Assembly (NCBI GenBank): GCA_030149525.1
Contig: JASBRJ010000335.1
Coordinates: 1-55,434, forward strand
From: a bacterium
Lineage (GTDB): Bacteria; Vulcanimicrobiota; Xenobia; Xenobiales; JADMJV01
DNA length: 55,434 nt
Reading direction: 5' to 3'
Below are positions 1 to 55,434 of this stretch, piece by piece. Below the pieces are notes generated by a model. That model worked only from the letters and a program-made list of their open reading frames with translations. It did no database searches and had not been told where the DNA came from. The position numbers and the translations under genes were made by a program. Each line of letters opens with the position of its first letter. The stretch's first letter is position 1.

Positions 1-212
1 CTCTCTTGATCAAAGAAATCCCCGACAAATCGAAGAGCGACCCTGAGCGGGTCCTCCGTCCATTCGCCGGCGTCGGCCTGGCGAGACTCCAGAATGGCCT
101 CATTGAACCGCTCCACATCCTCCTCTCGCCAACTTTCACCCGACGTGACGAAGCCGCTGTATAGTCCAAGAAAAAAGAGAAATCCACACAATAAAAAAAA
201 CCGCTTGTCCAT
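1..212 (-). CDS. Partial hypothetical membrane or secreted protein (5' end only)
   Basis: Only the first 70 codons lie in the window; the gene runs off the left edge. ATG at 212 on the minus strand opens MDKRFFLLCGFLFFLGLYSG, a hydrophobic signal peptide or membrane anchor. An acidic region follows (about residues 25-60: SWREEDVERFNEAILESRQ). No catalytic motif is visible. It lies 52 bp downstream of the pilC-like gene on the same strand, so it may share that transcript and have an envelope or pilus role; that is inference from position only. No stop codon interrupts the frame. Confidence 0.6.
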   Translation of the reverse strand, partial: MDKRFFLLCGFLFFLGLYSGFVTSGESWREEDVERFNEAILESRQADAGEWTEDPLRVALRFVGDFFDQE

Positions 213-264
213 AACTTGAGACTAACGGCTTTTTGTGTCAGGCCTGTGGCCGACGGTCGATTCT

Positions 265-1503
265 TTAGAGGTTATTGAGAAGCTGTACCATCGGCAAGAA
301 CGATGCTACGGTAATGAAGCCGACCACGAGACCCATCACGGCCATAATCAAAGGCTCGATGAGGGAGGAGAGTTGATCGAGTTGATGCTCCACGTCCTCC
401 TCATACATCTGACCGATACGGCGAACCATCTCGGCCAGCGTACCGGTCTCTTCACCGACCTTAATCATGTGAAGGGCCATAGCACTGAACACTTCGTGGC
501 TCTCGAAAGCGGCAAAAACACTGGAGCCTTGGAGCAACGACTCACGCGACCAACGGATTCGGCGCGAGTAGACCTCGTTGTTGGCAACCTTCTCCACTAC
601 CAGCAGCGTCTCGGCAAGAGACACACCAGAGTCGAGAAGGGTGGCCATGGTAAAAAGCACACGTGCCTGAGTGGCCATTCGGAAAAGGGGTCCGACCACT
701 GGGATGCGGAGCAGATATTGGTCCACGTAGTATCGGATCTCAGGAGTCTTGTCCAGATTCTGATAGAGGTTGAACAGCATGATGGACCCGAGGACGGTGC
801 CGACAGCCAGCGGGCCGGAAACCCAGGGATTTCGGAGCGTGCTGGCGATCCACATCATGATTCGGGTGGGCAGCGGTAGCGTGGTGTTCATGGACTCGAA
901 GATGGGAATCATCTGAGGCATGATGTAGAAGGTGAAGAACGCCACAACGCACACGGCTACGACAAAAATCACCGCCGGGTAAGCCAGGGTACTCTGCACC
1001 TTCTTCTGCATACCCACGGTCTTTTCCAGGAGATCCGCGAGCTTCTTGAGTGCGATATCCAGGTTACCGGACGTCTCACCGGCTTTGACTAGGGCGATAA
1101 AGATATTACCGAAAACCCGGGGTTGCTCGCCCAAAGCTTGAGAGACCGACTTACCGCCCTCGACTTCCTCCGCCACCCTGTTCATAACAAGGTTGAGGTT
1201 GTGATCTTCACCCCTCGAGCAGAAACGCAAAGCGCGGTTCACTGCGATACCGGCGTTAACCATAACGGCCAGCTGCCGACAATACACAGCGAGACTGTCG
1301 ATCTTAACACGAGGAGAGCGCTTGAGCGCGTTAGCGGTGGCACTGGACTTTTGTTCCTCTACCACCAAAACGTTCTTATAGACAGCACGTAAGCGCTCTT
1401 GTGCCGCCTGGGCATTCGGAGCGCTTAGGGTGCCAGAGACTACCTGATCTCGTTCGTCAATGACTTTGAATATAAAGCTGGCCACATAGGAACCGTTCGC
1501 CAA
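265..1503 (-). CDS. pilC: PilC/GspF-family type IV pilus or type II secretion inner-membrane platform protein
   Basis: 412 aa, the normal family length (about 400). Two GspF/T2SSF repeats are visible. The first is about residues 70-190, with a YCRQLAVMVNAGI-type start, the G-GKSVSQAL and VKAGETSGNLD signatures and a membrane segment at about 168-195. The second is about residues 275-405, with LFTMATLLDSGVSLAETL, KVGEETGTL and a final membrane helix. A third hydrophobic segment lies at about 225-245. The protein forms the inner-membrane platform that works with the assembly ATPase. The longest frame starts at TTG 1503, with AGGAG 16 nt upstream. A GTG at 1485 would give the more typical MASFIFKVIDE start and is equally possible. 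It is divergent from tatD with only 21 bp between them. Whether it serves pili or type II secretion cannot be told here. Confidence 0.93.
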   Translation of the reverse strand: MANGSYVASFIFKVIDERDQVVSGTLSAPNAQAAQERLRAVYKNVLVVEEQKSSATANALKRSPRVKIDSLAVYCRQLAVMVNAGIAVNRALRFCSRGEDHNLNLVMNRVAEEVEGGKSVSQALGEQPRVFGNIFIALVKAGETSGNLDIALKKLADLLEKTVGMQKKVQSTLAYPAVIFVVAVCVVAFFTFYIMPQMIPIFESMNTTLPLPTRIMMWIASTLRNPWVSGPLAVGTVLGSIMLFNLYQNLDKTPEIRYYVDQYLLRIPVVGPLFRMATQARVLFTMATLLDSGVSLAETLLVVEKVANNEVYSRRIRWSRESLLQGSSVFAAFESHEVFSAMALHMIKVGEETGTLAEMVRRIGQMYEEDVEHQLDQLSSLIEPLIMAVMGLVVGFITVASFLPMVQLLNNL

Positions 1504-1524
1504 GAACAGAACGGCTCCTGGCAG

Positions 1525-2301
1525 ATGATCGACTCACACGTACATATCGATGCGAAAGCCTACCAAGAGATGGCGGGAGGGGTTGAGAGAGTGCTCCTAA
1601 ACGCCGCAAATGCCGGCGTCAAGAGGTTTATCGCCCCCGCTCTCCACCTGGACTCCCACACCCAACTTTGCACGATTGAAGAGAAATTTCCCCAGGTCTT
1701 TCCGGCTGTGGGAGTCCATCCGCACGAAGCCTCGGCCGAAAGAAGCGAGGGACTTCACCAAGCCCTGGAAGAGAGACTGGACCAAGCGAGAGTCCCTATC
1801 TTGGGAGAGACCGGGCTCGAAGGGCACTATGACTTTGTCCCCATGCAAACGCAACTTGAGAGCTTAAGAATTCATCTGGATGTCGCCAAGTCGACAGGAG
1901 TCCCGATCATTCTCCACTGCAGACAAACAGAAGAACTGCTTTATCAAGAACTGAAAACCTATAACCTGCCTGCGGCAGGCGTTGTGCACTGCTTCACCGG
2001 AACATGGGAGTGGGCCCAAAAATTTCTGGAACTGGGATTCTACATCGGACTGACCGGTATCGTGACCTTTAGAAAGGCAGACGATGTCCACGAAGTGGCT
2101 CGACAAATCCCTCTGGAACGCCTCCTGGTGGAGACCGACGGTCCCTATCTCGCCCCCATCCCGTTCCGCGGGAAAACGAATATGCCGGAATACATTCCCC
2201 ACATCGTCAACCGAGTGGCCGAACTCCGAGAATCTTCGCCGGACGCCATCGGTCGATGCACGGCCCGGAACACCGCCGATATCTTTCGCCTACCAAACTG
2301 A
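1525..2301 (+). CDS. tatD: TatD-family metal-dependent deoxyribonuclease
   Basis: 258 aa, the usual TatD length. It has the TIM-barrel metallohydrolase pattern in order: HVHID at residues 5-9 (HxH metal ligands), GVHPHE near 72, GETGLEGHYD near 96 (glutamate ligand), ILHCRQ near 130, VVHCFTG near 153 and VETDGPYLAP near 203 (aspartate ligand). Family members are cytoplasmic 3'-5' exonucleases acting on DNA. All the usual metal ligands are present, so the protein should be active. ATG at 1525 has only a weak upstream ribosome-binding sequence. The gene is divergent from the pilC-like gene, and the next gene starts 121 bp downstream. Confidence 0.93.
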   Translation: MIDSHVHIDAKAYQEMAGGVERVLLNAANAGVKRFIAPALHLDSHTQLCTIEEKFPQVFPAVGVHPHEASAERSEGLHQALEERLDQARVPILGETGLEGHYDFVPMQTQLESLRIHLDVAKSTGVPIILHCRQTEELLYQELKTYNLPAAGVVHCFTGTWEWAQKFLELGFYIGLTGIVTFRKADDVHEVARQIPLERLLVETDGPYLAPIPFRGKTNMPEYIPHIVNRVAELRESSPDAIGRCTARNTADIFRLPN

Positions 2302-2422
2302 AAGTCCGAAGCCGCGCACTCACAGTATAGAGAAGATTTTCTCGAAAGAGTGTCCCGTTTTTTTTCCTCTTGGGTATAACAGGTTATGGAGAGGAGTCGG
2401 TAAATACTTCTCTGTGTAGGGA

Positions 2423-2914
2423 ATGGAAACAGCAAAAAAAGAGATAGTCTTTCGGACAAAGATTACAAAAAAACTGGCAGCAATGGGTATGCTTCCTCTC
2501 GCAGCATCGGCGGCTCTGGCGTTCTTCGCTTTTGACGCCGGCAGGAAGTTTGCCCCCACCGACCCGTCGAGATACTTATTCGTGGGAATTCCCGCTCTTA
2601 TTTCGGCAACCATCCTGGTGAGCATATTGGCGGTTTGCAATCATTTCCTGGGCCGAACCATCTCGCTAACCAAAGACGAGCTGACCTACAAAGACAACAA
2701 GACGGTCATGACCCTTCCGATCGCCGAGATGGCCTACAGCCCTCCTTCGGAAGACGCTACCCTGGCCACCATCATGTTCAGTGACGGCAACAACTTCATT
2801 CAGATTCCCCAACTGTTTCTGGGAGAGACAGAATTCAAGCAACTGACTCGATTTCTAAAAAAACGCCGCCGGGCTGCCTCAGAAGACCCTTTGCAAAAGA
2901 CTTACTCGCTCTGA
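2423..2914 (+). CDS. Hypothetical protein with two membrane helices
   Basis: 163 aa, not recognised. Two hydrophobic helices are visible at about residues 19-37 (MLPLAASAALAFFAF) and 50-72 (FVGIPALISATILVSILAV). A hydrophilic C-terminal half follows, with short beta-like stretches (LTKDELTYKDNKTVMTLPIAEM) and a basic KKRRR cluster near 145. The layout resembles small membrane proteins with a PH-like cytosolic domain, but I see no diagnostic motif. ATG at 2423 is chosen because the frame opens there. The 120-bp gap upstream contains an eight-T run at 2359 but no convincing hairpin. Confidence 0.7.
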   Translation: METAKKEIVFRTKITKKLAAMGMLPLAASAALAFFAFDAGRKFAPTDPSRYLFVGIPALISATILVSILAVCNHFLGRTISLTKDELTYKDNKTVMTLPIAEMAYSPPSEDATLATIMFSDGNNFIQIPQLFLGETEFKQLTRFLKKRRRAASEDPLQKTYSL

Positions 2915-2948
2915 AGGAGCCGCCCCGACCTGTTCGAAGTGCATAGGC

Positions 2949-3128
2949 GTGGACGAACAAGCAATACACTCACAATTTGTTAAGATCGCTCTGGCCCTTA
3001 CTCCGCCTTTGCTTCGAAACAAGAACGTTCAAACTCCCCAAGAAGCGGTTGCCCTGTATATGGAAGTGTACGATTCCGTCATCCAGGCCGCTGTTGCCAA
3101 TCAAGAGCAAGCGCAAGAAGCTTCTTAA
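2949..3128 (+). CDS. Small hypothetical protein (59 aa)
   Basis: Short reading frame from GTG 2949 to TAA 3128. The product has a helical, protein-like composition: VDEQAIHSQFVKIALALTPP at the start, then a polar turn (RNKNVQTPQEA), an amphipathic helix (VALYMEVYDSVIQAAVANQ) and an acidic, Gln-rich tail. The frame is clean and the hydrophobic pattern is regular. By contrast, the longer overlapping frame at 2977-3204 is rich in Arg, Leu and Pro and looks like a shadow. There is no clear Shine-Dalgarno directly upstream, so the start is uncertain. It lies 34 bp after the preceding membrane-protein gene and may be translated from the same message. Function unknown. Confidence 0.5.
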   Translation: MDEQAIHSQFVKIALALTPPLLRNKNVQTPQEAVALYMEVYDSVIQAAVANQEQAQEAS

Positions 3129-3261
3129 GCTTTTGGGAACAAGCACGACTGCCGCGCGAGACCTCGTCTCGCATTTTCAGTCTGCTCTCAGAACTCGAGT
3201 CTGAACGCCTTAGAAGTACCTGCCATCCGTGAAAGGATTTGAACGGGGCTTTTCTTTGACC

Positions 3262-4524
3262 CTACTCCGAAGCGTCGTCTTCCTGGCCTGCCTGCTTCAA
3301 ACGCTCCAATAACCGCTGGCGAAAACCAGTAGGGGCTGCGGAAGCCAGACCTTGATCAATATCCACGCTCGGCTCCACGGTTCTCAGCACACTTTCCATC
3401 AATCCTACGGGAGCAGAATGCACCAAATCCCGGCGCAGGCGCCCCTCAAGAGACAAGCTGGGGGTCCAGGGAGAAACCCCGCCAACAAAACTTGAGACGG
3501 CGAAAGCCGCTGGAACAAGACTCACCAGGACCGCCACTGCCAAACAGGCCAGGTCCACAGGCCACGCGCCCTCAACCATCCCCCACAAGACGACAAAATA
3601 TCCACAGCACCACCAGGGTAGAAACTCCTCTGAGATCCCCCCCCGCGCCGCCACGGAAAAGAGGGCGATAAAGGCTAAAATTGGGACAAGACCCATGTAC
3701 CAGTAAGACTCACCCCATAAGACTGAGGGAATCAGAGGCAACCAGGCACCCACCAACTGGAAAGTTCGCTCTGCGTACCGCCTACGATGAGCCTCAAAAA
3801 GAAAGGGTAAAGCCAACTCCACCTCGCGCTCGTCAGCCTGCCGCGACTGCTCCTCCTTCACAATTCCCAGCAGAGTCGTGGCCACAAAAGACAGAAAAAA
3901 CCAGAGCAAGAGAGACTGAGAGAGCGCCCGCAGCCCGAAGGGTCGGGCGGCTGCCTCGAAAAACAGAGTCATAAACCAGGCGGCACCTGCTAAAGCCAGT
4001 CCTGCACGAATGGACGACAACCCCTTTCCCGTTGCCTTCTTCTTGGACCAAGCTATGGGAGCCGAAGCCAGCAAAGCGGGCAAGAGAAGCCCGGCCGAGA
4101 AGAAGTCTCGTTGGAACCAAAGAAGGGTTAAGAGTGAGATCAGTGCGGGGAACCAGCGAACCGCGGTCGAGGAGAGCAAAAAGACCACCAGAATGAGAGC
4201 CAAGTAGAGCTTAAGGGAAAGGAGCACCTGGTCGGCCTGACCGCTTCGCAGGGGAAAGAAAAGCGAGGAAGCCCAGAAAGGTAGACCGTAGGCTAAAACC
4301 TTTCCGATATAGCGGAGCCTAGACACAGCTTCGCCAACACCGGCGTAATAAAAAAAGCCGGCCAGGCAAAAGATCCTCAATAAAACGAGGGCCACCCATC
4401 CCATTTGTACCGCCTGAGCCCCAAGCCAGGGAGAAAGAAACAAGAAAGCAAATCCCAGCATCTCTACCCCTCCCACAAACAGGGGCTCGGCAAGCCTCGG
4501 TTCTGCTCCCCGGTTACCTTTCAA
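3262..4524 (-). CDS. Polytopic membrane protein of unknown function
   Basis: 420 aa with about ten hydrophobic helices filling residues 15-365, including FAFLFLSPWLG, GLPFWASSLFF, LILVVFLLSSTAV, GLALAGAAWFMTLFF, LLLWFFLSFVATTLLGIV and DLACLAVAVLVSLVPAAFAV. A charged C-terminal tail of about 50 residues should be cytosolic. No transporter or enzyme signature is recognised. Its start overlaps the end of the PilO-like gene by 11 bp, and that gene follows the ECF sigma gene by 6 bp, so the three are very likely one operon. This suggests an envelope role under the sigma factor, but that is inference. The 133-bp gap downstream holds no gene I can see. Confidence 0.75.
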   Translation of the reverse strand: MKGNRGAEPRLAEPLFVGGVEMLGFAFLFLSPWLGAQAVQMGWVALVLLRIFCLAGFFYYAGVGEAVSRLRYIGKVLAYGLPFWASSLFFPLRSGQADQVLLSLKLYLALILVVFLLSSTAVRWFPALISLLTLLWFQRDFFSAGLLLPALLASAPIAWSKKKATGKGLSSIRAGLALAGAAWFMTLFFEAAARPFGLRALSQSLLLWFFLSFVATTLLGIVKEEQSRQADEREVELALPFLFEAHRRRYAERTFQLVGAWLPLIPSVLWGESYWYMGLVPILAFIALFSVAARGGISEEFLPWWCCGYFVVLWGMVEGAWPVDLACLAVAVLVSLVPAAFAVSSFVGGVSPWTPSLSLEGRLRRDLVHSAPVGLMESVLRTVEPSVDIDQGLASAAPTGFRQRLLERLKQAGQEDDASE

Positions 4525-5107
4525 GGAAATAGGCCCTCAAAGGAATCACTATGGACAATTCTCCGCTGTTGGAAACTGGACTCACCGCCGAAACCCTCAA
4601 CTCGCCGATAGAGATGGGCACCTTTTGCTCCTGAGCCACCACAGATATCAGTTTCAAGAAATCGGGGAGAGCAAAAAACCGTCCCTCTAAATTCAATTCA
4701 AAGTCGACGGAAAAAAACGGCTCCCAAACCTGTCTTTGACCGGGTGTCACACTTTTAAATTCGAGATACGCCCGCTCACTGGACGAGAACGACTCATCCT
4801 TCAACCCCTCGGTCACAGCCTCCACAAAACGGGCCACCTGACCGGCACTCTCGCCGCGACTCACCGCCTCTTCCGAACTCATCTTCAGGCCGGTCACCTC
4901 GGAGAATTGAGACAGCAAGACCGCGTAGTCGTCTTTCAGATAGCGAAAACTCACGTCAACAGCCTGCACTTCGGAAAACCGCTGCTCAGCAGCGAGAGAA
5001 TCACGCTTTAAAGCTTGAAGATCCCGATACCTGTCGTAAACGCCGGCACGAAAAAAGCTGTAACCTAAGAGAAGAAGCGGAAGTAGGCAAGGGACCAAAT
5101 ACCGCAT
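4514..5107 (-). CDS. PilO/GspM-like membrane-anchored protein
   Basis: 197 aa. One N-terminal membrane helix (residues 4-20, LVPCLLPLLLLGYSFFRAG) is followed by a heptad-rich helical stretch (about 25-65: YRDLQALKRDSLAAEQRFSEVQ) and a C-terminal alpha/beta domain. That domain shows the pattern typical of PilO/GspM: VDFELNLEGRFFALPDFLKLI, then IGELRVSAV, then GELSIVIPLRAYFLE. PilO proteins sit in the periplasm and link the inner-membrane pilus platform to the outer membrane. The call rests on architecture and strand pattern and not on an invariant motif, so it is tentative. It starts 6 bp after the ECF sigma stop codon. It has no HxxxCxxC zinc motif, and its membrane helix is N-terminal, so it is not a standard zinc anti-sigma factor. 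Confidence 0.55.
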   Translation of the reverse strand: MRYLVPCLLPLLLLGYSFFRAGVYDRYRDLQALKRDSLAAEQRFSEVQAVDVSFRYLKDDYAVLLSQFSEVTGLKMSSEEAVSRGESAGQVARFVEAVTEGLKDESFSSSERAYLEFKSVTPGQRQVWEPFFSVDFELNLEGRFFALPDFLKLISVVAQEQKVPISIGELRVSAVSPVSNSGELSIVIPLRAYFLER

Positions 5108-5113
5108 AACCGG

Positions 5114-5740
5114 CTATTCCGGCAACGGATATCCCTGATGACCCAGCAGATTGCCAAGCTTGTCCAAGGCTCGCTTTAGGCGTGACTGCACTGTTCCCAA
5201 GGGAAGCTCCAGAACGGAGGCAACCTCTTTATAAGACAAGTCGGCGACGTAGCGGAGCAGCACCACCGAACGAAACTCTGCAGGCAGTGCTCTAACGGCT
5301 TCCTGGACATCGAGGGCGGTATCGACTTTTGCCCCAACGCCCTCAGAGCGCTCTTCCGGAGCCTTGAGACCGCCCACCACTTCCTGCTCTCGTTTCTGAG
5401 CGCGAGTCGCGTTGAGAAAACTGTTCATGGTGACCCGGTAGATCCAGGTGCTGAACTTGGAGTCATGCCGGAAGCGGGGCAACCCTCGGAGGATCTTGAT
5501 CCAGGCCTCCTGGGCCAGATCTTCTGCTTGGTGGGAATTCTTCGTGAAGGAAAGAGCCATGGAAAAGATCGTGTCTTGGTAAAGCTCAATCAGGCGTTCG
5601 ATGGCGTGAGATTCGCCTTTCTGCGCTCGATGAAGCAGAGTCGTGGGCTCCCCCTTGACGGTTTGAGAGAGCCGCTCCGAAAGGCGACCGAGCTCCCCTG
5701 CCCACGATTTTCCTACTGCTGTTGTACTTGATGACACCAT
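5114..5740 (-). CDS. ECF-type RNA polymerase sigma factor
   Basis: 208 aa. Region 2 spans about residues 45-115: LIELYQDTIFSMALSFTKN, then the core-binding and -10 signature AEDLAQEAWIKILRGL, then FSTWIYRVTMNSFLN. A spacer follows, and region 4 lies at about 150-200: LPAEFRSVVLLRYVADLSYKEVA, followed by the helix-turn-helix LPLGTVQSRLKRAL. It should direct RNA polymerase to a small regulon. The extra N-terminal 35 residues (Ser/Thr-rich) are a little longer than usual. ATG 5740 is used. The two genes behind it (PilO-like, polytopic membrane) are tightly spaced, so one of them may act as a non-canonical anti-sigma partner, but no zinc anti-sigma motif is visible. Confidence 0.92.
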   Translation of the reverse strand: MVSSSTTAVGKSWAGELGRLSERLSQTVKGEPTTLLHRAQKGESHAIERLIELYQDTIFSMALSFTKNSHQAEDLAQEAWIKILRGLPRFRHDSKFSTWIYRVTMNSFLNATRAQKREQEVVGGLKAPEERSEGVGAKVDTALDVQEAVRALPAEFRSVVLLRYVADLSYKEVASVLELPLGTVQSRLKRALDKLGNLLGHQGYPLPE

Positions 5741-5828
5741 ACTACTTTACCATAACCCTCGCCGTCCGGCACCAGCATGATGCTTCAAAGGCGGTGCGTT
5801 TCCTCCATGACAAGGCTCCACAGAGAAA

Positions 5829-6539
5829 TCAGTTGAGGGCCGGCTCCACAAGTCGTGGTCCGAGCTCCCAGGTCACTTTGTCCCCCTCCCGGTAAAGATC
5901 GATGTTCTGAAAGGTGAGTTCCACCGGTACAGGCTTCACTAGCTGATGAACCAACCGGCGCGCCGCCACGCTGTCTTGAGACTCGGCGACGGTGAGAAGA
6001 CGCCCGTCCTGCATTTCAATCTGGGCAAAATGAAGATGCTGAGGAGCCCCGGCCCAGTGAAAACGGAAAGTTCGCACGGTCAATGCCGTCACGGGGGCGA
6101 GATCGACCCAGACCTCCTCCCCGCCTACCTGGAGGTAGAGTTGAGAGCCCCGAAGACCGATGACGGCCCTCTCGACTTTTCCGGTACTCTTCACCCGCCT
6201 GGAAAGACGAGGAAGCTCTCGCCCTCCGAAAGCCAAAGCCAACGAGGCCGCTTGAACCGCAGTCAGAACGTGGCCTGCCTTTCGGGTGAGAAGTGCTCTT
6301 ACCGTGAGAGCGGCGGCCACGGCGAACCCACCTAAGGCCCCCCACTCCTCCGGCTGTACGGTCGATTTGTGCTCAAGATCGTAGGTAAACTCCAGGCTTC
6401 CTTCGTTATTGGACACCTCGCGCAGCTGAAAAACTCCGGCCTCACCGCGGGAGACCCTCTGGGCGGTCCGAAATATAAAACTCTCAAGCGATTCCAGAGG
6501 TCTCGACTTTTCATAGAGTTGAAGCGCTTTATTCGACAT
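5829..6539 (-). CDS. Hypothetical protein with a central membrane segment
   Basis: 236 aa, not recognised. The N-terminal 60 residues are polar with a basic patch (RTAQRVSRGE). A hydrophobic stretch at about 68-85 (WGALGGFAVAAALTVRALL) and another at about 92-104 (TAVQAASLALAF) could be a membrane hairpin. The C-terminal half is rich in beta strands (VIGLRGSQLYLQVGGEEVWV, LHFAQIEMQDGRLLTV, VELTFQNIDLY) and resembles a PH-like or bacterial stress-response barrel, but no motif confirms this. It lies just downstream (7 bp) of the next gene on the same strand and probably shares its transcript. The call is kept descriptive. Confidence 0.65.
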   Translation of the reverse strand: MSNKALQLYEKSRPLESLESFIFRTAQRVSRGEAGVFQLREVSNNEGSLEFTYDLEHKSTVQPEEWGALGGFAVAAALTVRALLTRKAGHVLTAVQAASLALAFGGRELPRLSRRVKSTGKVERAVIGLRGSQLYLQVGGEEVWVDLAPVTALTVRTFRFHWAGAPQHLHFAQIEMQDGRLLTVAESQDSVAARRLVHQLVKPVPVELTFQNIDLYREGDKVTWELGPRLVEPALN

Positions 6540-6546
6540 AATGTTC

Positions 6547-7254
6547 TTATTCTATAGGAAGAGTATAAAGACTCTTTTTGCTGCGTGCCGACTCCAGCAA
6601 TTCCCATCGAGGCTTACCGAGAGGCGGCACAACCGCCCGAAGAGTGACGGGCAGATTGTAGTCGACGGCCTTGCCCTGAAGCTGCCAGGCGGAGAGAACG
6701 TCGGAAGAATCCTGAAAGTCGTGACTTAAGGGCGACTGTCGCTCCATCTCGACTTTCCACTGCTGCTCCACGAAGCCGGCCTGGCCCTCTTCAAGCATCT
6801 TGTCGAGCGCACTGCCTTCAGCCGCAAAGGGCTTCAGCTTGACGGTCACCGTTTCTGCCGCCTCTTTGCTGCAGGCAAACAAAAACTGCCCTTGCCCCCA
6901 GCGAGTCGGCAAGAGAAATTCAAAGGCCCAACCTTCGGCACGGCCTGTCGGATCAAGTTTTCCTTTGGACTGAAGCTTTGTAAGGCGAGCTTCGGGGTCG
7001 AACGACTTGATAATCTCTTCGGCAAGCTCGAAAGCTTCGCGCGCCGTGATCGGTCCACCCGGTCCCTCTAGCTCCTCCGATGCTTGGTGTTCTCTGCGTA
7101 GCTTGTCTACACCCTGAGGCAGAAGCGCGCTGCTGTCATAGCTTTCGCCTCCGCTGGAAAACCGGCCGAATATCTTTTTAAAGAATGACCACATCTTTAG
7201 GATTTGAGGCCGTTCGTTCGCCGACCGAGCGAATCCTCGTTGAAGTTTTGACAC
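6547..7254 (-). CDS. Hypothetical protein
   Basis: 235 aa from GTG 7254, which has AAAGGA about 10 nt upstream. An alternative ATG at 7194 would give a 215-aa protein beginning MWSFFKKIFGRF, an amphipathic basic helix often seen at a membrane surface. The rest is soluble: a helical part (ITAREAFELAEEIIKSFDPEA) is followed by alternating strands (AEGWAFEFLLPTRWGQGQFL, AETVTVKLKPF, VDYNLPVTLRAVVPPL). The YSIRK-like or lipobox motifs of exported proteins are absent. It is divergent from the gene at 7333, with 78 bp between them. Function unknown. It probably forms a two-gene operon with the downstream hypothetical gene. Confidence 0.6.
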   Translation of the reverse strand: MSKLQRGFARSANERPQILKMWSFFKKIFGRFSSGGESYDSSALLPQGVDKLRREHQASEELEGPGGPITAREAFELAEEIIKSFDPEARLTKLQSKGKLDPTGRAEGWAFEFLLPTRWGQGQFLFACSKEAAETVTVKLKPFAAEGSALDKMLEEGQAGFVEQQWKVEMERQSPLSHDFQDSSDVLSAWQLQGKAVDYNLPVTLRAVVPPLGKPRWELLESARSKKSLYTLPIE

Positions 7255-7332
7255 AGCCGTTTTTTCCTTTCACAGTCGGAGGAAGGACTTGAAAATTGAA
7301 AAATATGCTAGAAAATTCGTGGAGAAATTCAA

Positions 7333-8007
7333 GTGATCGAAACAGCCATTCAGCCGAAATCAGAGCCCGCGGGCGGACATGACGATATCTGCGAAGCCGT
7401 AGGACGCTCCTTTGACAGAGCCTTCGCTCGAATGGGCACCAATCCGAAATCGGTCACCACAACTTTTGAAGCGGCTCTGGAGGGACTCAGGAAAGCCAAG
7501 AACCCGGAGCTTCGCTTAAGAAGCATTGCCAAATCAGCGGCCCTCTCCACCGGCCGCTGCCACGGGAACGTTGTGGAAACCGGGCGGGTGATGCTCGATC
7601 TGCTGGACAATCTCTCTGAAAAGCACGGATTTAAGCCTGAGGTTGCTAAGGATCAAATTCTGCTGGGAATCGCTGAGGGCGCCTGTCAAATCGGTCCGGT
7701 GGTTTACTGTCGATTTCTGGACGTCGCCTGCGACTACAAAGAGGGCGCCGACGACTGGATCGCCCGAAACCGGAAACTTCCCGTGCTCAACGAGCCGATC
7801 CCTCTGCCTGTCATCGTTCCGTACGAAAATGAGCTGACTCTGGCACCATCTACTCCTCTAGAATCTCACCCGGTCGCAAACTCGGAGAACGACCCAACCG
7901 CTCCATCGGACAACGATAGCAACGAGGTTCGCTGGAGTCGACCGAAGCAAAAACGGAGTATTTTCTCCAGACTCTCTGACGCAGTGGGGCAGTTCTTCGG
8001 CGGGTAA
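7333..8007 (+). CDS. Hypothetical helical protein
   Basis: 224 aa from GTG 7333, with GGAG nine bases upstream. Residues 15-150 are mostly helical (ICEAVGRSFDRAFARMG, TFEAALEGLRKAKNPELRLR, VVETGRVMLDLLDNLSEKHG, AKDQILLGIAEGACQIGPVVY). A low-complexity linker follows (PLPVIVPYENE, Pro/Ser/Asn-rich, about 155-200). The tail is basic and amphipathic (KQKRSIFSRLSDAVGQFFGG), similar in character to the N-terminus of the protein encoded divergently at 7254. Two Cys near 130-145 are unpaired by any motif. I do not recognise the family and propose no function. Confidence 0.6.
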   Translation: MIETAIQPKSEPAGGHDDICEAVGRSFDRAFARMGTNPKSVTTTFEAALEGLRKAKNPELRLRSIAKSAALSTGRCHGNVVETGRVMLDLLDNLSEKHGFKPEVAKDQILLGIAEGACQIGPVVYCRFLDVACDYKEGADDWIARNRKLPVLNEPIPLPVIVPYENELTLAPSTPLESHPVANSENDPTAPSDNDSNEVRWSRPKQKRSIFSRLSDAVGQFFGG

Positions 8008-8063
8008 GCTGCGCTTTCAAGCCTTCCAGGAGGTCTTTCTGCAGGCGAGAAACACTTTCCATT

Positions 8064-9413
8064 ATGAACATTGGGGTTGTTGGTGCCGGAGCCGCTGGGC
8101 TCGCTGCAGCTACCCGAGCCAAGCGTGTCAATCCCCAGGCTCGGGTGGTTGTTTTTGAGGCCGGTCGAGAGTTTTCCAGAGCCACCTGTTCTCTGCCTTA
8201 CTATCTGAGCGGAGAGATATCGGATCAAGAACGCCTGCAAGGAGTCACACAGCAACAGCTTGAGGCTCAAGGGGTAGAACTGCGACTTGAGACGCCTGTC
8301 CTCGAAATCGACTCTTCTCAGAGAGTGCTGACGACTGCAGCGGAGCGTTTTTCTTATCAGAAGCTCGTTGTCGCTACCGGGTCCAGGGGGAGAGACCCTT
8401 CCTTGCTGGGCGTCGATCTCCGTTGCCCCTGTGTATGGCGACTGCGAACCATTGCAGACGCCGTAGAGATCAGGCGACACATCGAAACGGGGCGGATCCG
8501 ACGTGTGGCCGTGGTCGGCGGTGGCTACGTGGGAGTGGAGGCGGTGGAAGCGTTTCTGGCTCTAGGTCTCCAGGTCGCCCTTTTTCATCGCCAATCGTCG
8601 CTGATGAGGCTGCAAGGCCGACCGGCAGATGCCGTCAATCGCACACTCCTTGAAAGAGGCGCCGAACTGTATCTAGACAGCGAAGTTCTCCAAATAGAGT
8701 GCGACCGGCACGGCGGGCACCTTACCTATCAAAACTCGCAGAGTCCCTCCCACTATCACTTTGACGCGGTACTCCTCTCCATCGGCATGGAGCCTGAGAC
8801 GAGACTCCTTCAGGAAGCCGGTGCCAGAGTGGGGCCCACCGGCGCGGTCCAGGTGTCGGCCCGGGGAGAAACCAGCCTGAGTAATATTTACGCCTGCGGA
8901 GACGGCGTGGAGCTTCCGGCGAACGGGAGAGGACCAGGTCGCTGGGTCCCTCTGGCAACCACAGCGGCACGGGTCGGTCGCATTTGCGGTGAGAATGCCG
9001 CAGGAGGAAGTCGTCGACTGGGTTTTCTAGGGGGCAGCTTGGCCCTGAGATTTTTCAACTCGGAGGTCGGTATGGTAGGCACTCCTGACGATTGGACCGA
9101 TGCCGAGGCGCTAGAATTTCAATGGGGCTCGGACCATCCCGTGTTTCCCACTCGAGGCCGGGGAGTGGGGCTTATCTTTCAAGAGCCGAGGAGCCAGAGG
9201 CTGGTGGGGCTTCAGGTTGTGGGTCCGCAAGCCTCCTCGCTGGTCGACCTGTTCAGTCTTGCTATGGACCAAGAAATGACTTTATCGCAGTTTCAGGAAC
9301 AAGACTTTTGTTACAACCCGCCCTTGAAAGGGATGTGGCACCCTCTTTTTCTGGCCTCACGCGCCGCCGAAAAGAGGCAAGCTGAGGTTGCAACCGGGAG
9401 ATACGGCCGATGA
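8064..9413 (+). CDS. FAD-dependent pyridine nucleotide-disulfide oxidoreductase, CoA-disulfide reductase / NADH oxidase type
   Basis: 449 aa, typical length. The FAD-binding GAGAAGLAAA is at residues 7-16. The class-defining cysteine follows at about residue 43 in RATCSLPYYLSGE, equivalent to the single redox Cys of CoA-disulfide reductase and NADH oxidase. NAD(P)-binding GGGYVGVEA lies near 152-160, and the second FAD site NIYACGDGVEL near 275. A dimerisation domain occupies the last 110 residues, including LQVVGPQASSLVDLF. The enzyme should use NAD(P)H to reduce CoA disulfide, a related persulfide, or oxygen; the exact substrate is not readable. Its stop overlaps the FHA gene start by 4 bp, so translation is probably coupled to the signalling genes downstream. 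Confidence 0.88.
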   Translation: MNIGVVGAGAAGLAAATRAKRVNPQARVVVFEAGREFSRATCSLPYYLSGEISDQERLQGVTQQQLEAQGVELRLETPVLEIDSSQRVLTTAAERFSYQKLVVATGSRGRDPSLLGVDLRCPCVWRLRTIADAVEIRRHIETGRIRRVAVVGGGYVGVEAVEAFLALGLQVALFHRQSSLMRLQGRPADAVNRTLLERGAELYLDSEVLQIECDRHGGHLTYQNSQSPSHYHFDAVLLSIGMEPETRLLQEAGARVGPTGAVQVSARGETSLSNIYACGDGVELPANGRGPGRWVPLATTAARVGRICGENAAGGSRRLGFLGGSLALRFFNSEVGMVGTPDDWTDAEALEFQWGSDHPVFPTRGRGVGLIFQEPRSQRLVGLQVVGPQASSLVDLFSLAMDQEMTLSQFQEQDFCYNPPLKGMWHPLFLASRAAEKRQAEVATGRYGR

Positions 9414-10852
9414 GCACAATCGAACCTATCAAAAGCGGACTCGGTCTAAGAATACTGGAGGGCTCGCATCAAAGAGAATTCCATCCTCTCACCCGATCGG
9501 TGGTTTCCATCGGACGAGCTACCCCGGAAACGCCCTACTCCTCCTCTTACATCACCATCCCCGAGGCAACCTTATCTCGTCTCCACGCAGTCTTTACGTG
9601 GGAGCCGGGCGCCCGTGCCTACATGCTTCACCATCGCTCCCAGACAAATCCCACCGTCCTGAACGGGGCCAGGGTCACCGGTGCCCATCTTTTGAAGCCG
9701 GGGGACATTCTGGCCCTGGGGCGTCTGGTTATGATCCTGGAGGAATCCGACCCGGGTGCCCCTCCCTCGGTGGAGGAAGCCCCTAGGAATCAGCTCTTTC
9801 TCAATCTGCGCTCGAAAGCCATTGAGGACAACCGAATCTTTCGAGTCCCCGTCGAAAAACCGAGAATCCTACTGATATTTAGTGCCAACCAGGGGACCGA
9901 AGCTCTCAACCCGAGCGGCGAAGACGACTCCACACAAAGAGTGATTGTCCCCTCAAACTCTCCCAACGAAGTGAGACTAGACTTTAAGCCCGAGACCGGG
10001 GAAGCCATGGTGGAAACCCAGACGGAAGAGCCGCCCGTGCTCAGGAGAACGGTCTTACCTTTCGGCAAGCTTTCGGTGTTTTGCAGAGTGTCCGGGCCTT
10101 TGCCCTTCCTGGCTTGCGATGTGCTGGAACATCAGGGGACGTCATTCTGGCTCAGCACCGATAGCGAAAGCCCACCCCCAACGAACACCATAGACGAAAA
10201 GCCGGCCGGGCTTCGAACCGACTCGACCGAACTGAGCGGAGGCACCCTCTACTTCCTCAACGGCGCATGGAAGGGCGCGGAACTCCTGGTGGCCACAAGA
10301 GGAGCGAGAAGCTTCGAACTCGGCCCTCGCTCCAAATCTCTTCTTCATAAACTGCCTCTTCAGCACTGTCCTTCTTGTCAACTCACCGTGCAGGACGGGA
10401 AGACCAGAATTCGAGCGGTCAGCGTGGATGACGATCAGTTCATAGACGTCAACGGCGATCTCTTGTTCTCCGGAGAATCCACCGATATGTTCAGCGGAAC
10501 CAAGATTCTTCTTGGAGACGCCGAGTTCTTGTGGCGGGTGCAGGAGGATCACAACATTTACTCTCGATTTCAACTGAATACACCGAAGGGGATTTTTCCT
10601 TTCACGAAGGCGGTCGTCAAAATCGGAACGGCCGCCCATTGCGAGATCAATTTAAGACTCCCCAACCTGGCGCCCGTAACAGGAGAGATTCGGTATACTA
10701 AAGACGGCTTTACCTACACTCACCGAAACCTCGCCTGCCCTGCTCGGGTTGACGGTGTAGAGGTCAGCCTGGGTCTCACTGCGAGCGTTCGGGCCGGCTC
10801 AGAACTTGAACTAGCCCCCGGTGCCGGCGTGCGCCTGGAGGAGATCGGCTAA
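9410..10852 (+). CDS. FHA-domain protein with two or three FHA-like segments
   Basis: 480 aa. The N-terminal FHA domain (about residues 10-110) is clear: VVSIGRATPETPYSS, then LSRLHAVFTWEP with the SRLH core that binds phosphothreonine, then NPTVLNGARVTGAHLLKPGD. A second, weaker FHA-like block lies at about 290-385 (SFELGPRSK ... KILLGDAEFLWRV), and a third at about 395-475 (AVVKIGTAAHCEINLRLPNL ... LELAPGAGVRL). The latter two lack a full SxxH core. FHA proteins recognise phosphothreonine, often a product of the Ser/Thr kinase encoded next to them. Here such a kinase follows directly. The ATG overlaps the upstream flavoprotein stop by 4 bp. The kinase substrate relationship is inferred from position. 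Confidence 0.85.
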   Translation: MSTIEPIKSGLGLRILEGSHQREFHPLTRSVVSIGRATPETPYSSSYITIPEATLSRLHAVFTWEPGARAYMLHHRSQTNPTVLNGARVTGAHLLKPGDILALGRLVMILEESDPGAPPSVEEAPRNQLFLNLRSKAIEDNRIFRVPVEKPRILLIFSANQGTEALNPSGEDDSTQRVIVPSNSPNEVRLDFKPETGEAMVETQTEEPPVLRRTVLPFGKLSVFCRVSGPLPFLACDVLEHQGTSFWLSTDSESPPPTNTIDEKPAGLRTDSTELSGGTLYFLNGAWKGAELLVATRGARSFELGPRSKSLLHKLPLQHCPSCQLTVQDGKTRIRAVSVDDDQFIDVNGDLLFSGESTDMFSGTKILLGDAEFLWRVQEDHNIYSRFQLNTPKGIFPFTKAVVKIGTAAHCEINLRLPNLAPVTGEIRYTKDGFTYTHRNLACPARVDGVEVSLGLTASVRAGSELELAPGAGVRLEEIG

Positions 10853-10856
10853 ACTG

Positions 10857-11819
10857 GTGCTCGAAGGCAACCCTATCATAATTTTTAAAATCGCCGGTAT
10901 CACGGGGATTGTGATCCTCTTCATAAGGCTGTTCGCCCGAAAGATGCCCGTGGCGGCCAATCTGGTGACTCCGGCCCACCTTCCAAGCGATCGCAAACTG
11001 GGTCAGTATCGCGTCATGGAGACCGTTGGAATCGGCGGCAACGCCACGGTCTATCGGGCCTTGAATCCCGAGAGTGAAACCGTGGCCATCAAAGTTCCAC
11101 ACCTGGAAACCATGAGAGTGAAAAACTTCCGCAAGGTCTTCGAGGCAGAGGCGGAAGCCGGCGTTGATCTGGTACACCCCTCTATTGTCAAGGTGCTAGG
11201 AAGCGGCGAATTCACGGATCCTGGAGGACGAACGGTTCCGTTCTTCGTGATGGAAAATTTGGAAGGAGAAGACGTTCGCGACATTCTCAAGCGAGAGGGA
11301 TTACTTCCCCCCCAACGAGTCGCCCAAATCGCGAGGGTCGTGGCCGATACTCTCTCCTGGGCTCACCAGAGAGGCGTGATCCATAGAGATATTTCCCCTC
11401 AGAACATCTTCATCACTAAGAGCAAGCAGATCAAGGTCATGGATTTTGGAATTGCCACAGCTTTTAAGCGAGGAGACCGCAAAGGCGCCAGTGGAGGGGC
11501 TCTCAATTTTGGAACGCCTGCCTATCTCGCCCCGGAGCGAACCTCCAGGACAGACAGCGACCCCCGGTCAGACCTTTATTCTCTCGGATGCGTGATGTAC
11601 GAAATGGTCACCGGACACCCTCCCTTCACCGGGGAGTCTCCCCGAGCCGTTCTCATGCTGCACAGAAAAGCCGCCGTGCTTCCCCCATCCCGAAAAATTG
11701 AAATCCCTCCCCAGCTGGAAAAGATTATTCTCAAGCTGTTGGAGAAGGATCCCGAAAAACGCTATCAGGACGCGGGACAGGTGTCGGCCGCTCTGGCCGA
11801 TCTCATCCCCTCAGTTTAG
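10857..11819 (+). CDS. Membrane-anchored Hanks-type Ser/Thr protein kinase
   Basis: 320 aa from GTG 10857, which has GGAGGAGA about 11 bases upstream and leaves a 4-bp gap after the FHA gene. A longer frame from GTG 10821 also exists. There is one N-terminal membrane helix (about residues 6-26, IIFKIAGITGIVILFIRLFA), then the kinase domain. Glycine loop: VGIGGNATVYRA. ATP-binding lysine: VAIKVPH. Catalytic loop: HRDISPQN. Metal site: DFGIA. Activation segment end: YLAPER. All catalytic residues are present. The protein ends at the C lobe with no extracellular sensor, unlike PASTA-type kinases. Pairing with the upstream FHA protein suggests a phosphothreonine signalling unit at the inner membrane. 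Confidence 0.92.
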   Translation: MLEGNPIIIFKIAGITGIVILFIRLFARKMPVAANLVTPAHLPSDRKLGQYRVMETVGIGGNATVYRALNPESETVAIKVPHLETMRVKNFRKVFEAEAEAGVDLVHPSIVKVLGSGEFTDPGGRTVPFFVMENLEGEDVRDILKREGLLPPQRVAQIARVVADTLSWAHQRGVIHRDISPQNIFITKSKQIKVMDFGIATAFKRGDRKGASGGALNFGTPAYLAPERTSRTDSDPRSDLYSLGCVMYEMVTGHPPFTGESPRAVLMLHRKAAVLPPSRKIEIPPQLEKIILKLLEKDPEKRYQDAGQVSAALADLIPSV

Positions 11820-11874
11820 ACCTCCGTCGCTGGCAGCCAGGGGCGGGCGCGTGAAGAGCGAAAGCCGCCCCATC

Positions 11875-13014
11875 ATGCAAGAACATTGGATTTATCTGGA
11901 CTACAACGCCTCCACTCCTATGGACCCTGAGGTGGTTGAAGTGATGCGACAGTGCCTGGCTTTTCAAGGCCACCCCAGCTCAGCCCATCCCCACGGCCGG
12001 CAGGCAGCGGCGGCGGTTGAGCATTCACGTGAGCTTGTGGCGACGGCCCTGGGGTGTGAAGCGAGCGAAATCATTTTCTGTTCCGGCTCCACGGAGGCCA
12101 GCAATCAGGTCATTAAAGGAGTCGCCTTCCACCCCGAACAGCAAGGGAGAACACTCCATTTCATCTCCTCCGAAGTCGATCATGCGGCCACCACGGCTCC
12201 CCTGAACTTTCTCAAACGGTTGGGTCATGAGGTGACTTTTCTGCCGGTCGACACGACAGGTCGCATCGATCCCCAAAGGCTGAAGGAGGAGATCAAGGAA
12301 AACACGATTCTGGTCACTCTCATCCACGGCCAAAACGAGGTGGGGACAGTTCAACCTCTCGAAGAGATTGGAGAAATTTGCCGGGAGAGTCAGGTTCTAT
12401 TTCATGTGGATGCTTCCCAAAGCTTTGGTAAAGTCCCGTTCACGGTTGACTCACTGAAGGCCGACTTTCTCAATATCGCAGGCCATAAAATATACGGACC
12501 CAAGGGCGTCGGTGCCCTCTACGTCAGGCAAGGTCGAGAGCTTGAGCCTCTTCTCCACGGCGGAGGCCACGAAGCGGGACTGCGCTCGGGGACTCCCGCC
12601 CCTCAACTCATCGCCGGCCTGGGAGAGGCCTGCCGTCTCGTTACCAAACTAGGCTCGCTCTCCGGCCAGGCAACCGAAGCACTATGGCAGGCCCTCTCCC
12701 AAGATCTTGGGGATCGGGTGCGACGCAACGGACACCCCGACTACCATCTCCCAAATGTCTTGCATGTCACCTTTCAAGGAGTGAACGGTCGAGAACTCCT
12801 CAATCTGGCCCATGTTTCAGCCTCCACAGGTGCGGCCTGCCACAGCGCGGCCGTCTCGCCCGTCCTCAAAGCCATGGGGTTCAGCGCCGAAGAGGCTGCC
12901 GGCAGCGTTAGACTCAGTTGCGGACGATACACAAGCGTAGAAGACGCTCAGTCGGCGGCAAAGTCTCTACAGCAGGCCTTTGAATCACTTTCCAGAGAGG
13001 CGGCTGCCAAATGA
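11875..13014 (+). CDS. PLP-dependent cysteine desulfurase / selenocysteine lyase-like (NifS/IscS class)
   Basis: 379 aa from ATG 11875, giving MQEHWIYLDYNASTP, the standard family start; an in-frame GTG at 11851 is possible. Motifs: YLDYNAST near 7; substrate region SSAHPHGR; EASNQVIKG; HGQNEVGT; HVDASQSFGK; and the PLP lysine in AGHKIYGPKGVG near 205. The catalytic loop STGAACHS near 320 carries the active-site Cys. The AACHS form and the SSEVDHAAT stretch look closer to eukaryotic-type selenocysteine lyase than to IscS (my recollection of the family, not a search). It would release sulfur or selenium from cysteine or selenocysteine. It follows the kinase by 55 bp and overlaps the DUF2237 gene by 4 bp. 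Confidence 0.9.
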   Translation: MQEHWIYLDYNASTPMDPEVVEVMRQCLAFQGHPSSAHPHGRQAAAAVEHSRELVATALGCEASEIIFCSGSTEASNQVIKGVAFHPEQQGRTLHFISSEVDHAATTAPLNFLKRLGHEVTFLPVDTTGRIDPQRLKEEIKENTILVTLIHGQNEVGTVQPLEEIGEICRESQVLFHVDASQSFGKVPFTVDSLKADFLNIAGHKIYGPKGVGALYVRQGRELEPLLHGGGHEAGLRSGTPAPQLIAGLGEACRLVTKLGSLSGQATEALWQALSQDLGDRVRRNGHPDYHLPNVLHVTFQGVNGRELLNLAHVSASTGAACHSAAVSPVLKAMGFSAEEAAGSVRLSCGRYTSVEDAQSAAKSLQQAFESLSREAAAK

Positions 13015-13370
13015 AGAATATCCTTGGTGAAGATCTTCTGCCCTGCTCCACTGATCCCATGACCGGATTTTACCGAGACGGCTGTTGCCGAACCGGCCCC
13101 GGTGATCACGGGGTCCATACGGTGTGCGCTGTGATGACAAATGAGTTTCTGGCCTTTTCGAAGTCCCGGGGCAACGATCTCTCTACGCCTCGTCCAGAAT
13201 TTCATTTTCCCGGCCTCAAAGAAGGAGACCGATGGTGTCTTTGTGCGCCACGCTGGCAAGAGGCCTACGAAGCCGGACACGCACCAAAGATCGTAGCAGG
13301 CGCAACTCACATGGGAAGCCTTGAGCACTGTGACGGGAAAGCGCTCAGAGAGTACGCTGTGGATCTTTAA
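13011..13370 (+). CDS. DUF2237 family protein
   Basis: 119 aa, the family length. The whole protein is the DUF2237 pattern: MKNILGEDLLPCSTDPMTGF at the start, then YRDGCCRTGPGDHGVHTVCA, VMTNEFLAFSKSRGNDLSTP, FPGLKEGDRWCLCAPRWQEA and APKIVAGATHMGSLE near the end. Six cysteines, including CC and CLC, are conserved-looking and could bind metal or take part in redox chemistry. The biochemical role of the family is not known to me. ATG overlaps the desulfurase stop by 4 bp, so expression is tightly tied to sulfur or selenium mobilisation. This is the last gene of the run that starts at 8064. Confidence 0.88.
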   Translation: MKNILGEDLLPCSTDPMTGFYRDGCCRTGPGDHGVHTVCAVMTNEFLAFSKSRGNDLSTPRPEFHFPGLKEGDRWCLCAPRWQEAYEAGHAPKIVAGATHMGSLEHCDGKALREYAVDL

Positions 13371-13963
13371 GGTGTAGCCGAGGCGGCGGGGGCCGATTCC
13401 GACTGAACCGAGACACCGTATCGTCCCATCAGGGCCTCGCGCTCTTTCTGAATCTCCGCTTCAACGTCGGTCTGTTTCTGACGGTGTTCTCCCATTTGAG
13501 CTTGCAGAGCCTGCCAATCGGCCAGAACTTTCTGAGCCTGCTTTTCCAGAACGGGAGCCTCCTTCGGCGAGGCCTCCACCTTCTTCTGAATCTCAGAAAG
13601 CTCACCATGAATGCCGAACATTTTTTTCACCAGGGCGAGTTGCTCCAGACTCAATCCCAGCGACTCTAAGGTCTTTTCCTTCAGAGCCGAGGCCGACGGA
13701 GGCGGAGTAAGAGCCGCCACACGCTGTTTTTCCTTCTCAAAGCCCTCTTCAACTTGGACCGCCACTTTTTGCGCTTCCACTGAGTCGAAGTCGGCATTCT
13801 TCATCTGACTCATCTGCACCATGAGCGGTTGGAGTTGTTCATTCATTCGGCTATTGGATTCCTCAAGCGCGTTGAGAAAATTGATAACATCCCCCTTTTC
13901 AGAAGAGCAACCAGAAAGGAAGAAGACAATTAAAAGACAGAAGGCTATAGTAACTTTTCGCAC
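13367..13963 (-). CDS. Putative lipoprotein with coiled-coil domain
   Basis: 198 aa if translation begins at GTG 13963, giving RKVTIAFCLLIVFFLSGCSS, a short basic region, a hydrophobic core and a lipobox LSGC with the acylated cysteine. The frame extends further upstream to 14131, but that would run into the divergent gene and bury the signal peptide. The rest is highly charged helix, for instance SRMNEQLQPLMVQMSQM, VEEGFEKEKQRVAAL, KQTDVEAEIQKEREALMGRY, and is likely coiled coil. The C-terminus is Ala/Ser/Pro-rich. It is convergent with the DUF2237 gene, overlapping it by 4 bp. Expected at a membrane facing the periplasm; function unknown. Confidence 0.7.
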   Translation of the reverse strand: MRKVTIAFCLLIVFFLSGCSSEKGDVINFLNALEESNSRMNEQLQPLMVQMSQMKNADFDSVEAQKVAVQVEEGFEKEKQRVAALTPPPSASALKEKTLESLGLSLEQLALVKKMFGIHGELSEIQKKVEASPKEAPVLEKQAQKVLADWQALQAQMGEHRQKQTDVEAEIQKEREALMGRYGVSVQSESAPAASATP

Positions 13964-14069
13964 GACAAAGGGTTTCGGGCATCCCAAGCGCCCCCCTTCC
14001 TTTCCCTCCCCATGGGAGGATCGTTGTTGATAAGCGGCCAAAGTTCCAATGCCAAGAAGGAGTATGACT

Positions 14070-14471
14070 ATGAAAAGATATCTTAAGCTAGGTTTGGCCC
14101 TGACGCTCGCCTGCCTTTGCACGAACTCCACCCTAGCCGATCAGTGCATCACCCAGGGGGATCGCATCAATTCTGTTCATTCGCTGCAGTCCACCTCTAT
14201 CGATCCCTATTCGCATCTCATGCCGGATATAGGTTCGGTCAACTCCCTTGCGACCACCTACAAGATCGACTTCAAGCCTTTGAACAACAACCTCTCAAAT
14301 CTTCAATTTGAGACACGCGATACGTCCGGACCGGGAGCAGGTTATACCTCTCCCTACCTTTGGGAAGCGGGACAAGGTCCGGGATATCGCAGCCCCTACG
14401 GTATTGGAGGGAACAGAGCCTATCAACCGGGTCAGCGTTACTCTCCCATTCCGATGCCTTATCGCCGTTAG
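14070..14471 (+). CDS. Small secreted protein
   Basis: 133 aa. Three in-frame ATGs lie at 14049, 14064 and 14070. Only 14070 has AAGGAG at proper spacing (7 nt), so it is chosen. It gives MKRYLKLGLALTLACLCTNS with a likely signal-peptidase site after TLA. The mature protein has two Cys near the start (DQCITQG) and a C-terminal half rich in Gly, Tyr, Pro and Arg (SPYLWEAGQGPGYRSPYG, YQPGQRYSPIPMPYRR) that looks disordered. No family recognised. The 105 bp after it contain a five-pair hairpin (CCCCT/AGGGG near 14486-14505) without a T run, so not a clear terminator. Confidence 0.7.
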   Translation: MKRYLKLGLALTLACLCTNSTLADQCITQGDRINSVHSLQSTSIDPYSHLMPDIGSVNSLATTYKIDFKPLNNNLSNLQFETRDTSGPGAGYTSPYLWEAGQGPGYRSPYGIGGNRAYQPGQRYSPIPMPYRR

Positions 14472-14577
14472 GGGAGTGCAACAGGACCCCTAGGCTGCGA
14501 CAGGGGGGACTCGTCCGCTCCGGGCGAGACCATACGAAAGAAGTTCAACGACTATAACTCGAGAAACACAAGAGCTG

Positions 14578-15366
14578 GTGGACAATTCGGCTGACGACGA
14601 TGTCGTAAGCGTAAATACATATGGGTATTTCGCGGAAATTTACGACGGATTCGGGTCCGAAGAGTTCTGCTTGTCATTAACTACCCATCTCCTGGAGAGT
14701 TTAGAGAAATATCGCCTTCCACCCGGCGCAGAGATTGTCGACCTTGCCTGTGGCACCGGTGTCATTACTACGGAACTGGCCAAGAGCGGCTATCAACTCG
14801 TGGGCCTCGATCTCTCGGAGGACATGCTCCGTCACGCCAAGCAGAGAGCTCAGCGAGAGAATTTGACCATTCGCTTTGCCCGAGCCGACATGCGAACATT
14901 TCAGCTCAAAAACAAAACCCCGTGCATCATCTCTACCCATGACAGCCTGGATCACTTATTTGAAGACGATGAGCTGGACCTGGCTTTTCAGCAAGTGGCC
15001 ACCGCCCTGAGACCACAGGGCCTCTTTCTCTTTGACATGAACTGCTGGGAGGGTATCCGACACCTGGACGGCAGAACCGTCTTCGTGGAGAACGAGGACC
15101 GCTCCGGAGCCTACCATCTCATCGCCGAAGACCGTACCCTGGAGACAAACATCGTGGGATTCCTCAGAGTGGAGGAAAACCTCTACGAACGCTTCGATGA
15201 AACTCTTTTCCAGCGCTGCTACTCCAATGATGAGATAGAAGAGAGATTAGAAGCTTTCGGACTGGAATTGCTGGAGCGAATTCCTATCCAGTATCTCAAG
15301 GGCGACATCTTCAAGCAACTCTGGATCACCAGAAAACCGGGCCTGGACATCCCCGAACTGTTTTAG
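14578..15366 (+). CDS. SAM-dependent class I methyltransferase
   Basis: 262 aa from GTG 14578. The Rossmann fold is clear: motif I IVDLACGTGVITTELAKSGY (about residues 49-68), acidic end of strand 2 LVGLDLSEDML, then RFARADMRTF (motif II) and IISTHDSLDHLFEDDEL (motif III). The N-terminus NTYGYFAEIYDGF matches small-molecule methyltransferases that start with YDxFA-type sequence. The acceptor cannot be read from sequence. It is the first gene of the glycan cluster and precedes the first glycosyltransferase by 40 bp, so methylation of a sugar or polyprenyl intermediate is plausible. Confidence 0.85.
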   Translation: MDNSADDDVVSVNTYGYFAEIYDGFGSEEFCLSLTTHLLESLEKYRLPPGAEIVDLACGTGVITTELAKSGYQLVGLDLSEDMLRHAKQRAQRENLTIRFARADMRTFQLKNKTPCIISTHDSLDHLFEDDELDLAFQQVATALRPQGLFLFDMNCWEGIRHLDGRTVFVENEDRSGAYHLIAEDRTLETNIVGFLRVEENLYERFDETLFQRCYSNDEIEERLEAFGLELLERIPIQYLKGDIFKQLWITRKPGLDIPELF

Positions 15367-15406
15367 GAGTCCAACCGGGAAGCCGAAAGACCCGAATGAG
15401 AAGCCC

Positions 15407-16678
15407 ATGAAAAAAGCGCTTCTTCTAGCCTATCACTACCCACCACTGGGAGGGGTCGCAGTTATGCGGGTCCTTCGATTCTCGCGTTATCTCAAAGAGT
15501 GTGGCTGGGAGCCTATCGTCCTATGTGTTGAGGGCGGGGCCAAGCACGAGCCCCGGGACCACGGACTTGTTCAAGAGATCCCTTCCGACATTTTGGTGGA
15601 ACGGGTCAAGTGCCTGGAACCGGACAACTACACCGACAGTTGGGACATTCCCAGAGAGAAAGTGGTTCGAAATCTCTTCAAAACCTTCGACAAAATCCTC
15701 TTCCCGGACGACCGCGCACTTTGGATCAAGCCTGTCACCAAGCGCGCTCTCTCGCTGATTAAGAAGCACAAAATCGACGTGGTTTGGGCCACCGCTCAAC
15801 CCTGGAGTACACTGGTAGCAGGTCGAAATATCAAGCAAGCCTCCGGGCTTCCCCTGGTCCTCGACTTCCGCGACGACTGGACCACCTCCAACTCCGACTT
15901 CCGAAAAATCAAGCGACTGGCCAAAGAGCAGGCGCTGGAGCAAACCGTTTTAAGCCAGGCCGATGCGGTTGTCTCGGTAACACCCAACATCGTGGAGGAG
16001 CTTCAGAAGCGGGCTCCCGACAATCTCACCCCCGAGCAGTTCCACTATATTCCCAACGGTTTCGATCCCGAACACTTTGCCCATCCTCCCACCGAGGAGT
16101 CGAAGGAATTCACCATCGTTCACGCCGGTGGGCTCTACCATCTGCGACCCATCACGCCGCTGCTCAAGGTTCTTGACGCCTGGTTCGACAAACACCCGGA
16201 GCGCGCAAACTCAGTCGTTGTCAAGCTCGCCGGCCGAACCACCGATGAGGTCAAAGAAGAGATCGCCGCCAGTCGCTGGGCCTCTCAATTCCAGCTCCTG
16301 GGCTTTCTGGAACACAAAAGAGTTCGCCGTCTGATCATGGGCGCCCAGGCCAATCTTTTGATGATCGAACAGGTCAAGACAGCTCCCTGGCTCTTCACCG
16401 GCAAAGCCTTCGAGTATATCGGCGCGGGTCGACCCATCGTGATGATAGGACCGGACCCGTCTCCTCTGGCTCAGATTCTGAGGACCACCGGCTTGGGCCA
16501 CATAAGTGGCTACCACCGGCCGGAGGAAACCGCTGAGCAACTGGAAAGACTCTTTCTGGACGGTCCTCCAGATCTTACGCCGGAGAATCTGGCGGCCATC
16601 GATCAATACAACGCTCGTCTTCAGACAGCGCGCCTGGGGGAGATTTTCATGGAGGTGACCAGTGGCCGAGAAAAGTGA
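15407..16678 (+). CDS. Glycosyltransferase, GT4-like (GT-B fold)
   Basis: 423 aa. N-terminal lobe begins with MKKALLLAYHYPPLGGVAVMR, the YxFPP-GG type loop found in wall and capsule GT4 enzymes, and continues with VVWATAQPWSTLVAGRNIKQ and LDFRDDWT. The hinge YIPNGFDPEHF lies near 211. The C-terminal nucleotide-sugar lobe has FTIVHAGGLYHLRPITPLL, then KAFEYIGAGRPIVMIGPDPS, which replaces the usual E-x7-E stretch. It likely adds a sugar to a membrane-bound glycan on the cytosolic face. Its stop lies 16 bp inside the next gene, so the two are probably translated together. Confidence 0.85.
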   Translation: MKKALLLAYHYPPLGGVAVMRVLRFSRYLKECGWEPIVLCVEGGAKHEPRDHGLVQEIPSDILVERVKCLEPDNYTDSWDIPREKVVRNLFKTFDKILFPDDRALWIKPVTKRALSLIKKHKIDVVWATAQPWSTLVAGRNIKQASGLPLVLDFRDDWTTSNSDFRKIKRLAKEQALEQTVLSQADAVVSVTPNIVEELQKRAPDNLTPEQFHYIPNGFDPEHFAHPPTEESKEFTIVHAGGLYHLRPITPLLKVLDAWFDKHPERANSVVVKLAGRTTDEVKEEIAASRWASQFQLLGFLEHKRVRRLIMGAQANLLMIEQVKTAPWLFTGKAFEYIGAGRPIVMIGPDPSPLAQILRTTGLGHISGYHRPEETAEQLERLFLDGPPDLTPENLAAIDQYNARLQTARLGEIFMEVTSGREK

Positions 16679-17744
16679 TTCCACACCGAGAGTACTCCTC
16701 TGTGACGAGAATAAGGGCTTCGGGGGCGCGGAAAGACATGTCATCACTCTGGCTCGAGAGCTTCATCAGGCGTCGCTTCTAGCCGGGCTCGCGGTTCGCA
16801 AAAAATCGTGGCTGGCTCAAAACTGTGAGGAGCTTCCCCTTTATCCGGTGGGATATCGGAATGAGGTGGACATGCTGAGCGTTTACAGTCTCTACCGCAA
16901 GTTGAAAACCGACAACATCAACGTGATCCACTGTATCGGCCATCGGGATCTGGTGGCTGCGGCTTTGGCTCGGCAGCTTCCGGGAGCCCCTGCTTGCGCT
17001 CTCCTCAAGGCCGAACACAGCTACCCCGACAGCAATCTTTCCCCCCTCTTCCGCTGGGCCTATGGGCAAACGACGGCCATTACATCGGTCTCCCAAGATT
17101 TAGAAAGAGCGGTTAAAGAAACCATAAAACCGGTCGGCACGGTTCATCTAGAGGTGATCCCCAACGGTGTAGAACTCCACACACCCGCCCGCCGCGAGGC
17201 CCCTGAAGGCCCCCTCCACATCGGTGTCCTCTCCCCTCTGCGACCCGGAAAAGGACACGCCGACTTTCTGCGTGCCGCCGCCGCACTCCCCCATCACCGG
17301 GAAATTCGCTGGAGCCTGGCAGGCTTTGGAGAAGAGCTCGAGTCGCTCAAAGAGTTGGCCGGAGAAGTTGGGCTTGAGGTGGAATTTCTCGGCCATCTGG
17401 AGAACCCCGATGAATACATTGCTCAACTCCATCTCTCCGTCATTCCGTCTCACAAAGAGACCTTTTCCCTCGTCACTCTGGAAAGCCTCATGCTGGGCTG
17501 TCCGGTCCTTGCGGCGAACTCCGGGGGAGTCGAAGAACTGTGTCGAAACCATGCAGGTGCCGTTCTCTATCCGGTGGGAGACGTGGCAGAACTGACCCGG
17601 GAGTTAGCTCGATTCATCGAGTCTCCGGAAAAACTCCAGGAAAACGCCCTGAAGGCTGTCGGAAAGACTAGAACAAACTTCAGCAGCAGCGCCATGGCGG
17701 GTCGTTACCAGAAACTGTATGGGAACCTTCTGGATAATTTATGA
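16662..17744 (+). CDS. Glycosyltransferase family 4
   Basis: 360 aa from GTG 16662. Acceptor-side loop NKGFGGAERHVITLARELHQ is the GGAE motif of GT4 enzymes. The middle has INVIHCIGHRD. The hinge is VIPNGVELH near 169. The donor lobe includes IGVLSPLRPGKGHADFL, LAGFGEELESLKELA and the catalytic E-x7-E, HKETFSLVTLESLMLGCPV, near 270-285, then NSGGVEELC. It should be a retaining enzyme using a nucleotide-activated sugar. It overlaps the preceding gene by 17 bp and the following heptosyltransferase-like gene by 4 bp, which marks a co-translated operon. Confidence 0.9.
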   Translation: MAEKSDSTPRVLLCDENKGFGGAERHVITLARELHQASLLAGLAVRKKSWLAQNCEELPLYPVGYRNEVDMLSVYSLYRKLKTDNINVIHCIGHRDLVAAALARQLPGAPACALLKAEHSYPDSNLSPLFRWAYGQTTAITSVSQDLERAVKETIKPVGTVHLEVIPNGVELHTPARREAPEGPLHIGVLSPLRPGKGHADFLRAAAALPHHREIRWSLAGFGEELESLKELAGEVGLEVEFLGHLENPDEYIAQLHLSVIPSHKETFSLVTLESLMLGCPVLAANSGGVEELCRNHAGAVLYPVGDVAELTRELARFIESPEKLQENALKAVGKTRTNFSSSAMAGRYQKLYGNLLDNL

Positions 17745-18796
17745 CCACAAAGCGGCGCGCTCTCATCGTTCATACGGGGGGAGGCCTGGGGGATGTTCTG
17801 CTTTCCGGACCAGTCATCGACGCCGTCAGCCAGGCGGGCTATGAGGTCGACTTTCTGGCCAGAAAGAGCACTTCGTTAGCGGTCGCCGGCCACCGCAACG
17901 TTGGCGAACTTCTCACCATCGACGGCAAGGATCCATCCAGTCTCAAAGCTATGAGAGATTGGGCGGCGCGACTCAAGGCCAGAGAGTATGAGCTTTGCTT
18001 TCTCTTATGGAGCACAAGTCGTTGGGCCTGGACTCTCTATCTTTCCTCCATTCCCAAAAGAGTGGGTCAGGACTCCCGACTCCTCTATTCTTTCTTGTTC
18101 ACGCATCGAGTCCGCATTCGATCAGAGCATGGCGACGACACCACCCATTGGACAGAGATCTTGCTCGACTATCCGAGAGCGGTGGGAATAGAACCACCAG
18201 AAAAGGTGGAGCCACGCTTTTCGATCTCTGAAAAAAGCCGACAAGAGGCAAGACAACATCTCCATGGACTCGACTTTGGAAGCTTGGACGGTCCTCTCAT
18301 CGGTTTTCATAGCGGAAAAGGGCTGGAACTGACCAGCCGACGTTGGCCGGTGGAGCGCTTCGCTCAATTCGCACGAGAACTTCAAGAACAGCTGAAGGCC
18401 CGACTGATCCTCACGGGCGGCCCTCAAGAAGTCGAGATCGTGGAGGCCATAAGCTCGCGACTCCAACTCCCCCACGCCAACCTCAGTGGCAAAACCAGCC
18501 TCCCGGTCTTAGCCGCTCTGGCCGAAGCCTGCGATCTTTTCGTGTGCCCCGACTCGGGTCCCATGCATCTGGCAGCAGCCGTGAAAACTCCAGTGGTGGG
18601 CATCTACGCCTTAGACGAAGACTTCCCCAGGCGATGGGCTCCTTTCGGAGTGCCACACCGAATCATCCGCCCTCCTCGTCCGGCCTGCCCGCCCGGCTGT
18701 AAAAAGCCGACTTGCCCCAACTTCTCCTGTTATCTCAAGGTTCAACCTTCCGAGGTAGTAGAAGCTGCCGCCCAACTCCTGGCAAGCCATGATTAG
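17741..18796 (+). CDS. Glycosyltransferase family 9 (ADP-heptose:LPS heptosyltransferase-like)
   Basis: 351 aa, the family length. N-terminal HTGGGLGDVLLSGPVIDAV is the GT9 start signature. The middle carries IGFHSGKGLELTSRRWPVERF near 188. The donor site is LFVCPDSGPMHLAAAVKTPVVGIY near 265-288, diagnostic of GT9. The C-terminus has an unusual cysteine-rich patch (PPRPACPPGCKKPTCPNFSC), which may bind a metal or reflect a late GT9 subgroup. Heptosyltransferases add heptose to lipid A-Kdo; the rfaE1 and rfaE2 genes nearby would supply the activated heptose. Acceptor inferred from context only. Confidence 0.9.
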   Translation: MTTKRRALIVHTGGGLGDVLLSGPVIDAVSQAGYEVDFLARKSTSLAVAGHRNVGELLTIDGKDPSSLKAMRDWAARLKAREYELCFLLWSTSRWAWTLYLSSIPKRVGQDSRLLYSFLFTHRVRIRSEHGDDTTHWTEILLDYPRAVGIEPPEKVEPRFSISEKSRQEARQHLHGLDFGSLDGPLIGFHSGKGLELTSRRWPVERFAQFARELQEQLKARLILTGGPQEVEIVEAISSRLQLPHANLSGKTSLPVLAALAEACDLFVCPDSGPMHLAAAVKTPVVGIYALDEDFPRRWAPFGVPHRIIRPPRPACPPGCKKPTCPNFSCYLKVQPSEVVEAAAQLLASHD

Positions 18797-18865
18797 AAGT
18801 TTGAACGAAAGCCCGCCAGACTTCGCAGAGGAATCTCCTGCCGGAGCAGGGAACCGCCTGCCCCT

Positions 18866-19972
18866 ATGACGGCCCCAATCAAGATTGGTGTTGACGCGAC
18901 CTTCCTCCAGCGAGACCGACGCGGCATGGGACGTGTGCTCCGAAGTGTCCTCAACGAATGGAAAAAATCGTGTCCCCACGAGCTTGTGCTTTTGGTGAAA
19001 GAAAAGCGGCATGTTGCGGAACTGGAAGACTCCCCCTACTCCAAGTGGGATATCAGGGTCTGGAACCAGGCCGACGACATTCAGGTGTGCTGGTTCCCCT
19101 GGAATCGAGTGGACTGGGAGCTTGACTGCCCCCACGCGGTTACCATCTATGATGTCGCGCCCTTCACGGACTATCACCCCCAAAACCGTCACCTGGGAGA
19201 CGATCAGGCAAGACTTCTCAATGCCGCTCAAAAGGCCGATAGGATCATAACCACTTCAAACTTCTCGCGTATTGAGATGCATCGTCACCTGAATTGCGAT
19301 ATCTCGCAGATCGACGTCTTCCACCTCGGCTACGACCCGGTTTTCCACGCCCACTCAAATCAATATTTAGACCCGTTTTTTGCCGAGAGAATCGGCTCGG
19401 AGCCCTACATTCTTTTCGTGGGGAACACCGAACCTCGCAAGAATCTGGCCGGACTCCTGGAGGCCTTCATGCTTCTGGAGAATCAAGTCGACAGCCGACT
19501 GCTACTAGTCAGTCAAAAGCCCTCCGCTCCCACCTGGACCGATCGTCTTCGAGGCAAGGTGGATCCCCTCTCCGGCACGATCAGCCGATTGGAGAATCGA
19601 TTGATCTGGCTGCAAGGCATTGATGATGCGACCCTGGCTGAACTCTACCGCCGGGCCCAGGTCTTCGTCATGCCCTCTTTCTACGAGGGTTTCGGTCTCC
19701 CGCTACTGGAAGCCCTCGCTTGTGCGACTCCCACGGCAGCAGCGCGCGCGGCCTCCCTCCCCGAGGTGGGCGGCGACATCCCCTACTGGTTTAATCCCGA
19801 AGATCCGGTCGACATAGCCCGCGCCATTATGGAAGCCATCGACTCACCCAACGGTGAAGAAGGACCACAACGCGCCTCCGAGTTTTCCTGGGAATCGGCC
19901 GCCGCCGAGCTGATGAAGATCCTGGAAGGCATGGCCAAGAAAGTTGAGCCCGCCGAGGAGCCTCTCCCGTGA
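18866..19972 (+). CDS. Glycosyltransferase family 4
   Basis: 368 aa from ATG 18866. The start IGVDATFLQRDRRGMGRVL is the GMGRV form of the GT4 acceptor loop seen in mannosyltransferase-like enzymes. The linker HLGYDPVFH is near 155. The donor half includes YILFVGNTEPRKNLAGLLEA, IWLQGIDDATLAELYRRA and the catalytic E-x7-E stretch SFYEGFGLPLLEALACATP near 272. PEVGGDIPYWFNPED closes the active site. The gene starts 69 bp after the GT9 gene and overlaps rfaE1 by 4 bp. The specific sugar cannot be told. Confidence 0.9.
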   Translation: MTAPIKIGVDATFLQRDRRGMGRVLRSVLNEWKKSCPHELVLLVKEKRHVAELEDSPYSKWDIRVWNQADDIQVCWFPWNRVDWELDCPHAVTIYDVAPFTDYHPQNRHLGDDQARLLNAAQKADRIITTSNFSRIEMHRHLNCDISQIDVFHLGYDPVFHAHSNQYLDPFFAERIGSEPYILFVGNTEPRKNLAGLLEAFMLLENQVDSRLLLVSQKPSAPTWTDRLRGKVDPLSGTISRLENRLIWLQGIDDATLAELYRRAQVFVMPSFYEGFGLPLLEALACATPTAAARAASLPEVGGDIPYWFNPEDPVDIARAIMEAIDSPNGEEGPQRASEFSWESAAAELMKILEGMAKKVEPAEEPLP

Positions 19973-20952
19973 CCCGGTATCTCGACGTACTTCCCAAAAT
20001 TAGCGGCCAGAAAATTCTTGTCCTGGGCGATCTTATGCTGGACCAGTGGATGTGGGGAAATGTTTCTCGCATCTCTCCCGAAGCCCCGGTTCCGGTGGTG
20101 GACGTTCATCGGACGACCTACACTCCGGGAGGCGCTGCCAACGTGGTCTGCAACCTTCTCAGCCTGGGCTGCCGGGTGACCGTTGCGGGTCTGGTGGGCG
20201 ACGACGAGACCGGTGCCCGCCTGGAGGGTCTGCTGCATCAGCATGGCGCCCAGAGTGATGGTCTGGTCAAAAGCGACCAGCGAAGAACCACCGTCAAGAC
20301 CAGAATCATCGCCCACTCCCAACAGGTCGTTCGGGTAGACCAAGAAGATCGGGCTACCTTCTCAGCTCAGGAAGCCGCTCCCCTGCTAGAGTGGCTCCGT
20401 GGAAACACTCAGGGGTTTGACGGAATTTTTCTCTCCGATTACGACAAAGGGCTCTTCACCTGCCCGGCAGTGAAAGGCTTCCTACCCGAATTGTACGCCC
20501 AAACCGTCCCGGTGGTCGCCGGACCCAAGCCGGAGAACTTGAGTGTTTTCCGAGGTGTTCGGTGCCTCACTCTCAACGCGAAAGAAGCCGCGTCCGCCAC
20601 CGGAATGCCGGTAGACAACGACGAGAGCACCGAACTGGCCGGGAAAGAACTGCTGAGACTGAGCGAGTCCGAATCGGTGCTTATCACTCGGGGGGAAAAA
20701 GGCATGACGCTTTTTCGGGAAGGCGCCGAAAGTGTCGGCGAACCGGCCTTCGCCACCGAGGTCTTCGATGTGAGCGGAGCCGGAGATACTGTCTTGTCCG
20801 TCGTGGGTCTGGGCCTCTGCGCAGGACTGCCCGGTCCCACTTGCATCCGCCTGGCCTCCCACGCAGCCGCCGTTGTTGTTCGCAAACTCGGCACGGCGAC
20901 GCTCACGGTCGACGAGATAGCCCAATCTCTTCGAGAACGAGGCTCCCTATGA
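19969..20952 (+). CDS. rfaE1: D-glycero-beta-D-manno-heptose-7-phosphate kinase (RfaE1 domain, PfkB family)
   Basis: 327 aa, equal to the kinase half of HldE. It starts at GTG 19969, overlapping the preceding stop by 4 bp. PfkB features: the substrate region GGAANVVCNLLSLGC near 45; VVRVDQEDR near 120; FLSDYDKGLF near 148; LNAKEA near 202; GEKGMTLF near 240; and the catalytic anion hole with base, VSGAGDTVLSV, near 270. The reaction is phosphorylation of heptose 7-phosphate at C1, the step before adenylylation. Kinase and adenylyltransferase are separate genes here, not the fused HldE of many proteobacteria. Confidence 0.92.
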   Translation: MTRYLDVLPKISGQKILVLGDLMLDQWMWGNVSRISPEAPVPVVDVHRTTYTPGGAANVVCNLLSLGCRVTVAGLVGDDETGARLEGLLHQHGAQSDGLVKSDQRRTTVKTRIIAHSQQVVRVDQEDRATFSAQEAAPLLEWLRGNTQGFDGIFLSDYDKGLFTCPAVKGFLPELYAQTVPVVAGPKPENLSVFRGVRCLTLNAKEAASATGMPVDNDESTELAGKELLRLSESESVLITRGEKGMTLFREGAESVGEPAFATEVFDVSGAGDTVLSVVGLGLCAGLPGPTCIRLASHAAAVVVRKLGTATLTVDEIAQSLRERGSL

Positions 20953-21419
20953 GTCTTGTCCTTGACCGACAGGCGGTAGTAAAGCAAGCAAGGGAGTGGG
21001 AAAGCCAAGGCGAGACAGTGGTCTTCACCAACGGCTGCTTCGACATTCTCCATGTGGGACACCTACAGACCCTCACCAGGGCTGCCGCAGAAGGAACCAG
21101 GTTGGTGGTGGGAGTGAACTCCGATGATTCGGTCCGGCGATTGAAGGGGCCCACCAGACCCGTCAATTCAGAGCAAGACCGAGCCACTCTTTTAGCTGGA
21201 TTGCGCTGCGTCGACGCGGTTACGGTATTTGAAGAGGACACCCCCGTCCCGTTACTGGAGGTTTTGCGACCCAAAGTTCATGTCAAAGGCGGAGACTATC
21301 GAGTGGAAGACCTGCCGGAAGCGGCCACCGTGGAGGCTTACGGAGGCCGAATCGTCATCATCGACCTGGTCCCGGGCCGTTCCACCACCGGACTCATCGA
21401 GAAAACCCGAACCCTATGA
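20949..21419 (+). CDS. rfaE2: D-glycero-beta-D-manno-heptose 1-phosphate adenylyltransferase (RfaE2)
   Basis: 156 aa. ATG 20949 overlaps the rfaE1 stop in an ATGA and is preferred over a longer frame that runs into rfaE1. The nucleotidyltransferase signature is complete: VVFTNGCFDILHVGHLQTL near residues 23-41 with the HxGH motif; LVVGVNSDDSVRRLKGPTRP near 55-74; HVKGGDY near 117; and IVIIDLVPGRSTTGLIEK near the end, the ISTTxxI-type motif. It transfers AMP from ATP to heptose 1-phosphate, giving ADP-heptose for the GT9 enzyme. The isomerase, phosphatase and epimerase of the pathway are not in this window. Confidence 0.94.
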   Translation: MSLVLDRQAVVKQAREWESQGETVVFTNGCFDILHVGHLQTLTRAAAEGTRLVVGVNSDDSVRRLKGPTRPVNSEQDRATLLAGLRCVDAVTVFEEDTPVPLLEVLRPKVHVKGGDYRVEDLPEAATVEAYGGRIVIIDLVPGRSTTGLIEKTRTL

Positions 21420-22591
21420 GCCGCCTTCTCATCACAGCCAACTCCCCCGGTGAGATGGCGGGATGGGTAAAGCCAATCTTAGCGGCTTGGCGCGAACGAA
21501 CAACCGACCCGGTCGACATCCTCCTACTACCCTGCACTTTCGCCACCGGACAGGAAGAAAGGGTCGCTCGCAGTCTTACCGGCGTCGACAGAGTCTACCG
21601 CCCCTCGGAATATCTCAAGCTTCTGTGGAGTAGCGGGAGGGATTACTCCGACGGACATCTTCTCCATCTGGGCGGAGATCTCATGTACAGCGCTTTCTTA
21701 AGTTGGCGATGGGGAATTTCCACCTGGTCCTACCTGTGGGCTCGCCCCTGGTGGAACAGCGCGTTCAAGGGCTACTTCACCAAGAACGACTGGGGCGTCA
21801 ACTGGCTTAAGAAGAGAAAAGTACCCGCGCACCAGATTCATCTCACAGGCGATCTGGTGCTCGACGCGGTCCGGCAAGAGGTGGACGAACCGGGACTTGA
21901 AAGGGAGCCTCAAATCAGCTATTTGCCTGGTTCTCGCAAAGAAGAGCTAGCTTCTCTCACGCCCTTTTTTCTGAGCGTCCACAAGCGTCTTCAAGAATTT
22001 CAGCCAAACACACGGGGAGTTCTTCATGTCTCCCCTTTCATTCCCCGGGAGCAGGTCGACAGATTGCTCCAGGAGCCTCCTCACCCAAAGGTAGGTGGCC
22101 TGCAGGGGACACTGGAGGGAGATCGGCTCACCGGCGATGGAGTCGAATTGCTCGTTTCCAGGGAAGAAAATCTCCTCCATCTTTCTCGCTCGGAACTCGC
22201 CCTCTCCATTCCTGGGACAAAGACGGCGGAAGCGGGATATTTGAGAACACCTGTGATGACTCTTCTTCCCCTCAACCGACCCGAAGAACTTCCTTCGATC
22301 GGACTGGTAGGGCTTTTGGACTATCTGCCCGGTGGAAAGAAGCTGAAGGGGCGCCTACTTCTGCGTCTCAAAGGGAAACTCGGCCTCCTGGCCCATCCTA
22401 ACATTTTGGCCGGGCGTCAACTGCTACCCGAACTGGTAGAAGTTATGGAAGAGGAGTGGCTCTCTCAGCAAGTCGGCCCGATACTGCTGGAAAAGAAAAA
22501 ACTCCAGGAGGTGTCCGATACCCTCCGGAGCCTTTATTCCTGGCAACCTCAACCGGCGAGAGCGCTGGTTGAGGTGATGCTAAACTCCTGA
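21416..22591 (+). CDS. LpxB-like (lipid A disaccharide synthase-related) glycosyltransferase-fold protein
   Basis: 391 aa, overlapping rfaE2 by 4 bp. The start LLITANSPGEMAGWVKPIL parallels the GExSGD loop of LpxB, with SPGEMAG in its place. Other LpxB-like parts are HLGGDLMYSAFLSWRWGIS near 80, HLTGDLVLDAV near 143, ISYLPGSRKEELASLTPFFL near 165 and the donor site ALSIPGTKTAEAGYLRTPVM near 260. This is the diverged LpxB-related group seen in cyanobacteria and others, for which lipid A synthesis is not assured. Position at the end of the glycan cluster fits a role in a lipid-linked glycan. True LpxB activity is uncertain. Confidence 0.7.
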   Translation: MSRLLITANSPGEMAGWVKPILAAWRERTTDPVDILLLPCTFATGQEERVARSLTGVDRVYRPSEYLKLLWSSGRDYSDGHLLHLGGDLMYSAFLSWRWGISTWSYLWARPWWNSAFKGYFTKNDWGVNWLKKRKVPAHQIHLTGDLVLDAVRQEVDEPGLEREPQISYLPGSRKEELASLTPFFLSVHKRLQEFQPNTRGVLHVSPFIPREQVDRLLQEPPHPKVGGLQGTLEGDRLTGDGVELLVSREENLLHLSRSELALSIPGTKTAEAGYLRTPVMTLLPLNRPEELPSIGLVGLLDYLPGGKKLKGRLLLRLKGKLGLLAHPNILAGRQLLPELVEVMEEEWLSQQVGPILLEKKKLQEVSDTLRSLYSWQPQPARALVEVMLNS

Positions 22592-22599
22592 ATCCGGGG

Positions 22600-23178
22600 C
22601 TAGTTAGCCCAGTCTTTCCCTGTGAAAAACTCTCGGGCGTTCGTGAGACGGCGCTCGGCCTTTTTGGCCGTCTTAAAAGACTTCTTGTAAATTTCTTCGC
22701 GAGTCACGCTTGTTTCTGCCGTAAAACTCTCTTCGAAGAGATTGACGGCGTCGAAGGTGTCTACGATTCCGTACAAAGCCTCGTGATAATGCTTCTTGAA
22801 GCGCTTGGGGATACGACGGAGTCTGGCTTCGTTCATAATCGCCAGCAAAGCGTTGCGAACTTCTTTTGAGTTTTGCTCCAGATCGGTGTACGGCTCTTTA
22901 CCGTACTTGGAGGCTTTCCGCATCTCTTTGAGCTGCTGGAGCTGGAAGAGAGCGGGGTCGATAACGCTCTTGTACGCAGACTGGCGAAACATATTCAGGT
23001 CGCTCAGCTTGCCTCCGTCCACATAAGTGAGTCCGTCAAGCGGGGCAGCGAAGTGCCGCCACTGAAAATAGTTAAAATAATAAAATCCTAGCCCACCGAA
23101 GACAATGATCACAGTGAGTAGGCAGGAGGTGAAGGAGCTTCCGCGCTCCTGAAAGCGTTTTCTCGGGTCCGGCATCAT
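22600..23178 (-). CDS. Hypothetical protein with one N-terminal membrane anchor
   Basis: 192 aa. ATG ATG at 23178. A positively charged start (PDPRKRFQERG) leads to a membrane helix at about 16-35 (TSCLLTVIIVFGGLGFYYF), so the remainder should be periplasmic. That remainder is helical and charged: FRQSAYKSVIDPALFQLQQL, VRNALLAIMNEARLRRIPKR, KKHYHEALYGIVDTFDAVNL, KSFKTAKKAERRLTNAREF. No motif recognised. It is convergent with the LpxB-like gene, with an 8-bp gap; a small GGGCTA/TAGCCC palindrome sits at the junction. It is divergent from the giant NTPase-TPR gene, with 154 bp between them. Confidence 0.65.
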   Translation of the reverse strand: MMPDPRKRFQERGSSFTSCLLTVIIVFGGLGFYYFNYFQWRHFAAPLDGLTYVDGGKLSDLNMFRQSAYKSVIDPALFQLQQLKEMRKASKYGKEPYTDLEQNSKEVRNALLAIMNEARLRRIPKRFKKHYHEALYGIVDTFDAVNLFEESFTAETSVTREEIYKKSFKTAKKAERRLTNAREFFTGKDWAN

Positions 23179-23332
23179 ATATTCTTAATTAAAGTTGCTT
23201 CTAGGATTCCCTCTTGCTGGGGCGACCGGATCATCGTGATCTTGGCCGTTCTCATCTCCGAGGCGAAATTTACCAACCTGGCGCACTTCTACGCAGGGTC
23301 TGGAAGTTCAAGAGGAGAACCGAGAGGCGACC

Positions 23333-26300
23333 ATGGAGACCGGTTTGTCAGGACATCCGCTCACACCCCAGCTGCCTACGGGGAAACCAACGCCACTGTT
23401 CCACCTGTTGGAACGCCTCAGGACAATGGAAACCAAAGCCAGTGTCCGGCGGCTCAAGTGCGTTCTGGACAGCTTGGAGTTCACCGAGCGATATTTCGCG
23501 GGCGTTGCAGGTGGACTCCTCAGAAAGCTTGAGGACCCGCCGAATTTAGGACCCCTGGCCACTAGCGCCATGGAGGGGAACGGCCTTCGCCGCTTGCTTC
23601 GTTTCTGTTTAAACCGCTTGGAAATGCACGCTGAAGCTCCCGGAGTGGTCGACCTTTTCTCCTGCTTTTATCTCCACGGAAAGAGGAGCCTCCCATACTC
23701 TCACACCCGTTGGTTGGGAATGGTGCCTGGAGTCGAGGTCCCGGAGTCCACGGCGAATTGGAACTACGGTCAGACGCTGGAAATGCTCTCGATCCCGTCA
23801 GCCTTCGAGACTATGGAGACCGAGCTCCAAGACCTCACCGAAACCCTCCAAAGCTTCATCGAGGCCGGTGCGTCTTTCTTCGAATCTCACGAACACTTTG
23901 CCAGGCTCGATGAAACCGGTTGGCAGTGTACTCTCCAGAAGGGCGAGCGCTTCGTTGAACTTGTCCCTCCGGTTCCAGCTCGTTTGATTCCACTGGAAGC
24001 CCAGGCTCCCACGGCGGCCCCTCAAACCGAAGACGAGCATCTTCTGAATACCAACCCCTTCCTTCCCGAGAGCAACGGGCAGGCGCCTGCGCCCGATCAG
24101 GAGTTGAGCGAGACGAAAACGGAGAGACTCTCAGAAGCCGAAAACGGTGCCACCGTCTCCCATCCTGCCGAGCTCGACGAACCTACGCCCGATGAGGGAC
24201 AGCCCGCCGTTGAGCCGGAGCCGACCGCGGCCGGGCCGGAGTCTTCAGCCGAAGCCACCCCGGCCACTCCCACCCTTATAGAAGAGATGGAAGAGGTCGA
24301 ACGCTGGAGCGCGGGAGAGCTTAAGTCCTTCCAGTCCAGCCTCCAACAGGTCTATCCCAGACTCGATCTCGATCGGGTCCCCTCGGAATACCTGGCAAAA
24401 TTGAATCGATTTATCTCTTCCGTCAGTTCTGGATACGTGCTTCTTGAAGGCAAACAGGGGTCTGGGAAAACGCTCCTAACCCAAGCGTTCCGCGATAGCT
24501 TGCTGGAATCCAGTCTGGAAGCCACTCCCTTACTCTATTCTGTTAAGAATCAGTTCTACCCTGATACCGCGACTTTTTTGGAACAGCTCAATGAGAGCTT
24601 AAGAATTCGACCGGGCCTGGGACGAAAGAGTTTTGAAGCGCTCGACCCGGCCGTGATCAAAGACCTGAACATGAGGTCACCCGGTGATCCACGCTCCTCT
24701 CGATTTCACTCCTTCCTGAGCGAGCTCAAACTGGTCAACGGCACCCGAATCGTGCTTATTATCGATGGCTTGGACGAAGGTTCCGGAGGAAACAGCCGAG
24801 AGGACTCACTCTTTTCCTACCTTCCGCCTCACCTTCCCGACGGCGTTTATCTGGTAGTGAGTTATCACCCCGAACGCTTCCGCCCAGGAGATCGCGAAGT
24901 CCTGGAAGCCATTCACGCCGGGCCCTCCACCCAAATCGTCCTCAACGGTGAAGAGCGGCTGTACCAAGATTTTATGGAACGTTTCTTGAGCTGGGGTGGC
25001 CACGGCCCTCTCTCGGAGGGGTTGGCTGAAACGTTGATGACCCGTTCCGGGGGGCGCCTGGCCACGGCTCAACACTTCCTGGACGGACTCCGCTGCGAAC
25101 TTCTGGAAGGAGAAGACGATCTTCCTCCGGCGGAGCTTGTTTACGAAGGACTCCTGGACAGGCTTTACGAGCGAGTCCCCGACCGCTACCTCGATCTCTT
25201 TTTGCTGTTAGCCACATCCGACGAGCCGGTCTCCGGCGACGAGTTGTCGAATCTGGGAATCTCCCGGACCGATGTGTTGGAACTGATCCACAGCTTGCCC
25301 AGCCTTTTCCACTGTCATCAAGACAGAAAGCTTGGACTCAACCTGGCTCACCGCGCGCTGAGGATGCACATTCAGCGAACATTTCTCACGTCTTATTCTC
25401 AGAGTTGTCTCCGACTAGCGCAAAGAGCCCTTCGTCGAATTTCGGAGACAGAGCTTGCTATTCTTCCCATCAAAGAAGACTTAGAACGACTGGGAGAGTC
25501 TCTAAGACGACTCCTGCGTTGGGCCATCGACTCCCAGGATTTGGGGTTCCTTGCCCAGGTTTGCGCCAACGATACCGTCAATCGACTTCGCCGCCGTGTT
25601 TTTGCAGCGATGGAAGAGAAGACTCTCTACCATCGCAAAGCCCTGGTCCTCGATGTTTTCATCACCGCCTTAAAGATGCTGGTGGAAGAGGGGCGGCAAG
25701 AGCTCTTTCGGGAAGAATTGGCGTGGTCGCTCTCCTCCCGCGCTCTGTCTTATTATCACCTGGGACAGTACCAGCGAGCCCTTGAGGACATTGAGAAAGC
25801 GCTCAAACACTTTCGAGTCCTGGTGGACGGTAGCGGCCACGAAGAACTTCGCAACGGACTGGCCGCGGCCTATAACCGCCGAAGTGAAATCTATGTGGGA
25901 CTCCAAGAATGGAGTAAGGCCCTCACCGATGCCGACCGAGCCGTTCTCAACTACGAAAGCGTGGTCGAGTCCGGGCGAAGCGACCTCATGTCGCTATGGA
26001 TGTTGGCCCGACATAATCGAGCCACCATCTACCGAGCCTTAAAGAACTTTCATTCCGCCGAGGCCGATCTGGAAGCCGCGCTCACCGGTTATCTGAAGCT
26101 CGTAGATCGGGAAAACCGAAGAGATCTTCGCCCTCACTTGGCCGGCGTCTACAAAAGCAGAGCTTCCTTGGCCGTCTCTCAAGGGAAACTGGAGTATGCT
26201 CTCACTGCGGCCAATGCGAGCCTCGATCTCCTGGAAGCTCTGGTCCATCAGGAGAACTTTGAACATCTCCGCAACGAGTTGGCGTCGGTTTACAACGATC

Positions 26301-28876
26301 GTGGCTCCATACTGCTTCGCAACGGTGTGCTGGAAGAGGCGGAGAACGACTACGCGTCGGCCATCTCTATTCGCACTTTCCTGGTTGCCGAAGGTCGGAT
26401 CGACGTGCGAACGGATCTTGCCAAAACTTACGCTAACCGAGGATTGTGCCTTCTTCCCCGGGGCAACTACGCCGAAGCCCAGGAAAGCTTTGATCGGGCG
26501 GTGGAGATTCTCGACCGTCTGATCGAAGAAGAGAAACGAGAGGACCTCTATTCTGTTCGAGCCTTTGCCCTCAATTGTCGAGGGAGCCTCTTTCGTACTC
26601 GCCAGCAGTATGATGCGGCCCGAGAAGATCTCTCAGCTGCCGTCTCCGATTACCGACTGGCGGTGGTGAGCCAGAGCGCCGATCACCTGGAGGAACTTGC
26701 CAACACCCTCAATTCGTTGGCAGAGGTGAGTTTGGCCGCGGGGGATTCCGATATGGCTCGAAAGAGTTGCGAGCGAGTCCTGGAGATTTTCGAAGACAAG
26801 CTCTCCCCCGTACGTCGCGAAGAACTCGCCGCCGAGCGCGCCGCCGCCCACCACAACCTGGGTGAGGCCCTCCGTGAGACGGGAGAATATAACGCAGCTG
26901 AAGACGAATTCCAGCGGTCCATCGACCTTTTAACGAGATTGGTCGAAACCGACGGTCAACCGCATCTCACCGGCTCGCTTGCCATATCTTTGCTCCGCTC
27001 GGCTCAACTGCCCGGCCAGAATCCGAATAAGCAACTCAAAGTCGCAAGCCGGGCCCTGGCTCTTTTCCGCTCGGTGGATAGCGAGGAGAGAACCGGTCAA
27101 CTGGTGGAGGCGTACCTTCTGAGAGCAGGCGCCTTCCGTGAGTTGGGGACTCTTGGCTCGGCTCTCGACGATGTCACCGCGGTTATCGACCTACTGGAAG
27201 AGAGACGGTGGGAAGACCCAGCCCTCGGTGGAGCTATGGTGAACGCCCTTCTGGAGCGAGCCTCTCTCTATTCGGAGCTTCACGACAAACCGGCCAGCGT
27301 AGACGATCTTGATCGCGCTGCAGTGGTCATCGACGAGCTCGATCATGTGCTCTCCTCCGACGAAATAGAGCTTCATCACTGCCATGTTCTGTTGGAACGA
27401 GCCCGTCTTCTCACAGGCACCACCGAGCAAGACTTCGAGACCGCTGTCGAGCTTCTTCGAGACCTGGATGCTCGCATGGATAATCTCCCCATGGAGCGGC
27501 TGGCCCGATCAGAATTCCGCGAACTCCGCAAACGGACGGTGCGAACATTCAAAGGGCTTCGACTTTTAGCGCTTCTCCCCACCCGGGAGGGGGGTCACTA
27601 CGAAGTTACGGTAGAGCGACTGACCGTGCTCTTGGGAACCGTGAGTCGCCTGCGCCCCACCTTTCTGGACTTACTCAAGAGTGACTGGATCGAGAGCCAG
27701 GAAGTCGATCCTATCGCCAAGTTACGCACCCAGCGTGGATGGTCGTTGGTCAAGCTTGGGCACCTCGAATCCGCACTCAAGGATTTCGACAAAGCCATGG
27801 CAGCCCTACCTGGTCTCTCCGCCGATACCAGCCCGGACGTATTGGAGTTTGTAGCCGAGGTTGAGTCGGGGCGAGGTGCCGTGCTGGACACCTTGGGGCG
27901 ACATGAAGACGCACTCTCAGCCTACTCCCGTGGAGTGGAAGCTTTCAGTCGACGACCGGAAAGTGCGCTCAGCCCTCGCCGGGCCGCCTGCCTGAACAAC
28001 AGGGCTCTCCTGTTGCAAAAGATGGGGCTCTTCGAAGAGGCGCTGGGAGATCTCGATCCGGCCATCGAGATCGCTCGCTCCAATTACCAGCGCAACGAAC
28101 TCCTCACCCGGTCGGCACAAAAATCTGCCGTTCTCAAGCAACTCGGACGAGTGGAGGAAAGCCTCAACACGCTCAAAGACTCCCTGGCCGAGGGAGAATC
28201 CGGGGTGCCCCTCACTGCGGCCCAAGAGCTCCCGTTGCGGATTGGAATCTACCAACTCTCCAGCGACTCCAAAGAACGAAACGAAAATTTGACCAAGGTC
28301 ATGTATCTACTCATCAACGAGTTGAACACCGACCCATCCAAGTGGCGTGAAGAAGCGACCAAAATCTTGAGCGAACTCCCTTTGCCGGAGGCGACCACGG
28401 AAGGCGCCTCCACCGAAGAGTTGGTCGCCAAGACCGCCGAGGCGCTGCTCAAGAGTCAACCGGTGGGCTATTCGCCTCTCACCGAAACCTTGTTGCGACG
28501 TGCCTCAAAACTAGAAAAGCTGAGCAAAGAGCAAAACTTAAAGCCATTCTCTACTTTAGCCGCCGGACTCTATTGCCTGGGCACACGATTCTGCTGGCTT
28601 GAGTATCGAAAATACAAATCTCGCAGTATGCCACGCCTTGTCCGATGCTTGCTTCTGACCGCGAAAAGCCTGGTCGAAGCCAATGTTCCGGCTCAAGCCC
28701 GAGGTCTAGGTGAGCCCGTTGATGCCCTAGCTCTCGCTGTCACTCTTGAGCCGCCCACCGGAGAATTTGAGGTCGAGGTAAACAACATGGCTCGACTCTG
28801 GCTGAGTCTTCCCCCTTCAAAGGCCTTGCAGTCGGGGATCTCACGAGGGAGCCTACAAAAGCTCCGCCGCTGGTAG
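23333..28876 (+). CDS. Giant STAND-like P-loop NTPase with extended TPR repeats (1847 aa)
   Basis: Three parts. Residues 1-220 form an unrecognised helical domain with several Cys. Residues 220-320 are an acidic Pro/Glu/Thr-rich linker. A NACHT/AAA-like NTPase follows, with Walker A GKQGSGKTLLTQAF near 374 and Walker B IVLIIDGLDE near 474, then a helical region to about 780. From about 790 to 1790 run at least 15 TPR-like repeats. Many are long units of about 50-57 residues with the pattern A..Y..RG..L...G....A..D...AL..Y..LV..GR..L...LA, known from cyanobacterial and planctomycete TPR proteins. This architecture fits signal-transduction ATPases that oligomerise on ligand binding; the ligand and output are unknown. 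The downstream protease gene is convergent, 8 bp away. Confidence 0.85.
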   Translation: METGLSGHPLTPQLPTGKPTPLFHLLERLRTMETKASVRRLKCVLDSLEFTERYFAGVAGGLLRKLEDPPNLGPLATSAMEGNGLRRLLRFCLNRLEMHAEAPGVVDLFSCFYLHGKRSLPYSHTRWLGMVPGVEVPESTANWNYGQTLEMLSIPSAFETMETELQDLTETLQSFIEAGASFFESHEHFARLDETGWQCTLQKGERFVELVPPVPARLIPLEAQAPTAAPQTEDEHLLNTNPFLPESNGQAPAPDQELSETKTERLSEAENGATVSHPAELDEPTPDEGQPAVEPEPTAAGPESSAEATPATPTLIEEMEEVERWSAGELKSFQSSLQQVYPRLDLDRVPSEYLAKLNRFISSVSSGYVLLEGKQGSGKTLLTQAFRDSLLESSLEATPLLYSVKNQFYPDTATFLEQLNESLRIRPGLGRKSFEALDPAVIKDLNMRSPGDPRSSRFHSFLSELKLVNGTRIVLIIDGLDEGSGGNSREDSLFSYLPPHLPDGVYLVVSYHPERFRPGDREVLEAIHAGPSTQIVLNGEERLYQDFMERFLSWGGHGPLSEGLAETLMTRSGGRLATAQHFLDGLRCELLEGEDDLPPAELVYEGLLDRLYERVPDRYLDLFLLLATSDEPVSGDELSNLGISRTDVLELIHSLPSLFHCHQDRKLGLNLAHRALRMHIQRTFLTSYSQSCLRLAQRALRRISETELAILPIKEDLERLGESLRRLLRWAIDSQDLGFLAQVCANDTVNRLRRRVFAAMEEKTLYHRKALVLDVFITALKMLVEEGRQELFREELAWSLSSRALSYYHLGQYQRALEDIEKALKHFRVLVDGSGHEELRNGLAAAYNRRSEIYVGLQEWSKALTDADRAVLNYESVVESGRSDLMSLWMLARHNRATIYRALKNFHSAEADLEAALTGYLKLVDRENRRDLRPHLAGVYKSRASLAVSQGKLEYALTAANASLDLLEALVHQENFEHLRNELASVYNDRGSILLRNGVLEEAENDYASAISIRTFLVAEGRIDVRTDLAKTYANRGLCLLPRGNYAEAQESFDRAVEILDRLIEEEKREDLYSVRAFALNCRGSLFRTRQQYDAAREDLSAAVSDYRLAVVSQSADHLEELANTLNSLAEVSLAAGDSDMARKSCERVLEIFEDKLSPVRREELAAERAAAHHNLGEALRETGEYNAAEDEFQRSIDLLTRLVETDGQPHLTGSLAISLLRSAQLPGQNPNKQLKVASRALALFRSVDSEERTGQLVEAYLLRAGAFRELGTLGSALDDVTAVIDLLEERRWEDPALGGAMVNALLERASLYSELHDKPASVDDLDRAAVVIDELDHVLSSDEIELHHCHVLLERARLLTGTTEQDFETAVELLRDLDARMDNLPMERLARSEFRELRKRTVRTFKGLRLLALLPTREGGHYEVTVERLTVLLGTVSRLRPTFLDLLKSDWIESQEVDPIAKLRTQRGWSLVKLGHLESALKDFDKAMAALPGLSADTSPDVLEFVAEVESGRGAVLDTLGRHEDALSAYSRGVEAFSRRPESALSPRRAACLNNRALLLQKMGLFEEALGDLDPAIEIARSNYQRNELLTRSAQKSAVLKQLGRVEESLNTLKDSLAEGESGVPLTAAQELPLRIGIYQLSSDSKERNENLTKVMYLLINELNTDPSKWREEATKILSELPLPEATTEGASTEELVAKTAEALLKSQPVGYSPLTETLLRRASKLEKLSKEQNLKPFSTLAAGLYCLGTRFCWLEYRKYKSRSMPRLVRCLLLTAKSLVEANVPAQARGLGEPVDALALAVTLEPPTGEFEVEVNNMARLWLSLPPSKALQSGISRGSLQKLRRW

Positions 28877-28884
28877 TCGATTTC

Positions 28885-30033
28885 CTAGTTTTTCCAGCGA
28901 CTTCGGACCAATTGAAGGATCTGGAGTCTCCTGTCCAGGGGAGGGTGAGTTCGGCTGCCCTCTCCGTAGGACTGACCGAAAAGTTCGACGGAGCGCTTCT
29001 TCAGTTTGATCAGCGCTCGAGCTTCCCCCTCCGAATCAAATCCTGCAGCTACGGCGTACTGCATACCCAGAACATCAGCCTCTTCTTCCTCGTCCTGGTC
29101 ATAATCACGCTTGTTCTTCAGATAGGTCAGAAGAAAATCATAGCGCCGTTTCTTTTCATCCACTCGGGACTTGATCCGCTGAATCGCGTATTTGTCCTGA
29201 TTGTCGGCCGCTTTCTCGTATTGTGCGCTGAGGGTTAGGAGTTCTTGGCGAAGATTGACAAATTCATTGAACCGCTCTTCGAAAATCTGGGTATGCCGCC
29301 TGACTCCGTGGGCCACCTCGTGGCCGAGAACCCCGCCCAGTTCGTCGTCGGTGAGATTCAGATCCAAAAGACCGGTTGTCACGAGCACATGACCCTCACC
29401 GGTACAAAGCGCGTTGGGGATGGGCGTCTCGATAACATCGAAGTTCCACTTCAAACCTGAAAGAGGACTGTAGAGGGCCACGCGTTGCCCGAGACGGTCC
29501 ACCCGGCGTCGCGCTTGCTCGTCGTTGGAGCGGGGGATTTGAGCCATGATCTTGCGGTAGGACTCCTGGGCTTTGAGATAACCGGGCCTTCTCATGGAAC
29601 GCTCCAGTCGCACGGCTTCAGATTCCAACTCGGGCTCCTCGGCCAGGTCCGTCCCGGCAGAGGCCAGTCGAAAATCCACCACCCCAGTGTCGCGGTTGAC
29701 CTTTCGGACATAACCCAGAAGCGTCAAAGCCCGCTCCCAGTCGACCAGTTGACGAGAGTCATCCAAATCAAACAAGTGGGGAGTACCGTCGGTGTCGGTG
29801 ATCAAGAGGCTTGTTCCCTGATACTTAACTTTGTCTCTCTCAGGCTCATCCAGAAGCCGAATAAACTGGATAACGGAGACCGCCCCGCTGGTCCGATCAA
29901 TAATGATCTGCTCGTTGCCCACAAAGACGGTTGACTCTTGCGCTTGACTGAGATGACCGCCCCACAAGAGACACACGATCAAGAAGCAGATTAATCGAAA
30001 GTTACCTTTATTCATCACTTTATTTCGTTGCAT
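28885..30033 (-). CDS. M48-family metalloprotease, exported
   Basis: 382 aa. A signal peptide or anchor at the start (FRLICFLIVCLLWGGHLSQA) is cleavable after SQA. The protease core holds the zinc motif GHEVAHGVRRH near 236 and the third ligand in DEEEEADVLGMQYAVAAGF near 315, the usual ExxAD pattern; the N-terminal part also has NALCTGEGHVLVTTGLL, the strand region of M48 enzymes. The region before it (residues 30-110) contains two short beta-rich repeats. Likely a periplasmic, possibly outer-membrane quality-control protease of the BepA/LoiP kind. Starts at ATG 30033 or ATG 30015; neither has a strong Shine-Dalgarno. The rpmI promoter begins at its start codon. Confidence 0.88.
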   Translation of the reverse strand: MQRNKVMNKGNFRLICFLIVCLLWGGHLSQAQESTVFVGNEQIIIDRTSGAVSVIQFIRLLDEPERDKVKYQGTSLLITDTDGTPHLFDLDDSRQLVDWERALTLLGYVRKVNRDTGVVDFRLASAGTDLAEEPELESEAVRLERSMRRPGYLKAQESYRKIMAQIPRSNDEQARRRVDRLGQRVALYSPLSGLKWNFDVIETPIPNALCTGEGHVLVTTGLLDLNLTDDELGGVLGHEVAHGVRRHTQIFEERFNEFVNLRQELLTLSAQYEKAADNQDKYAIQRIKSRVDEKKRRYDFLLTYLKNKRDYDQDEEEEADVLGMQYAVAAGFDSEGEARALIKLKKRSVELFGQSYGEGSRTHPPLDRRLQILQLVRSRWKN

Positions 30034-30061
30034 TGACGCTGGGATCTCGGTTTGCTATACT
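30033..30061 (+). promoter_or_regulatory. Sigma70-type promoter of rpmI-rplT
   Basis: TTGACG (30033-30038), 17-bp spacer, TATACT (30056-30061). It is one base away from each consensus hexamer and is the best promoter I see in the window. A start near 30068 would leave a leader of about 165 nt before the rpmI start codon. It overlaps the first codon of the divergent M48 gene. Confidence 0.75.
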
Positions 30062-30100
30062 CTGGCTCTGTTTGGCGGAAAAGGCTAAGAACACCTTGCC

Positions 30101-30215
30101 ACCATATAACCTCAGTTCATATGGTAAAAGTGCAAGAATCGCAGAAAGTTGCGTTGGTTTAGCCCTTGGGACACAAGTCGAGCAGACGAGCGAAATCGAA
30201 TTTGAGACTTCGCTC
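30101..30215 (+). promoter_or_regulatory. Structured leader of rpmI-rplT (two hairpins)
   Basis: Two perfect 7-bp stems lie in the leader: ACCATAT (30101-30107) with ATATGGT (30119-30125), and GAGCGAA (30188-30194) with TTCGCTC (30209-30215). The second ends a few bases before the AAAGGAGG ribosome-binding site at 30220. In many bacteria L20 binds its own leader and represses translation; whether this leader does so is inference. Confidence 0.45.
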
Positions 30216-30232
30216 TTAGAAAGGAGGCTGTC

Positions 30233-30436
30233 GTGCCGAAAATTCGGACTAGAAAAGCGGTAGCAAAACGTGTCAAAAAGACAGGCTCAGGTAAACTGAA
30301 GCGCATGAGAGAGTTCTCTGGATGTCACCACATCCGTGAGAAAAAGTCTCCCAAGAGAACACGAAAGTTCCGTAAAACGGCTCTCGTGTCTGATGCCGAC
30401 GAAAAAATGATTCGTCGCTGCGTTCCCGGCCTTTAG
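30233..30436 (+). CDS. rpmI: Ribosomal protein bL35
   Basis: 67 aa from GTG 30233, with AAAGGAGG eight bases upstream. The sequence is the full bL35 pattern: PKIRTRKAVAKRVKKTGSGK, then LKRMREFSGCHHIREKKSPK, then RTRKFRKTALVSDADEKMI. It is a small basic protein of the large ribosomal subunit. It is followed by rplT after 34 bp. infC, which normally comes first in this operon, is absent; the operon has its own promoter immediately upstream. Confidence 0.97.
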   Translation: MPKIRTRKAVAKRVKKTGSGKLKRMREFSGCHHIREKKSPKRTRKFRKTALVSDADEKMIRRCVPGL

Positions 30437-30470
30437 AGGCTGTCGACCCTTATAGGAAAGGATTCCCTTC

Positions 30471-30836
30471 ATGCCTAGAGTGAAGCGAGGGACGATCGCC
30501 CTCAAAAAACGTCGTAAATTAATGAAGTCGGTAAAGGGATACCGCGGAGCCCGCAGCCGACGTGTGAACTGTGCTCAAGAAGCATTCCTTCACGCTCAGC
30601 AGTATGCCTACCGTGACCGCCGCAACAAGAAACGTGAGGTCCGCCGTTTGTGGATCGCTCGGATCAACGCTGCAGCCCGTGCCAACGGAATGTCTTACAG
30701 CCGTTTCATGAACGGACTGAAAAACGCCGGTATCAACCTCGACCGCAAGGTTCTGGCTCAGATCGCTTGTGATGACAGTGCCGCATTCGCGAGCCTGGTT
30801 GCCAAGGCTAAAGAGAACACTTCCGCTCTCTCTTAG
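30471..30836 (+). CDS. rplT: Ribosomal protein bL20
   Basis: 121 aa, the family length. Complete pattern: [20 protein letters not shown], then [60 protein letters not shown] and [13 protein letters not shown]. bL20 binds 23S rRNA early in 50S assembly and often represses its own operon. GGAAAGGA upstream serves as the ribosome-binding site. A strong terminator starts 30 bp after the stop codon, closing the rpmI-rplT operon. Confidence 0.98.
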
Positions 30837-30865
30837 TCGACACAATACCGATGAAACAGGGAAAG

Positions 30866-30887
30866 GGCGCTCCATGAGCGCCTTTTT
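30866..30887 (+). terminator. Rho-independent terminator after rplT
   Basis: GGCGCTC (30866-30872), loop CAT, GAGCGCC (30876-30882), then five T. Perfect 7-bp GC-rich stem. Confidence 0.9.
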
Positions 30888-30916
30888 CCTGTTCTATCCC
30901 TTCTGAAGAGGCACGG

Positions 30917-32557
30917 TTGAATAATCACAATCTTGGCAACCTCAATCGCACGGCGCGGGTTCTTACCTGTGGAGCTCTCGTCTTTCTCGGTAGTCTGCTG
31001 CTGGGTGTTACCTACCTACCCACTGTCGGCTATTTCTGGAGCCTGGCTCTGGGACGAATCCTGTTTGCCGTTCTGTTCGTTTTTGCGCCGGAGACCAATG
31101 CAGGACGGAGTAAACCGCTTCTCGTTCTTTTCGGACTGGCCACTTTAGCCTGTGATATCCTCGCCGGGCCCGACTCCAGTTGGCTTTTTCTCGCCGCCTA
31201 CTATCTGTTTTTAGAAGTGACGGTGGATTCTCTGGTGGTAGAACACGCTACCGAGCAAGAGGCGCCACTAGAACTCGGATGGCTGGCCGCCTTTCGTCTG
31301 GGAGGACTTTGGCTAGGTCTGGTCCTGGGCTTTTCTCAGGATCTGTTCCCAGTTGCAACTTCTGACCTGGTTCGAGGGACTCTGGCGCTCGTCACACTCT
31401 TCTGGATTCTTTGTCGCGAGAAGCGCGACGACAAACTATTTCCGACCGCTCTAAGAACTTCAAGTATCCCGCCCCGCACGGTTCTTGAATTTGCCCTCCA
31501 CTATCTGCGAACGCCCTTTGCGGTGGGCGCCATCGTCAATCTTCTGGTCGTTTCAACCCTTGCCGGTTGTACCGCAAGTGCCGTCCTTCCCTACCCGCTC
31601 CTCCACCCGGAAATGGCCAACAACTGGCTCGTGGACGTCTTCAAAAACCTTCAGGTTCTTGGCCTAGGCCTATTTCTCGTTTGGCTATGTGAGCGCTTGC
31701 GTCTACCGGTTCAACTTCACCTCTCCACGCTGGCCGTGGCTCTGATTCTCCTGATCCACCAGTTTGGACAGACTTTGAGTTGGCCCTACCCGGCTTGGGG
31801 TGTACTCCTGGCCAACATTCTGCTCAGTTGCCGTCCCATTTTACGGGAGGCCCACCGAGTTCCGCCCCTGCTTAAAGGAGCGCTGGTGGTGAGTGTCTGG
31901 GCCATGGGCTCTCTGATCGGCTTAGCTCTTGCCCAAACCGTAGAAAGCCGCTGGCTAACCTGGCCCCTTCTTTTTCTAAGTATTGCCTTCTCTCTTTGGA
32001 GCTATCGTCGATACGCCGCCGCAGCCAAACCGATCGGCTCCCTCGCTCCTCCCCCGCACTCGGAGAGATATGGTGACAGAAACCTCGATTTTGAAGCGGC
32101 GCCTGCATCAACTCCACGAAAAAAAAGTCGCCATCTGGACCGGCTATTCCATCTCGTCTTCGTCAATTTTCCAGTCACCATCCTTCTCAGCACGACCATG
32201 GCGGCAACGCTCACCTTCTGTTGGTACCTGTTCGATGAAAAGAAGAACTTTCAACGCAGAGTAGAGACCGCCGTCAAGATCTTTCGTACAGAGCTCTTTC
32301 TCAACGCCTTCTGCCGTAGACTGTATCAAGACATGCTGGCCAGCCACCGGGTCCCTCAGGACCTCGGAGCGTTCATTGCCCAGTCTTTTACCTACGAAGG
32401 TAAGCCCATGGACTCTCGGGACGCTTGGGGCACACCTTATCGATTCTCTCAGTCCAAATCTAAAGTCGTCATCTCAAGCGCCGGCCCCGACAAGAAGTTC
32501 GGCACTGATGACGACCGTGAGCGGGAGACGCCCAAACCGCCCGGCACGAAAGGATAG
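30917..32557 (+). CDS. Polytopic membrane protein with pseudopilin-like C-terminal domain
   Basis: 546 aa from TTG 30917 (AGAGG upstream). About ten or eleven membrane helices fill residues 15-370, such as VLTCGALVFLGSLLLGVTYL, LLVLFGLATLACDIL and GALVVSVWAMGSLIGLAL. After a basic linker (PRKKSRHLDRLF) another hydrophobic helix (TILLSTTMAATLTFCWYLF) is followed by a helical segment. The C-terminus then reads DAWGTPYRFSQSKSKVVISS and AGPDKKFGTDDDRE, the signature of GspG-type major pseudopilin tails (DPWGxPY ... GxDGxxGTDDD). The last 150 residues therefore resemble a pseudopilin fused behind a polytopic domain. Its 3' end overlaps the convergent lipase-like gene by 109 bp. Function unknown. 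Confidence 0.7.
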   Translation: MNNHNLGNLNRTARVLTCGALVFLGSLLLGVTYLPTVGYFWSLALGRILFAVLFVFAPETNAGRSKPLLVLFGLATLACDILAGPDSSWLFLAAYYLFLEVTVDSLVVEHATEQEAPLELGWLAAFRLGGLWLGLVLGFSQDLFPVATSDLVRGTLALVTLFWILCREKRDDKLFPTALRTSSIPPRTVLEFALHYLRTPFAVGAIVNLLVVSTLAGCTASAVLPYPLLHPEMANNWLVDVFKNLQVLGLGLFLVWLCERLRLPVQLHLSTLAVALILLIHQFGQTLSWPYPAWGVLLANILLSCRPILREAHRVPPLLKGALVVSVWAMGSLIGLALAQTVESRWLTWPLLFLSIAFSLWSYRRYAAAAKPIGSLAPPPHSERYGDRNLDFEAAPASTPRKKSRHLDRLFHLVFVNFPVTILLSTTMAATLTFCWYLFDEKKNFQRRVETAVKIFRTELFLNAFCRRLYQDMLASHRVPQDLGAFIAQSFTYEGKPMDSRDAWGTPYRFSQSKSKVVISSAGPDKKFGTDDDRERETPKPPGTKG

Positions 32558-33459
32558 CGACCTCCGGGTCCTCCGGCCAAGAATTCTCCCAGGCGGTGAC
32601 TTCCATCTTTCTGATGGTGCTGAAAAATATGTTCTCCCTGGTGATAAGGACCTGGTTGGAGGAGAAACCTTCCACCCGACCAGAGCGTCCGAGCCATGCT
32701 TGGTAGAAGAGAAAACGGCTTCTGAGGAGTCCAAAAATTTCGAAACATTTGAAACACCGGGTCTCTTGTGCTGCCGGTGACGAGAACGTTTTCCTCTCTC
32801 ACACCGACACTCGTGAAGTCCTCAAAACTTGCCGCAGGCGCAGTCCCCAGTACCCGCACTCCGGCAGCAATCTTCTCGCGACCGTGTTTTGCGTCTGCCG
32901 CGTAGAGGGCAAGGGCCAGGGCAACCTGGGCGGCTCCTCCGCTGTGGGCCATGAATGTTACCTCACGACCAGCTTTGAGCGACTGAGTCAACTGGTCGTA
33001 GACAGTCTTCACCGACGGGTCGTTGGCATAGACGCTCTGCCGGAAATCCTCGCTTCTTTCTCCTCCAATCTGCAGTTTCTTCAGTGCTACCACGTTCTTT
33101 AGGATTCTCCAAGAATCGGAGAGAGTGTTTTTACCTTCTCCTTCATGGATTCCGATGACGGGCCCGCCAAGGTCCACTCCATATTCGGCTCCCCCCTGAA
33201 ACCAGTCGGAAATCTGCTCTCTATGCCGGGTCCAGTCCTGTCCGATACCGTCCACGCTGATAAAAACTCGATTATCATGAAGAGCCTCTGAAGGAATATC
33301 CGGTGGAGAATCCGGGTCTGTTTGCCCCGAACGGGCAAGGATTGTGACCTTACCGTCCGGGTTCTGCTGAAACAGAAGACCGCGCATATCAGGCGGCTCC
33401 TCAAGCGGGTCGTAACTTCGAGCTTTTGGGAATGGCAAGAGTTGAGATTGGACCTTCAT
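32449..33459 (-). CDS. Alpha/beta hydrolase-like (lipase-type) protein without signal peptide
   Basis: 336 aa. The nucleophile elbow VTFMAHSGGAAQVAL near 168 has the AHSxG form of Bacillus-type lipases. An oxyanion-type stretch VFISVDGIGQD lies near 68. A possible acid residue is in TGSTRDPVF near 225 and a possible catalytic His in GPYHQGEHIF near 268. The N-terminus MKVQSQLLPFPKARSYDP is polar and is not a signal peptide. The last 40 residues (after LGEFLAGG) are Gly/Ser/Pro-rich and lie in the 109-bp overlap with the convergent membrane-protein gene, so the true end could be earlier. A lipase or esterase role is inferred. The N-terminus resembles those of three other proteins in this window (see findings). 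Confidence 0.65.
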   Translation of the reverse strand: MKVQSQLLPFPKARSYDPLEEPPDMRGLLFQQNPDGKVTILARSGQTDPDSPPDIPSEALHDNRVFISVDGIGQDWTRHREQISDWFQGGAEYGVDLGGPVIGIHEGEGKNTLSDSWRILKNVVALKKLQIGGERSEDFRQSVYANDPSVKTVYDQLTQSLKAGREVTFMAHSGGAAQVALALALYAADAKHGREKIAAGVRVLGTAPAASFEDFTSVGVREENVLVTGSTRDPVFQMFRNFWTPQKPFSLLPSMARTLWSGGRFLLQPGPYHQGEHIFQHHQKDGSHRLGEFLAGGPGGRYPFVPGGLGVSRSRSSSVPNFLSGPALEMTTLDLD

Positions 33460-33524
33460 ACAGCCATATTCGCACTCTTGAAAGCGATATAAGGAAACGA
33501 TTTGTTAGGTTTCTCCATGCTGGA

Positions 33525-33560
33525 CACAAAAACGAAAGAACCCCTTATTTCACGGGGTTC
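33525..33560 (-). terminator. Rho-independent terminator of the ankyrin gene
   Basis: On the minus strand a GAACCCC/GGGGTTC stem (33560-33538, 9-nt loop) is followed by CTTTCGTTTTTG. It lies 44 bp past the stop codon of the ankyrin gene and 66 bp before the lipase-like gene. Confidence 0.75.
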
Positions 33561-33603
33561 CTTGAGGTCTGTATGCGAATTTTGAGAGATCTTGATTCCA
33601 GTT

Positions 33604-34338
33604 CTATTCCACACTCCGGGTCGACTCCGGAGGCGCTTCCAGATAGTCCTGGAGGCGAAAATCCCCTCGTTCAAAGGCTAGGGCTCCTGGTGTGCGACCT
33701 TTCTTATCCTTTACATCCCGGTCAGCCCCCGCCGCCAGAAGCTTCTCCACCAGATCCCGACGCCCCATACTCACAGCCTTATGGAGCAAGGTCTGCCCTT
33801 TTTTATCCGGCTGATTGAGCCCGGCTCCGGAGTCAAGAAGAACGGCGACATTCTCCCACTCCTCACGTTCAATGGCGTGGTGAAGAGGAGTGCGTCCGCG
33901 GCCATCGGCGGCCTCCAAATTCGGATTCTGCTCCAAAAGCTTCATCAGAATCGCCGGTTCGACAGACTTGCAGGCAACCATAAAGGGCGTAACCCCCAAT
34001 TTGTTGGCCTGCTCAAGAGCCGCCCCTTTCTCTAAAAGGAGAAGCCCTAGTTCCCCGTGACCTTCGGAGAAGGCACGGTGAAGCGGGGTTGAACCCAGCA
34101 TGTCCTGGGCGTTTATCTCCGCCCCGTACTCCAACAGCATATTGACCATGTTCTTGGAGCCCTTGAAAGCTGCCACATGAAGTAAGCTGACCTTCTGCTG
34201 CTGCTTTTTCACCAAAGAAGGCTTCTCTTCGAGCGCTTCCTTCGCTCGGCGGACGTTGTCGGATTCCACATACTCGAAAATTCCCTCGGCCAGGGCAAGA
34301 TGAGTGAAAAGAAGTAAAAAGACCAGAACGTATCTCAT
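33604..34338 (-). CDS. Secreted ankyrin-repeat protein
   Basis: 244 aa from ATG 34338 (the frame extends to 34473, but only this start puts the signal peptide first). Residues 1-18 (MRYVLVFLLLFTHLALAEG) are a signal peptide with cleavage near ALA. Six ankyrin repeats follow: SLLHVAAFKGSKNMVNMLLE, TPLHRAFSEGHGELGLLLLE, TPFMVACKSVEPAILMKLLE, TPLHHAIEREEWENVAVLLD, TLLHKAVSMGRRDLVEKLLA and a degenerate last one. The protein should be periplasmic and bind another protein, target unknown. It is divergent from the phospholipase-D-like gene, with a perfect palindrome (34392-34409) between them, and has a terminator behind it. Confidence 0.88.
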   Translation of the reverse strand: MRYVLVFLLLFTHLALAEGIFEYVESDNVRRAKEALEEKPSLVKKQQQKVSLLHVAAFKGSKNMVNMLLEYGAEINAQDMLGSTPLHRAFSEGHGELGLLLLEKGAALEQANKLGVTPFMVACKSVEPAILMKLLEQNPNLEAADGRGRTPLHHAIEREEWENVAVLLDSGAGLNQPDKKGQTLLHKAVSMGRRDLVEKLLAAGADRDVKDKKGRTPGALAFERGDFRLQDYLEAPPESTRSVE

Positions 34339-34391
34339 GCGAGCAACTTTTGCATTCTCACAAAGGGTCCTTTTGAGGATATTCCCAGGAC

Positions 34392-34409
34392 GTTTACATG
34401 TCTGTAAAC
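34392..34409. promoter_or_regulatory. 18-bp palindrome, candidate operator (copy 1)
   Basis: GTTTACA-TGTC-TGTAAAC, a perfect 7+7 inverted repeat between the divergent ankyrin and phospholipase-D-like genes, 70 bp from the latter. A copy with 16 of 18 identical bases lies at 43777-43794. The TACA/TGTA dyad is typical of small dimeric repressors (BlaI/CopY type has a similar core), but no regulator is identified here. Confidence 0.55.
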
Positions 34410-34478
34410 TTGTTTCACAAAACTTTAACGACGACCCCTTATAGTAAGATTGTAAGATAGCAGGACCAGACAAACATT

Positions 34479-36869
34479 TTGAAATTGAACTCCTTCCAAA
34501 TAGGCGACGTCTCTCTCAAGCCCGGTGTGATCAATAATGATTTCATCCGCGCCACCAAGAGCGCTATCGAAGGTTCAAAAGTCCGCAAAGGCAAGGCCGA
34601 CGCCGCCAAGATTCTGGACAAGTGGTCCCCCAGCAAGCCGATCTCCCTGGAAGAGTACCAGTTCGTGACGGACTTTGCCGACGCATCGGCTGCACAGTAC
34701 AAAGAACTAGCCGACGCGTGGTGGACTCTCAAGAAGTCCGACCAGGCTGCGAACCGGGAAAAAGATCTCAAAGAGATTCGCCAAAAAATGGCATTCGAAG
34801 GCGAAGTTCTGAGCCACAGTTCGCGACTTTCCAGCGAACTCAGAGAGGCCGGCGCTCGCTCCATCATTGAGGCCGCTGCGGGAAGCCTGGTGGGCATTCC
34901 AGGGATTGTAGCCGCCTACTCGGCCTACGCCAACGGCACCACGTGGAGCGGACCGGAGCGAGAGAACGCGGAGAAGGTTCTGGCCGAGGTGGAAGCCCTG
35001 AAGAACGGCACCTCACCCATGATCACCATGGGTAACTCCGTCCAGCAAGTTCACAGAGAAGACCTCTGGAAAGCCATGAACGAGCTTCTCGACGACTCTA
35101 TTCAACAGGCGGAAGACGGGAATCCGGTCGAAGTCGACATTCAACTGTACGAACTCACTTCTTACGAAATGCTTCAAAAGATCACGGCCTCGGCAAAAGC
35201 GGGTAACAAGGTGCGCCTCAACCTCGATGCCGGTCGCCTCTCCTTCCCTTCAAAAGATCAAGAAGGCGAGGAGTATTTCTCGCTGGACTCCACTCCCGAC
35301 AAGGCTCGAACCATCCTCCAACTTTCCCGACTTCGCGGAGCCGACGTCGGTATTAGCCTGTTCCCTCAAAAGAAATTGCTCAACAGCGCCTCCGACTTGA
35401 TGCATAGAAAAGTCATCCGAGTGGGCAACAAGGTTCTCATCAGCGGTATGAACGCAAACCTCGGCTCGGGAGAGAATGTTGACTCGGGGTATATCGTCAC
35501 AGGTGCCGCCGCAGCCGTTTTAGGTGAGAACCTGGCTCGTGATATCCAAGACTCTAAGGGAGCGACACTGAAGGAGATTTGGGGGGAGCATCACACGGAG
35601 AAATTCGCTGAAACCAACCTCCGCCTTGGTAGCCGTGGGTTTATCTCCCTTCTCGATGCTGTGGCCGGACCATCCGCCGCAGGGACCAAACCTCCGAAAA
35701 TTGAGACCGTGGAACAGCTGGAAAAGTTAGCGGAAAAGGGTGGTCTAAAATTCCAAGATCTCATCGTAAGCAGCAAAGAGAGCTATCAGTCCGACGTGGA
35801 GAAAATGCTGACGGGTCGAAGTCACCTTCAACTCTCCGACAAGGGCAAAGAAGTGCTCCAAGCCCAGATTGAGCGCGCAATTGAAGCGACCAACACACCG
35901 AAGAACCTCCAACGCCTGGACGACATGACCCAGCCTTCGGCCCGAAAGGTGGGCAACACCCGGGTGGACGTGGCCGACACTCCAGTGGAGCGAGAAGCTC
36001 TCGTTCTTTCGGCTATCTCTCAAGCTGAAAAGTTTATCTATCTCCCTGGATTTGTGGTCACTCGAGCCGTTGCGGCAGCTATCGCCGAACGCCGAGAGCA
36101 ACTCTCTTCCGAGGGCAAGAAACTTGATGTGCGTGTGGTTGCCGATGCAGGGCTTTACCCCCACGGCGGCACTCCCAACAGCTATGGCGTAAAACTTCTT
36201 GAAGACCGTGGGATCCAACCCCGCTGGGCCAAGCTTGAGCGAAGCGGTATTCATGACAGAAAGATTCACGCCAAGCAGCTCATCACCGACAAGGGTGAGA
36301 TCACCGGAAGCACCAATTTTTCCACTCAGGGTCTCCGAGAGAACTGGGAAACCTCAGCTTACGTCCACTTTAATGAGAATGATCCGGAATCGGCAGCGGC
36401 CAAAGCCAAGAGCATCGAGCAGTTTACGGAGCTTTGGAACCAATCTTTCGAACTCAGCACCATCGATTACGCGGACTACCTCACCCAGGACGACGGCGAA
36501 ATCGGCAAAGAGTGGTTCATAGAGGAAACCCGGGACAGTGCCATCCGACATAGCCTGCGTCTCATCGGAAACTACGAGCGCGAAACCGGCAAACTCCATC
36601 AGGATATTCTCAATGAGAATGCCGAGGTTCAGGCCCGAAAAGCCGAACTTCAAGCCGAGGGATATTCCTACGGAGATGCTACTCTCAAAGCGGTGAGCGA
36701 AGTTCTTGGCGAGCAAGAGTATCGAGAGATGCTCCGCAACTTAGACACCAACCAAACCCTGGAGCAACTCCAATCAAAGGTTAATAACTACGTCCTGGGC
36801 GTGGACACGGAAACGGCCTCTTTCAATCCCGAGGATCTCCAGATGCCCGCCGAAATTCTCTTTGCATAA
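34479..36869 (+). CDS. Phospholipase D-like protein with two HKD regions, no signal peptide
   Basis: 796 aa from TTG 34479 (weak AGGA upstream). N-terminal 190 residues are helical with a Gly/Ala hydrophobic patch (AAAGSLVGIPGIVAAYSAYA). The first PLD half has LMHRKVIRVGNKVLISGMNA near 307: HxK is present, but the Asp of HxKxxxxD is Gly. The second half near 590 has IHDRKIHAKQLITDKGEITG with complete HxKxxxxD and then STNFS. Two HKD regions form one active site in PLD enzymes, and the His residues are both kept. A helical tail of about 150 residues follows. The N-terminus (MKLNSFQIGDVSLKPG) is polar. Likely a phosphodiesterase acting on phospholipid or nucleic acid; the substrate is not readable. 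Confidence 0.8.
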   Translation: MKLNSFQIGDVSLKPGVINNDFIRATKSAIEGSKVRKGKADAAKILDKWSPSKPISLEEYQFVTDFADASAAQYKELADAWWTLKKSDQAANREKDLKEIRQKMAFEGEVLSHSSRLSSELREAGARSIIEAAAGSLVGIPGIVAAYSAYANGTTWSGPERENAEKVLAEVEALKNGTSPMITMGNSVQQVHREDLWKAMNELLDDSIQQAEDGNPVEVDIQLYELTSYEMLQKITASAKAGNKVRLNLDAGRLSFPSKDQEGEEYFSLDSTPDKARTILQLSRLRGADVGISLFPQKKLLNSASDLMHRKVIRVGNKVLISGMNANLGSGENVDSGYIVTGAAAAVLGENLARDIQDSKGATLKEIWGEHHTEKFAETNLRLGSRGFISLLDAVAGPSAAGTKPPKIETVEQLEKLAEKGGLKFQDLIVSSKESYQSDVEKMLTGRSHLQLSDKGKEVLQAQIERAIEATNTPKNLQRLDDMTQPSARKVGNTRVDVADTPVEREALVLSAISQAEKFIYLPGFVVTRAVAAAIAERREQLSSEGKKLDVRVVADAGLYPHGGTPNSYGVKLLEDRGIQPRWAKLERSGIHDRKIHAKQLITDKGEITGSTNFSTQGLRENWETSAYVHFNENDPESAAAKAKSIEQFTELWNQSFELSTIDYADYLTQDDGEIGKEWFIEETRDSAIRHSLRLIGNYERETGKLHQDILNENAEVQARKAELQAEGYSYGDATLKAVSEVLGEQEYREMLRNLDTNQTLEQLQSKVNNYVLGVDTETASFNPEDLQMPAEILFA

Positions 36870-36940
36870 CAAACCTTAGCAGGTCCGTTTCCACTTTTCT
36901 AGTAATCGCCTCCAACGTTCTATTGAATAAAGGAGATCCC

Positions 36941-37333
36941 ATGAGGCATTTACTCGTTCTTTTTGCCATTTTCACCCTCTCGACCGGCGCTTGGGCCGAC
37001 CCGACGGCCCTTCCTTTTCCTGTCTCCGTCGGCGGACAGCAGGCTGCCATGACGGAGCAGTCAACAAACATAGCCTACATCGCCAACCCCGTATCCTCCG
37101 GAGCAGCTATGGCCGTCAAGGATGTGAAAGGTCAGATCATCGTCAACATTTTCCCCGGTGACGATAAAGGCAACGCCAAGCCAGGGGCGCAACCCTTCAT
37201 TCTTCTGTTTGACGCCGGCAGCACAAAAAACCTCAGCGACAACATGCAGGGTAAGTCGCTTCCAGCCGGATGGTATCTTGCCAATGTCGTGGGTGGAGGC
37301 AACACCTCTCGCATCGCCTTTCAGGTGAAATAA
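36941..37333 (+). CDS. Small secreted protein
   Basis: 130 aa. ATG 36941 follows AAAGGAGA with ideal spacing; an upstream in-frame start at 36923 would hide the signal peptide. MRHLLVLFAIFTLSTGAWAD is a classic signal peptide (cleavage after AWA). The mature part looks like a single beta-sandwich: AAMTEQSTNIAYIANPVSSG, AVKDVKGQIIVNIFPGDDKG, PFILLFDAGSTKNL, PAGWYLANVVGGGNTSRIAF. This resembles small periplasmic domains of unknown function. The gene stands alone behind the phospholipase-D-like gene and ends at a strong terminator. Confidence 0.75.
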   Translation: MRHLLVLFAIFTLSTGAWADPTALPFPVSVGGQQAAMTEQSTNIAYIANPVSSGAAMAVKDVKGQIIVNIFPGDDKGNAKPGAQPFILLFDAGSTKNLSDNMQGKSLPAGWYLANVVGGGNTSRIAFQVK

Positions 37334-37357
37334 CTCTTCCCTCGAAAGCCAAGGTAA

Positions 37358-37381
37358 GACCGCCCATCGGCGGTCTTTTTT
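37358..37381 (+). terminator. Rho-independent terminator, shared junction with convergent dapA-like gene
   Basis: GACCGCC (37358-37364), loop CATC, GGCGGTC (37369-37375), then TTTTTT. The T run touches the stop codon of the convergent dapA-family gene (37380-37382). Confidence 0.9.
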
Positions 37382-38249
37382 ATTGCAGGTTGGGAAGGCG
37401 CTCCAAGAGAGCTTGGAGTTGTTCGGTTCCGCCCGACGGAATCGGCTTGAGCGGGCTTCGCAGCCTTCCCACTTCGAAACCCATCAATCGACAAGCTTCC
37501 TTGAGACCGGCCAGCCCGAAACCTCGTGAGCCGCCCAGGGCTCGGTTGAGTGGTATCAGTTGCTGCTGAAGCTTTCGCGCTTGCTCGGCTTTGTCCGGGC
37601 GAACAGAGAAGTCCAGGAGTTTCCGACAATGTTCAGGTACGACATTGGCTAAAGCTAGTATGCCGCCGGCGACCCCTGCAGCAACTCCCGGTTGAATGAG
37701 GGCGGAGGCTCCCAGAAAATAGTGGAACCTTGCAGGCCAGGAAACTTCATTGAGAAGACTCAAGTCTCCCAGGCTATCCTTGATTCCCACTACGTTGGGA
37801 TGCTCAGCAATGCGAGAAAGTTGATCCCCGGTGAGTTTGATTCCCGTATACTGAGGAACCTGATAGATCATGATCGGCCGACGACTGTAGTCGGCCAATT
37901 GATGAAAAAAGTCCACCTGATCGAACTGTCCACCATAGTAACCGGGCGTTCGGATGAGAAAGCTCTCTATTCTCAAATCCTCATGGCTATCAATTTGGCG
38001 CTTTGCCTCCACCACTGAACTGGCTACGATACCCGCCAGGACGGGTCGACGAGACAGCTTGGAGACTCGCTCCACCAGCGCCACTCGCTCGCTTTGACTC
38101 AGCATGTCCGCCTCACCCGAACTCCCGTTGACCAGATAGCCGGTCAGGGGAAGAGCTTCGTACTTCTCCAGGTTGCGCGACATCATGTCAAGGTCCACAT
38201 TCTCCTGGTCCGTGAAGGGAGTTATGAGCGGGGCGTAGAGTGGCAGCAT
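37380..38249 (-). CDS. Dihydrodipicolinate synthase / N-acetylneuraminate lyase family (DapA-like) protein
   Basis: 289 aa, family length. It starts MLPLYAPLITPFTDQENVDL. TIM-barrel class I aldolase motifs: GYLVNGSSGEADML near 37-50 (GxxGE region); RPIMIYQVPQYTGIKL near 125-140 with the catalytic Tyr; and the Schiff-base lysine in NVVGIKDSLGDL near 155-166. YFLGASALIQPGVAAGVAGG is the late conserved loop. The usual YNVP is YQVP here, seen in subgroups that act on substrates other than aspartate semialdehyde, such as HOGA or sugar-acid lyases. Whether it makes lysine precursors cannot be decided. It is convergent with the secreted-protein gene and divergent from the kinase at 38359. Confidence 0.85.
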   Translation of the reverse strand: MLPLYAPLITPFTDQENVDLDMMSRNLEKYEALPLTGYLVNGSSGEADMLSQSERVALVERVSKLSRRPVLAGIVASSVVEAKRQIDSHEDLRIESFLIRTPGYYGGQFDQVDFFHQLADYSRRPIMIYQVPQYTGIKLTGDQLSRIAEHPNVVGIKDSLGDLSLLNEVSWPARFHYFLGASALIQPGVAAGVAGGILALANVVPEHCRKLLDFSVRPDKAEQARKLQQQLIPLNRALGGSRGFGLAGLKEACRLMGFEVGRLRSPLKPIPSGGTEQLQALLERLPNLQ

Positions 38250-38358
38250 GATGGGTCGGTTTCCTCGCCTTGCCTACCCTCCCTGCCCTCCCCGGATGGT
38301 GGCAAAGACAAAACAGGTGTGCTCATCGAGAGTGTCTAAACTGTCTAGTGGAGAGTCT

Positions 38359-39624
38359 ATGAGTAAATCGAGAACAATCAAGCCCCGCCCGGGGCAAGAA
38401 TTTAACTCACCCTTCCAGTGGTTCCTGGCCGCCGCCGCCATCGGCGTCGCTCTTATGATTCTGAGCAACGTCTTGGGATTTGTGGTCATGCTGGTGGTTG
38501 CCTTTGCCATCGGACAGGCGGCCAATCGCATACTCCCAACCCAGATCCCCTACGGATACCTCGGCTCCACGGCTGTCGGAATCGTGGGCGCCTGGCTGGG
38601 GGTGAGGCTCTTAGGAGAGTGGGGACCCCAGATATACGGAATTCGGCTGATCCCCGGCGTCATCGGAGCGCTTATTCTCACTGTAGGGCTGCAATACAAG
38701 CTTAACTCAGATCGAGCCAAGAATCTCGAACTCATTAAGGCCAAGGCCGATCCCAACGACCCCTACCTTATGAAAGAGCTGGACGGTTTCGTTCTTACCG
38801 AAGCGCTGGGAGCCGGCTCCAACTCCAAGGTTTATCTGGGAGTACCCGCCGACACTTTGAACCGAGACAGCGCCGTCGCTTGTAAGATATTGAACGAAGA
38901 GGCGAACAAAGGCAAAGACACCCTCGCCCGCTACGGGCGAGAGATCAGAATTGCCCACAAGCTTGATCATCCAGGTATCGTGAAGATGTATTCCTGGGGT
39001 GAGCAAAGCAATTTGCTCTTCATTATTATGGAGTATGTGGAAGGTGGGACTCTGGCCGACCTTATCAAACCCGACCTTCCGCTCTCAGAGGCCTATAGCT
39101 ACATGGGGCAGATCGCCACCGCCCTCCAGCACGCCCACGAAAACGACATCGTCCACCGTGATATCAAACCGGCCAACATCTTGATGCAGGACGGTTTTTG
39201 CAAGATCAGCGACTTCGGCTTGGGACGAGCCCTACAAGATGACGTCTCCTTAACCAAGGAAGGAACCGTCCTGGGGACACCCGCCTATATTGCACCGGAG
39301 CAGATTCAAGGAAAGAAGCCAACTGCCGCTTGCGATCAGTACGCCCTTGGCGTCCTGTTCTACGAACTTCTCACAGGCGTGCGCCCCTTCATTTCCAACG
39401 ACTCGGTGGCCCTCTTGATGATGCAGCTCCAAGAGTCGCCGGTCGACCCGCGCACCCATCGAGCAGAGATTCCAGAAAAAGTCTCTGCTGTCGTTCTTCG
39501 AATGATGGAGAAGGACCCCAAGAAACGTTTCCCAAGCGTGCGAAAGGCTTTAGCCGCCTTGAGACTAGCCACCGACGATGAAGACGAGGCCGTGGAAGCC
39601 GTGGCCTCTGAGGCGGCCGGTTAA
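38359..39624 (+). CDS. Ser/Thr protein kinase with four N-terminal membrane helices
   Basis: 421 aa from ATG 38359 with GGAG in place upstream; a longer frame to 38248 is not needed. Residues 17-110 hold about four membrane helices (WFLAAAAIGVALMILSNVLG, FVVMLVVAFAIG, STAVGIVGAWLGVRLL, LIPGVIGALILTVGL), so the membrane part comes first and the kinase follows. Kinase motifs: LGAGSNSKVYLG (glycine loop), VACKIL (lysine), VHRDIKPANIL, ISDFGLGRAL and TPAYIAPEQIQG. All catalytic residues are intact. The C-terminal tail is short and acidic. This is the second kinase in the window and differs from the first by its multi-span anchor. Substrate unknown. Confidence 0.92.
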   Translation: MSKSRTIKPRPGQEFNSPFQWFLAAAAIGVALMILSNVLGFVVMLVVAFAIGQAANRILPTQIPYGYLGSTAVGIVGAWLGVRLLGEWGPQIYGIRLIPGVIGALILTVGLQYKLNSDRAKNLELIKAKADPNDPYLMKELDGFVLTEALGAGSNSKVYLGVPADTLNRDSAVACKILNEEANKGKDTLARYGREIRIAHKLDHPGIVKMYSWGEQSNLLFIIMEYVEGGTLADLIKPDLPLSEAYSYMGQIATALQHAHENDIVHRDIKPANILMQDGFCKISDFGLGRALQDDVSLTKEGTVLGTPAYIAPEQIQGKKPTAACDQYALGVLFYELLTGVRPFISNDSVALLMMQLQESPVDPRTHRAEIPEKVSAVVLRMMEKDPKKRFPSVRKALAALRLATDDEDEAVEAVASEAAG

Positions 39625-39633
39625 GTCAAGCTT

Positions 39634-39816
39634 CATTCCCCATGAAGGGGACAACGCTTACGACCTCAAAGGTGCACGCTAGGTGGATGTGATGAGCTGC
39701 GGCGTAAGCCGAGCATATATGCAATCAACAACCATTTATAATTTCGGCTGATCTCACCCACCTCTTAGGTTAGTAACAACAAGAAAGCCCCAGGTTTGCA
39801 CCCGGGGCTTTTCTGT
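39634..39816 (+). ncRNA. Candidate structured non-coding RNA with terminator
   Basis: No gene fits this 208-bp gap, but it is rich in inverted repeats. TCCCC/GGGGA with a 5-nt loop lies at 39636-39651. A long imperfect outer stem pairs 39681-39699 with 39745-39763 (15 Watson-Crick pairs and one G-U out of 19). Inside it lie CGGC-GTAA-GCCG (39700-39711), a GNRA tetraloop hairpin, and the self-complementary GCATATATGC (39713-39722). A Rho-independent terminator ends it. It does not carry the GGAAGGAAGCAG-type loop of SRP RNA, and I recognise no tmRNA, 6S or RNase P core. It could also be a 3' untranslated region of the kinase gene. Strand is assumed from the terminator T run and is not certain. 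Confidence 0.4.
39783..39816. terminator. Bidirectional Rho-independent terminator
   Basis: AAGCCCC-AGGTTTGCACCC-GGGGCTT, with inner GGT/ACC pairing and TTTTCTGTTTT on the right. The left flank reads CTTTCTTG on the minus strand, so it can also stop the convergent EEP gene at 39834. Confidence 0.85.
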
Positions 39817-39833
39817 TTTATTCCGTCAGGAAT

Positions 39834-40715
39834 TTAGTCTTTGATTTCGATGTCGGCAATGATCGGGAGATGATCCGATGCGGCCGAGGAAACCCAACGA
39901 GTGTCGGAGTCGATAGACTGCTCGAAACGAACCGGGGCGTGCCGCGTTACCTGGCCGTCAAACCGCTGAGGGTAAATGATGTGATCGAACTGCTCAGGCG
40001 GAAAACGTTTATGATTAGGATTTGCGGGCCAGGTATTTCGGTCGTCGGAGGCCAAATGATCGAGGCTGTCCACCCACTTCTCGTCACCGGGCTCGTCTCC
40101 GTTGAGAATGACCTGTACCGGGGGATCGTCGGTGTTGTCGTTAAAGTCACCGGTGACCACGAACATACGGTTGGGGTAGTCTTTCATCTCAGCTTCCACG
40201 ATATTTCGGGTGGCAGTGCCTTCTGAGAGGCGTCTCAGATCAGAATCGATCTCACCCGGATCGGCGGGACGGCGCGACTTAAAGTGGCTGGTATAGACGG
40301 TCAACTCGGTATCCGGGTCGGCGTCGGTATTCACGTCGACTCGAAGCAGATCCCGGCTGAACCGAACTTCTCCACTGCCGTCCACGAGGGGAACTGGAGT
40401 ATCGGTATGGTTCACGACGGCGTTGAACGGATACTTGGAAATAATTCCCACCCGAATGCCCCGCTCATCGTTGCCCTTAGTCCAGGCGATATGGGGATAC
40501 TTCTCAGCCAGATCTCGTCGGCTGAGCAGATCCTTTTCTAGAGTTTCTTGAGAGGAGAGTTCTTGGAAAGAGATGACGTCTGCATCGAGCCTCTCTATAC
40601 TTTCTGCCAGTGCGGCGAGTGAGCGCTCCGATTTGGGCCGGGTCCGGGATCCTGGAGTGATGTCTCGCTCCATGAAGAGATTCTTTACGTTATATGATGC
40701 AACTCTGACGTTCAT
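39834..40715 (-). CDS. Endonuclease/exonuclease/phosphatase (EEP) family protein
   Basis: 293 aa. EEP fold motifs in order: RVASYNVKNLF near residue 4 (Asn metal site); ADVISFQELSS near 46 (Glu metal ligand); LTVYTSHFKSRRP near 138 (His); FVVTGDFNDNTDDPPVQVIL near 180 with the GDFN Asp/Asn pair; DHIIYP near 240; and the catalytic pair SAASDHLPIIADIEI near the end. All expected residues are present. Family members cleave phosphodiester bonds in DNA, RNA, phosphoinositides or nucleotides; no extension tells which. No signal peptide is visible from ATG 40715. A second, distant EEP member lies at 54576. Confidence 0.9.
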   Translation of the reverse strand: MNVRVASYNVKNLFMERDITPGSRTRPKSERSLAALAESIERLDADVISFQELSSQETLEKDLLSRRDLAEKYPHIAWTKGNDERGIRVGIISKYPFNAVVNHTDTPVPLVDGSGEVRFSRDLLRVDVNTDADPDTELTVYTSHFKSRRPADPGEIDSDLRRLSEGTATRNIVEAEMKDYPNRMFVVTGDFNDNTDDPPVQVILNGDEPGDEKWVDSLDHLASDDRNTWPANPNHKRFPPEQFDHIIYPQRFDGQVTRHAPVRFEQSIDSDTRWVSSAASDHLPIIADIEIKD

Positions 40716-40879
40716 TTCTGTGCCTTTCCGATAGTTGTCCTGAAAACATCATAGGTCACCGGAGCCTTTGGGATTGTTCCAGACTTGTTAACCAAAGCCC
40801 ACACTGAAAAAGTCCTGAAGAAACCCAGAACAAAAACTGAAAAAAAGGCCATCCCTATGAACGATTCGAAATCAAAACT

Positions 40880-41674
40880 ATGCTGTACTTCGATAAGGAA
40901 CACCGCATTCACACTCTTGAATCCCGAGAAATGGTACAGTGGAAGCTCGATCTCTCCAACGCCGACTACTCCCAAGCGGTGACAGGAATTGGCGGTGACC
41001 GAACTCAGATTCTCTCGGATGGTGAAAGCTTTTTCGTGCTCCCTAAAGAAGCACTCAAGACATCCAAGTCCTCTGAAATCCCTCAGGCCGAACTGGAAGA
41101 GATTCAGAGTTTCTTTTTTTCTCAGGAGGCGGTTCAGGCCGCACTCAGCGTGAACTCGGACTTACTCAAATCCCAGGATAAGGGTTCTCTCACCTACGGA
41201 ACCACCGGAGCCAAGTCTATCTACGAGGCCCTGAGGAGGGTTGGCGCGTCTACCGACGACAGCTTTCTAGACATCGGCTGCGGATGCGGACTCCCCGTGC
41301 TCATCGCCTCAAAGTTGGTGGGCCAGGCACGCGGGGTCGATATCGTCCCCTCCATGGTGGAGTTCGGGCAAAGGGCGGCCACCCGATTCGGTAGAGAGAA
41401 CACCGAGTTTCTGTTGGCGAATATCCGCCACCTGGAATTAGGTCGTGTGGACATTGTCTACGTGGCCGCCACCACCCTCACCGAGGAGCTGAGAGAGACC
41501 ATCAAAGAAAAATTGTCGCAACTGCGACCAGGGGCGGTAGTCATCACCCTGACCTACTCTTTCCAATCGGATGCTCTCGTCCTGGTCGATACTTTTAAGA
41601 GCCCCTTCGCCTGGTGGGGCAGTAGCGAACCCAGTGTCCACGATTTTCTTATCCACATCAGGAGAGCCTCATGA
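40880..41674 (+). CDS. SAM-dependent methyltransferase-like protein with N-terminal extension
   Basis: 264 aa from ATG 40880; no clear Shine-Dalgarno. Residues 1-115 are an unrecognised N-terminal part (DKEHRIHTLESREMVQWKLD ... EIQSFFFSQEAVQAAL). The Rossmann domain follows, with motif I FLDIGCGCGLPVLIASKLVG near 125-145, RGVDIVPSMVEFGQRAATRF (end of strand 2 and helix) and LLANIRHLEL near 175. VYVAATTLTEELRETIKEKL is the strand-4 region. The TYGTTGAKSIYEAL stretch before motif I is reminiscent of DOT1-like enzymes that place E/Y-G-E/T before the SAM loop. Acceptor unknown. It overlaps the next gene by 4 bp. Confidence 0.75.
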   Translation: MLYFDKEHRIHTLESREMVQWKLDLSNADYSQAVTGIGGDRTQILSDGESFFVLPKEALKTSKSSEIPQAELEEIQSFFFSQEAVQAALSVNSDLLKSQDKGSLTYGTTGAKSIYEALRRVGASTDDSFLDIGCGCGLPVLIASKLVGQARGVDIVPSMVEFGQRAATRFGRENTEFLLANIRHLELGRVDIVYVAATTLTEELRETIKEKLSQLRPGAVVITLTYSFQSDALVLVDTFKSPFAWWGSSEPSVHDFLIHIRRAS

Positions 41675-42081
41675 ATCACGAAGAGATCCTGGCCAACTTG
41701 AAGGCCCTTACCGAGGAGATCAAATCCAAGACAGGTCAGCTGACCGAAGAGGATTTGGGAGAGTTTCTCAACGATGTCTCGGAGTCTTTGGGTGAGGTCT
41801 TCAACCTGGCCCAGTCGGAACTCAACCGAGGAATCCAGCAAATCGAAGTTGCTCAGAGTTGTCTCAAAAAGGAAAATATGCACGACGAGGCCGACTCCAT
41901 CAGCCCTCTCCTCAGCAACATGCAGAGCGTTCAAAATCAGCTCAACATCGGACTGGAGTTGAGTCGGGAGAAGCGCGAGTTCGAGGGCTTCGATAAAGAA
42001 CCGAAGCCGGAGAGACTTCTCACTCCTCGGGTGATGGAGACCTTTCAGAAACTGGAAAAAGCGCTGGAGCGATCACGGTAG
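41671..42081 (+). CDS. Hypothetical helical protein
   Basis: 136 aa, nearly all helix: HEEILANLKALTEEIKSKTG, LGEFLNDVSESLGEVFNLAQ, ELNRGIQQIEVAQSCLKKEN, ISPLLSNMQSVQNQLNIGLE, MEDTFQKLEKALE-like tail. Acidic and without signal peptide or membrane segment. ATG overlaps the methyltransferase-like gene in an ATGA, so the two are likely made together and may work as partners. No family recognised. Confidence 0.65.
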   Translation: MNHEEILANLKALTEEIKSKTGQLTEEDLGEFLNDVSESLGEVFNLAQSELNRGIQQIEVAQSCLKKENMHDEADSISPLLSNMQSVQNQLNIGLELSREKREFEGFDKEPKPERLLTPRVMETFQKLEKALERSR

Positions 42082-42114
42082 ACTCCACCCGTTCCAGGCC
42101 GGTATAATGAGCGA

Positions 42115-42603
42115 GTGAATCCCAAGACTCGAAATATGGTCTCCCTTCTGTTGGTGGTCGTTATCTGCGCCGTCGTCGCCAAGGGGAGTTTGCAGAAAAA
42201 CCTCACCGAACAGGACCCGAGAGAGCTTGGTGATCCGAATCAGATGGTGGTCGAAACCAGACACAGCCTACCCTGGCACGACGAGATTTGTGTTCGGCGG
42301 GGGAAAACGGAACTGTTTATCTTACCCAATCTGTTCCACTGGGATTCGGGCTCTCCCATGAAGGACGTTTTCCAAAACCTGGGCCGTCCTCAGTTTCAGG
42401 GTACATTCCTGGATCAGGACTATTACGTTTGGAACGTTGATGTCCGATACGACTGGGATATGGAAAACAAATATCGGGGACGGTTTCTGGCTGTCTCGTT
42501 CAAGTACAACAAGCGGGTGAACGATGTCACCATCCTAGAAGAACTGCCACCCGACAATACGCCGATCCCCGCCGAAACCGAATTCGATCTGGAAAGTCTC
42601 TAG
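42115..42603 (+). CDS. Hypothetical protein with N-terminal membrane anchor
   Basis: 162 aa from GTG 42115, 33 bp after the previous gene. A short basic start (NPKTRNM) precedes a membrane helix (VSLLLVVVICAVVAKGSL, residues 9-26). The exported part has strand-rich segments: IFVRRGKTELFILP-like (IC VRRGKTELF), NLFHWDSGSPMKDVFQNLGR, FLDQDYYVWNVDVRYDWDME and FLAVSFKYNKRVNDVTIL. A repeated hydrophobic-aromatic pattern suggests a small beta domain facing the periplasm. Function unknown. Its stop codon overlaps that of the convergent zinc phospholipase-like gene by 4 bp. Confidence 0.65.
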   Translation: MNPKTRNMVSLLLVVVICAVVAKGSLQKNLTEQDPRELGDPNQMVVETRHSLPWHDEICVRRGKTELFILPNLFHWDSGSPMKDVFQNLGRPQFQGTFLDQDYYVWNVDVRYDWDMENKYRGRFLAVSFKYNKRVNDVTILEELPPDNTPIPAETEFDLESL

Positions 42604-43508
42604 GCTTTTCGGAGACGCCGGGCCAACTCTTCGCTGTCATGCCAGGCTGTATACCAGAGATCGCGCAGGTTTTCGGCCCCGACAGCCATCCGGTCGTGGA
42701 GAAAGCTTACGCCTTCCTCAGAAGGAAACCAGCGTCGAAACCGGCCCTCCTTTTCTAGCTCGTAAAGGCGTTCCACCTGGCTGTTCGACTCCGCTACTAT
42801 TCCCATCCCCCAGTCCAGTGGGTCCCCATGAAGCAATTTCGGTGGATGGAGGCGCTTGGAGACCTCCTCTTCGTCGGCGACGACATTAGCAAAATGAGTT
42901 TCAAATTCTCGATGAAGACCTCTTCGGGTTCGATATCCGTTGGGATTCGGCTCCGCTGCAACGTTCCATCCATCGTGGTGAACAGTGGTATGGAGAGGTT
43001 GAGCAGCGTCCCCCACGTAGTGACCCAGGAGGCCCGCTGTAACGAGCGCGTTCTCTTCCAAAGCTTTTCGCTTGGGGTCGTCGGCGGCAAGGCTTGAGCC
43101 CTCATTTCTCCAAAGAGCAAAATCTAAGGTCAGGTTCTGGTAGAGTTCCGCGACCTTGTAAGGCAACAGGCCAACATATTTCGCCGGCAACCCTGGCACT
43201 TCGAGACCCTGCTCCGCGACCATGGCCAAAAAATCAAACCTGTCTTGAGGGAGCTTCTTGCCTTCCACTTGCTCGTAAGCCATGAAATGGTCAAGAGAGG
43301 TTGCTCCCCTCAGGTAGTTCAGACTGCGTTCTTTCCAAAGATCAGGTTGGGAGGCGAGGCCTACCATCCGCTCTTTCCCAGACACAAAAAAATCTGGAAC
43401 CTCCCCAGGGAGATTCTCGGCAGCCACTTCGTGAACCAGGCCGTGGCCTTTGTGACCCCAGTCAGGCTGGATCGGTCCGGGAGAATGAGTCTTGGCGTTG
43501 ATGTTCAC
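42600..43508 (-). CDS. Zinc-dependent phospholipase C / S1-P1 nuclease superfamily protein, no signal peptide
   Basis: 302 aa from GTG 43508. Zinc-site pattern: W17 in DWGHKGHGLVHEVAA (WGxxGH), Asp in SQPDLW near 55, His in LDHFMAYEQ near 72, then GHYVGDAAQPLHTTVHHDGW near 162-181 (HxxxDxxxPLH) and LHREFETHFA near 200 (HxxxE). The last Glu matches zinc phospholipase C better than the Asp of S1/P1 nucleases. In secreted relatives the Trp is residue 1 of the mature enzyme and its amino group binds zinc. Here it follows 16 polar residues and no signal peptide is visible, so processing or cytosolic action must differ. It is divergent from the AAA+ gene at 43939, with the palindrome at 43777 between them. 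Confidence 0.75.
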   Translation of the reverse strand: MNINAKTHSPGPIQPDWGHKGHGLVHEVAAENLPGEVPDFFVSGKERMVGLASQPDLWKERSLNYLRGATSLDHFMAYEQVEGKKLPQDRFDFLAMVAEQGLEVPGLPAKYVGLLPYKVAELYQNLTLDFALWRNEGSSLAADDPKRKALEENALVTAGLLGHYVGDAAQPLHTTVHHDGWNVAAEPNPNGYRTRRGLHREFETHFANVVADEEEVSKRLHPPKLLHGDPLDWGMGIVAESNSQVERLYELEKEGRFRRWFPSEEGVSFLHDRMAVGAENLRDLWYTAWHDSEELARRLRKA

Positions 43509-43938
43509 ATCGCAACCTTAGCTCAGCGCCATCCCGAACATGTTTCAAAAATATTACCGACCATGGCGGTCGAAGAAATCGGCCATCATCTAGAGTGCCC
43601 GAAAATCGCCTTCCTTTCCGGTAATAAGGAGCGGGTCGGCTCTTTTAGACTTTTTTCATGGTGGTTTTGTAGTGTTGCACGGGAACTACAAACAGCGACA
43701 CTTCCTCGTTCTTATCAGGCTCCGGGCCCGGCCCGTGGAAAGCCGCTTAGCCTCTGGTAGGGGCTCCTTTTCGGGAGTTTACATTTCTGTAATCAACCGA
43801 TCAGCATTAAACGTTACCTTAGCTATCAAGTTACCTCGCCGGTCATAACATCGCTGAACCGACATGCTCGTCTGTTATCAATATCGACCAGGCACGCTTG
43901 TGAGGGACTGAAACTTAAGCTTTTTAGGAACAACCACC
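43509..43938. other. 430-bp intergenic region with two inverted repeats
   Basis: No convincing gene. It holds GTTTTGTAGT (43664-43673) facing ACTACAAAC (43685-43693), a 9-bp inverted repeat with one bulged T. It also holds the 18-bp palindrome at 43777-43794 and two copies of GTTACCT 17 bp apart (near 43812-43835). No consensus -35/-10 pair stands out. It separates the divergent Zn-phospholipase-like and AAA+ genes, so it should carry both promoters. Confidence 0.5.
43777..43794. promoter_or_regulatory. 18-bp palindrome, candidate operator (copy 2)
   Basis: GTTTACA-TTTC-TGTAATC, matching copy 1 (34392-34409) at 16 of 18 positions, with one arm mismatch. It lies 145 bp upstream of the AAA+ gene and 269 bp from the start of the divergent Zn-phospholipase-like gene. 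I saw no third copy by eye. Confidence 0.5.
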
Positions 43939-46179
43939 ATGCAGATAAATACCCGTAACCCTATGTCAGGGGCCAGGGCGAGCTATAGCCGTAGCTCTCA
44001 AGTCCTCGCCGAACAAGCCATTAAACGTGAAGAAGACTGGCAGGGTTCAAGACAATCTTTAGCTCGCGAGTGGGGCACCGATAGCATCGACTCCGTTATC
44101 CGTAGCTCTTCCGAGTCCACTCTCTCCTACGTGAAAGACGCCAAGGACGCAAGCTCCACCGAGAAAGCGATCGCAACGATCGCCCTGGCCTCCACCGCAA
44201 AACTGGCCGCCAACCTAGCCAACCAGGCCAACTCCGCGGCCCTCCAAGCTATTGCAGGTCAAGTTGCCGGACCCGCAGGTCTCGTCATCGCCAACACAGC
44301 TCTCGCCGTCCAAGAACAGCTCAAAGGCGCCGACGCCGAGAAGAAAGCCGAAAGTCTGGGCAACCTCTTCGACGCCATGGCTGAAGTCGACGCCCTCTCT
44401 CCCCAATCTCAAGAACTTGCTCTGCAAGGTTTCATCCTGGAAGGTGAAGCCGCCGACGTAGCTGCCAAGAGAATGGACATCCTCACCCAAATTTCTGCCG
44501 CTGAGTCTAAGGCTGTAGGCGGCCCCGGTGTTTACAAAGAACTGAAACGCCCTCGCGGCATTGAGCGTTCGCGCTGGATGAAAGAATACGGAATCGACCT
44601 TACCAAGAACGCTCTCGACGGCAAACTCGGGCCCTTCTTCGGACGTGAAGCCGAAGGAACCCGAGCCGGAACCATCCTCACCCGTAAGACCAAGAACAAC
44701 GCTGTTTTCGTCGGTCCTGCCGGTGTTGGTAAAACCGCTCTGGTAGAGAAGATCGCTCTCGACTCCGTCACCGACGCTCACCACCCCCTCAACGGTAAAA
44801 CCATCGTCCAGGTGGACCTGGCAGCCATGATCGCCGGTACCCGCTACCGTGGTATGTTCGAAGAACGCCTCAAAGGCGTCATCGACGAAGCCAGTGAGCG
44901 CGACGATATCGTCCTCTTCATCGACGAGTTGCACACCATCATGGGTGCCGGTGCCGGTCAGGATAGCCCCATGGATGCCTCCAACATCCTCAAGCCTGCC
45001 CTGGCTCGAGGAGACATTCAGATGCTCGGTTCCACCACTCAAGACGAGTATGAGAAACACATTTTGAAAGACCCTGCCATGGAGCGACGCTTCGCTCCTA
45101 TCCAGGTCGACGAAACCTCTCAAGAAGAGACCGTGCAGATTCTCGGTGTTCTGAGAGAAAGCTTCCAGAAGTATCACAACGTGAACATTCCCGATGCCCT
45201 TCTCAAAGAGATCGTTGAGAAGGCCGACAAAGGTCAGCCCGAGCGCTACTTCCCCGACAAAGCCATCGATCTGCTCGACGAGTCTATGTCCGGAGCCCGA
45301 ATCAGCGGCGCGGAAACCCTCACGGTCGAGCATGTGAACAAAGCACTGTCTCACATGCAAAAAGGTGCAGAAAGCCTCGTTCGTTACGGTCGCGACCTGA
45401 CCCGACTCGCCAAAGAAGGCAAGCTCGGACCGTTCACCGGTCGTGCCGAAGAAACCCGCTCGCTTGAGCGAACGCTCCTGCGCGCCGGTAAGAATAACCC
45501 GGTTCTGGTGGGCGAAGGCGGCGTTGGTAAAACGGCCATCGTAGAGAAACTGGCTGTTGAAATGCAAGACCCCGACCACCACCTCCACGGCAAGCGTCTC
45601 ATCGAGCTCAGCATGACGGAACTGCTGGCCGGCACCGGTGGACGCGGCCAGTTCGAAGAGCGAATGAAAACCGTTCTTCGCGCTGCCAAACGCGACCCCA
45701 ACGTGGTCCTCTTCATCGACGAAATTCACACTCTGATGGGTGCAGGCGGAAATGGTGGCGCGCTCGACGCGGCCAATATGTTGAAGCCCGCGCTGGCTCG
45801 TGGTGAACTCACCCTCATCGGTGCCACCACACTGGCGGAATATCGTCAGTACATCACCCGTGACCCCGCTCTTGAGCGTCGTTTCGACCCCATCTTCGTG
45901 GATGAATTGGATCGCGACGAGTCTCTGGAAGTGCTCGCTGCCGTGGCTCCAAAGTTTGAGAAGCATCACGAAGTGAAGATGCCCAAAGACCTGATGCCCG
46001 TTCTTTTCGACCTGGCCGACAAGACTTTGCCGACCCGTAAGAACCCCGACAAAGCCATCGACGTTCTGGATCTGGCTTGCAGTGAAGCCGCCCTTCGCGG
46101 AGTCCCTGAAGTGACTCGGGAGATTCTGGACCAAGTCATCGATGAGCTGAGAAGAAAAGAAGAAGCTCTTAACCCGTAA
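43939..46179 (+). CDS. ClpA/B-like AAA+ protein made of two tandem D1-type modules
   Basis: 746 aa. Residues 1-205 are a novel helical N-terminus ([20 protein letters not shown]; Ala-rich, one hydrophobic stretch, no Clp N repeats). Module 1: [20 protein letters not shown] near 215; Walker A GPAGVGKT at 259; pore loop [11 protein letters not shown]; Walker [10 protein letters not shown] near 326; arginine finger [22 protein letters not shown]. Module 2: [20 protein letters not shown] near 484; Walker A GEGGVGKT at 525; pore loop [11 protein letters not shown]; Walker B LFIDEIHT near 591; [20 protein letters not shown]. Both modules match ClpA/B D1. There is no D2, no M domain and no IGF-type ClpP loop. 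Codons are unusually even, with many CGT and GGT, suggesting high expression. A terminator follows. Confidence 0.9.
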
Positions 46180-46209
46180 GTAAAAACGTTCCTAAAAAGC
46201 GATGTACGG

Positions 46210-46238
46210 CCTCGCAACGAAAGTTGCGGGGTCTTTTT
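46210..46238 (+). terminator. Rho-independent terminator after the AAA+ gene
   Basis: Nine-pair stem CCTCGCAAC/GTTGCGGGG (46210-46231) closed by a GAAA tetraloop and followed by TCTTTTTT. Confidence 0.9.
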
Positions 46239-46242
46239 TCTG

Positions 46243-47693
46243 TTATAGACCTAACCCCATGAGCAGCTCTTCGAGCTTATCTTTGCGAATCGGTTTAGTG
46301 ATATACCCATCCATGCCCCCCTCAAGACAAGCCTGTAGTTCATCCGAGGTTGCCATGGCGGTGAAAGCGTAAATCGGCACCCGTCGGCCATTCTCTTTAG
46401 CCCTGATTTCTCTCGTGGCCTCTTGCCCTGTCATCACCGGCATTTGACAATCCATCAAGATCAGGTCGAAAACCTCTTGGTCCGCCAGGTCGACGGCTTC
46501 CCGGCCGTTCGCCGCCACTTTCACCCGGCAACCGAGCCTGGCCAGGTAACGCTCGGCCACCTTGCGATTGACCTCATTGTCATCGGCCAGTAAGACGTTC
46601 AAATCCCCCTGACCGCTGGGAGTCTCCGACTTTTTGGTCTCCCGGAACTTCTCTTCCCGAGTCAAGGGTAACTCGATGGTAAAGCAACTGCCCTTCCCCG
46701 GCTCGCTGGAGACCTGAATACGCCCCTTCATAGCGTCTGCCAGTCGATAGCATAGAGCAAGCCCGAGCCCCGTCCCTCCTCGGTCGGTAGCCGACTGGCG
46801 AAAAGAATGAAATATCGCCTCCTGATCTTCGGTAGGGATACCACAACCGGTATCTCTGACCCGGAGGACCACACGCCCTTCCACCACATCGGCCTCAATC
46901 GTGACGCCCCCTCGATCGGTGAATCGGATCGCGTTTGCCACCAGGTTGTGAAGAATCTGCTGGATACGGTCTCGATCGCCGCGCCAATAGGGCCACCAGT
47001 CGGCTTCCCGAAGGCAAACGAGCGTAATCTTTTGCTCCCTAGCCTTGGCTTTCCACATGGCCACGGTGGAATCTAAAAGCTCGTCCAGAGAAAAAGGCTT
47101 CTCGTCGAGATGAAAGCTGTCGGACTCCATCTTGGCAAAGTCGAGAACGTCCGTGACCACTCGAAGAAGCACGTTGCCGGAGTCGCGCAGAGTGAGGAGA
47201 TCCTCGCGATGCTTGTCTTGGAGTTCGCTCTCCAGAAGAAGATTGCTCAGCCCTACAACCGCATTCATGGGCGTTCGTATCTCATGGCTGACGTTTGCCA
47301 TGAAACGTGTTCGCTCCACCACGGCGGCCTCGGCAGCTTTGCGAGCGTCCTCCAACTCTCTGGTTCGCTCCCTCACGCGTCCTTCCAGAGAAGCGATAGA
47401 GCGATGGCCTGTCTCTACCGTCTTGAGCACAAAAAGCGCGCCTACAAAAAAACAACCCCGACCAGCAACGTCAAAGGGGCAGAATTGTCGAAAAGTAAGA
47501 GAAGAGCGGTGGCCAGGTAGCCGAGCAAGAAGAAGCGCATGAGCTGCTGTAGTAGGCCCCACTGCTTTCGCTCCACTTCGGAAGTCAATTGGGCAATCAA
47601 GCGGCCTGTTTTCACCACGGCAACAGCCATAACTACGCCTCCGGCACCGATGGCCAGGGCACTCATTATGGCTATGGGGGAAGTTGTCACCAT
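46243..47693 (-). CDS. Membrane hybrid histidine kinase, frameshifted in an A/T run
   Basis: Two frames make one protein. Frame A (ATG 47693) encodes two or three membrane helices (SPIAIMSALAIGAGGVVMAV; MRFFLLGYLATALLLL; LTLLVGVVF) and hits TAG at 47442. Frame B carries on without a start: VGALFVLKTVETGHRSI, coiled coil SLEGRVRERTRELEDARKAA, H-box NVSHEIRTPMNAVVGL, N-box NLVANAIRF, G-boxes VRDTGCGIP and GTGLGLALC. A receiver domain follows, with phosphoacceptor Asp in LILMDCQMPVMTG and Lys in YITKPI. One extra T in the seven-T run (plus strand A run 47446-47452) would join them as VGVVFFVGALF, 483 aa. Causes could be a sequencing or assembly error, real frameshift, or slippage on the run. Catalytic parts are intact. 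Confidence 0.8.
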
Positions 47694-47781
47694 GGGTGAT
47701 TTCGACCGATTTTCCAATCACCCTATACTCCCGATGGAGCAATTGGAGGAATTCCGGACAAGCTGGTGGCAAGCGCCTTCC

Positions 47782-48831
47782 ATGACTGCCCCCCTGAAAA
47801 TCGCTCTCCTGGAACTGTGCGGCTTTCACGACGAGTGCCTCTACTCACAGGTCAGATTTATCAAAGAACACGGTGACCATGACCTTCACCTGTTTGCCAC
47901 CGAGCGCATCAAAGACAGAGTTCAACACTTCCCGGGCCTGGACAGTTCCTATTTTTTCCCCAATGAGAAACTGAGCCTCAGCCAGCTTCTTTGGCTTCGC
48001 AGGCGGCTAATTTCAGAAGGCTTCCATAAAGTTGTCATCAACAGTGCGTCAGGAAAGAACGTCAGGAACTTTCTCTTACTTCCCTATCCTGAACGTCTTG
48101 AATTCGTCGGCGTCATCCACGACATCCAACGGCTGCGCAAAAGCTTTGATCAGCGGCTCATCAGCAGACGAATCAAAAAGTATTTCGTCCTCAACGACTA
48201 TCTGCTTCACCCTTGCTCTCGCTATCGATTGGGCTCATTTTATCCCATTTTTTTCCCGCCGGTGGAAAGCCAAGCATGCCCTAAACGAGAGGGCGAATTG
48301 TGGGTGACGATCCCGGGGCGAATAGAGGCGCGTCGACGGGACTACGACCTTCTATTCCGAACGCTCAAGGCTCATCCAGTGGCGAAGAGTACGAAATTCA
48401 TCCTTCTTGGCGGCGGCTCCGAAAAGCATGGGGTAGGCCATGAAGTTCGGCTTCGAATTGAAGAGATGGGTCTTCTGGATCAGTTTGTGATGTGGGAGAA
48501 CTTTGTTCCCGTACCCACATTCCACTCCTATCTTGCCCACTCCGACTACATTATGCCTCTGGTGTCCTTGCAGAGAAACGAAGGCCTTCGTTACAACCAG
48601 CAGATCACAGGGGCCTTCAATCTCGGCATCGCCTACAAAATACCGTTCTTGATGGATTCACATTTCGAGACCTTTGAAGATTTCCGACCCAACAGCGTTT
48701 TCTACAACGAAGCCGATCTGGGAGAGGTTCTGCAGAACCTTACCGCACCGGCTCCCGGACGATACTATCAAGAGGCAAAATGGTCATTCGAGGCTCAACA
48801 AGAGCGTTACTGGAAACTACTACAAGCATAG
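47782..48831 (+). CDS. Glycosyltransferase-like protein (GT-B fold)
   Basis: 349 aa from ATG 47782, where the fold starts (APLKIALLELCGFHDECLYS); longer in-frame starts run over the kinase gene on the other strand. Early parts: SQVRFIKEHGDHDLHLFATE and LEFVGVIHDIQRL, typical of the acceptor lobe. The donor lobe reads LWVTIPGRIEARRRDYDLLF, KSTKFILLGGGSEKHG, FVPVPTFHSYLAHSDYIMPL and QQITGAFNLGIAYKIPFLMD, with a pattern like GT4-type enzymes but lacking a clear E-x7-E. The specific sugar and acceptor are unknown. Its end overlaps the convergent gene by 92 bp. Confidence 0.65.
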   Translation: MTAPLKIALLELCGFHDECLYSQVRFIKEHGDHDLHLFATERIKDRVQHFPGLDSSYFFPNEKLSLSQLLWLRRRLISEGFHKVVINSASGKNVRNFLLLPYPERLEFVGVIHDIQRLRKSFDQRLISRRIKKYFVLNDYLLHPCSRYRLGSFYPIFFPPVESQACPKREGELWVTIPGRIEARRRDYDLLFRTLKAHPVAKSTKFILLGGGSEKHGVGHEVRLRIEEMGLLDQFVMWENFVPVPTFHSYLAHSDYIMPLVSLQRNEGLRYNQQITGAFNLGIAYKIPFLMDSHFETFEDFRPNSVFYNEADLGEVLQNLTAPAPGRYYQEAKWSFEAQQERYWKLLQA

Positions 48832-49666
48832 CAACAGCCAACAAAAGGAGATTCCAGACCAGGAACTTGAAGCGGAAATTGTCGCCGGTGGTGTGAACGA
48901 TGAGGCGATGGAGCAAGCTCCGCTTGTGAAAAATTCTTCGATCCTTTTCTCTGAGTTCACGTTCCGCCGGGAAAGGCGAATCTTGCAAGAGTTGGTGCAT
49001 CGACCCCTCGTTCTTTCCCGGAATATGGAGAAGGCACGGATAAGCTCCCGTTCTCTCATTCTTCAGGCGTCCACCTTCCCAACTGTAGTCAAGAGCCTCA
49101 TAGCCGACCCTCCCACCGTTGCATGTCATCAAGCGATGATGGTAGTCCAGGCTCAAGCTTTCCGGAAATTTCACGAAATAGCGAGTGAAAATCGTCTGGT
49201 CGCTCAGGGTGGATTCGTCGATCCGGACTTCCTCGGGCAAACGAGCCAAACGCCCGGCCCTCCCGATGAAGGAGCCCGCGTTCAGAAACCGATAGGGCGA
49301 CGTCGACCGAGGATAGCCTAGGTAGGTGGGCAAGTTCTGCCAGAGATAAAATATCGGATGACCGAGCATGTGGAAATTTTGCTCGGCCGAGAAGATCAGC
49401 TCGGAGGAAAATCCCGCGAGAGCTTCCTCGAACCTCTCGGGCGGTGCCGTGAAAACGGAATCGAAAGCATCGGTGTAGACGATAAAGTCTTCCGGATGGA
49501 CTCGGGAAGCAAACTCTGCCACCAGAATGACCTTAGCTCCGTTTCCTGGGTAGGGCTTGTTGTACCCCAAGACGACGAGATCGATACCGTAGTAGATGGC
49601 CGACTTTTCCAATCTTTCTAGACCCGGATGGGGGCCGGATGCTACGGTCACGAAATGGAGCATCAA
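48740..49666 (-). CDS. PLOD-type glycosyltransferase-like protein with C-terminal membrane helix
   Basis: 308 aa. It starts MMLHFVTVASGPHPGLERLE. The acceptor and donor motifs match the glycosyltransferase domain of procollagen lysyl hydroxylases and similar bacterial enzymes: FIVYTDAFDSVF near 60 (DxD-like TDAFD), LIFSAEQNFHMLG near 87, YRFLNAGSFIGRAG near 123 and ESTLSDQTIFTRYFV near 148. A membrane helix near 272-292 (FLVWNLLLLAVAMLVVVSS) ends the protein, so it would be tail-anchored. Its last 30 residues overlap the convergent gene. The start overlaps the allE-like gene by 4 bp. The substrate is unknown. Confidence 0.7.
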   Translation of the reverse strand: MMLHFVTVASGPHPGLERLEKSAIYYGIDLVVLGYNKPYPGNGAKVILVAEFASRVHPEDFIVYTDAFDSVFTAPPERFEEALAGFSSELIFSAEQNFHMLGHPIFYLWQNLPTYLGYPRSTSPYRFLNAGSFIGRAGRLARLPEEVRIDESTLSDQTIFTRYFVKFPESLSLDYHHRLMTCNGGRVGYEALDYSWEGGRLKNERTGAYPCLLHIPGKNEGSMHQLLQDSPFPAERELREKDRRIFHKRSLLHRLIVHTTGDNFRFKFLVWNLLLLAVAMLVVVSSNALVEPRMTILPLDSIVREPVR

Positions 49667-50493
49667 AGCGAGCTTAGGGCCAGCAGGGGGTGTCTATTCA
49701 CATCTTTATAGAGCAAGTATCGAAAGGGCTCCTCACCGGTACATTCACAAGCTTGAGGACACCACGCGCGCAGCCACATGAAGTCTCCCGGGCCGACCTC
49801 GACCCAATCCCGATTGAGAAGGTAGCGAGCCGTTCCTTGAAGGACATAGAGCCCGTGTTCCATCACATGAGTCTCGGCGAACGGAATCCGAGCGTTTTCG
49901 CGAAAGGTGACAATGTTGACATGCATATCGAAGCTCAGGTTTTGAGGATCCAGAAATCTAGTGGTGCCCCAATTAGTGGTTCCGGGCATCCAATCGATAA
50001 GCTCTTCTTCATCCTTGCCGAAGACCGGCCCTGAAGGTTCCAACCCTGGAGCGGGGATCCATCGTTTGCGTATCCAGTGAAATTTCAGCTTCTCCTCCCC
50101 TCGGTTCCAGATCGACCACTTTTGACCAGGAGGCATATAACAGAATGCTCCCGGACCCAATCTCCTGCTCTCACCATCGGTAGAGATTGTCATTTCACCG
50201 GAAGCCACCAAAATCGCATCTTGAGCCGACGGATCGGGTTCCGGGGAATCCGACCCACCTTGGGATTCCACTTCCACCGCATATTGAGCGAAAGTCTCGG
50301 CCAGACCCGTCAAGGGTCGAGCTAGAATCCAGGCCCTGGTGCCGACCCAGCCCGGGAGCAAACTTGTTACGATGTCACGCATGACAGATGCGGGTTGAAA
50401 AACGTAGGCATCGGTGAGAACGGCGCCGGATGAGAACGGGTCTACCGACTGGTCCGGGAGCCCACCGGGGGGAAATGCGTAGGAGAATAACAC
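49663..50493 (-). CDS. allE: (S)-ureidoglycine aminohydrolase (AllE/UGLYAH), bicupin
   Basis: 276 aa from GTG 50493. Two cupin domains are present. The first runs from about residue 70, with QDAILVASGEMTISTDGESR and RLGPGAFCYMPPGQKWSIWN. The second runs from about residue 190, with MHVNIVTFRENARIPFAETH, then VMEHGLYVLQGTARYLLNRD and VEVGPGDFMWLRAWCPQACE, giving the metal-binding His/Glu set (ETHVMEHG). The C-terminal LLYKDVNRHP is the family signature. It hydrolyses ureidoglycine to ureidoglycolate and ammonia in allantoin breakdown. No other purine-degradation gene is in the window. It sits between glycosyltransferase-like and hypothetical genes and overlaps the former by 4 bp. Confidence 0.9.
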   Translation of the reverse strand: MLFSYAFPPGGLPDQSVDPFSSGAVLTDAYVFQPASVMRDIVTSLLPGWVGTRAWILARPLTGLAETFAQYAVEVESQGGSDSPEPDPSAQDAILVASGEMTISTDGESRRLGPGAFCYMPPGQKWSIWNRGEEKLKFHWIRKRWIPAPGLEPSGPVFGKDEEELIDWMPGTTNWGTTRFLDPQNLSFDMHVNIVTFRENARIPFAETHVMEHGLYVLQGTARYLLNRDWVEVGPGDFMWLRAWCPQACECTGEEPFRYLLYKDVNRHPLLALSSL

Positions 50494-50627
50494 CTGGGGA
50501 AAGTTCCTGAATCAAAGAACAAGCCCTTTTTCACAATGACCCATTCGGGTGATTTTCACTCAACACACCCGCTCCCAAATGACGTTGCCTCTCCTTCCAA
50601 GGGCCGGGCCTCAGATGGGAGAAAGCC

Positions 50628-51206
50628 ATGACTATGCCCAGATCCTCACGAAGAAACAGTAGAACCTGCGCTGTCTGCTCTCAGACTCTCTATGGATTCG
50701 ACGACGACATGGAATTAGGGATTGTGGACCTCCCTTCAGCTCACCCCCTGTCGGGCTTTTCCGGTCAAGCGATGTGTGGTCCGTGCTTTGAAAGCTGGGA
50801 TCATCGAGAGTCCTTCGGCAGCCTCGTGGTGGACCGGGTTCGTGAACAGGCCCCCAAGACCACCAGTGCCGAGATCTATAACGACGAAGATTGCCTCGTT
50901 CTCTTGAGCGTGGCGGTGGAAGCCCTGTCTTGGAATCCGGTTCAGTTGAGAAACAAAGAGGAATACCAGGTTATTGTTTGGCTCAGGCCCACCGGAACCG
51001 ATCTCACCATCCCTCTGACCCAATGGCCCGGGGAAAAGCCGGAGACACGCGACAACAAACGCTTGAGAGCTAGCGAGAAAGCCGCCCTAAATTCCGTTTG
51101 GCCGACTCTCCTCTCCGTCTTTCCCAACGCCCGGGAAGTGCTCTCTCGAGTGGACGTGGACAAAGTCATTGCCGACCACCAAAACTGGTTAGCTCGAGGG
51201 GATTGA
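50628..51206 (+). CDS. Hypothetical protein with N-terminal CxxC pairs
   Basis: 192 aa from ATG 50628, preceded by GGGAGA. Residues 14-17 (CAVC) and about 50-53 (CGPC) form two CxxC pairs about 35 residues apart, suggesting a treble-clef or zinc-ribbon site; the region between has acidic residues (GFDDDMELG). The rest is mixed helix and strand (EDCLVLLSVAVEALSWN, YQVIVWLRPTGTDLTIPLTQ, VDVDKVIADHQNWL). No family recognised. The Fic gene begins 25 bp downstream on the same strand, so the two may work together. The 134-bp gap upstream is divergent from allE and holds nothing I recognise. Confidence 0.65.
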   Translation: MTMPRSSRRNSRTCAVCSQTLYGFDDDMELGIVDLPSAHPLSGFSGQAMCGPCFESWDHRESFGSLVVDRVREQAPKTTSAEIYNDEDCLVLLSVAVEALSWNPVQLRNKEEYQVIVWLRPTGTDLTIPLTQWPGEKPETRDNKRLRASEKAALNSVWPTLLSVFPNAREVLSRVDVDKVIADHQNWLARGD

Positions 51207-51231
51207 TGCCTGTCCAGGAGAACGCCGCTGG

Positions 51232-52458
51232 GTGGATATGGTCACTCATAGACTCAGGTGGCGAGACGTAGCACCGGAAAGACGGCGATTCGACGAACTC
51301 CGGGCGACCCAGCTCGTGTCCGAACTCCTACGCGAATGGGTCAACCCCGGCCCTGAAAGATTCGGTGCCGACTATCTGGAAAGCTGTATCGACCTACATC
51401 TGGTACAAAACTTCGGGATCTGGATCTCTGGTTGGCGCTCGGGGTCCGAAGGGGGTCCTGTCATCAGTCGTCTGCGAATGGATGACTCGCCATCCCAACA
51501 GGTCCTCTCCGTAACCTCCGCCATCAAAGAGTGGCGAAGTTTTCTTGACGAGATAGATCAGGTGATCGCCAAGCTGCCGTTCTCCACCGACGACCAGATA
51601 GAGCTTCGTGTGGAAAGGGCCGCCGCTCGCCTCATTCCCATGGTCCTCAAAAGAACAGAGGCGCAGGAGGCCTGGTACAACACCTGCTCGCTGGCGCTGA
51701 ATTGGTATCTGGAAGCTCACGGGTTTGGAGATCGCGATTCAAGAGCGGCTGTCAGGCGGACCTTCTCAGGACAGTTCCAAAGTTGGGTAGAGGCCCCACC
51801 GGAGCGACAGATAACGGCCTGCGAACGAGTGGGTCGAGCGGTCGCAGAACTGGCAAAAAAAGAAAAGTCTGCGGTTGACTGCCTGGAGCGTTGGTTGGAG
51901 GGGAGAGAATCCTCCGAGGCGCACTTCGAACACTTTCCTTCCCTCTACCCACCCCTTCGAAGCGACGGTCATGCGATCTACATCAAATACCAAGAGAAAG
52001 ACGACAGAATGTGGTCGGCGCTGCAAACATCCCGTCGGTGGGCCGAGACATCCGAGCCACTCACCCTCTCCGTACTCAAGCAATGGCAATCGCTCATTCT
52101 AGGCAAACAAGACATCCATCTGCGTACCACTGATGCCTTCGCCAAGAGAGGGCGTGAACGATACTCGGTGTCCCTTTTGCCTCGCTTTGAGGAATTCCTC
52201 AGCCAGGCCAACGACGACAATCTCGCTCCTCCTTGGAGAGGTGCCCTGCTATATCTCGATATCTGCTTCTTCCATCCTTTCCAAGATGGAAACGCGCGTC
52301 TGGCCCGCTTGGCCCTTGACGCCGTGCTTGTGAGGGCTGGTTTCGCCTTAAATTATATTGAGCCGCTCTTAGTGGTGGCTCGCGCGGCCGAAGACTACCG
52401 AGGCGGGACGACACTTGCCCTGACGGTGTCGGATCTCATGGGAGAAATTCCCGAATAA
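51232..52458 (+). CDS. Fic-domain protein
   Basis: 408 aa from GTG 51232, with GGAG 11 bases upstream; ATG 51238 is also possible. The Fic core is C-terminal: LSVLKQWQSLILGKQDIHL near 283, then the catalytic motif FFHPFQDGNARLARLALDAV near 342-361, which keeps the HPFx(D/E)GNxRxxR residues. Fic enzymes transfer AMP or another phosphate-linked group from a nucleotide to a protein side chain. The first 280 residues are unlike the usual short N-terminal helix and contain several Arg/Trp-rich helices. An inhibitory (S/T)xxxE(G/N) motif is not obvious. The preceding CxxC protein may be its regulator or target; that is inference. Confidence 0.85.
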   Translation: MDMVTHRLRWRDVAPERRRFDELRATQLVSELLREWVNPGPERFGADYLESCIDLHLVQNFGIWISGWRSGSEGGPVISRLRMDDSPSQQVLSVTSAIKEWRSFLDEIDQVIAKLPFSTDDQIELRVERAAARLIPMVLKRTEAQEAWYNTCSLALNWYLEAHGFGDRDSRAAVRRTFSGQFQSWVEAPPERQITACERVGRAVAELAKKEKSAVDCLERWLEGRESSEAHFEHFPSLYPPLRSDGHAIYIKYQEKDDRMWSALQTSRRWAETSEPLTLSVLKQWQSLILGKQDIHLRTTDAFAKRGRERYSVSLLPRFEEFLSQANDDNLAPPWRGALLYLDICFFHPFQDGNARLARLALDAVLVRAGFALNYIEPLLVVARAAEDYRGGTTLALTVSDLMGEIPE

Positions 52459-52460
52459 GG

Positions 52461-54494
52461 TTATTTTAGCCACCGCTTGAGGGTGATCTCCAACTCCTTA
52501 AAAGCGAGGGGCTTGCTCAAGAAATCATCCATTCCGGCTTCCAAGCACCTCTCTCTTTCATCGTTGAGAGCATGAGCTGTTAGCGCCACGATCACCGGGC
52601 TCCCGAACGTCTTGCGACCGGCTCTTAGACGACGGGCGACCTCGATTCCATCAAGCCCCGGCATCTGGCAATCCAAAAGCACAAGATCAACGCTACGTTG
52701 CGAGAGCGTTTGCAGAGCCGTCTCCCCGTCCTCGGCCACCAGCGCCTCACCCACCGAGAGCTTTTGAAGTTGAAGTCTCACCACTCGACGATTGATAGGA
52801 TTGTCTTCCACCACCAGAACAGAACGAGTCGATAGGTCCACAGGCTGGGTGTCGTCAGCGACGATGAGCGGGCCCTCACTTTCCGGCACAGGCAGAGCGA
52901 CCTGAAAGCGGGTCCCAACTCCCTGCTGACTTTCGAACTGCAGAGTGCCGTCTAGGAGGCCGACCAGTCTATGGACAATGGCAAGACCCAGTCCTACGCC
53001 ACCATGACGGCGTGCCATAGACGAATCGACCTGAGTGAAAGGGCTAAAAAGCGTCTCATGAAACTCTTCCGGAATTCCTGGTCCCTCGTCCCGAACTTCC
53101 ATATTGAGACTTCCCATTTCATAAGACGCCCGAACCGAAACGGTGCCGGTTTCACTGTATTTGATAGCGTTTCCGATGAGATTGGTGAGGATCTGAACGA
53201 TTCTTGGTTGATCTCCCAGCACATATTCCGGGAGCGAATCGTGAGCAACGCATTCTAGTTGGACTTCAGAATCGGCAAGCGCGGGACGAAAGACACTCTC
53301 GATATCGTGGAGCATTCCCCGGGGGGAAAAGGATTTCGTATGAATATCGAGCTTACCGGCCTCAATCTTTGAGATATCCAACAGATCGTCGATGAGATGC
53401 AAAAGGGTGTTGGAACAACTCAAGGCCGTTTCGGCGAAGTCTTTTTGCTTTTTATCCAGACGTGTCTCTTCGAGCAGCTCCAGCATCCCGCGGACGCCGT
53501 TGAGAGGCGTGCGAAGCTCGTGACTCATCATGGCCAAGAACTCGGATTTCACAGAGTTGGCTCGTACGGCTTCATCTCGGGCTTCGGTAATCTGCCTTAA
53601 CTGGTCTCTGAGTTGAGTCGTGTCGTGCAACACCGCCACGGCACCACCGATCTCATCGGGCAACGGTCGCGCGGAAACTCTCAGCCAACGGGCGGAAGTC
53701 GGGCCGCAGATCTTTATCTCCGAACCGTCGACTGCGACTCTTTCGCGTACAGCCCGGATCAGTGGCATTTGGCTTGGTGGGATTCTCTCTCCGGTCTCGT
53801 CTTCAGCCCAGTGACTCTCCCCCCAGCTTTGCATATTCTTGGGTCGGACCTCTAGTGCAGGAACCAGTAACCTGGCCACGGGATTGGTATGGACGTAATT
53901 CTCCTCGGCATCCATGACCACCACTCCTTCACTCAAATTCTCCAGAATAGCTTCTAAAATCTCCGTTTTCTCTGCGAGAACGCGCTGGGCTTCATCGAGC
54001 TCCTGAGCTCGGCGAGTCGCAAGGGCCGTTCTCTCTTCAATCCGCTTTTCAAGCTCAGCGTTCAACGTCGTAAGGGCCGCTTCGGCCCGTTTGCGCTCCT
54101 CAACCTCTCGTTCCAACTCCTCGGGGAAACGCATGGAGAGTGCCCGGGGAGCCAGGGGGATCATAACCATGACTGTGGCACAAGAGACCAGGGCCGTCAG
54201 CGCCTTCATGAGTCCAAGAAAACGATAGGCTGGATATTGGAAAGTCAGAAAATCCACGAAATGAGTCGATCCGCAGAAAATAATGAAGGCCCCAAACAAC
54301 CAGAACAGATTGCGGAACGGCACCTCCTGGCGTTTTCTCGCGAAGTAAACCAGAATCACCGGGATGGCAAGGTAGGCAGCCCAGATCAAAATATCGGAAA
54401 TGTAATGGAGCCAAACTAGCCCCGGAGTCCAGCCCCCTCAGGCGGTTCTAGGTGCAAAGTCGGAAGCATCGAAGAGTTTCGTGAAGAAAGACAT
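52461..54494 (-). CDS. Ethylene-receptor-like hybrid histidine kinase with in-frame TGA (possible selenocysteine)
   Basis: 677 aa if the TGA at 54440-54438 is read through. ATG 54494 has AAGGAGGT 8 bases upstream. The first residues MSFFTKLFDASDFAPRTA run into TGA, then GGWTPGLVWLHYISDILIW and the sensor: FGAFIIFCGSTHFVDFLTF with Cys74 and His78 matching the copper ligands of plant ETR1 (C65/H69), SD at 33-34 matching D25, and ALVSCATVM. Relatives read PxGHCYLW or PRWxCGxW at the TGA site. Then follow coiled coil, PAS (about 175-295), H-box SHELRTPLNG with H325, N-box NLIGNAIKY, G-boxes and a receiver with LVLLDCQMPG and LSKPL. The only downstream start, TTG 54389, lacks part of the sensor. 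Confidence 0.8.
54407..54436 (-). promoter_or_regulatory. Hairpin directly after the in-frame TGA (SECIS-like candidate)
   Basis: One base after the TGA, GGGGCUGGACU pairs with AGUUUGGCUCC over 11 pairs (four of them G-U) with loop CCGGGGCU. Bacterial selenocysteine elements sit just behind UGA, but usually have the apical loop about 16 or more bases away and G in the first two loop positions; here the loop starts 12 bases after TGA and its first G is third. Confidence 0.35.
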
Positions 54495-54502
54495 TGGGAC
54501 AG

Positions 54503-54510
54503 ACCTCCTT
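54503..54510 (-). promoter_or_regulatory. Shine-Dalgarno that fixes the kinase start
   Basis: AAGGAGGT, a perfect anti-16S match, 8 bases before ATG 54494. It shows that translation starts upstream of the TGA. Confidence 0.85.
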
Positions 54511-54575
54511 GGTCTAGAGTTGCCCTATTGGTGTGCGTATCTTCGGGTATGTGGAGGGGAATGTCAATCTTGAAG

Positions 54576-55325
54576 TTAGGCGACGCTCACATTCGCCACC
54601 ACCGGCCAGTGGTCGGACTTGCCTTGGCGGAGAACCTGGCAGCTCAAACTTTGGATCTCTTGTGAGCCAAGAATCCAATCCAGCCGAGCAAGAGGTACGT
54701 TAAGCCCCCCATTCCAGGTGGACCCGGCAGGGGCAGCAAGATCAGTGAGATGAGTGGCAAGAATGCGATGGGCGCTCCAAATGGGCCAGGGAGTGGAGTT
54801 GAAATCGCCGGTGACAAGCCAGGGGCGGGGCAATGCGGTCAAGCGTCGCAAGAGAATTCTGGCTTGTTCTCGACGAGAGAGGTGGCTGAAATGGACGTTG
54901 AGCAAGGTGAGGGTTCGACCCTCAGAATGGAAGACTCCCCAAGTAGCGACCCGCGCCGACCCCATGCCTGTAAGCTTCGAACCGGGAGTATCGGGTGTCC
55001 CCGACATCCAGAAGTGACCGGAGTTCATCAATTCGAACCTGTCCTGTCGATAAAGAATCGCGCACTGAATGCCACCCCCGTCGGCCCATCTTCCTCGCCC
55101 CAGAACTCCGTAGCCGGGTAACCCTCGAGACAGGTCCTCAAGACTCTCGGGGGTGGCTTCCTGTGTTCCGATGAGATCTGGTTGATGACCGGCGAGGGCC
55201 CGAGCCAAGCCATTCGCACGGTCCCCCCAGGGGAGGAAGGGCCCGGCCGGGGCCATGAGATTTATGGTGGCGATGCGAAGTTTCACGTTGAGAATGTAAG
55301 CGATGTTCCGCTCCCTATCCGCCAC
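54576..55325 (-). CDS. Endonuclease/exonuclease/phosphatase (EEP) family protein
   Basis: 249 aa from GTG 55325 (GGGGG about 10 bases upstream); GTG 55286, which starts VKLRIATINLMAP, is the more family-like start. Motifs: ATINLM (Asn), DLIGTQEATPESL near 51 (Glu), TLLNVHFSHLSRREQARILL near 142 (His), WLVTGDFNSTPW near 172 (Asp/Asn), LARLDWIL near 213 and the C-terminal SDHWPVVANVSV (Asp-His). All active-site residues are present. The Trp/Gly-rich insert after residue 90 is unusual. It is divergent from the partial gene at 55367 with 41 bp between starts. No signal peptide. Substrate unknown. Confidence 0.88.
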   Translation of the reverse strand: MADRERNIAYILNVKLRIATINLMAPAGPFLPWGDRANGLARALAGHQPDLIGTQEATPESLEDLSRGLPGYGVLGRGRWADGGGIQCAILYRQDRFELMNSGHFWMSGTPDTPGSKLTGMGSARVATWGVFHSEGRTLTLLNVHFSHLSRREQARILLRRLTALPRPWLVTGDFNSTPWPIWSAHRILATHLTDLAAPAGSTWNGGLNVPLARLDWILGSQEIQSLSCQVLRQGKSDHWPVVANVSVA

Positions 55326-55366
55326 CCGTTCCGACCCCCTACCCTATGACGAGATAGGAGGTCGTA

Positions 55367-55434
55367 ATGACAAAGATAGTACCAGCGAAGGAGCCAGACT
55401 GGCAACGTCTCTCGAAAGAGTGGGAGTGCAGTGG
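55367..55434 (+). CDS. Partial protein, 5' end only; possibly insertion-sequence related
   Basis: ATG 55367 with AGGAGGT four bases upstream starts MTKIVPAKEPDWQRLSKEWE and reads C-S-G at the window edge. The WxxLxxxW...SG pattern is like the start of small helix-turn-helix proteins of IS66-type elements and other transposon accessory proteins, but only 22 codons are visible. I have no other evidence of a mobile element here. Confidence 0.5.
   Translation, partial: MTKIVPAKEPDWQRLSKEWECS

Follow-up and report, generated by a model that had tools for sequence, protein, structure and literature searches.

Kinase gene, reading frame and sensor domain

The window, i.e. the whole 55,434-nt stretch of DNA analysed here, carries on its reverse strand a hybrid sensor histidine kinase gene (52461..54494 (-)), delineated by frame reading and Pfam domains, which we propose to encode a selenoprotein. 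The gene spans 677 codons when a TGA at codon 19 (54438..54440 (-)), the proposed selenocysteine (Sec) codon, is read through; according to the frame and the alignments, homologues have Cys at this position. Inspection of the sequence and its upstream context revealed a Shine-Dalgarno motif, AAGGAGGT (54503..54510 (-)), separated by an 8-nt spacer from the ATG at 54494. The first-pass annotation had reported that the frame opened by this ATG soon meets a TGA and then runs into the sensor domain without offering a later ATG or GTG. Both observations were borne out: the TGA at codon 19 is the sole internal stop, the 658 codons beyond it are intact down to the terminal stop at 52461, and after the TGA no start codon occurs before the TTG at 54389. 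Convergent with the kinase gene lies one for a Fic-type protein with a HPFQDGNARLARL motif (window positions 51232-52458 (+)).

Pfam and structure prediction place an ethylene-receptor-type membrane sensor domain, ETR1_N, at residues 26-121 (54132..54419 (-); 2e-37, 127.8 bits against a cut-off of 27). Pfam also identified HisKA (residues 316-380, 53355..53549 (-)), HATPase_c (residues 427-537, 52884..53216 (-)) and a response regulator receiver domain (Response_reg, residues 559-670, 52485..52820 (-)), which together make up a hybrid histidine kinase architecture. Helices of the sensor are predicted at residues 24-54, 61-84 and 90-120, and residue 19 is predicted to lie in an ordered segment directly ahead of helix 24-54 (mean pLDDT 95.6). 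Searches of solved structures returned neither a sequence match nor a fold match.

Alignment of the kinase with a sequence that we take to be that of ETR1 matched ETR1 residues D25, C65, H69 and K91 to D34, C74, H78 and K97, respectively. In a 49-row alignment of homologues, the copper-site equivalents Asp34 (54393..54395 (-)), Cys74 (54273..54275 (-), an ordinary Cys codon and not TGA) and His78 (54261..54263 (-)) are invariant; K97 is nearly so. C65 and H69 are Cu(I) ligands in ETR1, and the four ETR1 residues take part in binding copper and ethylene or in receptor output (PMC11819568, PMC12643061). Since the N-terminal domain keeps these Cu(I)/ethylene residues, it probably senses ethylene or another small ligand that binds Cu(I), with output likely passing through HisKA and the receiver domain.

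If the TGA were a true stop, a shorter kinase could arise through reinitiation at TTG 54389, from which a table-11 reading yields a 642-aa frame. However, this codon is located inside the first predicted membrane helix (residues 24-54) and lacks a Shine-Dalgarno motif, and its use would remove the invariant Asp34. Furthermore, the upstream ATG of the window gene has a good Shine-Dalgarno ahead of it, and that of L151, one of two further TGA-bearing genes described below, has a weaker one (AAGGA). We regard reinitiation as having next to no likelihood.

Conserved cysteine column and further TGA-bearing genes

The sensor is present in 16 of 198 related genomes and in 14 of the 149 genomes within its own phylum. 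Column 19 is Cys throughout the 49-row alignment when the three TGA-bearing rows are taken as Cys; one distant homologue, L034, has Ser at this place. Seven columns are invariant in this alignment (C19, D34, F70, C74, H78, Y90 and S104); on this evidence, the near-universal N-terminal Cys is conserved as strongly as the copper ligands. The first-pass annotation had claimed a Cys at the place of the TGA in relatives and had proposed aligning at least 20 homologues; the 49 rows agree with the claim, and the flanks align without gaps to both the HGHCYLW and the RWxCGxW types.

Elsewhere in the same genome lies another ETR1_N gene (L019, G000:C225:32349-32771); its product is of the HGHC type, and the Cys is encoded by a normal TGT. 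A full-protein scan of the genome contigs was dominated by kinase-domain matches and yielded no additional sensor homologues. Homologues occur in 19 plasmid records, and none was found in the viral contigs searched.

A profile search of 392 Planctomycetota genomes, seeded with the Planctomycetia MAG sequence L115, detected the domain in 42 genomes. Two of the genes, L151 and L155, carry TGA at the identical codon (FATRTTUGGWSSELVWLHNSSDILIW and FVSRRDUGTWTPGLVWLHNSSDLLIW, respectively, with U at the TGA), and the remaining 31 sequences read out have Cys. L151 and L155 contain one internal stop each and are otherwise open kinase genes of 438 or 824 codons with ETR1_N. This brings the TGA members to three, in all of which the kinase parts after the sensor are intact, yet differently built. 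Local GC content is 55% for the window gene, 37% for L151 and 64% for L155, and the genomes of the latter two are absent from the own-phylum search list, so that the window gene seemingly comes from a different phylum. Monophyly of the three TGA sensor domains was neither supported nor rejected (p-AU 0.495). Searches of smaller classes around genomes G415 and G298 returned no more TGA members. A third TGA flagged in Planctomycetota (L177, G357:C92:599-945) was set aside, as it belongs to a frameshifted ETR1_N pseudogene that keeps the Cys and has its TGA past the frameshift.

These comparisons bear on whether the TGA is a recent nonsense mutation of a Cys codon, i.e. the mark of a young pseudogene. 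One base change would be enough, the closest homologues of the same family have TGT at column 19, and the frameshifted gene in G357 is a genuine pseudogene of the family, although its Cys is kept. On the other hand, 214 single-base changes could create a stop in the kinase gene, of which 8 turn Cys into TGA and only 2 affect an invariant Cys. Such a small share of the nonsense changes open to the gene, together with the recurrence of TGA at this codon in two more independent genomes, makes a chance TGA unlikely. The remainder of the gene is intact, and the other two lineages share with it the downstream hairpin described below. We consider a nonsense mutation very unlikely.

A sequencing or assembly error at 54438-54440 is conceivable, since the window is one of the 398 contigs that make up a draft genome. 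Such an error would, however, need to recur at one codon in three unrelated assemblies, all with selA, and would leave the common hairpin unexplained, which makes it a highly improbable source of the TGA.

Selenocysteine machinery and downstream hairpin

The selenocysteine reading had been made to depend beforehand on the presence of selA, selB, selD and tRNA-Sec (selC), and all four were found in the host genome. selA (489 bits) and selB (329 bits) both score above cut-off and are adjacent on contig C390, and selD lies directly upstream, forming a single selD-selA-selB cluster. selD (L119:7995-9022 (-), G000:C390) contains a single TGA at the canonical Sec site (LTEMVKCAGUASK), followed by a hairpin (AGAUCC, loop GACCCAA, GGAUCU) with G as the first loop base. 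As read from its CAGU motif, selD is itself a selenoprotein gene, and the cluster is one of autogenous Sec synthesis. A canonical tRNA-Sec with a TCA anticodon scores 73 bits. The window and the sel-operon contig agree in GC content (55.3 vs 54.8%) and in tetranucleotide composition (r = 0.967), which argues against a binning error. In the L151 and L155 genomes, selA was the Sec gene examined, and it scores above cut-off in both; it is also present in many genomes with Cys homologues, hence it does not tell the two kinds of genome apart.

The host genome carries two tRNA-Sec-like genes (L120, G000:C119:9251-9344; L121, G000:C223:1600-1691). The canonical one adjoins a gene for a tyrosine-recombinase-type integrase. 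The second matches the canonical gene exactly at its 3' end, yet its D arm is weak and its acceptor contains mismatches, and it looks like a tRNA-Sec copy or the attachment-site remnant of an integrated element.

Reading of UGA as Trp or Cys, through a code change or suppression, would presumably also leave the frame open. Nonetheless, the genome has a Sec system and a selD with TGA at a known Sec site, the kinase TGA is unique in its gene and falls on the Cys column, and other genes were read without any code change. The chance of such decoding therefore seems minute.

Downstream of the TGA we located a candidate bacterial SECIS hairpin, GGGGCU-AGUUU-GGCUCC (54407..54423 (-)), and assessed it by folding, recoding and pairing tests and against published constraints (PMC13188914). 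In that bSECIS model, the loop has 3-9 nt with G in its first two bases, the stem has 4-16 bp, the loop lies 16-37 nt from the UGA, and the energy is at or below -7.5 kcal/mol (PMC13188914). The window hairpin, 17 nt long, begins 14 nt past the UGA, its loop lies 20 nt past the UGA and the second loop base is G. It agrees with the model with its 6-bp stem, the energy of -7.5 kcal/mol being scored with a seventh pair and the loop GUU. The hairpin recurs as GGRGCU / GGCUCC at nt 18-34 in all three TGA genes, with a loop of AGUUU or CGUGU. Folded alone, it has energies of -7.5 kcal/mol in the window, -8.4 kcal/mol in L151 and -6.7 kcal/mol in L155, the last lying above the published limit of -7.5.

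Pairing is complete in each gene (6/6, 18/18 cells overall, with one G-U/A-U change), compared with 39-61% for slid partners, and no compensatory double change was seen in the hairpin across the three genes. Upon synonymous recoding, a 6-bp stem appeared at the same place with P = 0.030, 0.012 and 0.073 for the three TGA genes, and a test for conserved synonymous codons across the hairpin region gave no more than a hint (P = 0.055). Among the Cys homologues, L172 alone has a 6-bp stem at the same place (-4.1), and none is stable there. The window hairpin is no more stable than dinucleotide shuffles, the SECIS model with its limit of -7.5 kcal/mol accepts about 6% of the window's TGA sites, and Rfam gave no match at the hairpin site. 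Each of these hairpins is weak evidence singly; together, they are good evidence for a SECIS.

The first-pass annotation had left the choice between selenocysteine and a nonsense mutation or read error. Selenocysteine is now strongly favoured, since TGA occupies the same codon in two other genomes with the same SECIS-like hairpin, and the Sec machinery is in place. Sec insertion at codon 19 is well supported by computation. We conclude that the gene very probably encodes a selenoprotein, namely a membrane hybrid histidine kinase of the ethylene-receptor type with Sec in place of a near-invariant N-terminal Cys.

Proposed role of Sec19 and relation to known systems

In the mechanism that we propose, translation would begin at ATG 54494, and the UGA at codon 19 is strongly indicated to be decoded as Sec by SelB with Sec-tRNA(Sec), the 17-nt hairpin that begins 14 nt past the UGA acting as the directing signal. 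The full-length sensor would then be produced only when selenium is available. Sec19 sits just ahead of the first predicted membrane helix and, by analogy with the topology of ETR1, probably at the outer face of the membrane. There it might act as a more reactive stand-in for Cys, serving either as a soft Cu(I) ligand or loading site near the metal site, or as a subunit-linking diselenide or redox switch. Schaller et al. are said to have described plant ETR1 in 1995 as a disulfide-linked dimer, and in plant ETR1 the disulfide link runs through an N-terminal Cys pair. A subunit link through residue 19 is plausible given that dimer. That Sec19 forms part of the Cu(I)/ethylene site or gates it, either as a selenolate ligand or as an inter-subunit diselenide redox switch, and that receptor production depends on selenium, is a tentative proposal that we hold to be possible rather than likely.

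A Sec residue beside a copper-based ligand site in a sensor kinase would bring selenium into signal perception. The finding also draws attention to the N-terminal Cys of bacterial ethylene-receptor domains, which is conserved like the copper ligands and for whose role we found no statement in the literature examined; the natural exchange of Sec and Cys would offer a route to probing its function. Genes of this kind would be cut short or overlooked by annotation pipelines for which UGA is a stop.

The best reading of the sequence data is that the gene represents a selenoprotein family not listed before, in which a membrane sensor kinase of the Cu(I)/ethylene type has Sec just ahead of its first membrane helix. 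No paper in the open-licence literature searched joins ethylene receptor, selenocysteine and histidine kinase, and no selenoprotein model of this kind was among the best 25 NCBIfam matches to the kinase. With known bacterial selenoproteins, the gene shares the UGA at a conserved Cys column, the SECIS-like hairpin downstream, SelA, SelB, SelD and tRNA-Sec, and the existence of Cys homologues. In contrast, the 119 prokaryotic selenoprotein families tabulated in a 2026 review are mostly redox enzymes and include no histidine kinase, two-component sensor or ethylene-receptor protein (PMC13188914). An unspecified histidine kinase selenoprotein candidate from marine Deltaproteobacteria was proposed by bSECISearch (PMC8318568). 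It would likewise be a Sec-containing histidine kinase, compared here by description only, as the main text of that source gives neither its domain nor its Sec position.

The closest likeness in architecture is to the ethylene receptors sharing ETR1_N (PF25487; ETR1, SynEtr1 and AzoEtr1), which combine a three-helix N-terminal sensor bearing Asp, Cys and His copper-site residues with histidine kinase modules that follow it. The examined homologues have an N-terminal Cys, whereas the three TGA genes, assigned to the receptors by sequence, have UGA at that position. If the Sec19 reading is true, the ethylene-receptor superfamily would include, in this kinase, a member that depends on selenium.
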